DNA from: Candidatus Omnitrophota bacterium
Lineage (GTDB): Bacteria > Omnitrophota > Gorgyraeia > B26-G9
Reading direction: 5' to 3'
Length of the DNA: 37,942 nt
Assembly: GCA_018813905.1 (NCBI GenBank)
Contig: JAHJAO010000071.1
Span: 1-37,942 of the forward strand
In this document: in pieces, positions 1 to 37,942 of the stretch
Numbering within the stretch: position 1 is the stretch's first letter
Layout of the letters: each line of letters starts with the position of its first letter
The notes under the pieces: model-generated
The model's database searches: none
Seen by the model: the letters and a program-made list of their open reading frames with translations, nothing else
What the model was told of the DNA's origin: nothing
Translations under genes and position numbers: made by a program

Positions 1-30
1 ATGTTTCAATAACATCTCTTGCGGGGTCAT
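1..30 (-). CDS. 5' end of a minus-strand CDS running off the left edge (starts MTPQEMLLKH...)
   Basis: ATG on the minus strand at 30-28 preceded by a GAAAGGAG ribosome-binding site, with a TATAAT box further upstream. Only 10 codons are visible. Confidence 0.35.
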   Translation of the reverse strand, partial: MTPQEMLLKH

Positions 31-139
31 GTTTGCTTCTCCTTTCTGGTTTTTTGTTTCTCCAAAACTAATTATACCAAAAAGGTTAACATGGCCCTTC
101 TTTTTATCTCAAAGTGTAAACAGATCTTGGAACGAGCTC

Positions 140-206
140 ACTTCATGGGCGGCTAGGCGGGAAAATCCCTGAATTATTACCATTTTTTTAAAAATCCGCC
201 GCCGAT
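140..206 (-). repeat. Left copy of a 67-bp inverted repeat (element A)
   Basis: The reverse complement of 140-206 matches 5546-5612 at 66/67 positions (ATCGGCGGCGGATTTTTAAAAAAAT[G/T]GTAATAATTCAGGGATTTTCCCGCCTAGCCGCCCATGAAGT). Confidence 0.95.
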
Positions 207-244
207 TTTTGGTTTTTGAAGGGTGGTATGTTGGGGGATGGATA

Positions 245-313
245 GCTGGTGCATAAAGTGCGTTGCGCAATCCCGCCAAAGCGGGATGAAGCCGCACGAC
301 TGCGACAGCTTGG
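245..313 (+). repeat. Left copy of a 69-bp REP-like direct repeat (element B)
   Basis: GCTGG-N19-AATCCCGCCAAAGCGGGATGAAGC-N11-GACAGCTTGG. Same length and spacing as 5291-5359. Contains a 7-bp stem ATCCCGC/GCGGGAT and short outer inverted AGCTG/CAGCT. Confidence 0.85.
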
Positions 314-340
314 TGCGAAAATATTAATTCCAAAAAGTAG

Positions 341-369
341 TTGACAGTTGTGGATTATTTGTATATAAT
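341..369 (+). promoter_or_regulatory. Consensus sigma70-type promoter for the LexA-like gene
   Basis: TTGACA (341-346), 17-bp spacer, TATAAT (364-369). The ATG lies only 9 nt after the -10. Direct repeat TTGTATATA at 359-367 and 371-379. Confidence 0.85.
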
Positions 370-378
370 TTTGTATAT

Positions 379-1008
379 ATGAGTAAGATTATTAAGCTAA
401 CTCAAAAGCAGGAAGAATTTTTTAATATTTTAACTGATTATATAAGGCGGGAGAAAATTCCTCCTACTAATCGGGAAATTCTTAAGATGATGGGGTTAAA
501 ATCTCCCCGCAGCGTAGCGCAGTATTTAGAGGTGCTTGAAGAGGGGGGGTATATACTGCGTGGTAAAGGAGCTAGGAATATTAAAATTATTAAGTCGCCG
601 TATGATAACAATAATTCAGGTAAGACAATTAAAGTCTCGATATTAGGTTATGTTTCGTGTGGCGCTCCTTTTCTGGCTGAAGAAAATATTGAAAGAAGCG
701 TCGCGATTTCTGAAAAGATAGCAAAACCACCATATAAATATTTTATGCTTCGAGCGGTTGGGGATAGCATGAATAAAGCGGGAATAAATGACGGGGATTT
801 AATTTTAGTAAGACAACAAATGACCGCTAACGATGGTGATATAGTTGTAGCTTTGATAGATGATGAAGTGACTATTAAACAGTTACGTTTATATAAAGAT
901 CACATAACGCTGGAACCAAATTCAACCAACAAGAAGCATTGCCCCATAGTTTTAGAAAGAGATTTTAGAATACAGGGTGTTGTTGTTAAATCAATGCCGG
1001 AAATATAA
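379..1008 (+). CDS. LexA-like S24 autoprotease repressor
   Basis: N-terminal LexA wHTH, cleavage region GYVSCGAPFLAEENIE, catalytic Ser in GDSM (S130) and Lys in VTIKQL (K167). Confidence 0.93.
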   Translation: MSKIIKLTQKQEEFFNILTDYIRREKIPPTNREILKMMGLKSPRSVAQYLEVLEEGGYILRGKGARNIKIIKSPYDNNNSGKTIKVSILGYVSCGAPFLAEENIERSVAISEKIAKPPYKYFMLRAVGDSMNKAGINDGDLILVRQQMTANDGDIVVALIDDEVTIKQLRLYKDHITLEPNSTNKKHCPIVLERDFRIQGVVVKSMPEI

Positions 1009-1033
1009 TACCAATAAGAAAAGGAGGTATTAC

Positions 1034-1324
1034 ATGGGCTTTTCGGAATATACAATTCAAAAAGTTTGGGAAAAGGGAAAGGTTGTTTCGGGTAATGATC
1101 CTAACGTGTGGCGTAAGGATCAATGTGAAGCTTGGATGGGAAGAGCATATTATGGAAATAGAAATTCTCAATATGGCTGGGAGATTGATCATATAACGCC
1201 AGTATCAGAAGGCGGTGGAGACGAGTTTTCCAATCTTCGTCCTTTACAGTGGGAAAATAACGCGAGTAAGCAGGCTGGTCGCTTGACTTGCGCTGTGACC
1301 GCTTCAGGGGTGAATAATAAGTAA
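1034..1324 (+). CDS. Small HNH endonuclease
   Basis: Start chosen at 1034 behind AAGGAGG. HNH signature IDHITPVSEGGGDEFSNLRPLQWENNASK. Confidence 0.88.
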   Translation: MGFSEYTIQKVWEKGKVVSGNDPNVWRKDQCEAWMGRAYYGNRNSQYGWEIDHITPVSEGGGDEFSNLRPLQWENNASKQAGRLTCAVTASGVNNK

Positions 1325-1367
1325 TGATTTAAGGACGCGTTAATAAAGATAAATAAGCATGTTTTTA

Positions 1368-1397
1368 TTGCGTGGGTTATAAGAAGTTTGATATAAT
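1368..1397 (+). promoter_or_regulatory. Putative promoter of the methyltransferase gene
   Basis: TTGCGT (1368-1373), 18-bp spacer, TATAAT (1392-1397). Confidence 0.6.
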
Positions 1398-1418
1398 ACA
1401 AATACTTAGGGGGTGATT

Positions 1419-2426
1419 ATGCGAGAAAAATTGTCTTATAGTATTATTTCTCTTTTCTCCGGCTGCGGAGGTTTAGACTTAGGTTTTAGAGGCGGGTTCA
1501 AGTTTTTAGGTAAAACTTATTCGAAGCTAAATTTTAATGTCGAGTGGGCTAATGATTTTAATAAAGACGCTTGTTTAACCTTCCAGAAATATTTTGGTAA
1601 TCATATCGTTTGTGGGGATATAACTAAAATTCTTAACGGCGCTAAACAAAATACCTTGTTTGATAAACCTTTGCCGGAAAACGTGGATATAGTGTTAGGT
1701 GGTTTCCCTTGCCAGGATTTTAGCCATGCTGGTAAAAGGCTTGGTTTTACCAGTAAGCGCGGTGTTTTGTACCGTAGTATGATTGAGGTTATAAAAAGAA
1801 CTAATCCCTATATTTTCGTAGCTGAGAACGTCAAAGGATTGCTTACGATAGATAGCGGCGAAGCAATAAAGACTATCATTAGAGATTTTGAAGCTTTAGG
1901 GTATAACGTTGTTCCAAATTTATATCTAGCGGCGGATTATGAGGTGCCTCAAAATCGAGAAAGAGTGGTTCTTGTAGGAACAAGAAAAGACGTTTTGCCG
2001 CCCTTTGAACATCCCAAGCCTGTTTTAAACAAAAGCACATCGATATCCGTTGAGAAAGCCATAGTGGATTTTGTTGATAAAAAAGAAGGATCATTTCCTA
2101 ATCATTATTGGTCTAAAGCTAAAAAAAATAATGGTCAAGGGAATAATAAGATTGATAGAGATAGACCTGGCCCAACAATGAGGGCTGAACATCATGGAAA
2201 TATTGAGTGGTTATGGAACGGAAAACGAAGGTTATCCGCTCGGGAAGCGGCGCGAATTCAATCATTTCCGGATGATTTTATTTTCTATCCATCCACTTCA
2301 AGCGCTTATAAACAAATAGGAAACGCTGTTCCACCTGTTCTTGGTTGGCATGTGGCTAAGGCCATTCAAGCGTTTCTTGATAAAAATTTACAAAGGAAAT
2401 TGGAGTATGATTTGTGCTCGTGTTGA
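1419..2426 (+). CDS. DNA (cytosine-5-)-methyltransferase (type II R-M)
   Basis: Motif I LFSGCGGLDLGF, motif IV GGFPCQDFSHAGKR, ENVKG, QNRERV, RxR region and C-terminal QIGNAVPP. ATG at 1419 preferred; GTG at 1413 is possible. Confidence 0.95.
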   Translation: MREKLSYSIISLFSGCGGLDLGFRGGFKFLGKTYSKLNFNVEWANDFNKDACLTFQKYFGNHIVCGDITKILNGAKQNTLFDKPLPENVDIVLGGFPCQDFSHAGKRLGFTSKRGVLYRSMIEVIKRTNPYIFVAENVKGLLTIDSGEAIKTIIRDFEALGYNVVPNLYLAADYEVPQNRERVVLVGTRKDVLPPFEHPKPVLNKSTSISVEKAIVDFVDKKEGSFPNHYWSKAKKNNGQGNNKIDRDRPGPTMRAEHHGNIEWLWNGKRRLSAREAARIQSFPDDFIFYPSTSSAYKQIGNAVPPVLGWHVAKAIQAFLDKNLQRKLEYDLCSC

Positions 2427-3465
2427 TGATGTTGCGGAAAATGATTTTATTGAACTATTGAGAAAAACTCGAGACGTTATTCTTAAACATTTTAAGACCA
2501 ATCCTGCCGAATTAAAAAAAATAAAAGCTGTTGAATTTGAAACTTTAGTATGCGAGAACGCTAAAAAAGCGGCTAAAGGAACTATTTTTGAAGGTAAGAT
2601 AGAACAAACCGGACTTCACGCCTTTCCTGATATTATCGCCAAAAAATATTATGGTATTGAGGTAAAAACGACCACAGCGGATAAATGGGTATCCACGGGA
2701 AACAGCGTTTTAGAAAGTACCCGTCAAGATGGCGTTGAAAGAATATATTTATTTTTCGCTAAGTTCGGTGGCGCTTTTGACGTGAAATATAGGCCATACC
2801 AGGAATGTCTTTATGAAATCGCGGTAACTCACTCGCCAAGATATCAAATTAATATGGATTTGGAAGAAGGCGAAACGGTATTCGCTAAAATGAATATTCG
2901 TTACGACGATTTAAGACGAAAAGAGAATCCCATAGCGTATGTCAAGAATTATTACCGTGGCCAACTTGAGGAAGGCGAGGAGTTATGGTGGATAGATCAA
3001 GACGATGACGCTAGGGCGGTAAGTCCAATAATTAAACCATATAAAGACTTAGATGCGGAAAGTAAAGAAAAGTTTATCGCTGAAGCGTTAATTTTATTTC
3101 CTGAAATATTCGGATCTAGTTCCGTTAAGTTTGAACGAGTGGCGGTATATTTAATTACTCGATATAACGTGGTTAGCGCTAATTTAAGAGATTATTTTAC
3201 CGCCGGCGGACAGGTTCAGGTAATCGTGCGAAGGAAAAAAATTAAGCTGCCTCGCGTCTTTTATAATATGTACGTTCGAACCAGTTTAATTAAATCCGTG
3301 ATTAGGGATATCGATGAGGATACTTTAAAATATTTTTGGCGGACGGATAAGATTAGCGAAAACCGTTTAACTCAATGGAAGAAGATAATTAAAGTCCACC
3401 ACATAGATAATGGAGCTACCTTAACCGCCGCTGATGTTTTTGAAGCGGGGTTAGCCAATGTCTAA
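2407..3465 (+). CDS. Putative type II restriction endonuclease (PD-(D/E)XK-like)
   Basis: Overlaps the 3' end of the C5 MTase and precedes a vsr-like gene. FPDIIAKKYYGIEVKTT fits a PD-x(n)-ExK core. Start moved to ATG 2407. Confidence 0.75.
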   Translation: MICARVDDVAENDFIELLRKTRDVILKHFKTNPAELKKIKAVEFETLVCENAKKAAKGTIFEGKIEQTGLHAFPDIIAKKYYGIEVKTTTADKWVSTGNSVLESTRQDGVERIYLFFAKFGGAFDVKYRPYQECLYEIAVTHSPRYQINMDLEEGETVFAKMNIRYDDLRRKENPIAYVKNYYRGQLEEGEELWWIDQDDDARAVSPIIKPYKDLDAESKEKFIAEALILFPEIFGSSSVKFERVAVYLITRYNVVSANLRDYFTAGGQVQVIVRRKKIKLPRVFYNMYVRTSLIKSVIRDIDEDTLKYFWRTDKISENRLTQWKKIIKVHHIDNGATLTAADVFEAGLANV

Positions 3466-3919
3466 AAAACGAATTAAAAACTACTCCGGGCGTAATTTTA
3501 AAAAAAGACGAGAGGATGATAAAATATCTAAGAAGAAACGATCTTCTTTGATGTCAAAAATTCGCTCAAAGAATACTAAATTTGAGGATGATTTTATAAA
3601 TCTACTCAATAAATCCACCCGTAAAAAAATCAGAACTCACGTTGCCAACATTAAAGGGAAGCCAGATATAGTTTTTGATAAGCGGAAGGTCTGTGTTTTT
3701 TTGGACAGTGATTTTTGGCATGGGTGGCAATACCCAAGATGGAAACATTTACTTAAAAATGATTTTTGGTGCGAAAAGATAGAGAGGAATAGAGATAGGG
3801 ATAAAAAAACAACAGTTTTTCTTCGGCGGCAGGGGTGGAGAGTAGTAAGAATTTGGGAACATCAAGTTAAGGGCGAAATCGCTCAACGCGTGGCAGAGAG
3901 CATAGATAAGTTAGGATAA
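3458..3919 (+). CDS. Vsr-like very-short-patch-repair endonuclease
   Basis: MSKIRSKNTKFE, GKPDIVFDKRKVCVFLDSDFWHGW, FWCEKIERNRDRD, GWRVVRIWEH motifs. Overlaps the preceding gene. Confidence 0.92.
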   Translation: MSKKRIKNYSGRNFKKRREDDKISKKKRSSLMSKIRSKNTKFEDDFINLLNKSTRKKIRTHVANIKGKPDIVFDKRKVCVFLDSDFWHGWQYPRWKHLLKNDFWCEKIERNRDRDKKTTVFLRRQGWRVVRIWEHQVKGEIAQRVAESIDKLG

Positions 3920-3977
3920 ATTATTTTTTAGTAGAAAGCTGGTTCGGCGCATCCTGCGAAATTCGTTTTACTTAGAA

Positions 3978-4154
3978 TCATTCCTTCCAATCCTCAACAA
4001 CAATCTTTTTCCCCGAAAGCTTAACTATAACTTTTTGTTTGCACCGCCAGCCTAACGCTTCGATATACTCCCTGGGAATCGTTACGTAATAGGTATATTC
4101 TCCGGTCTTGGTGATTTTACGGGCGACGCCCGCTTTTTTCTTATTCTTTACCAT
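3978..4154 (-). CDS. 58-aa SpoVT/AbrB-type DNA-binding protein (antitoxin-like)
   Basis: Below the ORF-track length cutoff. Translates as MVKNKKKAGVARKITKTGEYTYYVTIPREYIEALGWRCKQKVIVKLSGKKIVVEDWKE, with a GGAGGT RBS upstream. AbrB swapped-hairpin pattern (TIPREYIEALGW...KVIVKLSGKKIVVE). Confidence 0.75.
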   Translation of the reverse strand: MVKNKKKAGVARKITKTGEYTYYVTIPREYIEALGWRCKQKVIVKLSGKKIVVEDWKE

Positions 4155-4173
4155 AGATGATTACCTCCAATAG

Positions 4174-4192
4174 TACGTAGGATACTACGTAG
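4174..4192. promoter_or_regulatory. Putative operator upstream of the AbrB-like gene
   Basis: TACGTAG repeated at 4174-4180 and 4186-4192 (12-bp period), each containing the palindrome TACGTA, just upstream of the RBS. Confidence 0.45.
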
Positions 4193-4217
4193 CATAGCTT
4201 AATACAAGCATATTTTA

Positions 4218-5225
4218 CTATTCTCTTTCGGCAAGGCCTTTGTCCAGGAGCCGCTGGTTGAGAAATCCCCCTCTCTCCAGTACCGCTGACGGCTCTTTCT
4301 CGCCTTTTAAGTAGAAAATATCCATAAGGTAGCGGTCGTATTTATCCCGGCCGTGACTTTTGAGAATGACAAACGGCAATCCTTTGAGCTCGCGGCAGAC
4401 AAACTTGTACGCCTCGATGCCTTTTTGTGTGCTAATACCCGGGGTGTCTATGCCGCGCAAGCGGAGCTTCTGGTAAGACCAGATCTTAAAACCGCAGTCG
4501 ACATTCACCCAAAGGGTATCGCCGTCAATGATTTTCCTGACGTAAGCTTTATAGGTATATAAATGCTTGGTAGTGGCATCGGACTTGACGAGCTTGTAGC
4601 TGTTTTTGGTTTTGACTGTCTCCACAAGCTTAGCGCTAATCTTAGCAATATCCGACTCATAGTAAATATTAAAACCGCAGTCTATAAGCAGATTAGCGGA
4701 GCAGGCGTCTTTGAACGTACCATAGGTATAAAGCCGGCCTTTAAAAAGAGACAGTTTTTTTGGCGGCTGGGGTTTGGGCTTAGAGGCAGTAACGCTTTTT
4801 TCCTTATCGTCTTTAATAAAGGTTTCCAGCGCCCGCTTGGACCAGCTGTCATCGGAAGCTTTGGATTCGAGGATGTTTCTTTGCTCTTCGTCTTTGACCG
4901 AAGTCAGCAGGCGGTAATGAGACCATTTCAGGTTTTGAGAAGGTTTTAAATCGGGATAGGTATTATAGAATTGAGACATTTGATACAGTAAGCGTTCTCC
5001 GATATCCAGATCCCGCGAAAGCTTCGCGTATAACTGCCTGCCGTAATCAGCCCGGTATTTATTCTCTAAAAGATGTTTGGATATGGATTGTCCGATTTTC
5101 CAGTAGGATATGACCTTCTCCTGGTCATACGCTTTGCGGGCGCGGTCTAAGCCTTCGGCAATCTCTTGTTTTATGTGTTTTAGCAGGCGGGGATAGGCAT
5201 TATCGGAAACAATGAGTTCTGCCAT
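4218..5225 (-). CDS. DUF1016/YhcG-N-like protein fused to a staphylococcal nuclease (thermonuclease) domain
   Basis: N-terminal ISYWKIGQSISKHLLENKYRADYGRQLYAKLSRDL...YQMSQFYNTYP...LKWSHYRLL is DUF1016_N-like. C-terminal KIIDGDTLWVNVD...LRLRGIDTP...GRDKYDRYLMDIFY is SNase-like. Confidence 0.85.
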   Translation of the reverse strand: MAELIVSDNAYPRLLKHIKQEIAEGLDRARKAYDQEKVISYWKIGQSISKHLLENKYRADYGRQLYAKLSRDLDIGERLLYQMSQFYNTYPDLKPSQNLKWSHYRLLTSVKDEEQRNILESKASDDSWSKRALETFIKDDKEKSVTASKPKPQPPKKLSLFKGRLYTYGTFKDACSANLLIDCGFNIYYESDIAKISAKLVETVKTKNSYKLVKSDATTKHLYTYKAYVRKIIDGDTLWVNVDCGFKIWSYQKLRLRGIDTPGISTQKGIEAYKFVCRELKGLPFVILKSHGRDKYDRYLMDIFYLKGEKEPSAVLERGGFLNQRLLDKGLAERE

Positions 5226-5231
5226 AGCTAT

Positions 5232-5259
5232 ATTATACCATATTGCACCCTGTGTTCAA
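5232..5259 (-). promoter_or_regulatory. Promoter of the DUF1016-SNase gene
   Basis: Minus strand: TTGAAC (5259-5254), 16-bp spacer, TATAAT (5237-5232). ATG begins 6 nt after the -10. Confidence 0.7.
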
Positions 5260-5290
5260 GATATTGGTTAAAACTTCCTTTAAGGGGAAA

Positions 5291-5359
5291 GCTGGCTTTG
5301 AATGCAGTGAGCGTAATCCCGCCATAGCGGGATGAAGCACGAATACAAAGACAGCTTGG
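5291..5359 (+). repeat. Right copy of the 69-bp REP-like direct repeat (element B)
   Basis: Aligns without gaps to 245-313. Conserved ends and core AATCCCGCCATAGCGGGATGAAGC. Confidence 0.85.
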
Positions 5360-5368
5360 GTGCCCTGT

Positions 5369-5391
5369 GAAATTTTACACTGTAAAATTTC
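5369..5391. repeat. Perfect 11-bp-arm inverted repeat
   Basis: GAAATTTTACA-C-TGTAAAATTTC. Confidence 0.95.
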
Positions 5392-5402
5392 CAGGATTCA
5401 GT

Positions 5403-5428
5403 CCCGGGAAATCTACGATTTCCACGGG
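5403..5428. repeat. Hairpin with one bulge
   Basis: CCCGGGAAATC-TAC-GATTTCC(A)CGGG. Confidence 0.85.
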
Positions 5429-5517
5429 AGGTGGGGAATTAAGGCTAATCTTGGCGGAGCTCGGGTAAGCGGTACATGCTTTAGAAAGCCAAGATGCGGA
5501 CGAGGCCAGGCAAAAGA

Positions 5518-5536
5518 GCCTGCCGAAAAGGCAGGC
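5518..5536. repeat. Hairpin, 7-bp arms
   Basis: GCCTGCC-GAAAA-GGCAGGC. Confidence 0.9.
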
Positions 5537-5545
5537 ATTCCTTTT

Positions 5546-5612
5546 ATCGGCGGCGGATTTTTAAAAAAATTGTAATAATTCAGGGATTTTCCCGCCTAGC
5601 CGCCCATGAAGT
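5546..5612 (+). repeat. Right copy of the 67-bp inverted repeat (element A)
   Basis: 66/67 identical to the reverse complement of 140-206; the mismatch is at 5571. Confidence 0.95.
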
Positions 5613-5651
5613 TACCTCAAAGACGGCGAGGCTGGCCCGGCCGAGGACGCA

Positions 5652-5674
5652 GTCCGCCATGCTTTGTGGCGGAC
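5652..5674. repeat. Hairpin, 8-bp arms
   Basis: GTCCGCCA-TGCTTTG-TGGCGGAC. Confidence 0.85.
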
Positions 5675-5781
5675 ACAGCCTCATCCAGACAGAGTACCGA
5701 ATTACCCTCTAGCGAGCGGCCCAGCGAGCGATGTAGTGAGCCGAAGCCCCAGCTGAGGCGAACGATTCACTCCCCAAGCAG

Positions 5782-5798
5782 CCCCGCCGAAGGCGGGG
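5782..5798. repeat. Hairpin, 7-bp arms
   Basis: CCCCGCC-GAA-GGCGGGG. Confidence 0.85.
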
Positions 5799-5890
5799 CG
5801 GTGGGTTCAATCACAAGTTCTTTTTTCTGCATTGGTGTATTGTATTGGGAAGAATAATCGGGATAATATGGTTTGAGCTAATTCTGGAAG

Positions 5891-5939
5891 TGCAGCCAAA
5901 AAAGACCCACTTAAAAAGTGGGTTGTTTTTTTTGCTGCA
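5891..5939. terminator. Bidirectional intrinsic terminator / extended palindrome
   Basis: TGCAGC-cAAAAAAg-ACCCACTT-AAA-AAGTGGGT-TGTTTTTTTT-GCTGCA. A-run on one side and T-run on the other. Confidence 0.85.
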
Positions 5940-6206
5940 TGGACGAGAACCGACGGGTTTTAGGGAAAAAGATAGTTTTCTCTATCTCGACATTTTGGGA
6001 TCCTCATACTATTCTTAACATGTTATAAATAAATCAGTTAGGAATTATTGGCCGCAAAATTATGCGGAAGGCAGTTTTTCGGCAGGGGCTTTGCGAGAAT
6101 TTGTTTCAGTTATATTTGTATTATTATATATTATATGGTACCCTTTAATGATTTTTGTCTTTGGTCTTATTTTTTCATGAGGAATCATTGATACAAGGGG
6201 ATTATA

Positions 6207-8351
6207 GTGAAAAATAAAATAATTACGGTTCTGCTTATCACCGCATTTTTGCCGTTATTTCCGGCCTGGGTTTATGGCGGTTCAGAACATGGCTTAAACA
6301 GTTTTATCTCACCGCGGGTTATGATTGAAAAGCAAGCACTGCAAAATTTGCTTTCGGGTAGCGATCAGGTAAAGTTTTCCGAAGAGCGGATTCAGGAACG
6401 TATTTTTCAGGAGGAACTCACCGCAAATCAGCCGCTCGCGATCGCTCGGAGATTAATCGATGGATTTCCTTCCAAAGCGGCGCATATTGTTTTGCATGAA
6501 ATCCCTGACGATGAGAAATGGAAGGTTTTGAAAAAAATGCCTGCGTCGCATATCGCGTTGATGCTTAATACGCTGGAGTACGCAGAGGCCGGCCGGATAT
6601 TGCAGCAGATGAAACCGTTGAAAGCAGGACTTGTTCTCAAGGCCATGGCTTCTGGGGATAATGTTTTTCAGAAACTTCTGCTGGCATTTCAATCGCTTTT
6701 ACTCAAAACTCCGGGGCCGCGGCAGATCGTGCATGCGACGATTGAGGAAGCGGAATTTTTCCGCTGCGGTGGACTTGCCGATATATTAAAGAATCTGCCG
6801 CGGGAAACAGCCGAACAGGGAGATATCCCGAGCGTTTTTATGCCGCTGTGGGCTGGGATTGATAAAGAAAATCTCAATTATGTAGGATTCTTCATGGTGC
6901 CCATGGAATCCAGCGAAGGGTATCGCGAGGAACGCATCGATTTGTTTTACACAGAGATCGGTGACCTTGTAAAATACCGGATCTATTTTGTTGAAAATCA
7001 TACATACTTCGATGTTGATAAAGAAGGCGTGTTTTCAGGCCGGATGATGGAGCGATTTATTGTGTTTGACAAGGCAGTGGTTGAAGCCGTGCGGTATCTG
7101 GATATGCGTCCTGATATTATCCATTGCCATGAATGGCATACAGGCCTTATTCCGGCATATTTAAAGGCATTTTATCAGGAACGCGGAATCGAGCAGTTCC
7201 GGAATACGATTTCAGTGTATTCATCGCATAATCCCACACTTGATTTTAAAGGCCCGGAGAATTCTTTTTATATGACCGGACTGGATAAAAGTCTTTTTCG
7301 TTTTGATGGCTTGGAGATCAATAATCAATGGTCATTTTCCAAAGCAGGTCTGATGTTTTCCAATATCAGCAATACCGTGAGCAGAAGCATGGCCGAGGAT
7401 GCTTGGACACAAGATTTTATCGGAACGATCAGGAATGATTTCAAAGGAACGTATAAATATCTAGCAGAGCAGGGCCGGTGGTTCGGGATCATAAACGGCG
7501 GGAATGAGCATTTTCGGGCAGAAATAAATACCGGGATCGCGGCAAATTTTGATGTTAACCATCTTGATGTGCGGATCAAAAATAAGATCGCCTTACAGAA
7601 AAACCTGGGCCTTGAGGTCAACGTGGATAAACCAGTGGTTGCGATCATCGGTCGTCTTACCGAACAAAAAGGATATGATCTGTTGCTGCCGATAATTATG
7701 GATATCCTGGAACGCGGCGGACAATTTGTTTCACTCGGCGAAGCAGGTAGGACGGATCCTTCAGGACAGCATCTGCATAACGAATTTAAAAAACTGATCC
7801 ATATGATCGATACGGACTCTCGTTATGAGCAGTACCGGAATCAGATCAGCATGAATTTTGTTTTTAGTCGTATATTTGCTGACGGTACGAACCTTGAAGC
7901 GCTTATCTGTAGTGGTGCGGATATCGTTATTCTGCCTTCAAAATTTGAGCCTTGTGGTCTAGTGCAAATGAATACCGCCGGCTGCGGCGGGGTTAGCGTT
8001 GTCCATAAGATACAAGGGTTGGCAGATACTGTCAAGCCTTACAATCGAAAAACAGGCACAGGGATGGGGTTTTTATTTAATAGTCATTCCGCTGATGCCG
8101 CGCGTCATGCGCTTTTTGAGGCTATGGATATTTTCCGTAATGACCGCGCGACATGGCGGCAGATACAGGAAAACAATATGAACGCTGATTTCAGCTGGGA
8201 TCCTGTTTTCTGGGAATATCGCAATCTGATCTATTCGCTAGCCCGGCCATCTGTTCCAGTGCTTGTTTTGGGCTTGAGCAAACTTTCCCAAGGACGGCAG
8301 GAATTGTGGCAGGGAAAAACAGTTGTTCTGCTGTCCCTGCAAGCCATTTAG
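6207..8351 (+). CDS. Signal-peptide-bearing glycogen/starch synthase-like GT5 glycosyltransferase with an MgtE_N/FliG-like helical N-terminal region
   Basis: GT5 motifs FRCGGLADILKNLP, IIHCHEWHTGLIPAYLK, GRLTEQKGYDLL, ILPSKFEPCGLVQMNTAG, QGLADTV. N-terminal signal peptide MKNKIITVLLITAFLPLFPAWVYG. Confidence 0.88.
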   Translation: MKNKIITVLLITAFLPLFPAWVYGGSEHGLNSFISPRVMIEKQALQNLLSGSDQVKFSEERIQERIFQEELTANQPLAIARRLIDGFPSKAAHIVLHEIPDDEKWKVLKKMPASHIALMLNTLEYAEAGRILQQMKPLKAGLVLKAMASGDNVFQKLLLAFQSLLLKTPGPRQIVHATIEEAEFFRCGGLADILKNLPRETAEQGDIPSVFMPLWAGIDKENLNYVGFFMVPMESSEGYREERIDLFYTEIGDLVKYRIYFVENHTYFDVDKEGVFSGRMMERFIVFDKAVVEAVRYLDMRPDIIHCHEWHTGLIPAYLKAFYQERGIEQFRNTISVYSSHNPTLDFKGPENSFYMTGLDKSLFRFDGLEINNQWSFSKAGLMFSNISNTVSRSMAEDAWTQDFIGTIRNDFKGTYKYLAEQGRWFGIINGGNEHFRAEINTGIAANFDVNHLDVRIKNKIALQKNLGLEVNVDKPVVAIIGRLTEQKGYDLLLPIIMDILERGGQFVSLGEAGRTDPSGQHLHNEFKKLIHMIDTDSRYEQYRNQISMNFVFSRIFADGTNLEALICSGADIVILPSKFEPCGLVQMNTAGCGGVSVVHKIQGLADTVKPYNRKTGTGMGFLFNSHSADAARHALFEAMDIFRNDRATWRQIQENNMNADFSWDPVFWEYRNLIYSLARPSVPVLVLGLSKLSQGRQELWQGKTVVLLSLQAI

Positions 8352-8434
8352 CACTTTTTGCCAGATACCCACCATTCAATAAAATAAACGCCTTCATTTC
8401 TATTCGCTCTACGCTGTTTTTTGTAAATAGTCGC

Positions 8435-8469
8435 CGTATTGCTCGCCTCTCGTTCTAGCGAGCAATACG
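8435..8469. repeat. Inverted repeat, 12-bp perfect arms
   Basis: CGTATTGCTCGC (8435-8446) and GCGAGCAATACG (8458-8469). Confidence 0.9.
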
Positions 8470-8573
8470 CCTGCCTCGCCAAACTCTACAGTGGGGCGTT
8501 AGGAGAAAAACTTAAGGGTTTTCCCCAGGCAAAACGCGACCCAGACGGGGTACTAAAAATATTCTAAATTTAC

Positions 8574-8602
8574 TTGACAAGCATGCTTAGTTAGTGTATA
8601 TT
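8574..8602 (+). promoter_or_regulatory. Promoter of the cold-shock gene pair
   Basis: TTGACA (8574-8579), 17-bp spacer, TATATT (8597-8602). Confidence 0.75.
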
Positions 8603-8637
8603 TGTTGCCGTAGTAAATAAGGTGATAAAAACTAGTG

Positions 8638-8673
8638 CCGTAAGGCAATGTAGTTTTGCCTTGCGGTTTTTTT
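8638..8673 (+). terminator. Intrinsic terminator within the csp 5' leader
   Basis: CCGTAAGGCAA-TGTAGTT-TTGCCTTGCGG followed by TTTTTTT. Confidence 0.8.
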
Positions 8674-8724
8674 GTCTACTCCATTGTTTACTATAGTTTA
8701 AAAGAAGAGGAGGTGTAGTGAATA

Positions 8725-8925
8725 ATGGCAAAAGGAACGGTTAAGTGGTTCAGTAACCAAAAAGGTTACGGATTTATAGCTTATGATGATGGTGAAGACG
8801 TGTTTGTGCATCATAGTGAAATTCAGGGTGACGGCTATAAGTCTATGGAAGAAGGCCAGGCTGTTGAATTTGAGATCAAAGAAGGTCGCAAAGGAAAACA
8901 GGCCGCTAAAGTAACGAAAGTGTAA
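8725..8925 (+). CDS. Cold-shock protein (CspA family)
   Basis: [36 protein letters not shown]1 and RNP2 present. Confidence 0.97.
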
Positions 8926-8988
8926 AAAAACAATTAGGCCCGGGCATTTATGCTTGGGTCTTATTTTTCACAGAAAGGAAGGCATATT

Positions 8989-9195
8989 ATGCATACGGGA
9001 AAAATAAAAAAGTTAGTTCGCGACCGCGGGTTTGGGTTTATCAGCGATACTGACGGACGAGAAATATTTTTTCATCAGAGCAGCTTGGTTGGTGTCGCGT
9101 TTGACGCGTTAACCGGGACGGAAGATGTGGAGTTTGAAGTAGAACAATCTCCGAAGGGTCCGCGCGCGGTTAATGTGAGCTTAGTAAGCGCATAA
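8989..9195 (+). CDS. Second cold-shock-domain protein (divergent)
   Basis: Start at 8989 behind AAAGGAAGG. GKIKKLVRDRGFGFISDTDGREIFFHQSSL. Confidence 0.92.
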   Translation: MHTGKIKKLVRDRGFGFISDTDGREIFFHQSSLVGVAFDALTGTEDVEFEVEQSPKGPRAVNVSLVSA

Positions 9196-9228
9196 TATCC
9201 GAAAACAGTATCGGATATAAACGAATAA

Positions 9229-9263
9229 AACAGTCCCCCGAGTAAAGCGGGGGCTGTTTTTTT
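9229..9263 (+). terminator. Intrinsic terminator
   Basis: CAGTCCCCCG-AGTAAAG-CGGGGGCTG then TTTTTTT; one bulged T. Confidence 0.85.
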
Positions 9264-9325
9264 ATTTAAGGCGGGGATAATCCTGCGCTTGCATACAGGC
9301 GGAAATTAGTTTAGAATAATCTATC

Positions 9326-10159
9326 ATGAATTTGGAAAAAAAAGTTTTTGCTTGGATCTTATCCTGCCTGATTCTTTGTTTAGCTTCCGGCTGTGCGACC
9401 GTTCCTTTTACCGGGCGCAAACAGCTGGTATTGATACCCTATATTGAGTTGCGCACTCTAAGTTATGATAACTACCGCAAAATCATGAGCAAAGTTAAAC
9501 TATGTCCAGATGAACAAAAAGCCGGACTCGTGCGGGATGTGGGCCGCAATATTTCTTACGCGGCGGAGAAGTTTTTGTACGAAGCGGGAAAAGGGGATCT
9601 TGTGCATCAATTTGACTGGGAATTCACCCTAATCGAAGACGATAACACCGTAAACGCTTTTGCTTTGCCCGGCGGCAAAGTTGCGGTTTATACCGGGATT
9701 TTAGAATACACACAGGATGAAGCCGGCTTGGCGGTCGTCATCGGCCATGAAATCGCGCATGTCATTGCCAACCATGGAGGCGAGCGGTTAAGCCAAATGA
9801 TGCTTGCTCAATTCGGGCACAGCCAGCTGGCGATGGCTTTGAAAACCAAACCCGATACCACGCAGCAGTTTTGGATGCTGGCTTATGGACTAGGGATGAA
9901 TTTAGGAGCAATTCTGCCTTACAGCCGCCTGCATGAGAAAGAAGCGGACAGGATCGGATTGATAATCATGGCCCGGGCCGGGTATGACCCAAATCGCGCC
10001 GTCACTTTTTGGCAGAAGATGAAGGAGCAGAGTAAAGGGGGAAGAAATATGCCTGAATTTCTCTCTACGCATCCTGCTCCGGATACACGCATCGAGGAAA
10101 TCCGGACGGCTATACCGGAAGCCATGCAGTATTATGGAATGGATAAGGAGAATTATTAG
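9326..10159 (+). CDS. M48-family metalloprotease lipoprotein
   Basis: Lipobox LASGC, VVIGHEIAHVIANHGGERLS (HExxH), EKEADRIGLIIMARAGYDP. Confidence 0.93.
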   Translation: MNLEKKVFAWILSCLILCLASGCATVPFTGRKQLVLIPYIELRTLSYDNYRKIMSKVKLCPDEQKAGLVRDVGRNISYAAEKFLYEAGKGDLVHQFDWEFTLIEDDNTVNAFALPGGKVAVYTGILEYTQDEAGLAVVIGHEIAHVIANHGGERLSQMMLAQFGHSQLAMALKTKPDTTQQFWMLAYGLGMNLGAILPYSRLHEKEADRIGLIIMARAGYDPNRAVTFWQKMKEQSKGGRNMPEFLSTHPAPDTRIEEIRTAIPEAMQYYGMDKENY

Positions 10160-10344
10160 GGAAAGTTTTTTAAGCCAAAAAAGGGTTGAATTAGAGATTT
10201 TTTCCGCTAGATTTTAATTTATAACATATTATTTATCAATGTGTTATATTCAACAGTCTTGCCCCCGCATTCATTTGCAATAGTATGTAAATTATGGTAC
10301 ACTTTTATGCCTTTTTTACATCTTAAAAATCTATAGGGAGGGTT

Positions 10345-11619
10345 GTGTTTAAAAGATCAATTTTTAAAATAGTTATATTTATTCTCATTCAAGCAATCTT
10401 GCTATCTGGGGTAGTTTGGGCCGGACAGTTTGACATGCTTTCGCCAAGTTTAAACATAGACAAGATACAGCTTAAAAACATTTTGGCATTAACGGTTCAG
10501 GATAAACTTTATTCAGAGATTATAAATTTGAAAGATGTAAAAGAAATAGACGTTAGTTGGCTTTTGGAAAATTTCAGGAAAGCTCTCATTAAGCATATTT
10601 TGAATAGAGGGGGTTCCGAAGAAAAACTAAGTAGAAATTTAGAACAAATCAATATGCAATTATATGATTTTGTCGATGAACATAACGATATGGAACAAAG
10701 AAAGTGGGGTGCGTCAGTAAGGAAGCTATATGGAAAGATATTTGCCGATGGCGATTCTCTTGGTGATGACGAACACATGACACTTTTGACAAAGTTGTTG
10801 CGCAAATCAAGATTTTCTAATATCGCGATGCCTTTGTCTTTAAAGCAAAACATTATTAAAAATAGAACTAAGTTGAATGAGACCCTAATATCGGAAATTA
10901 TAACTGGTAGGGTAGGAGTTGTTACTATTAAAAGCTTAAAAGATATGCTTGAGTTAAGTCTTGAGGAGGAGAAGTATCTATGGAAGATTTTCCACAGGAC
11001 AGAGACCGGGTTTTCTAATAGAAATTTAGAAGATATGAAGAGAGATTGTAAGCAGACGTTCGATCATATTGATCAAGCTATCGGTAATTGGAACAAGCCA
11101 GAAAAGTTAAAAGTTTTAGATTTGGGTTGCGGACCAAGGGGGGCAACAATCAAAGATATCAAAAAAAAGTATGGCCAGAAGATAGATGCTTTTGGGATAA
11201 ATCTGGTGTTATCTGATGCTGCCGGATCAGATTTAGGGAAGAGGGGTAAAGACGCGACGTATGTTAATTTAAAAGAGGGGGATGCAAAAAACATGCCTTT
11301 TCCAGATGGTTATTTTGATTTGATCTATGAAATTGGCTTAACAGAATATCATCTAGGCAACGATGAATTTGAAGAGATAATTGCAGAGATAGTACGGGTA
11401 CTTAGCCCCGGCGGAAAATGTATTATTAGTTGGGTGTATCAAGACTGGATAATTGAACGAATTGATGGGGTATTGCAAAGCACCCAAGCTGGTCTTCAAT
11501 GCAGGCTTCATAAAGACAGGCTTACAGTAACTATTGAAAAACGAGATACCAGCTTAAATCGATTAATGCATTTAGTAAATGGACAGCAGCAAATATTGCC
11601 CATTGAAACGGCAATTTAA
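10345..11619 (+). CDS. Signal-peptide-bearing class I SAM-dependent methyltransferase
   Basis: LKVLDLGCGPRG, GDAKNMPFPDGYFDLIYEIGLTEYH, RVLSPGGKCIISW. N-terminal hydrophobic signal ending GVVWA. GTG start. Confidence 0.85.
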   Translation: MFKRSIFKIVIFILIQAILLSGVVWAGQFDMLSPSLNIDKIQLKNILALTVQDKLYSEIINLKDVKEIDVSWLLENFRKALIKHILNRGGSEEKLSRNLEQINMQLYDFVDEHNDMEQRKWGASVRKLYGKIFADGDSLGDDEHMTLLTKLLRKSRFSNIAMPLSLKQNIIKNRTKLNETLISEIITGRVGVVTIKSLKDMLELSLEEEKYLWKIFHRTETGFSNRNLEDMKRDCKQTFDHIDQAIGNWNKPEKLKVLDLGCGPRGATIKDIKKKYGQKIDAFGINLVLSDAAGSDLGKRGKDATYVNLKEGDAKNMPFPDGYFDLIYEIGLTEYHLGNDEFEEIIAEIVRVLSPGGKCIISWVYQDWIIERIDGVLQSTQAGLQCRLHKDRLTVTIEKRDTSLNRLMHLVNGQQQILPIETAI

Positions 11620-11718
11620 TGCTGCTTTTATCAGAAGCAACCTTTCAGAATGGCTTTTTAGGGCGTCCAACCTTTTTAGTGAAAATTTTAGCACATTGTG
11701 TTAAAATAACTTTTTGTT

Positions 11719-13443
11719 ATGGAGAAAAAACAAACCAATTTCATACGCGAGATTATTGATACAGATATAGAGAATAACAAAAATGACGGACGTGTACATA
11801 CCCGTTTTCCTCCGGAGCCCAACGGCTATCTCCATATCGGCCACGCCAAAGCCATTTGCCTCAATTTCGGTATTGCCGCGGATTATAACGGCTTATATAA
11901 CCTGCGGTTTGACGATACCAATCCCTGCAAGGAAGAAGTAGAGTATGTCGAATCAATAAAACAGGATGTTAAGTGGCTCGGATTTGACTGGGGGGAAAGA
12001 GAATACTACGCTTCGGATTATTTCGAGAAATTGTACGAATACGCCGTAGAGCTAATCAAACGCGGCAAAGCTTATGTTGATGATTTAACTGCGGAACAGA
12101 TTCGTTCCTATCGCGGAACATTAACTCGCCCCGGCAAAAACAGCCCCTTTCGGGAAAGAGGAGTAGAAGAGAATCTCGCTTTATTTTCGCGCATGAGAAA
12201 CGGCGAGTTTAAAGACGGAGAACGGGTGTTGCGGGCAAAAATTAATATGGCCTCGCCGAATTTAAATATGCGCGACCCGGTTATCTACCGGATAATGCAT
12301 GCTGCGCACCACAAGACTAAAGATAAATGGTGCATTTACCCGATGTATGATTTTGCGCACGGGTTGTGCGATTCCATAGAAGGGATTACGCATTCTATTT
12401 GTACGTTAGAATTCGAAAATCACCGTCCTCTCTATGATTGGTTTCTTGAACAGTTGGATGTCTATCGTCCGCGTCAGATAGAATTTGCCCGGTTAAATCT
12501 ATCCTATACCGTAATGAGTAAACGAAAACTGCTTGAATTGGTCGAAGGCGGGAATGTCTTCGGATGGGATGACCCCCGCATGCCTACTCTTTCCGGCCTG
12601 CGGCGCCGGGGATATACCCCGGATTCTATACGTAAATTTTGCGAACGTATCGGCGTGGCAAAATATAACAGTACAATCGACATCTCGATTTTAGAACAGT
12701 CTATCCGGGAGGAGCTGAACAAGACAACTATGCGAACAATGGCGGTGTTGCGTCCTCTAAAAGTCATAATTGACAACTATCCGGAAGATAAGGAAGAGGA
12801 ATTTGAAGCCGTGAATAATCCCGAAGATGAAAGCATGGGAACAAGGAAAGTGCCTTTTTCGCGGGAGTTGTATATTGAATATGATGATTTTCGGGAAGTG
12901 CCGCCGAAAAAATTTTATCGCTTAAGCCCTGGAAAGGAAGTAAGACTGCGCTACGCTTATTTTATTACCTGTACTAAAGTAGTTAAGGACGAAAAAACAG
13001 GCGATATTTTAGAATTGCATTGTACTTATGATCCCGCTACCCGCGGCGGAGATGCGCCGGACGGGCGCAAGGTTAAAGCTACGTTACACTGGGTGTGTGC
13101 AAAGCGCGCAAAGCGCGCCCAAGTGCGTTTATACGAACATTTATTTACCCGGGAAAATCCAGTTGGCAACGATGAAGAGGAAAAGGATTTTAAAGATTTT
13201 CTTAATCCCGCGTCTTTAAAGACGATCCACGATTGCTGTATTGAGCCGGCGCTGATAAACGCTAACCCTTTTGAGCGGTTTCAGTTTGAGCGGTTAGGAT
13301 ATTTCTGCGTGGACGGGAAAGATACGAAAAAAGGCCGGCCTGTTTTTAACCGTATCGTTAGTCTGCGGGATAGTTGGGCAAAAATCGAACAAACGCAAAA
13401 AAACCGCGGTTTGAATAAAAAAAACAAAAATTGTTTTTCTTGA
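11719..13443 (+). CDS. glnS: Glutaminyl-tRNA synthetase
   Basis: [17 protein letters not shown] (HIGH) and VMSKRK (KMSKS-like) with GlnRS-type C-terminal anticodon-binding domain. Confidence 0.96.
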
Positions 13444-13469
13444 CACGGTATTATCTTCGGGATTAGAAT
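13440..13469 (+). promoter_or_regulatory. Putative promoter
   Basis: TTGACA (13440-13445, overlapping the glnS stop), 18-bp spacer, TAGAAT (13464-13469). Confidence 0.55.
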
Positions 13470-13566
13470 CAAATTGTGCGTAACCTGTCCATCCGATAGA
13501 AGTTTGTTTAGTTATGCGGTAGGGCTGTTGGTTCATGTCTTTAAAAAAGAGGGGAGGGGACCGGCC

Positions 13567-13824
13567 ATGGCCGAAGAAAAACAAATTGGCAGGATTGTCC
13601 ACTATTTTGGCAAAATCAGTGTGGGTATTATTGGGCTTACCGATACGCTTAAAGCCGGAGATACAATCCATATAAAAGGGCACAGCGAAGATTTTACGCA
13701 GACTATCGAATCTATGCAGATTGAACACGCTATCGTGAATGAAGCAAAAGCAGGCGATGATGTCGGCATAAAAGTCGAGCATCAGGTGCATGTTAATGAT
13801 GTCGTTTACAAGGTAATCGCCTGA
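13567..13824 (+). CDS. Translation elongation factor-like protein (EF-Tu domain 2-like beta barrel)
   Basis: IGRIVHYFGKISVGIIGLTDTLKAGDTIHIKGHSEDFTQTIESMQIEH. Start trimmed to ATG 13567. Confidence 0.8.
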   Translation: MAEEKQIGRIVHYFGKISVGIIGLTDTLKAGDTIHIKGHSEDFTQTIESMQIEHAIVNEAKAGDDVGIKVEHQVHVNDVVYKVIA

Positions 13825-13861
13825 AACTTTTCTGCGCCAAGGAACAAAGATCGGTTAAGCA

Positions 13862-14068
13862 ATGCACTGGCAATATAAACACATAATTTACAGCGGAATT
13901 TTAGCGCTATCTTTTTTAACGATAACATTCATTCTGGGCATAACCGGGCTTAATTTTAAGGTGCATAAAATCTGCGGTATTCTGACGTTTGCTCTTGCCC
14001 TGACCCATTTAACGCTTGTGGCAAGAAAAAGCTTTAAATTCAACCGGCAGAAAAGAAATGGGGAGTAG
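13862..14068 (+). CDS. Small two-TM membrane protein, uncharacterised
   Basis: Two hydrophobic helices, histidines in HKICGILTFALALTH. Abuts the next ORF. Confidence 0.65.
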   Translation: MHWQYKHIIYSGILALSFLTITFILGITGLNFKVHKICGILTFALALTHLTLVARKSFKFNRQKRNGE

Positions 14069-14407
14069 ATGAAAAAAACAATTAGTATTTTGCTCGCTTT
14101 GAGTTTTATATTTATAACTCAAACCTCTTTTGCCAACCCGCCTAAAGATATGGAGATAACGGTAAGCGCAGATAACATAGACGTAGCTGTTATCCATCCT
14201 ACGCGCGATCCGGACCGGCATTATATAAACAAAATCGAAATCTTCGTGAGTGATAATCTGGTTATTACCCAGAAGTTTGCGTTCCAAAAGAAAAACCGCC
14301 AGTATTTGAGCCGTAAGCTGCCAGCTTTAACGGCTGGGGATGTGGTTAAAGTCGTGGCTTATTGCAATTTGTCCGGGCAAATGGAACGGACTGTACCCGT
14401 TCAATAA
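14069..14407 (+). CDS. Exported desulfoferrodoxin/superoxide-reductase-like protein
   Basis: Signal peptide, then HPTRDPDRHYINKIEIFV...AYCNLSGQ resembling the SOR iron-site motifs HPM..HYI and CNxH. Confidence 0.75.
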   Translation: MKKTISILLALSFIFITQTSFANPPKDMEITVSADNIDVAVIHPTRDPDRHYINKIEIFVSDNLVITQKFAFQKKNRQYLSRKLPALTAGDVVKVVAYCNLSGQMERTVPVQ

Positions 14408-14495
14408 AAGGAATAATAAGCAGACAAAAGACATTATATTAAAAAATAAGACGTTATTTTTAATATTTATCTATAAACCATAAAAGTGATCTAAA

Positions 14496-14786
14496 ATGAA
14501 AACAAAAGAAGATGAAATTATGGATTTTTTGCATGAGAAGATTTTTGACGCCATATTAGTTTCTTCTACCGCTTCCCCAAAAGTAAAAGAGGCTACCCAG
14601 CGCACGATTAGCTACCTGCAGCAGCGGGATGCAAAAGGCATGATCGAATACTTCTGGCATTGCGTGAAGGGCAGCGACCGCAGCATCGAATTTGCCGGGC
14701 AGCTGAAGCAGGAAGGCTTTGCCCGGTTTGAAGATGTTATGGAAGAATTCCGGCGGCGTTTCAACGAAAAATGGCTGAATTCCTAA
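14496..14786 (+). CDS. Small protein of unknown function
   Basis: 96-aa uninterrupted ORF with protein-like composition. Converges on cstA with a 4-bp tail overlap. Confidence 0.6.
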   Translation: MKTKEDEIMDFLHEKIFDAILVSSTASPKVKEATQRTISYLQQRDAKGMIEYFWHCVKGSDRSIEFAGQLKQEGFARFEDVMEEFRRRFNEKWLNS

Positions 14787-16483
14787 CGCTTTCTTTTAAA
14801 TAATATTTTCAAGACAAAAGCGCTTTCAATAACCATCCAGATTTCCAGCCCAAAAACTGATATGCTAATACAAAAAAGCAGCCAGTCTTTTTGCGCATAA
14901 AAAGTTTTAAGATTAAGCAGCATCGCCCATCCCGTTACAAACAGCATAATAAACATTGGTATGGCGGTATAAAAGGGAGTAACTCTTTTTTTTATAAGAT
15001 AGATACTTATAACCAATAAGGCCAGGGCCGCTAAAAGTTGATTCACAGTGCCGAAAAGGGGCCAAAGACTAAGCGCACCGTTTCCGTTCCCATTGGAAAA
15101 GGCGAGGATGAACGCGGAAAGCACAGCGACGATGGTGGCCGGGTGTTTTTTTGTTAACAGTTTAATCTTCCAGGCGCAAGCCAGCTCGCTTATTACATAA
15201 CGCTGAATCCGGGTGGAAGTATCTAAAGTAGTTGCGGCAAAAGAAACCAGAAACACACCCATTAAAGCAATCGTGACGCGTTGCGGGATGCCTAAGGGGT
15301 TAATCACATTTGCCGCTCCGGTAATGAAAGAACCAAGTTTTGCCTGAAGGCCGCTGGCTTGCGTCCAACTGGAGTAATTATACGCAAACGCCGCCGCACC
15401 GGTTAATGTTTGCCCGTTTTTTGTGGTAAGGCCAAGACCGAGCCCGGCGCAGACCGCGACAATGACCAAACAGGCTAAAGCCCCCTCCAGAAGCATACTG
15501 CCATAACCGATGCAGAGGGCGTTACTTTCCGTATCGCATTGTTTGGAAGAAGTTCCGGAAGATACCAGACAATGGAATCCGGAAATCGCGCCACAAGCGA
15601 TAATGATAAAAATGAATGGAAACATTGGCGGCGCGCCCAGAGGCGATAGGTTTATCGCCGGAGCAATAATTTTTGGCCTGGTCACAAATATTCCTAAAGT
15701 TAAAAGCAGCATGGCAATTAAAAGCTGAAATGAATTAATAAAATCCCGCGGTTGCAGTAGCTTTTGAACAGGCAATGTTGAGGCGATATAGACGTAAACT
15801 AAAAGAGCGATAATCCACAAAGCAAGCGGATTTAAACCAAAAAAGGAAATCAGTTTTATTGGCAAATAAGCACCCAGCACAATGGTAATATACATAACAG
15901 CCGTTGCGGCGATTCCTACCCACAGGGGATTTTTGCCCTTTTTATATATGAGATGGCCGGTACATAGGGCAATAGGTATCTGCAGCCAAACAGGCAGGAC
16001 CGATTCCGGATACATGGTAAATAGAATTGCGATAATCAGGGCGAAGACCGCGATAACAATCCAAATCCCAAAAAAAATTATAATCAAAAACAGGGTTCTT
16101 ACCCGATGATTAATAAGTGTTGCGGTAATATCGCCAAGCGAGCGGCCTTGGGCCCGCAACGATAGAATTAACGCTCCGAAGTCATGTACCGCGCCCATAA
16201 GGATTGAACCCAAAAAGACCCAGGCGAGAGCGGGAACCCAGCCCCAGATAACACCGATTGCCGGGCCGACAATCGGGCCTAATCCGGCAATGGAAGTAAA
16301 ATGATGGCCGAATAACACGCTTTTTTTAGTAGGCACAAAATCAATATTATCTTGCAGCGCGTAGCTCGGGCAGACAGCATTAACGTCCACGCGGAATATT
16401 CTCCGGGCGAGGAATTTGCCGTAAGTGTGATATGCAGCCAGAAATCCGGAAAACGCAAGTATTATAAGCGCCAAAGAATTCAT
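14783..16483 (-). CDS. cstA: Carbon starvation protein CstA family
   Basis: FVPTKKSVLFGHHFTSIAGLGPIVGPAIGVIWGWVPALAWVFLGSILMGAVHDFGAL; multi-TM. Confidence 0.95.
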   Translation of the reverse strand: MNSLALIILAFSGFLAAYHTYGKFLARRIFRVDVNAVCPSYALQDNIDFVPTKKSVLFGHHFTSIAGLGPIVGPAIGVIWGWVPALAWVFLGSILMGAVHDFGALILSLRAQGRSLGDITATLINHRVRTLFLIIIFFGIWIVIAVFALIIAILFTMYPESVLPVWLQIPIALCTGHLIYKKGKNPLWVGIAATAVMYITIVLGAYLPIKLISFFGLNPLALWIIALLVYVYIASTLPVQKLLQPRDFINSFQLLIAMLLLTLGIFVTRPKIIAPAINLSPLGAPPMFPFIFIIIACGAISGFHCLVSSGTSSKQCDTESNALCIGYGSMLLEGALACLVIVAVCAGLGLGLTTKNGQTLTGAAAFAYNYSSWTQASGLQAKLGSFITGAANVINPLGIPQRVTIALMGVFLVSFAATTLDTSTRIQRYVISELACAWKIKLLTKKHPATIVAVLSAFILAFSNGNGNGALSLWPLFGTVNQLLAALALLVISIYLIKKRVTPFYTAIPMFIMLFVTGWAMLLNLKTFYAQKDWLLFCISISVFGLEIWMVIESAFVLKILFKRKR

Positions 16484-16642
16484 AGCTATTATTTATAATA
16501 GCATACAAAAATTTTATTGTATATATCAGCTAATAAAATTGTACTTTATTTTATTACAGGCAGCGTATAAAATAAGAAAAGCAAAAACGTTAATTTTAAT
16601 TCGTCCCGCCAGGGTGGGACTCATTAAAGGAGGAAATTTAGA

Positions 16643-17065
16643 ATGAACGCATTTTTATGGGCAATTTTGGCGGCTTGTATTTGGGGCGTTGTTCCGTTAC
16701 TGGAAAAAGTCGGTTTAAATAAAATCGATGTGATAACCGGGCTATTTTACCGGTGTTTTGGCGTAGTCATCGGGCTTTTATTTCTTGGGGTATTTATTCT
16801 TTCACCTCAGCAGATAAAATCAGTGGATGTAAAATCAGCCGCGTTACTCGTATTAGCCGGATTTTTGGCAAGTTTTGTGGCACAGATCGCTTTCTATCAC
16901 GGATTGAAATTAGGAGAGATATCGCGTGTTGTTCCTGTCTCCGGAATTTATCCTGTATTTGCTTTTATTTTTGGTATTTTAATTTTAGGAGAGGGCATAA
17001 GTTTACTTAAGTGCTTGGGCATAATTTTGGCTGTTTTGGGAGTATGGCTGTTAAAAATCGGTTAA
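16643..17065 (+). CDS. EamA/DMT-family half-size transporter
   Basis: MNAFLWAILAACIWGVVPLLEKVGL...GLKLGEISRVVPVSGIYPVFAFIFGILILGEGIS; single EamA unit. Confidence 0.88.
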   Translation: MNAFLWAILAACIWGVVPLLEKVGLNKIDVITGLFYRCFGVVIGLLFLGVFILSPQQIKSVDVKSAALLVLAGFLASFVAQIAFYHGLKLGEISRVVPVSGIYPVFAFIFGILILGEGISLLKCLGIILAVLGVWLLKIG

Positions 17066-17209
17066 TTTAAACAAACGAATTCGGAATTTAAAAAAAATAA
17101 AATAAAATTAAGTAAAATTAACTTGACACGTGAAATTTTTTGTATTATATGTTAATTAAAAAGTAAAAAAGTAATATAGATTAACATAAATTTTTTGTTG
17201 GAGGTTTGT

Positions 17210-17512
17210 ATGCTTATAAATCAAAAAATTAAGTGTCCGGTATGCGGGGAATATTTTGAATTTGAATACGACCTGAAAATCGGTGATGTTACCTACTGCG
17301 TGAATTGCGATGAAGAACTAAAAGTCGTAAGGGTTACCCCGCCAAAAGTAAAGCAGGTTAAAGTAGAAGAGGAAGAGTTTAAAAAACGCTACAGCGAAAA
17401 AGAAAGCTTCGATAAAGAATTCGATGAGGAAAACGAAGAGCACAATGATGCCGGAGATTATGATCTGGAGAATGCCGGTATTGAAGAAGACGCTTATCGC
17501 GACGATTTATAA
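17210..17512 (+). CDS. LysW-like zinc-ribbon protein with acidic tail
   Basis: KCPVCGEYFEFEYDLKIGDVTYCVNCDEELKVVRVTPPKV plus a Glu/Asp-rich C-terminus. TTGACA at 17123-17128 upstream. Confidence 0.65.
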   Translation: MLINQKIKCPVCGEYFEFEYDLKIGDVTYCVNCDEELKVVRVTPPKVKQVKVEEEEFKKRYSEKESFDKEFDEENEEHNDAGDYDLENAGIEEDAYRDDL

Positions 17513-17661
17513 AATAACTTTTTTTAAGCTTCAGAAATGCCTATTTGGATAAACCGTATAGTTTGCCTGCACAGTTTTATTTTTACGCAGATTCGATTTG
17601 TGCTATAATAAAGATATAAATTCTCGCTGTGGTATACTCCGACATAAACCAAAGGGGAATT

Positions 17662-18015
17662 ATGGAAGAAAAAAGAAAATTTATCCGTTTGGACGTTGGT
17701 GTAAATGTGAAATGGAAGAAACTGCATGATGAAATTTTTGAGGACACCTCTATCAATAAAGATATTTCGGAAGGGGGTATCTGTCTAATTATAGAGGAGA
17801 GGTTGCGGATCGGAGACAGATTGCAACTTGAAATCGGCCTGCCGGACAAAAAAAGCATAACCGCCGTGGGAAGAGTTGCTTGGGTGAGTGAATATGGCGT
17901 AGTCTATGATAACCATAAACGCAACTATGATACCGGCGTGGAGTTTATGGAGATAGAAGATGTGGACCGGCAAGAAATAAGCAAGTTTGTGTTTGGAGGA
18001 GTGAATAACAATTAA
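17662..18015 (+). CDS. PilZ-domain protein
   Basis: EKRKFIRLDVGVNVKWK and NKDISEGGICLIIEE (RxxxR and D/NxSxxG). Confidence 0.88.
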   Translation: MEEKRKFIRLDVGVNVKWKKLHDEIFEDTSINKDISEGGICLIIEERLRIGDRLQLEIGLPDKKSITAVGRVAWVSEYGVVYDNHKRNYDTGVEFMEIEDVDRQEISKFVFGGVNNN

Positions 18016-18051
18016 CGCCGCAGCCTTGATTTATTAAAAAGGAGAGAAGTA

Positions 18052-18501
18052 ATGGCTGAAGATAAACATTTGGGCAGGAGAAAACACTATCGTTTAAAAA
18101 TTACCTACCTTGTTTGTTACCGTGCCAAAAATTCGTCCGGCTCATGGGGCTATTATGATTATACGCTGACACGTGATATCGGTGTCGGAGGCATGTTTAT
18201 TATTACCGACCGCAAATTTTCCCCAGGCACGGAAATGGAAATTATAATTCGTTTACCTCTCTACCCGGATAAAAAAATTGAAGCCAAAGGAGAAGTGGTA
18301 AGCTTTGAAAACATTCAGGAAAGAAAGATGATCTATAAAACCCGGGTGAAATTTACTAATTTTGATGAATTACTTTTCTGGGGTCTTGGGGAATTTATCC
18401 GCACCGAGATGGAAAAGGACGTCGGCGGCATGAAAGCATATGAACGTTTGGACCGCAGAAAAAAGGGACGGGATAAAACGCAAACGGAGGAACTCTTTTA
18501 A
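18052..18501 (+). CDS. PilZ-domain protein
   Basis: GRRKHYRLKITYLVCYRA and TRDIGVGGMFIITD. Confidence 0.85.
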   Translation: MAEDKHLGRRKHYRLKITYLVCYRAKNSSGSWGYYDYTLTRDIGVGGMFIITDRKFSPGTEMEIIIRLPLYPDKKIEAKGEVVSFENIQERKMIYKTRVKFTNFDELLFWGLGEFIRTEMEKDVGGMKAYERLDRRKKGRDKTQTEELF

Positions 18502-19601
18502 GGATTATTCTTACCAAGTTGTTTTATAAAATTGTTGTGTTCTTCTTCTTTTTTACTAAGTTGTTTTCCTGTCTCGTCCGCTTTTTGTTTAATTATTTCC
18601 AAATCTTCTTTTGCCCGGTCTTCAAACCGGGTGGCTTCTTCTAATAATTTTTGGGCTTCGGCGAGTTTATCCTTTTCCGCTTGCGTTTGTTCCGGTGGCG
18701 TTTTTTCAGGCAGGGTGTTTATTTTTTCTTCTTGTTTTTTTACATTATCTTCCGCGACCTGTTTTGCTTTTTGGAAAACTTTTTGCTGGTTATGTTTTCG
18801 GGCGATGGTATTAGAAAGATTTGAGTATTCGGACTTTATCTGTGTAATTTCCGTTCGGAGATTCGTATAGACTTTGAGCTCTTCCGGAGTAACGTCCATT
18901 CCCGGGCCGACATCCGGGACATTAAAGGATAACTTTTCCCCTTCTGCCGCGAGAAATGCCTGCTCCGATAAAAACGCTGCTTCGTCAGCGGAATTGGATA
19001 AAGCGGCCTGTTTGGATAGATAGGCCGCGTGGCGCAAGCTCTCTAAGGCATTGTTACTTGCGCTCAGAGGTGTATTCGGCAGGCCTTTTAGAGCTAGAGG
19101 TTGTGATGTATCGGATATGGTTTTAAGAGAGAGAGTGCCTGAGCCCGGAAGATTTTTTAAACTAGACATAAGTTTTTGGTGTTGTTCTTCTTTGCGCCGC
19201 GCTTCTTCGCGTGCGGCTACTTCCTGTTCTGCGCGCAGGCGGGCTTGTTCGGCTTCCAAGCGTCTTTGCTGTTCCGGATCCGGCCCGGTACCGAATATTG
19301 TATCAGCAAAATACTGGCCGATACTCTGAAATATGGTTTGCAAAACAGGCATGCAGGCGTCAAATACCGGGTCCCCGCTGCCGCCGCCGGAATAGCCGTA
19401 GCCGGTACCGGTGCCGCTGGATTGATGACTGCTAAGGTGTTGCTGAGAGAGACTGTTTAAATATCCGGGCTGCCGGGGGTCACAGTCAATAACAAGCCCG
19501 CACTCCGGGCATCTCCAGCTGATAGACCCGGCAAAGACATATCCGGATAGAGAGAGAATTGATAACAGAACAACGGTAGTAATTATTGTGAATGTTCTCA
19601 T
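18498..19601 (-). CDS. Exported coiled-coil protein with an N-terminal C2H2-like zinc finger
   Basis: Signal peptide, CPECGLVIDCDPRQPGYLNSLSQQHLSSH, then Gly-rich and long Glu/Lys coiled-coil segments. Confidence 0.7.
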   Translation of the reverse strand: MRTFTIITTVVLLSILSLSGYVFAGSISWRCPECGLVIDCDPRQPGYLNSLSQQHLSSHQSSGTGTGYGYSGGGSGDPVFDACMPVLQTIFQSIGQYFADTIFGTGPDPEQQRRLEAEQARLRAEQEVAAREEARRKEEQHQKLMSSLKNLPGSGTLSLKTISDTSQPLALKGLPNTPLSASNNALESLRHAAYLSKQAALSNSADEAAFLSEQAFLAAEGEKLSFNVPDVGPGMDVTPEELKVYTNLRTEITQIKSEYSNLSNTIARKHNQQKVFQKAKQVAEDNVKKQEEKINTLPEKTPPEQTQAEKDKLAEAQKLLEEATRFEDRAKEDLEIIKQKADETGKQLSKKEEEHNNFIKQLGKNNP

Positions 19602-19619
19602 TTGTGCGGTCTTCAGCTT

Positions 19620-20798
19620 TTATTTTTGAGTCATCAATACTTCCCACTTATAAATATAATCTTGCGCGGCGCGGGCATCATGCGCGTCCGGTGCGAGTCG
19701 AAGATAGTTTTTCATATTTGAAATTGCTTTGGAATATTCTTTTTTTTCGGCGCGCAACATCGCTCCATTAAACCAAATTTCCGGATACCAGGGTGTAACT
19801 GCGACGGCGTTGTTATTGGCATCAAGCGCACCGTCGTAATTTTTATTTTCCGCAAGCGTCTGTGCCTGTACCAAAAAACGGCGTGCTTGCTCCGGCAGAT
19901 TCGGTTTTAGACTAAGCTTAGGATAAACACGGTACATATCATCAATAATCTCCGCATCTTCTTTTTCGTCGGCATAGGGGCTCCAGTTATAAGCCTTATC
20001 TAGCTGATTAAATGCCTCGAGCATATTGCCGCTATTTTCAGCACGCACTGCCGCGGCCCGGGCTTCATCCGTTATGGCCTTACGTTTGTCCGTGTCGTAA
20101 TAAAGCAGCGGATCGTTACCAAAGGCGTTTTGGTAGCGCGGATAAAGCTCAATCATTTTTTCCGCATCCTGACGCGCTTCGTCTTGCATGCCTTTTTTAT
20201 AATAGGCTTTACCGCGCCCGCTATAACACTGTGCTTTCCAGCCGGAGCCGAAAATGCGGTTCATATCCGCTGTGTCTGGATGATTGAGCGCGTTTGTATA
20301 TTCGGTAGTTGCTTGATCATACAGGCCTTTTTCATAGGAGACCTTTGCGTAGCGGTAATAATTAAGACTGCTTTTTTTATAATCAAGGGCGATCTTGAAA
20401 CTTTCCAGCGCCTTGTCCAGGTCTCCTTTTCCGGCATAGGCATTACCGTACCAATTATAGGTTACCGTATGCTGGGAAGCCGGCTCAAGCTTAAAACATA
20501 GGTCTAAATCTTGAAGCCCCTTATCATACATGCCTAACTCGATATAAGTAGACGCGCGCCAGGAAAGGGTATTCCAAACATTAGGCCATTTCGCTAATGA
20601 CTGATTGAATTTTTCCAGGGCTTCTTGTTTTTTCCCTTCGTTATAGAGCTTGATTCCTTCATTGGTGAGGGCCCAATCGATATTCGTAGAAACGGCATTA
20701 CCGGCTGTCCCGTATATCGAAGCGTCATAAGCCGCGCAGCCGCTGCTCAACATCAGAAGGCTGACAAGAACAGATATTTTTACTATATATTTACGCAT
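19620..20798 (-). CDS. TPR-repeat lipoprotein
   Basis: Lipobox LSSGC and repeated TPR-like units (ALEKFNQSLAKWPNVWNTLSWRASTYIELGMYDKGLQDLDLCFKLEP). Confidence 0.85.
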   Translation of the reverse strand: MRKYIVKISVLVSLLMLSSGCAAYDASIYGTAGNAVSTNIDWALTNEGIKLYNEGKKQEALEKFNQSLAKWPNVWNTLSWRASTYIELGMYDKGLQDLDLCFKLEPASQHTVTYNWYGNAYAGKGDLDKALESFKIALDYKKSSLNYYRYAKVSYEKGLYDQATTEYTNALNHPDTADMNRIFGSGWKAQCYSGRGKAYYKKGMQDEARQDAEKMIELYPRYQNAFGNDPLLYYDTDKRKAITDEARAAAVRAENSGNMLEAFNQLDKAYNWSPYADEKEDAEIIDDMYRVYPKLSLKPNLPEQARRFLVQAQTLAENKNYDGALDANNNAVAVTPWYPEIWFNGAMLRAEKKEYSKAISNMKNYLRLAPDAHDARAAQDYIYKWEVLMTQK

Positions 20799-20819
20799 GA
20801 TTTGAACTCCTTTTTAATT

Positions 20820-21650
20820 TTATTCGGTCCAGGCTTGTCCTTTTTCGAGGATAACTGTCTTGGTAACTTCTACGGTGCCTTCTTGCACATCTATATGAGT
20901 AAGCCCATTATCATCGACTTCAATATCAAACTTTGTGCCTCTGACGGCAACGGCGCAATTCGGGGTACGTACCTGATAGCGGCGGTTGAGCATCTGTTTT
21001 GTATGGGCAATAAAAATTCCGGCTTTTCCTTTCAACATTTTTGATACGGAATTGTCAAAATTATCTTCGATGAGCTCAAAAGAGCTGTTTCCTTTGAGAT
21101 AAATGATACTGCCGTCTAACGTCATCAACATTACATGGCTGTCTTTCGCGGTTACAATCGTATCGCCCGGCACAGGATACATTCCGTCATGAAGGCGGAT
21201 TTTTTGTCCGCCGCGCACTATGTGGACATCACCTTTTATTTCCTGGCAGCTAAGGCCGATGCCTTTTTGCTGGCCGCCGGTTAAGTATTGTTTGGCCTGT
21301 TCAGTCAATTTTAAACGGTGTTTGAGTTCTTTTATGCGTTCTTCAATTTTTGCAATCGCGGCCCGGTCTTTTTCAATTGCTTCTTTGGTCACGGAAATTG
21401 CGGCTTGGTCTTTTCCGGAATTAAGCGAAGATAAAAACTGGTTGCATTTGGCTAGATGGTTGTTCAGGCTTGATTTTTCCTGTTCGGCTTTTTGCAGTTC
21501 TTTCTCCAGATCCTCCCGCAGGAGCCTTAATTTAGCTACAGGGTCGGATACAGCTTCTGCTGCGAAGGCGGCAGGGCCTTGGATAAACAATAATTGGTTG
21601 AAAAACAGAAGCAGGACAAAAGTTAATGCGATCCGTTTATCGAAATACAT
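20820..21650 (-). CDS. FecR-domain exported protein
   Basis: Signal peptide, coiled coil, then FecR fold (GDTIVTAKDSHVMLMTLDGSIIYLKGNSSFEL...VRTPNCAVAVRGTKFDIEVDDNGLTHIDVQEGTVEV). Start trimmed to MYFDKR at 21650. Confidence 0.85.
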   Translation of the reverse strand: MYFDKRIALTFVLLLFFNQLLFIQGPAAFAAEAVSDPVAKLRLLREDLEKELQKAEQEKSSLNNHLAKCNQFLSSLNSGKDQAAISVTKEAIEKDRAAIAKIEERIKELKHRLKLTEQAKQYLTGGQQKGIGLSCQEIKGDVHIVRGGQKIRLHDGMYPVPGDTIVTAKDSHVMLMTLDGSIIYLKGNSSFELIEDNFDNSVSKMLKGKAGIFIAHTKQMLNRRYQVRTPNCAVAVRGTKFDIEVDDNGLTHIDVQEGTVEVTKTVILEKGQAWTE

Positions 21651-21915
21651 CCGGCAAGGGTAGGGGGTGATTGTGTTTATTTGTTTAGCCAGCATAGCTT
21701 GAATTATAGCTTTTTAAAAATAGCTTGTCAACTCATTCTAAAGGCCTCGCTGTTTGAAGATGAAAACCCGTTCCGAACGTGTGGGCCGGGTTTAAAATGG
21801 GGGATTTTAGAAGTCCGGTTCTTATGTTATAATATCATTCAACATTCTTGAGCGGGATTTTCGAGTCGGAATTTACGGATAAGATAAGCAAAATTAAAGG
21901 GTAAAAGAACAATTT

Positions 21916-22467
21916 ATGCGAATAACCGGCGGTGATTTTAAAGGGCACTTTTTAAAAACAGCCCGCACAAAAAATGTGCGTCCTACCCGGGAAATGGTAC
22001 GAAAAGCGGTGTTTGATGTTTTAGAGGGATTTGTGCCGGGTAAGCAAGTACTGGATCTTTTCAGCGGCAGCGGGGCGTTTGGGTTTGAAGCCTTGAGTCG
22101 GGGGGCACAACATGTCAGCTTTGTGGAAAACAAATATGCGGCGGTTAAAACCATAAAGTCTAATATAATGACGTTAAAGGTGGATCCAAGGGGTAAAATA
22201 ATCGCCAAAGATGTTTTTTTAAGTTTGGATATGTTAGAGAAAAAAGAGGAGAAGTTTGATATTATCTTCGCCGACCCGCCATACCATAAAAACCTGGCAA
22301 AAAAATGCTTGTTACAGATTGATAACTGTGATATATTAAACACTCCTGCGATGGTGGTTATGGAACATTACAAAAAAGATGAGCTACCTAACGTGTTGGG
22401 AACATTAACGCTTTGGCAGTTCAAGCAATACGGAGATAGCGCGGTTTCTTTTTATACCCCAGTTTGA
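21916..22467 (+). CDS. rsmD: 16S rRNA (guanine966-N2)-methyltransferase
   Basis: RITGGDFKGH, VRPTREMVRKAVFDVL, VLDLFSGSGAFGFEALSRGA, FADPPY. Confidence 0.95.
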   Translation: MRITGGDFKGHFLKTARTKNVRPTREMVRKAVFDVLEGFVPGKQVLDLFSGSGAFGFEALSRGAQHVSFVENKYAAVKTIKSNIMTLKVDPRGKIIAKDVFLSLDMLEKKEEKFDIIFADPPYHKNLAKKCLLQIDNCDILNTPAMVVMEHYKKDELPNVLGTLTLWQFKQYGDSAVSFYTPV

Positions 22468-22494
22468 AATTGTTAAAGGATCGGGTAGATTTTT

Positions 22495-22998
22495 ATGGCA
22501 AAAAAGGGCAAAATTTACAAAAAAAAATGCGCGGTTTATTCGGGTACGTTTGACCCTGCAACTTACGGTCATATCGATCTGATAAAACGCGCGGCAAAGA
22601 TATTTGACGAGGTGATTGTGGCGGTTGCCGATAACCCTGAGAAAAAACCTTTATTTGAACTTTCCGAACGCGTGGCCATGCTTAAAGAGATAACTTCAAG
22701 TTTAAAAAAAGTAAAAGTGGAAAGTTTTAGTAATCTAATGATTGATTACGTAAAGAGCAAAAAAATTAATGTGGTTATCCGCGGCCTGCGGATGGTCTCG
22801 GATTTTGAATATGAATTCCAGATGGCTTTAACCAACAGAAAGCTCGGGCCTGAGGTCGAAATAATCTTCATGATGCCAAAGGAGTCTTATTCATTCCTCT
22901 CCAGCAAATTGATAAAGGAGATTGCCGTATTAGGCGCTGATTTATCAGAATTTGTCCCGCCGCTTGTAGAACGTAAGCTAAAAAAATTATTAAAATAA
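22495..22998 (+). CDS. coaD: Phosphopantetheine adenylyltransferase
   Basis: AVYSGTFDPATYGHIDLIKRAAKIFDEVIVAV...VIRGLRMVSDFEYEFQMALTNRKL...SSKLIKEIA. Confidence 0.96.
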   Translation: MAKKGKIYKKKCAVYSGTFDPATYGHIDLIKRAAKIFDEVIVAVADNPEKKPLFELSERVAMLKEITSSLKKVKVESFSNLMIDYVKSKKINVVIRGLRMVSDFEYEFQMALTNRKLGPEVEIIFMMPKESYSFLSSKLIKEIAVLGADLSEFVPPLVERKLKKLLK

Positions 22999-23012
22999 CA
23001 TCAGGGAGGATA

Positions 23013-24011
23013 ATGGATATTTTAAAGAAGATTCACCAACGGGCAAAAGAGAAAAAGCGCAAAATTGTGCTGCCGGAAACAGATGATGCGCGGGTGCTGG
23101 AAGCGACAAAGGTAGTTGTTGAAGAAGGGCTTGCCGATGTGATACTTTTATCTTCCGATAACGCGTTAAAGTCAAAAGCGGATAGTATCGGCCTTAATCT
23201 TTCGAGCGTAAAAATAGTTAACCCGAAAGCTGACCAGCAGTTGCTGAAAAAATTTACTACCGAGTTCTATGAGCTCAGAAAACACAAAGGGATTACCATG
23301 GAGGCGGCGCAGCAGCAAATCGGACATTTTGTATATTTTGCCGCGATGATGGTAAGAAACGGCTTGGCGGATGGTTTTGTCGCCGGCGCTGGCCATACCA
23401 CGCCGGATGTCGCCAAAGCGGCAATTTACTGCATTGGTTTTACGGAAAAACTAAAGACCATTTCCAGCTCGTTTTTGGTGATTGTCCCGGATTGCGAATA
23501 CGGACATCACGGAATATTTATTTTTTCAGATTGCGGGATTGTGCCGGACCCTTCTGCTGCGCAGTTGGCTAATATCGCCGAATCTGCGGCGGAGATTTTT
23601 GGATTATTGGTAGAGGAGAAGCCCCGGGTGGCGCTTTTAAGTTTTTCCTCGAAAGGCAGCGCGAACCATCCTCTGGTCGAGAAAGTAGTAAAGGCGAAAC
23701 AGATAATTAACGAAAAATACCCGGACTTAATCGTGGACGGAGAATTGCAGTTGGATGCAGCGATTGTTCCCCAGGTCGCAAAAATCAAGGCCCCGCAAAG
23801 CGATGTTGCCGGTTCAGCTAATGTATTGATATTCCCGGGACTTGAGTCAGGCAATATTGGTTATAAGCTCGTGCAGCGCCTGGCAAAGGCGCAGGTAATC
23901 GGGCCGATGATGACCGGCCTTAGAAAACCGTGCAGTGATTTATCGCGTGGTTGCACCATAGATGAAATCGTAAATGCGGTTTGTACTACGGCCATAAGAG
24001 TAGTGGATTAA
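23013..24011 (+). CDS. pta: Phosphate acetyltransferase
   Basis: KIVLPETDDARVLEA, DGFVAGAGHTTPDVAKAAI, LSFSSKGSANHPLVEKV. Confidence 0.95.
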   Translation: MDILKKIHQRAKEKKRKIVLPETDDARVLEATKVVVEEGLADVILLSSDNALKSKADSIGLNLSSVKIVNPKADQQLLKKFTTEFYELRKHKGITMEAAQQQIGHFVYFAAMMVRNGLADGFVAGAGHTTPDVAKAAIYCIGFTEKLKTISSSFLVIVPDCEYGHHGIFIFSDCGIVPDPSAAQLANIAESAAEIFGLLVEEKPRVALLSFSSKGSANHPLVEKVVKAKQIINEKYPDLIVDGELQLDAAIVPQVAKIKAPQSDVAGSANVLIFPGLESGNIGYKLVQRLAKAQVIGPMMTGLRKPCSDLSRGCTIDEIVNAVCTTAIRVVD

Positions 24012-24038
24012 CTTAAAAAGTGCATTGGTGTTTCCCAT

Positions 24039-25178
24039 ATGAATATATTGATTATAAATTGCGGAAGTTCTTCGGTTAAATACCAGCTTTTCTGTATGCG
24101 CAAAATGTCGGTTTTGGCCAGAGGTATCGCCGAAAAGATTGGATGTCGCGATTCGTATATTTCATACCAAAAGGCAAATGCCAGCATTAGAGTGAAAGTG
24201 TACTTTAAGGATTATTTTACGGCAATAAGTAAGATAGTGGATTTACTTGTTCATCCGCAAAAGGGAGCGCTCAAAAGCAAAACAGAGATCAATGCCATCG
24301 GGCACCGCGTGGTTCACGGCGCAGAGGAATTTAAGTCTTCTCTTGTGATTAATAAGTATGCGTTGGAACGCATAAAATATTACGGCCGGCTTGCGCCGTT
24401 ACACAATCCGCCCGCATACAACGGGATAAGGGCGGCGCTTAAGATTTTTCCGCGCATAAAGCAGGTTGCGGTATTTGATACTGCCTTCCACCAAACAATG
24501 CCTGAGGAAGCGTTCATGTACGGGCTGCCTTATGCCTTTTATAAAAAATACGGTATCCGCCGTTACGGTTTTCACGGGACCAGCCATCGGTATGTAGCGC
24601 AGCAGGCAGCTAAAATTTTAAGGCGGCCTTTAAATAAACTAAAATTAATCTCCTGCCATTTGGGCAACGGTTGCAGTATTGCCGCGATTAAGTTTGGTCG
24701 GTCAATAGATACCAGCATGGGATTTACGCCGCTGGAGGGATTGCTTATGGGAACGCGGTGCGGCGATATTGATCCGGCCTTGGTAGGTTATATCATGGAG
24801 AAAGGGCAATATTCGATTGAAGATGTGAACGCTATTATGAATCGCAAAAGCGGTTTGCTGGGGCTTTCCGGCATAAGCAATGATATGCGTGATTTACTGG
24901 CTCAGAGAAGAAAGGGAAATAAAAAAGCAAAATTGGCGATTGATGTATTTATCTACCGGGTGATAAAATATATTGGCGCTTATCTTGCGGCGCTTAACGG
25001 TGCAGATGCCATAATCTTGACCGCGGGGATCGGAGAGAATGTGGCATTAATCCGGCAGCGTATCAAAAAAAGATTAGGGAATATTTTGGGAAGAAATTTT
25101 AAGATGCTGGTTATCCCCACAGACGAAGAACGCTTGATAGCGTTGGATACTTTTAAATTAGTGAAAAGACGTAAATGA
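24039..25178 (+). CDS. ackA: Acetate kinase
   Basis: NILIINCGSSSVKYQLF, VFDTAFHQTMPEEAFMYGLPYAFYKKYGIRRYGFHGTSHRYV, LGNGCSIAAI. Confidence 0.97.
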   Translation: MNILIINCGSSSVKYQLFCMRKMSVLARGIAEKIGCRDSYISYQKANASIRVKVYFKDYFTAISKIVDLLVHPQKGALKSKTEINAIGHRVVHGAEEFKSSLVINKYALERIKYYGRLAPLHNPPAYNGIRAALKIFPRIKQVAVFDTAFHQTMPEEAFMYGLPYAFYKKYGIRRYGFHGTSHRYVAQQAAKILRRPLNKLKLISCHLGNGCSIAAIKFGRSIDTSMGFTPLEGLLMGTRCGDIDPALVGYIMEKGQYSIEDVNAIMNRKSGLLGLSGISNDMRDLLAQRRKGNKKAKLAIDVFIYRVIKYIGAYLAALNGADAIILTAGIGENVALIRQRIKKRLGNILGRNFKMLVIPTDEERLIALDTFKLVKRRK

Positions 25179-25618
25179 AGATAACTATCAATGAAATTCC
25201 GGTCAGCGGTATTGTGCTTGAGGAAACAAATCAAGCGCAAATTCTGGATTTAGAACGTACGGATATAAAATTTTGCGCTCCGGTTTATATGAAGGCTTGC
25301 GTAATTCGCGACCAGGATAAAATTCAGATTGAACTGAAAGTGAAAACTGAAATGTTGATTGTCTGCAGCCGCTGCCTCGAAGAAAATAAGGCGGTCGTAG
25401 ACAAAGAAATAAATATTATACGGTCCAAAGAAAGTGATGCTGTAATCGATTTGACGCAGATAGCGAGAGAGGAGATAATTCTGGATTATCCGGCAAGGGC
25501 GTTATGTCGTGCGGATTGCCGGGGGCTTTGCCCTAAGTGTGGCAGGAATTTGAATGTCGCAAATTGTGATTGTTCGCAGCAAGACACTTTTAAACGGGGT
25601 ATTGATATAGAATTATAA
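25175..25618 (+). CDS. yceD: YceD/DUF177 family protein
   Basis: CSRCLEENKAVVDKEI...LDYPARALCRADCRGLCPKCGRNLNVANCDC; located immediately before rpmF. Confidence 0.9.
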   Translation: MKITINEIPVSGIVLEETNQAQILDLERTDIKFCAPVYMKACVIRDQDKIQIELKVKTEMLIVCSRCLEENKAVVDKEINIIRSKESDAVIDLTQIAREEIILDYPARALCRADCRGLCPKCGRNLNVANCDCSQQDTFKRGIDIEL

Positions 25619-25658
25619 ACAATTTTATGTTATTAATATAATTTAAGGAGGGAAAATC

Positions 25659-25853
25659 ATGGCTCATCCAAAAAGAAAAACTTCGAAGACAAGGCGGGCG
25701 AAGAGAAGGACGCATAAAAAACTGGATATTCCGTCCATATCCATTTGTCCGCATTGCAAACAGACCAAGCCGCCTCACCAGGTTTGCCCGCATTGTGGTT
25801 ATTATAAGGGAAAGAAATATAGAGAGATCAAAGAGAAAAAGCCCAAAAAGTAG
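25659..25853 (+). CDS. rpmF: Ribosomal protein L32
   Basis: MAHPKRKTSKTRRAKRRTHKKLD...CPHCKQTKPPHQVCPHCGYYKGKKY. Confidence 0.97.
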   Translation: MAHPKRKTSKTRRAKRRTHKKLDIPSISICPHCKQTKPPHQVCPHCGYYKGKKYREIKEKKPKK

Positions 25854-25886
25854 GTAACTGTTTAATTAATAATAAGAAAGGCAGTT

Positions 25887-26912
25887 ATGAGAATAGCCGT
25901 TGATGCTATGGGCGGAGATAATGCTCCGGATGTGATTGTTGAGGGGGCGTTAGAAGCCGCAAAGTCTTGTTCGGATGATATTATTCTGGTGGGAAATAAG
26001 TCCGTTATTGAAAGCAAGCTCTCCAAATTTAAAAATATACCTTCCAATCTTACGGTTGAAAACGCATCGGAATTAATCGGCATGGATGAATCACCGGCGG
26101 TGAGTGTGCGCAGAAAAAAAGATTCGTCCATTAACGTTGCGGTGAATCTGGTCAAGGAAAAAAAAGCGGATGCAGTAGTATCCGCGGGCAATACGGGTGC
26201 GGTGGTCTGCGCGGCAAGCCTGTTTTTAAGAGCGCTGCCGGGCATTGACCGGCCGGGTATCAGCGTGTTTTTCCCTTCCTTGAAAGATAGGGTCTTATTG
26301 ATTGATGCCGGCGCTAATGTCGATGCCAAACCGGAACATTTGCTGCAATACGCGATAATGGGCAGTGTCTACGCAAAATTTGTCTTGAATAAAAAAAATC
26401 CCAAAGTGGGCCTGCTTAATATCGGGGAAGAAGAATCTAAAGGACCGGAGTTTGTTAAGGAAACATTTAAGCTGCTTGAACAGAACAAAAACATTAACTT
26501 TATCGGCAACGTCGAAGGCCGCGATATCTGCGTGGGCAACTGTGATGTGGTTGTTTGCGATGGATTTGTCGGTAATGTTGTCCTTAAGGTTTCAGAAGGG
26601 ATTGCCGATGCGATCAAGGAAATGTTAAAGCGCAAACTCGCTTCCAATTTCATTACCTGGATAGGCGCATTATTGAGCGCGCCGGCGTTTAAGGCCTTGA
26701 AAAAAGAGATTGATTACGCCGAATACGGCGGTGCCCCGCTTCTGGGCATTGACGGGGCATGTATAATTGCCCATGGCGGCTCGTCTGCCTATGCAATCAA
26801 AAATGCTATTCGTGCGGCTAGGGAATATTTATTGAATAATGTAAATCAGCATATTATCGAGCTGATCGACAAAAAAAATGGGGCTGCTTCTTCTGCTACA
26901 TCAAATCCATGA
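25887..26912 (+). CDS. plsX: Phosphate acyltransferase PlsX
   Basis: MRIAVDAMGGDNAPDVIVEGALEA...AVVSAGNTGAVV...CDGFVGNVVLKVSEG. Confidence 0.97.
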   Translation: MRIAVDAMGGDNAPDVIVEGALEAAKSCSDDIILVGNKSVIESKLSKFKNIPSNLTVENASELIGMDESPAVSVRRKKDSSINVAVNLVKEKKADAVVSAGNTGAVVCAASLFLRALPGIDRPGISVFFPSLKDRVLLIDAGANVDAKPEHLLQYAIMGSVYAKFVLNKKNPKVGLLNIGEEESKGPEFVKETFKLLEQNKNINFIGNVEGRDICVGNCDVVVCDGFVGNVVLKVSEGIADAIKEMLKRKLASNFITWIGALLSAPAFKALKKEIDYAEYGGAPLLGIDGACIIAHGGSSAYAIKNAIRAAREYLLNNVNQHIIELIDKKNGAASSATSNP

Positions 26913-26945
26913 TTTCGCATAAGGCAATAGGAGAGAAAAATAAAA

Positions 26946-27899
26946 ATGAATAAGAAAGTTGCTTTTATTTTTCCCGGCCAGGGAGCGCAATATGTGGGGA
27001 TGGGAAAGCAATTATATGCAGATTTTCCTGCTGCTCGGCGCATTTTTGAGCTGGCGGATGAAGTTTTGGGTTTTAACCTGACTAAAATTTGCTTTGAAGG
27101 GCCGCAGGAAGAGCTTACCAAAAGCAGTATTTGCCAACCGGCTATACTTACCTTAAGTGTTGCCGCGGTAGATGTTTTGATTCGTGATTTCGCGGGGCCC
27201 GCTATGGCAACGGACGCATGTGCGGGGTTAAGTTTAGGCGAGTATTCGGCATTAGTTGCTTGTGGGAGTTTGAGATTTGAAGACGCGTTACTTCTTGTAA
27301 ATAAACGGGGCCAGTTCATGGATGAGGCTTCGGCAGAGAATCCGGGAACAATGTCTTGCATTCTGGGGCTTGAAATCGAACAGGTGAAAGAAATCTGCGG
27401 CATAACCGGCACGGAGATAGCTAATCTCAACTGTCCCGGCCAGATTGTTATTTCCGGCAGTTTTGATAGTATTAATAAAGCAAATACGTTAGCGCAAGAC
27501 AAAGGCGCAAAGAGAGTTATTCCACTTGATGTCAGCGGGCCATTTCATTCCTCGCTCATGTCCGAAGCGGCCAAAAAGTTGAAATTGGAACTTGAGAAAG
27601 TGTCTATAGTTGCGCCTCGGATTAAGTTTTGTACGAATGTCACGGCTGATTTTGTGCGGGAACCGGAAGTGATTAAGGACTTATTGGTGAAACAGGTCGC
27701 GCATACTACTTTTTGGCAAAGATGCGTGGAGAGGTTAAGATCGGATGGGATCGCGTTTTTTCTTGAACTTGGGCCCGGGAAGGTGCTAAGAGGGTTATTA
27801 CAGCGGATTGACCGAAGCCTTGAGGTGGTTAATTTAGAAACAAGTGGGGACTTTTCAAAATTAAAGGAAAGTTTGGGATTATCGCAAAGGGGGACGTGA
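26946..27899 (+). CDS. fabD: Malonyl-CoA ACP transacylase
   Basis: FIFPGQGAQYVGMGKQLY...GLSLGEYSALVA...GPFHSSLM. Confidence 0.97.
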   Translation: MNKKVAFIFPGQGAQYVGMGKQLYADFPAARRIFELADEVLGFNLTKICFEGPQEELTKSSICQPAILTLSVAAVDVLIRDFAGPAMATDACAGLSLGEYSALVACGSLRFEDALLLVNKRGQFMDEASAENPGTMSCILGLEIEQVKEICGITGTEIANLNCPGQIVISGSFDSINKANTLAQDKGAKRVIPLDVSGPFHSSLMSEAAKKLKLELEKVSIVAPRIKFCTNVTADFVREPEVIKDLLVKQVAHTTFWQRCVERLRSDGIAFFLELGPGKVLRGLLQRIDRSLEVVNLETSGDFSKLKESLGLSQRGT

Positions 27900-28639
27900 T
27901 GAAATTAAAAGATAAAGTTGCTGTTATTACCGGAGGGGCACGGGGCATTGGAAAGGAAATCGCTATGACTCTTGCCCGGGCCGGAGCGCATTGTGTGCTT
28001 TGCGATGTTAATGAGGAAGAGTTAAGGAATGCGGAAAAGGACATTAAAAAGCTTGATGTGAGCACGATGTCGGCGGTTTTAGATGTATCAGATTACGCGC
28101 AATGCGAAGATATGGCGAACAAAGTTGTTGACAAATTCAAAAAATTAGATATACTAATCAATAATGCAGGCATAACTAAGGACAATTTGCTTCTTAGAAT
28201 GCGGCCGGAAGACTGGGATGCAGTAATTTCAGTAAACTTGAAGGGATGTTTCAACTGTACCAAGGCTGCGATAAGGGTTATGCTTAAGCAAAGAGCGGGG
28301 CGCATAGTTAATCTGGCTTCAATAATCGGTTTAATGGGTAATGCCGGCCAGGCAAATTATGCGGCTTCAAAAGCGGGAATAATCGGCTTAACGAAAAGTG
28401 TAGCCAAGGAGGTTGCATCCCGCAATATCAACGTGAATGCGATTGCTCCCGGGTTCATTGAAACGAAAATGACGCAAATATTGCCCGAAGATGTTAAAAC
28501 AGCCATGCTTAAGCAAATTCCTTTAGCCAGGTTCGGGAAACCGGAAGATGTTGCGAAATTGGTGTTGTTTCTGGTAAGCGATGAATCCAGTTACATAACC
28601 GGGCAAGTGATACAAATAGATGGTGGAATGTTAATGTAG
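27899..28639 (+). CDS. fabG: 3-oxoacyl-ACP reductase
   Basis: [32 protein letters not shown] overlap with fabD. Confidence 0.97.
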
Positions 28640-28682
28640 CATTATAAAAAGGAGTTTGGAACGTAGAAAAGGAGGCTTAAAT

Positions 28683-28940
28683 ATGTCAGTAGAAGAAAAA
28701 GTAAAGACAATAATCGTGGATCAATTAGGAGTAAAACCAGAGGAGGTTACTCCAAACGCATCGTTTGTGGATGATTTAGGGGCGGATTCGTTGGATACAG
28801 TGGAGCTAGTAATGGCCCTGGAAGAAGAGTTTGGTATTGAAATTCCGGACGAAGATGCGGAAAAGATGTCCAACGTAGGAGAAGCGATTAAATATATCGA
28901 AGCCAAAGCAAAAGCAACGGAAAGCCAAGAAGGGGCATAA
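28683..28940 (+). CDS. acpP: Acyl carrier protein
   Basis: [34 protein letters not shown]. Start trimmed to ATG 28683. Confidence 0.98.
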
Positions 28941-28977
28941 TACAGCTTAAGCTTATTGTGCTTTTGCTTAGATAGTT

Positions 28978-30216
28978 ATGGAAAAAAGAAGAGTTGTTGT
29001 TACCGGTATTGGCGTTGTCAGTCCGATTGGTAATAATAAAGATGATTTTTGGCATGCCTTGTGTGACGGGAAAAGTGGTGCAGGATACGTAACGTACTTT
29101 GATACCACTGACTTTGCTTCCCGAATTGATGCCGAAGTTAAAAATTTTGAACCTACCGCTTATATTAGCCCCAAAGAACTAAAACGGATGGATCAGTTTG
29201 TTCAATTTGCGGTCGCCGCAAGCAAGATGGCGTTTGACGATGCGGGATTGCAAATCGAAAAAGAGGACCCAAACCAGATAGGGGTTCTTATCGGCACGGG
29301 TATTGGGGGGCTGCATATCGTAGAAGAACAGGCAAAAGTTCTTATCGAACGCGGCCCAAAGCGGCTCACACCTTTTTTAATACCCATGTTAATCGTAAAT
29401 ATGGCTCCAGGCCAGGTATCGATAAGCTTGGGGCTTAAAGGGCCGAACACTTGCGTGACAACTGCATGTGCTACCGGAGGCCATTCTATCGGAGACGCGT
29501 TCCGCATTATCCAAAGAGGAGAAGCCCAGGCAATGGTGTGCGGCGGTACGGAAAGTTGCATAACTCCGTTAGGCTTTGGCGGATTTTGCGCAATGAAGGC
29601 GCTTACTACCAGAAACGACGAACCGGAACGGGCTTCGCGGCCGTTTGACCGGGATAGAGACGGCTTTCTCATGGCCGAAGGCGCGGGGATTGTAGTTTTG
29701 GAAGAGTTAGAGCATGCAAAGAAAAGGGGTGCTCAGATTTACGCCGAGCTTGCCGGTTATGGAATGAGCGGTGATGCCTACCACATAACTGCTCCGGACC
29801 CCACCGCAGACGGTGCGATCCGGTGCATGGAAGCGGCAATAAAAGATGCGGCGGTTAAGAAAGAGGAAGTTGAATATATAAATGCTCATGGCACATCTAC
29901 TCAGCTTAATGATAAAGTGGAAACGTTGGGTATTAAGAAGGTTTTTGGAGAGCGCGCTTACAAGATTGCCGTAAGTTCCACAAAATCCATGACCGGGCAT
30001 CTGCTTGGTGCGGCTGGCGGCGTAGAATGCATTGCGGCAGCTTTGGCCATAAAACATGGTGTTATCCCTCCCACTATAAATTATGAAAATCCTGACCCTG
30101 AATGTGACCTCGATTACGTCCCTAATACCGCGCGGCAAAAGAAGGTAGGTGTGGCTATATCGAACTCCTTAGGGTTTGGGGGGCATAACGTTACGTTGGT
30201 TTTGAAGAAATTTTAA
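28978..30216 (+). CDS. fabF: 3-oxoacyl-ACP synthase II
   Basis: [60 protein letters not shown]. Confidence 0.97.
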
Positions 30217-30235
30217 ATCATATAATAGATTCTGT

Positions 30236-30270
30236 AAATAGGCAACTGAAAAAGTTGCCTATTTATTTTT
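30236..30270 (+). terminator. Intrinsic terminator after fabF
   Basis: AAATAGGCAACT-GAAAA-AGTTGCCTATTT, 12-bp perfect arms, followed by ATTTTT. Confidence 0.85.
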
Positions 30271-30290
30271 GTTGGGCGGAGTTTCGGTAA

Positions 30291-30319
30291 TTGACAGTGG
30301 TTATTTTTTTATGTATAAT
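30291..30319 (+). promoter_or_regulatory. Consensus promoter for the acyl-CoA dehydrogenase/Etf operon
   Basis: TTGACA (30291-30296), 17-bp spacer, TATAAT (30314-30319). Confidence 0.85.
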
Positions 30320-30399
30320 ATCTGCACCCTGTTCTGTAAAAATTGGAAACAGGAAATCTTTTGCCAAGTTTTATAGGGTAACGAAAGGAGTACAAGAAC

Positions 30400-31563
30400 A
30401 TGGATTATTTACTTACCGAAGAACAGATAATGGTAAGGGATTTAGCTAGAAAGATTGCTCAGGAGAAGCTGAAAGACCGTGTCGCTGAATTTGACCAGAG
30501 CGAAGAATTCCCTTGGCCGATTATTAAACTATTAGCGGAAGCGGACCTATTTGGTGTTTACCTTGAGGAAAAATACGGTGGCATGGGAGGGGGAATACTT
30601 GAGTTGTGTTTGGTTACGGAAGAACTTTCCCGTGTTTGCGGCGGTGTGGCGGTAAGTTACGCGGCTTCGGCTTTGGGCACCGAACCTATAATGCTTTTTG
30701 GCTCAGAGGAGCAGAAGAATAAATATCTACCGGAAATCGCGAGCGGGAAAAAGTTAGCGGCTTTTGGCTTAACCGAACCGAACGCGGGCAGCGACGCGGG
30801 AGCGATAGAAACCACGGCCAAGAAAGACGGGGAATATTATATTTTAAACGGGACTAAGCATTTTATAACTAACGGAGGAGACGCAGAAATTTACGTGATA
30901 ATCGCTATGACCGATAAAACAAAAGGTTCCCGCGGGTCTTCGGCGTTTATCGTAGAGAAAGGCACTCCGGGTTTTACGTTCGGAAAGAAAGAAGAGAAGA
31001 TGGGTATTCGTACCTCAAGTACCCGCGAGTTAGTCTTTACTGATTGCAAAATTCCGAAGAAGAACCTCTTGGCTAAAGAAGGTATGGGGTTTATTGTTAC
31101 CATGAAGACTTTTGACATGTCTCGGCCGGGGGTTGCGGCGCAGGCCGTCGGTATTGCCCAGGGAGCTCTGGATTTAGCTGTTGAGTATTCAAGGCAGCGT
31201 CAGCAGTTCGGTAAACCTATTTCCAGTTTTCAAGGTTTACAGTTTATGTTGGCGGATATGGCGACTCAGGTTGAAGCCGCCCGCGCGCTTGTCTATAGCC
31301 TGGCAAGAATGCTTGATAGTGGAAATACCAAAGTATCCAAAGAATCCGCTATGGCTAAATTATTCGCCTCCGATGTTGCAATGAAGGTAACTACAGATGC
31401 AGTTCAGATTTATGGCGGCTATGGTTATATGCGCGATTATCCGGTTGAGAAATTCATGCGTGACGCCAAAATAACCCAGATTTATGAAGGTACAAACCAG
31501 ATCCAGCGCAGTATTATCGCTGCAAATTTAATCAAAGAATCATTGGCGGCTTCAAAAAAATAG
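30400..31563 (+). CDS. Acyl-CoA dehydrogenase (short-chain/butyryl-CoA dehydrogenase-like)
   Basis: AFGLTEPNAGSDAGA, RQQFGKPISSFQGLQF, QIYGGYGYMRDYPVEKFMRDAKITQIYEGTNQIQR. Confidence 0.95.
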   Translation: MDYLLTEEQIMVRDLARKIAQEKLKDRVAEFDQSEEFPWPIIKLLAEADLFGVYLEEKYGGMGGGILELCLVTEELSRVCGGVAVSYAASALGTEPIMLFGSEEQKNKYLPEIASGKKLAAFGLTEPNAGSDAGAIETTAKKDGEYYILNGTKHFITNGGDAEIYVIIAMTDKTKGSRGSSAFIVEKGTPGFTFGKKEEKMGIRTSSTRELVFTDCKIPKKNLLAKEGMGFIVTMKTFDMSRPGVAAQAVGIAQGALDLAVEYSRQRQQFGKPISSFQGLQFMLADMATQVEAARALVYSLARMLDSGNTKVSKESAMAKLFASDVAMKVTTDAVQIYGGYGYMRDYPVEKFMRDAKITQIYEGTNQIQRSIIAANLIKESLAASKK

Positions 31564-31570
31564 GAAAATC

Positions 31571-32365
31571 ATGAATATAATTGTTTGTATAAAGCAAGTC
31601 CCGGATACAACTGATGTGCGTATTAATCCCGAAACCAACACCTTGGTCCGGGAGGGGGTAAAATCGATAATTAACCCCTTTGATATGTATGCGATTGAAG
31701 AAGGTTTAAGGTTAAAGGAAAAATTTGGCGGTAAAGTCACGATTATCACTATGGGGCCGCCCCAGGCCGAAGCGGCATTGAGAGAAGCAATATCTTTAGG
31801 GGCGGATGAAGCCATACTTTTATCCGACCGCGCTTTTGCCGGCAGCGACACTTTAGCTACGAGTTACGCTCTGGCCATGGCGATAAAAAATATCGGCGAT
31901 TTTGATATTATTATCTGCGGTAAGCAAGCGATTGACGGGGATACCGCACAGGTAGGGCCGGGAATTTCGGTATGGCTGGATATCCCGCAGGTCGCCTTTG
32001 TTAAAAAGATTAAAGAGGTTACAGAAGACGGCGTAAAGAAAATATTTAAGGTAGAAAGAATGGTCGAAGAGGGATACGAAATTGTTGAATTGCCCCTGCC
32101 TTGCCTGCTAACGGTGGTCAAAGAAATAAACGAACCTCGGATGCCATCGTTGAAAGGTATGATGCGTGCTAAGAAGGCCGAAATTTTAAAATGGACGGCG
32201 GAAAATATCAAGGCCGACGTGAAAAATGTCGGCTTGGACGGATCGCCGACGCAGGTAGTACGTATTTTTACGCCGCCGGTAAGGCAAGGCGGACAGATGT
32301 TAACCGGCACAGAGGAAGAAGTTGCTGCGAAACTGGCCGGGCTCTTAAAAGAAGATATCGGGTAA
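31571..32365 (+). CDS. etfB: Electron transfer flavoprotein subunit beta
   Basis: MNIIVCIKQVPDTTDVRINPETNTLVREGV...ICGKQAIDGDTAQVGP. Confidence 0.96.
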   Translation: MNIIVCIKQVPDTTDVRINPETNTLVREGVKSIINPFDMYAIEEGLRLKEKFGGKVTIITMGPPQAEAALREAISLGADEAILLSDRAFAGSDTLATSYALAMAIKNIGDFDIIICGKQAIDGDTAQVGPGISVWLDIPQVAFVKKIKEVTEDGVKKIFKVERMVEEGYEIVELPLPCLLTVVKEINEPRMPSLKGMMRAKKAEILKWTAENIKADVKNVGLDGSPTQVVRIFTPPVRQGGQMLTGTEEEVAAKLAGLLKEDIG

Positions 32366-32381
32366 ATAAGGAAAAACAGTT

Positions 32382-33572
32382 ATGGCGATTGAAATATTAC
32401 AAGATAAATGTGTTGGTTGCCGACTGTGTCTTAAGTCTTGTCCTTATGACGCGCTGGAAATGGTCAATAACATTGCCGTGATTAAGGATAACTGTATTCA
32501 ATGCGGCGCCTGCGTAGAAAGTTGCAAGTTCGACGCCATAATTTTAAGAAAACACGAAGAGGTAAGTACCCCCGAGGACGACTTTAAAGATATATGGGTT
32601 TTTGCGGAGCAGAAAAAAGGGGCGATTCAGTCGGTGGTATATGAACTTTTAGGTGAAGGTAAAAAACTTGCCCGAAAAAGAAATCAGAAATTAGCTGCCG
32701 TGCTTCTGGGGGAAAAGGTAAAGAATGAGGCGAAAAAATTGATCGCGCGCGGCGCGGATAAAGTGTATTTGGTTGAAGCGGCAGAGCTTAAAAGTTATCA
32801 GGCCGAGATTTATTCAAACGTATTAACAAAACTTATCCGGGACTATAAGCCGGAAATTGTTTTGACGGGAGCGACAGCTATGGGCCGCTCGCTTATCCCC
32901 AGGGTTGCGGTGGAACTGAAGACCGGACTTACTGCGGATTGTACCGGATTGGATATTGATGAAGAAAAGGGGATATTACTGCAGACGCGTCCGGCTTTCG
33001 GCGGAAATATTATGGCCACAATTATCTGCCCGCACCGGCGTCCGCAAATGGCGACTGTTCGGCATAAGGTTATGAAAGAAGCGGAAGTTAATTCTGCGCA
33101 CAAAGGTGAAATAATCGCGTTAAACTCCAAAGAGTTTTCCTTTAAGAGCCGGGCAAAGCTTATCGATATTGTGGAAGAGCTTGAAGAAACGGTTAATCTG
33201 ACCGAAGCGGATATTATTGTTTCCGGGGGAAGAGGCGTGGGAAGTGCAGAAAACTTCAAGCTGATCGAAGAGTTTGCTAAAACTATCGGCGCCGCGGTCG
33301 GAGCTTCGCGCGCAGCCGTGGATAGCGGGTTAAAACCTTACTCTCACCAAGTTGGGCAAACCGGAAAAACCGTTTGTCCAAAAATTTATTTTGCCTGCGG
33401 CATTTCCGGGCAGATTCAGCATTTAGTCGGGATGCAGTCTTCGGATATTATCGTGGCGATAAATAAAGATGCGGACGCGCCCATTTTTAAAATTGCTACT
33501 TACGGCATCGTAGGCGATTTATTTAAAATAATTCCCGCCCTGATCAAGCAATTTATGAAGAACAGAAAGTAG
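32382..33572 (+). CDS. etfA: Electron transfer flavoprotein subunit alpha with N-terminal 2x[4Fe-4S] ferredoxin domain
   Basis: CVGCRLCLKSCPYDALEMVNNIAVIKDNCIQCGACVESCKFDAI, then EtfA core GASRAAVDSGLKPYSHQVGQTGKTVCPKIYFACGISGQIQHLVGMQ. Confidence 0.95.
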   Translation: MAIEILQDKCVGCRLCLKSCPYDALEMVNNIAVIKDNCIQCGACVESCKFDAIILRKHEEVSTPEDDFKDIWVFAEQKKGAIQSVVYELLGEGKKLARKRNQKLAAVLLGEKVKNEAKKLIARGADKVYLVEAAELKSYQAEIYSNVLTKLIRDYKPEIVLTGATAMGRSLIPRVAVELKTGLTADCTGLDIDEEKGILLQTRPAFGGNIMATIICPHRRPQMATVRHKVMKEAEVNSAHKGEIIALNSKEFSFKSRAKLIDIVEELEETVNLTEADIIVSGGRGVGSAENFKLIEEFAKTIGAAVGASRAAVDSGLKPYSHQVGQTGKTVCPKIYFACGISGQIQHLVGMQSSDIIVAINKDADAPIFKIATYGIVGDLFKIIPALIKQFMKNRK

Positions 33573-33721
33573 CCTATTTTTTCCTGCCACATTCGACGCC
33601 AAGCCCGCAAGGCTTGTCCGCTCAGTATCAAGCCTAATAAGTAGGGAACTATTCCCAATGCCTGTTTTACGGTAGGCAGTGGGGAATACCAAATGGCTTG
33701 ACAGAATTTTTTACAAATGTC

Positions 33722-33750
33722 TTGCTTTAAAAAAAGATTTTTGATATAAT
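33722..33750 (+). promoter_or_regulatory. Putative smc promoter
   Basis: TTGCTT (33722-33727), 17-bp spacer, TATAAT (33745-33750). Confidence 0.55.
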
Positions 33751-33797
33751 TTTTTTGCAAGGGATTGCCCCTGCCGAAGTTAATATAAGGATATAAA

Positions 33798-36700
33798 ATG
33801 TATTTTAAAAAGTTAGAACTTTTTGGGTTCAAATCTTTTGTAGAAAAAACCTCCCTAATGTTCGAGCCAGGCGTTACTGCTATTGTTGGTCCTAACGGAA
33901 CAGGTAAAAGTAATATCGCAGATGCCATAAAATGGGTTTTGGGCGAGCAAAGCGCGAAGTCCATGCGCGGCTCAAAAATGGAAGATGTAATTTTTAACGG
34001 TACGGAAACTCATCCGGCAGTTAATATGACGGAAGTTTCACTTATATTGTCAAACGAAGATAAGCAGTTGCCGATCGATTACGAAGAAATAACGATTACC
34101 CGCAGGCTTTACCGTTCCGGTGAAAGCGAATACCTTTTGAACAAAACTCCGGTGCGTTTAAAAGACATAAATGAAATGCTGATGGGTACGGGTATTGGAA
34201 CTGAATCGTATTCGATTTTAGAACAGGGGCGTATCGATGCGATTTTAAGCTCAAAGCCGGAAGACCGCAGGGTTGTTTTTGAAGAGGCAAGCGGTATTAC
34301 CAAGTTTAAAAAGAAAAAAGACGAAGCGTTAAGGAAGCTGCAGCAGACAGAAGACAACCTGCTGCGGGCTAATGACATCATCGTTGAAGTCACCCGCCAA
34401 TTAAATTCCATTCAGCGCCAGGTGAATAAAGCTAGGCGTTACCAGGAACAGTTTGAGCAGCTTAAAAATCTGGAAATTCAGTCTGTTTACCGGCAGTATA
34501 ATATTTTAGAAGCGGAAAAGAAAGATTTACAGCAAGAGCAAAACACATTTAACGCCGAAAGCCTAAAACTTGCGCAGGAAGTTGAAAATTTAAATAGCGA
34601 ATTTAATAGTTTGCGCACTACGCTTTCGCAAGTTGAATCGGACTACTCCCAGTTAAATAACAAAACAATAAGTTTTACTACTCAGATTGAGAAAAATAAT
34701 CATTCAATAGCGTTAAATCGCGAGCGTATTGATGAGTTTAATCAGCGGATTGAAAATTTAACGGCGGATATAGAAAAGTCAGGGAAAAAGGTGAGTGAGC
34801 TTGAGGAACAGACCAAACAATTAAAATCGCGCCTTGAAAATTTTCAGAAAGAAAAAGAGGAAAAGGAAAATTTACTCAGACAAAAAGAGTCCGAACTTGC
34901 CCGGATCGAAATGCAAATAAAAGAAGCGAAAGGATGTATCGAGGTTAAAAAAGCGGAAGCGGTAAAGCTTCTGAGCGAACAAACCCAGCTTAAAAATGAC
35001 TTGGTAAAGCTTGCGGCAAATATCCACAACCTGAGTGTGCGCTTAATCCGGTTGAGGCAGGAAAAAGATAAAACCGCCGGCGAGCTTGAAGAGGTTAACG
35101 AGAAATTAAAAGTAAAAGCTAATGAGGTTGACCAAATGAAGCGGTCGGTGGCGGAAAAAGAATCGACTCAAAATCGGCTGCGCAGTGAACAGGAACAGGT
35201 GTCTTTAGATTTAAAAAAACTAGAAGGGAATATTCAGGATCTCAAGCATGCATTGGTGGCGAAGCAGTCTCAACTGGATATGCTGGATAAGCTTAGCAAG
35301 AATTATGAAGGGTTTTCGGATACGGTTAAGGCGTTTATGCTTAAAAAAGATGAATTGACCGGCCTTGGGGGTGGAGTTCATGACGCGCTCGCGAATTTAA
35401 TTGAAGTTAAGCCGGGATATGAGGTATGCGTGGAAACGGCTTTAAACGAATATTTACAGGCGATAATTGTAGATACGCGAGAAGTCGCATTAGAGTTAAA
35501 AGATTTTTTAGCTACAAGCGGCATCGGAAAGGTGAAATTTATTGCGCTGGACTCTGTGAATACTCAAAAAATTACTTCTAAAAATGAATACAACCTTCCG
35601 AAAATATCAAATTTTATAAGCTGTAATGAACGATATCGCAAGATAATCGATTATCTTTTAAAAGATACGTATTTGGCGGATAGCTTGAAAGATTTGCGTG
35701 CCATAGGAACTGATGAGCGGTTTTTAACTAAAGAAGGGGAGATGAGCACGTGCCTGGAAGTGCAAAGCCGTCCTTCCGTAGAGCAGGGGATGGGGATAAT
35801 ATCTCAGAAAGCTCAGATACGCACGCTGAAGGAAGAATGTCGCAATATCGCAGAAGATATCACTGGATTTTGCGGTGAAGAACGGTCAAAACGCGAAAAG
35901 CTCAAAAATACAGAATTGGAATTATCCCAAATAACTTCGGTCTTAAACGATGAAAAAATAGTTTTGGCAAACCGTGATTCTGAGCACGCCAATGTTGAGG
36001 CATTTAAGAAAAAGTTAGATGAGGAATTATCGATTATAAATTTGGAAATCGAAGAAAGCAGCCTGGATGAGCAGGAATTAAAGGTTAAGGAGAGTGAAAA
36101 TAAAATAAGGCTGGATGAGATAAATGAACAAACGCAGCTAAGTGAAGAGGCGATGACGCAAGCGCAGGAGTTGATTAAGATAAATATTCAGGCGCGGGAA
36201 GAGCTGCTTGTGGTTATTACCGAGATGAGGACGGAGTTTTCTTTATTGGATCAGCAGGAAGTAGCGTTAAAAGACAATTTTTCTATGGCTAATGATAATC
36301 TTGAGCAAGCGAGAAGAAATCAGGAAGATTACCGCCTGCAAAAAGAGCAGCTTAATGAACGTATCGGCGAGCTTCTTTTGCAGGTTGAAACAATGCAAAC
36401 GGCAATGACAACTCTTGAGGAACAGAAAAAACAGGCCGAAGAAAATTTGAGCCAAATTTCCGGCCGCAGAAAGGAAGTATTATCCCGTTTTGAAAACACG
36501 CAGAATCAAATCCGGCAAAATGAAAATACCATCAACGAAGTTAAAAACAATATTCGCGACTATGAAGTAAAAGGTGTGGAGTTAAATTATAAAATAAATT
36601 CGCTTACCAGCAATATCCAGCAGTCATACAAGGTAAATCTTGCTTCTTTGATAATGGAGCTTGATGAAAATATCGATTGGAATGCTCAGAATGAACAGAT

Positions 36701-37370
36701 AGATGTTTTAAAAGAAAAAATTGAACGTATGGGTTCGGTGAATCTGGCGGCGGTAGAGGAAGAGGAAGAACTGAAGGAACGGGCAAATTTTCTTAATAGC
36801 CAGAAGGAAGATTTAATAAGCGCCAAATCTTCCCTGATGCAGGCGATCCATAAGATTAACCGAACGACAAAGGATTTATTTCTGGATACGTTTGAAAAAT
36901 CCAAAGTTGCCTTTAAAGAATATTTCCGGCTTTTATTTAACGGCGGCGATGCCCAGCTGGTTTTAAGCGAAGAAGGTGATGTTCTGGAAAGCGGCATAAA
37001 TATTGTGGTGCGGCCTCCGGGCAAAAAATTACAGAATATTACTTTGCTTTCCGGAGGGGAAAAGACGCTTACCGCAATTGCTTTATTGTTTGCACTTTTT
37101 AAGATTAAGCCTACTCCGTTCTGTATACTTGATGAAATGGATGCGCCGCTGGATGAAGCTAATGTGGAACGTTTCACGCGGGTACTGCAGGAATTTTTGA
37201 AGACATCCCAGTTTATAATTATTACCCATAACAAAAAAACCATCAGTGTGGCCGACGTGATGTATGGGGTAACAATGGAATTACCGGGTATATCCAAGCT
37301 TGTTTCCGTAAAATTCAGCGAATATAAACCCACGTCCGAACAAAAGCTCGCCGAAGTTGTCCAATCTTAA
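33798..37370 (+). CDS. smc: Chromosome segregation protein SMC
   Basis: Walker A IVGPNGTGKSNIADAIKWVLGEQSAKSMRG, long coiled coils, hinge GGGVHDALANLIEVKPGYEVCVETAL, signature LSGGEKTLTAIALLFALFKIKPTPFCILDEMDAPLDEAN. Confidence 0.97.
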   Translation: MYFKKLELFGFKSFVEKTSLMFEPGVTAIVGPNGTGKSNIADAIKWVLGEQSAKSMRGSKMEDVIFNGTETHPAVNMTEVSLILSNEDKQLPIDYEEITITRRLYRSGESEYLLNKTPVRLKDINEMLMGTGIGTESYSILEQGRIDAILSSKPEDRRVVFEEASGITKFKKKKDEALRKLQQTEDNLLRANDIIVEVTRQLNSIQRQVNKARRYQEQFEQLKNLEIQSVYRQYNILEAEKKDLQQEQNTFNAESLKLAQEVENLNSEFNSLRTTLSQVESDYSQLNNKTISFTTQIEKNNHSIALNRERIDEFNQRIENLTADIEKSGKKVSELEEQTKQLKSRLENFQKEKEEKENLLRQKESELARIEMQIKEAKGCIEVKKAEAVKLLSEQTQLKNDLVKLAANIHNLSVRLIRLRQEKDKTAGELEEVNEKLKVKANEVDQMKRSVAEKESTQNRLRSEQEQVSLDLKKLEGNIQDLKHALVAKQSQLDMLDKLSKNYEGFSDTVKAFMLKKDELTGLGGGVHDALANLIEVKPGYEVCVETALNEYLQAIIVDTREVALELKDFLATSGIGKVKFIALDSVNTQKITSKNEYNLPKISNFISCNERYRKIIDYLLKDTYLADSLKDLRAIGTDERFLTKEGEMSTCLEVQSRPSVEQGMGIISQKAQIRTLKEECRNIAEDITGFCGEERSKREKLKNTELELSQITSVLNDEKIVLANRDSEHANVEAFKKKLDEELSIINLEIEESSLDEQELKVKESENKIRLDEINEQTQLSEEAMTQAQELIKINIQAREELLVVITEMRTEFSLLDQQEVALKDNFSMANDNLEQARRNQEDYRLQKEQLNERIGELLLQVETMQTAMTTLEEQKKQAEENLSQISGRRKEVLSRFENTQNQIRQNENTINEVKNNIRDYEVKGVELNYKINSLTSNIQQSYKVNLASLIMELDENIDWNAQNEQIDVLKEKIERMGSVNLAAVEEEEELKERANFLNSQKEDLISAKSSLMQAIHKINRTTKDLFLDTFEKSKVAFKEYFRLLFNGGDAQLVLSEEGDVLESGINIVVRPPGKKLQNITLLSGGEKTLTAIALLFALFKIKPTPFCILDEMDAPLDEANVERFTRVLQEFLKTSQFIIITHNKKTISVADVMYGVTMELPGISKLVSVKFSEYKPTSEQKLAEVVQS

Positions 37371-37423
37371 AGTAGTTTAGGTATACAAAAGTATGGGGTG
37401 GAAGAAAAGAGCAGGTATGTTTA

Positions 37424-37942
37424 TTAGAGCAGTTCTTCACTGAACATACAAATTCGGTTGCGGCCGGTCTTTTTTGCCGCGTATAAAGCCTTATCCGCAT
37501 AGAGAATTATCTGTTCGGCGTTGCCTGCGTCCTGAGGAAAGCTGGCGACACCGATACTTATCGTCATCTTTTGCGCGGGAGCGTTATTTGAATAGTTAAA
37601 AGGGGTATATTCTGTTTCCCGGCGTATTCTTTCCGCGGAAGAATGCGCTTTTTCTTTGGATGTTTCCGGCAAGATTATTACAAATTCTTCGCCGCCGTAT
37701 CTAGCGACCAAATCCACCTCTCGGCAAGAATTTTTTAAAATGATTGCCAGGTGTTTTAATAACACATCGCCGGCGGGATGACCTAAGGAATCGTTGATGT
37801 TTTTGAACCGGTCGATATCCGCCATCAATAAACTTAAAGGCCGGTTGAAACGGTTCGCTCTTTTTATTTCTTCGTTAAGCTGATATTGAAAATACCCGTA
37901 GTTCCAAAGGCCGGTTAATCTGTCTGTATTGGATAAAATGAG
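37424..37942 (-). CDS. GGDEF-domain diguanylate cyclase (5' end beyond window)
   Basis: ARYGGEEFVIILPET. The reading frame stays open upstream of the tracked start to the window edge (NTDRLTGLWNYGYFQYQLNEEIKRANRFNRPLSLLMADIDRFKN). Confidence 0.92.
   Translation of the reverse strand, partial: LILSNTDRLTGLWNYGYFQYQLNEEIKRANRFNRPLSLLMADIDRFKNINDSLGHPAGDVLLKHLAIILKNSCREVDLVARYGGEEFVIILPETSKEKAHSSAERIRRETEYTPFNYSNNAPAQKMTISIGVASFPQDAGNAEQIILYADKALYAAKKTGRNRICMFSEELL

What the first reader, a model, noticed from the sequence alone, without database searches (positions are those of the whole stretch)
6303..10485. Shared 17-residue post-signal-peptide motif on two unrelated enzymes
After their signal peptides the GT5 protein has FISPRVMIEKQALQNLL (6303-6353) and the SAM methyltransferase has MLSPSLNIDKIQLKNIL (10435-10485). 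They share [IL]SP-x3-I[DE]K-x2-L[KQ]N[LI]L, with 7 identical plus several conservative positions, while the catalytic domains are unrelated. This suggests an N-terminal sorting/anchoring tag appended to normally cytoplasmic-type enzymes, i.e. an uncharacterised export or envelope-targeting system.
Basis: partly seen in the sequence, partly recalled or inferred. Interest (0 to 1): 0.75.

Follow-up and report, generated by a model that had tools for sequence, protein, structure and literature searches.

The report
Two-ended sorting tag in Omnitrophota
A family of uncultured bacteria puts the same address labels, one behind the export signal at the front and one of six residues at the very end, on dozens of otherwise unrelated proteins, including spare copies of metabolic enzymes and proteins over 7,000 residues long, which points to an undescribed protein-sorting route.

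Summary
The 17-residue box after the signal peptides of the window's glycogen-synthase-like protein and methyltransferase recurs on about 46 proteins of this 2.15-Mb Omnitrophota genome and on 9-49 proteins in each of the 12 genomes searched from its GTDB family. The consensus is T-L-[SA]-P-x-[LVI]-x-I-[ND]-x3-F-Q-x2-[FY], 4-27 residues after the hydrophobic core. The protein bodies behind it are unrelated to one another.

111 of 125 complete tagged proteins end in Ile. The window proteins end LSLQAI and PIETAI. N-tag and C-tag go together (Fisher P = 7e-35). Both are confined to this family; a sister family shows a different C-tag, Lx[AS]A-COOH.

Every genome keeps one untagged housekeeping phosphoglycerate kinase and glycogen synthase; the extra divergent copies that I read in full carry both tags. 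No known sorting family matches and no paper describes it.

Best reading: a dedicated two-ended sorting signal for Sec-exported proteins (0.7), probably to the cell surface, outside or a host (0.4). Receptor, processing and destination are not shown.

The parts
6207..8351 (+). Tagged glycogen-synthase-like (GT5/GlgA) protein, 714 aa, GTG start
   Evidence: Pfam PF08323 E 3.6e-45; TIGR02095 E 2.6e-94, 316.6 bits against a cutoff of 328.45; AF2 model matches E. coli glycogen synthase 2qzs, TM 0.87 over the target
6207..6278 (+). Signal-peptide-like N-terminus VKNKIITVLLITAFLPLFPAWVYG
   Evidence: Read from sequence; matched by the A1/A2 profiles; VRNKIIAVLLSAVFLALSPAWAHG in the ortholog. No SignalP available
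6303..6353 (+). N-tag FISPRVMIEKQALQNLL (post-signal-peptide box)
   Evidence: conserved in the 79%-identical ortholog as FISPRVTIEKTALQKLL
8331..8348 (+). C-tag LSLQAI-COOH (variant of [LF][IV]EQ[AS]I)
   Evidence: ortholog ends LPLQAI
10345..11619 (+). Tagged SAM-dependent methyltransferase, 424 aa, GTG start
   Evidence: Pfam PF08241 E 3.7e-13
10345..10422 (+). Signal-peptide-like N-terminus VFKRSIFKIVIFILIQAILLSGVVWA
   Evidence: Read from sequence; profile hit E 1.6e-17
10435..10485 (+). N-tag MLSPSLNIDKIQLKNIL
   Evidence: homolog in another genus of the family (L034, G002) carries YLSPQIHLGDGSFNQG
11599..11616 (+). C-tag PIETAI-COOH (variant of the C-terminal hexapeptide)

Best explanation
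The two window proteins belong to a large set of exported proteins marked by a two-ended address. Three elements make it up. (1) A special Sec-type signal peptide of the form xxFKIIAxxLIQAFLxxDIAWAG. (2) After a spacer of 4-27 residues measured from its hydrophobic core, a box T-L-[SA]-P-x-[LVI]-x-I-[ND]-x3-F-Q-x2-[FY]. (3) A strict C-terminal hexapeptide [LF][IV]EQ[AS]I-COOH. Shown: the three elements co-occur on dozens of unrelated proteins per genome, are conserved at protein level, and are specific to one GTDB family of Omnitrophota; the extra divergent copies of two housekeeping enzymes carry them while the housekeeping copies read do not. Inferred: the signal peptide sends the protein through the inner membrane; a receptor in the envelope reads the box and the free C-terminus, most simply a PDZ-like or chaperone-like groove for an -[AS]I-COOH end; and it sorts the protein to one destination, most likely the surface, the outside or a partner/host cell.
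For: 46 N-tagged proteins in the own genome from a 12-sequence profile, and 9-49 in all 12 genomes searched in the family. Over 384 Omnitrophota genomes, listed matches outside the family cover mainly the signal-peptide part of the model. Signal-peptide-only selection: 36/42 carry the box against 0.9 shuffled. The downstream bodies are mutually unrelated except for 3 pairs; cargo domains are diverse and cofactor-dependent. C-tag: 111/125 end in I, 87 A + 28 S at -2, information confined to the last six residues, 0/163 control ORFs. The DNA pattern [IVM]EQ[AS]I-stop occurs 27 times in the own genome against 0 for the reversed control, and is at control level outside the family; codons vary, so selection is on the protein. 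N-tag and C-tag are coupled, Fisher P 7e-35. A C-tag site found by DNA pattern alone (C50) turned out to have the N-tag. Each of the 12 genomes has one ordinary PGK and one ordinary GlgA; the two read in full (own genome) carry no tag. The divergent extra copies that could be read in full (PGK x4, GT5 x4 plus two giants) carry N- and C-tags; for one giant only the C-end lies on the contig. Charge flanks predict N-in/C-out (+2.2 versus -1.1). In the GT5 model the enzyme folds confidently while both tags have pLDDT<50, as expected of linear motifs.
Against: No experiment shows export. Signal peptides were recognised by pattern, without SignalP. ATP-, SAM- and ADP-glucose-dependent enzymes are odd in a periplasm. 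No cognate receptor, protease or secretion gene was found: no untagged gene family recurs widely next to tagged genes, and machinery encoded elsewhere was not sought. About a quarter of complete N-tagged ORFs miss the strict C-tag regex, though most of these end in near variants or are broken genes. The family is anonymous here and uncultured.
Confidence: 0.7

Rival explanations
1. Host- or prey-directed effectors (a specific form of the best explanation): the two-ended tag is a secretion and delivery signal, so that spare metabolic enzymes, methyltransferases, kinases and giants act in or on a partner cell, which supplies ATP, SAM and sugar nucleotides.
For: Cargo needs cytosolic cofactors yet has signal peptides. 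Tagged enzymes are divergent extra copies. Giants carry the tags. Omnitrophota are reported as small, host-dependent or predatory, with giant ORFs of unknown role (PMC10066038).
Against: No host is known for this family. The ATP/ADP translocase reported for other Omnitrophota was not found in 12 genomes (but the search rang in no control genome, so absence is not established). No injection machinery was sought or found.
Confidence: 0.35
2. A glycosome-like or envelope compartment: the tags gather spare glycogen/glycolysis and other enzymes into an internal compartment or enlarged periplasm.
For: Cargo includes glycogen synthase, GH77, CBM48, glucan-water-dikinase Ig, PGM, ROK, PGK, pyruvate kinase, PEP-utilisers and adenylate kinase. 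A C-terminal short peptide plus an N-terminal signal resembles peroxisomal PTS1/PTS2 logic.
Against: Cargo is far broader (helicases, HTH repeats, HEAT, methyltransferases, radical SAM). The pathway sets seen are incomplete. No shell or organelle protein was identified.
Confidence: 0.2
3. Processing or turnover tag: a Prc/Tsp-like C-terminal protease reads the small hydrophobic C-terminus and trims or degrades the protein, while the N-box is a maturation site.
For: Prc/Ctp proteases read C-termini through a PDZ domain (PMC6686036, PMC5686067). The sister family's C-tag Lx[AS]A resembles SsrA/Prc-type ends.
Against: Selection keeps the exact end on dozens of proteins together with an N-box, which a general degron does not need. 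The terminal Ile and the E-Q positions are more specific than Prc preferences as I know them.
Confidence: 0.15
4. A passive N-terminal cassette: the signal peptide plus box spreads by gene conversion or shuffling and has no sorting role of its own.
For: Neighbours in one cluster share signal-peptide DNA at 65-76% identity while their bodies are at background.
Against: Most tags are near background DNA identity (median 0.49) yet keep the same residues. The box survives in a 79%-identical ortholog. The physically separate C-tag is coupled to it.
Confidence: 0.07
5. Chance resemblance of two mature N-termini.
Against: Profile, shuffle, coupling and lineage tests.
Confidence: 0.01

Closest known systems
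Type IX secretion (Bacteroidota): signal peptide plus C-terminal domain
   Same: A Sec signal at the front and a C-terminal sorting signal on many unrelated cargos, including very large ones
   Different: The T9SS signal is a folded Ig-like C-terminal domain (PMC11285876), not a free hexapeptide; no Por/T9SS sorting-domain hit appeared in the Pfam and NCBIfam scans; no post-signal-peptide box is part of T9SS
PEXEL / host-targeting motif of Plasmodium
   Same: A short motif behind the signal peptide on large numbers of diverse proteins; similar logic of an address read after entry into the secretory path
   Different: The PEXEL consensus RxLxE/Q/D is absent; no C-terminal partner is known; eukaryotic ER protease plasmepsin V (PMC10900883, PMC4077696)
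Peroxisomal/glycosomal PTS1 and PTS2 (own knowledge)
   Same: A strict C-terminal short peptide as targeting signal; glycolytic enzymes among the cargo
   Different: PTS1 is SKL-like and works without an N-terminal signal peptide; bacterial setting; here both ends are tagged on one protein
Prc/Tsp, CtpA and SsrA C-terminal recognition
   Same: Small hydrophobic C-terminus read by a groove (PMC6686036)
   Different: Those read degrons or processing ends, without a coupled N-terminal box and without lineage-specific exact consensus
YSIRK and ESPR extended signal peptides; LPXTG and PEP-CTERM sorting (own knowledge)
   Same: Sorting information attached to signal peptides or to C-termini of surface proteins
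   Different: None of these Pfam/NCBIfam signatures was hit; there is no C-terminal membrane helix with basic tail

Membership tests
Sec-exported proteins with a signal peptide | Positive n-region, hydrophobic core, small residues before the cleavage site, N-in/C-out charge bias | tested here: met
   (mean net charge +2.2 before and -1.1 after the core); pattern-based, not SignalP
Sec-exported proteins with a signal peptide | Actual cleavage and translocation | not testable with these tools
   Needs proteomics of mature N-termini
Type IX secretion cargo | C-terminal Ig-like domain / T9SS sorting-domain signature | tested here: not met
   No Por_Secre_tail or T9SS sorting hit in Pfam scans or NCBIfam (10 proteins); conservation confined to the last 6 residues
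Type IX secretion cargo | Presence of the Por/Spr translocon in the genome | not tested
PEXEL-type host targeting | RxLxE/Q/D consensus | tested here: not met
   Position table of 140 tags shows TL[SA]Px[LVI]xI...FQxx[FY], no conserved Arg
PEXEL-type host targeting | Export into a host cell | not testable with these tools
   Host unknown
Lipoproteins | Invariant Cys at +1 after the signal peptide | tested here: not met
   Window tags have no Cys there; scattered Cys in some others. True lipoproteins of the window lack the N-box
LPXTG / PEP-CTERM / YSIRK / ESPR | Their named signatures | tested here: not met
   No hits; C-termini hold no TM helix plus basic tail
Prc/Tsp substrates | Nonpolar free C-terminus recognised by a PDZ protease | tested here: inconclusive
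   The ends are small/hydrophobic but recognition cannot be tested in silico here
GT5 glycogen synthase (window protein 1) | GlgA domain with catalytic residues | tested here: inconclusive
   Domain and fold met, score just under the TIGR02095 cutoff; GRLTEQKG and EPCGL retained, but KTGGL reads FRCGGL

The most novel reading that the evidence does not exclude
Omnitrophota run an undescribed protein secretion or compartment-targeting system that reads a two-ended address: a special signal peptide plus a TL[SA]P box at the front and a free hexapeptide at the end. Lineages have their own C-terminal code ([LF][IV]EQ[AS]I in one family, Lx[AS]A in another), and the system moves spare sets of 'cytoplasmic' enzymes and giant proteins out of the cytosol, possibly into a host.
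Probability: 0.55. Interest if true: 0.95.

Novelty: categorically new. Interest (0 to 1): 0.85.

Why it matters
It gives a sequence code by which the exported proteome of an uncultured, reportedly host-dependent phylum can be read from genomes alone, including the giant proteins whose role is an open question (PMC10066038). It predicts a receptor for a free '-[AS]I' or '-[AS]A' end and for a TL[SA]P box, so a search for the matching machinery becomes a defined task. If the destination is a partner cell, it is a first catalogue of candidate effectors for these bacteria. The spare, divergent, tagged copies of phosphoglycerate kinase and glycogen synthase beside untagged housekeeping ones are a natural experiment for testing localisation.

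Tried and rejected
- Literal regex in the genome: only the two window sites. With 3 mismatches, chance dominates (60 + 69 matches against 58 + 47 control), but reading true frames there gave the first extra members.
- Chance or ordinary mature N-termini: rejected.
- Lipoprotein, LPXTG, PEP-CTERM, T9SS: no signature.
- Shared downstream domain as the cause: rejected, only 3 related pairs.
- Recurrent untagged neighbour as the cognate gene: none widely shared in sampled loci.
- ATP/ADP translocase as host-dependence marker: no hit, but the control was silent too, so nothing follows.
- AF2 of the GT5 protein to see whether N- and C-tags pack together: both are low confidence, so no answer.
- Rfam and tRNA in the window: none.
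- Paper searches for Omnitrophota with signal peptide, sorting signal, or the C-terminal string: no description found. No preprints are held.
Full report
WHAT WAS CHECKED. The two 17-mers exist at the stated coordinates and in frame, with 7 of 17 identities. The proteins behind them are a GT5/GlgA-like protein (PF08323; TIGR02095 316.6 bits against a cutoff of 328.45; glycogen-synthase fold, TM 0.87 to 2qzs) and a SAM methyltransferase (PF08241). The nearest relative of the GT5 protein, 79% identical over its whole length, is on a contig named Candidatus Omnitrophota bacterium isolate bin S2.42, which places the window in Omnitrophota. In that ortholog the box reads SFISPRVTIEKTALQKLL and the end reads LPLQAI. 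GT5 relatives from other phyla match only from about residue 171 on (one, from 283), that is without the tag.

HOW COMMON IS THE BOX. A profile of 12 N-termini finds 46 at E<=0.0012 in the genome, nearly all covering both the signal peptide and the box, including open frames of 7423 and 7288 residues. All 12 genomes searched in the same GTDB family have 9-49 such proteins. Over 384 Omnitrophota genomes, full-length matches belong to this family; listed matches elsewhere cover mainly the signal-peptide part and often sit on ORFs of 4,000-11,000 residues. A model of the signal peptide alone selects 42 ORFs in 483 kb of held sequence; 36 have the box in the next 45 residues, against 0.9 on average (maximum 6) after shuffling. 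Those stretches were largely chosen for containing hits, so the 36/42 is inflated. The genome-wide profile search, which does not require the box, gives a less biased view: about 46 hits reaching into the box against 4 that cover the signal peptide only. Ordinary exported proteins in the control stretches and the window lack the box.

ANATOMY. Aligned on 140 tags the box is T-L-[SA]-P-x-[LVI]-x-I-[ND]-x-x-x-F-Q-x-x-[FY]; conservation stops at its last position; it starts 4-27 residues after the hydrophobic core (median 19.5), and flanking charges predict N-in/C-out. In the GT5 model both ends are unstructured (pLDDT<50) around a confident enzyme, as expected for linear motifs. Neighbouring tagged genes share signal-peptide DNA (up to 76%) but not bodies (about 43%, background), so N-terminal cassettes seem to have been moved locally; most pairs are near background DNA identity and keep only the residues.

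THE SECOND TAG. An alignment consensus of tagged proteins ended in 'IxQAI'. Reading the C-termini of 125 complete tagged proteins showed why: 111 end in I, 87 have A and 28 S before it, 76 Q at -3, 62 E at -4, 64 I and 37 V at -5, 47 L and 30 F at -6. The last six positions hold 1.2-3.1 bits each and those upstream about 0.2; 88 of 125 match a strict regex against 0 of 163 control ORFs. As a DNA pattern for [IVM]EQ[AS]I-stop, the own genome has 27 matches against 0 for the reversed pattern; the ten family genomes in that sample have 79 in total against 0; the other 374 genomes have 0-2 each, like the control. Codon choice varies between copies, so it is the peptide that is kept. N-tag and C-tag go together: 96 of 126 complete N-tagged ORFs have the strict C-tag, against 5 of 122 others (P = 7e-35). 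The exceptions are mostly near variants, and the C-only cases look like second halves of broken or split genes or of stretches cut by my sampling. One C-tag site found only by DNA pattern (G000:C50) proved to have a signal peptide and an ATLSPKLYL box. The window proteins end LSLQAI and PIETAI.

WHAT IS TAGGED. The bodies are mutually unrelated apart from three pairs. Pfam names GT5, many methyltransferases, SF1 helicase, phosphoglycerate kinase, guanylate-kinase-like, NAD(P)H-hydrate dehydratase with cytidylyltransferase and APH, histidine-kinase ATPase with HTH repeats, HAD, metallophosphatase, and in relatives radical SAM with B12-binding, pyruvate kinase, PEP-utilising enzymes, adenylate kinase, PGM/PMM, ROK, GH77, CBM48, protein kinase, GGDEF, HD, NUDIX, FAD oxidoreductase, HEAT and TPR. 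About half have no Pfam domain. For two enzymes I asked whether the tagged copy is the only one. It is not: the 12 genomes have a strong-scoring PGK and a strong-scoring GlgA of normal length (in one genome the PGK is split over two contigs), and the own genome's two, read in full, carry no tags. The divergent extra copies in long frames read in full (PGK in four genomes; GT5 in the window, in three more tagged proteins and in two giants) carry the C-tag or a close variant (one GT5, G005:C3, ends VAWAI), and all whose N-end is on the contig carry the N-tag. The giant in G000:C10 starts off the contig, so only its C-end (LIQEAI) is seen. Catalytic residues are partly kept: the window GT5 keeps GRLTEQKG and EPCGL but has FRCGGL where active enzymes have KTGGL; the tagged PGK of this genome keeps much of the conserved core.

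SISTER FAMILY. In family f29 of the same class the same type of signal peptide is followed by another box (TLA-x-x-S-x-FQQ...). A profile of it hits 23 of 24 genomes. Of 26 such proteins whose end could be read, 22 end in A, 19 have A/S before it and 17 have L at -4, i.e. Lx[AS]A-COOH; about nine of these are homologous to each other, so the independent count is smaller. This suggests a class-wide two-ended system with lineage-specific codes. It is preliminary.

MECHANISM. The evidence fits a dedicated sorting route: Sec export by a special signal peptide, then recognition of the box and of the free C-terminus by an unknown receptor. Which end is read first, whether either is cut, and the destination are inference. 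Surface or external delivery, perhaps to a partner cell, is my first choice (0.4), because cargo needs cofactors found in a cytosol, tagged enzymes are spare divergent copies, giants are included, and the phylum is reported as host-dependent (PMC10066038). An internal compartment (0.2) and a processing or turnover tag (0.15) remain open.

KNOWN SYSTEMS. It works like T9SS (front signal plus C-terminal signal) or PEXEL (motif behind the signal peptide), but it is a member of neither: no T9SS C-terminal domain (PMC11285876), no RxLxE. It is not lipoprotein, LPXTG, PEP-CTERM, YSIRK or ESPR. No paper in the open library describes it; subscription papers and preprints were not searched.

LIMITS. 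No SignalP, no localisation, no receptor. Loci were partly chosen by the tags. The C-tag was found after the fact, but then tested by an independent DNA pattern with control. I rate the finding 'categorically new' as a sorting signal, on the understanding that its sorting role is inferred.

Noticed in passing
L133, L138, L142, L145, L143, L285 (N-ends) and L284, L287, L288, L293, L300-L338 (C-ends), family f29 and others: The same type of signal peptide (FL..DI.WA) is followed by a different box (TLA..S.FQQ then RFQ..FSD) and proteins end in Lx[AS]A-COOH: a possible lineage-specific variant of the two-ended tag.
   Followed up: partly
G000:C64:25301 (7423-aa frame), G000:C93:21653 (7288-aa frame), G000:C10 (4247-aa frame), G002:C31 (9619-aa frame): Giant ORFs carry the tags; the last two contain a GT5 domain near their C-terminus and end LIQEAI / LLEQAI.
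   Followed up: partly
L077 (G000:C101), L168 (G008:C34), L154 (G011:C220), L159 (G010:C138): Tagged genes stand in tandem runs of 4-6; in C101 neighbours share signal-peptide DNA but not bodies, as if N-terminal cassettes were swapped.
   Followed up: partly
L072:3472-4755 (-), L157:161-1677 (+), L161:2584-3540 (-): Adjacent N-tag-only and C-tag-only ORFs that look like the two halves of broken or frameshifted tagged genes.
   Followed up: partly
window 134-206 and 5546-5618: Inverted repeat, arms of 73 nt, 96% complementary, 5.3 kb apart; nature unknown, possibly a small mobile or REP-like element.
   Followed up: no
window 8725-8925 and 8950-9195: Two cold-shock-like proteins side by side between the two tagged genes (by reading the sequence).
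   Followed up: no
window 9326-10159: M48-type metalloprotease lipoprotein (HEIAH motif, lipobox ASGC) between the tagged genes, by reading the sequence; it lacks the N-box and serves as a local negative control.
   Followed up: partly
window 6432-6656 (GT5 protein residues 76-150): A helical stretch between tag and enzyme matches MgtE_N weakly (E 4.6e-05, just under Pfam's cutoff).
   Followed up: no
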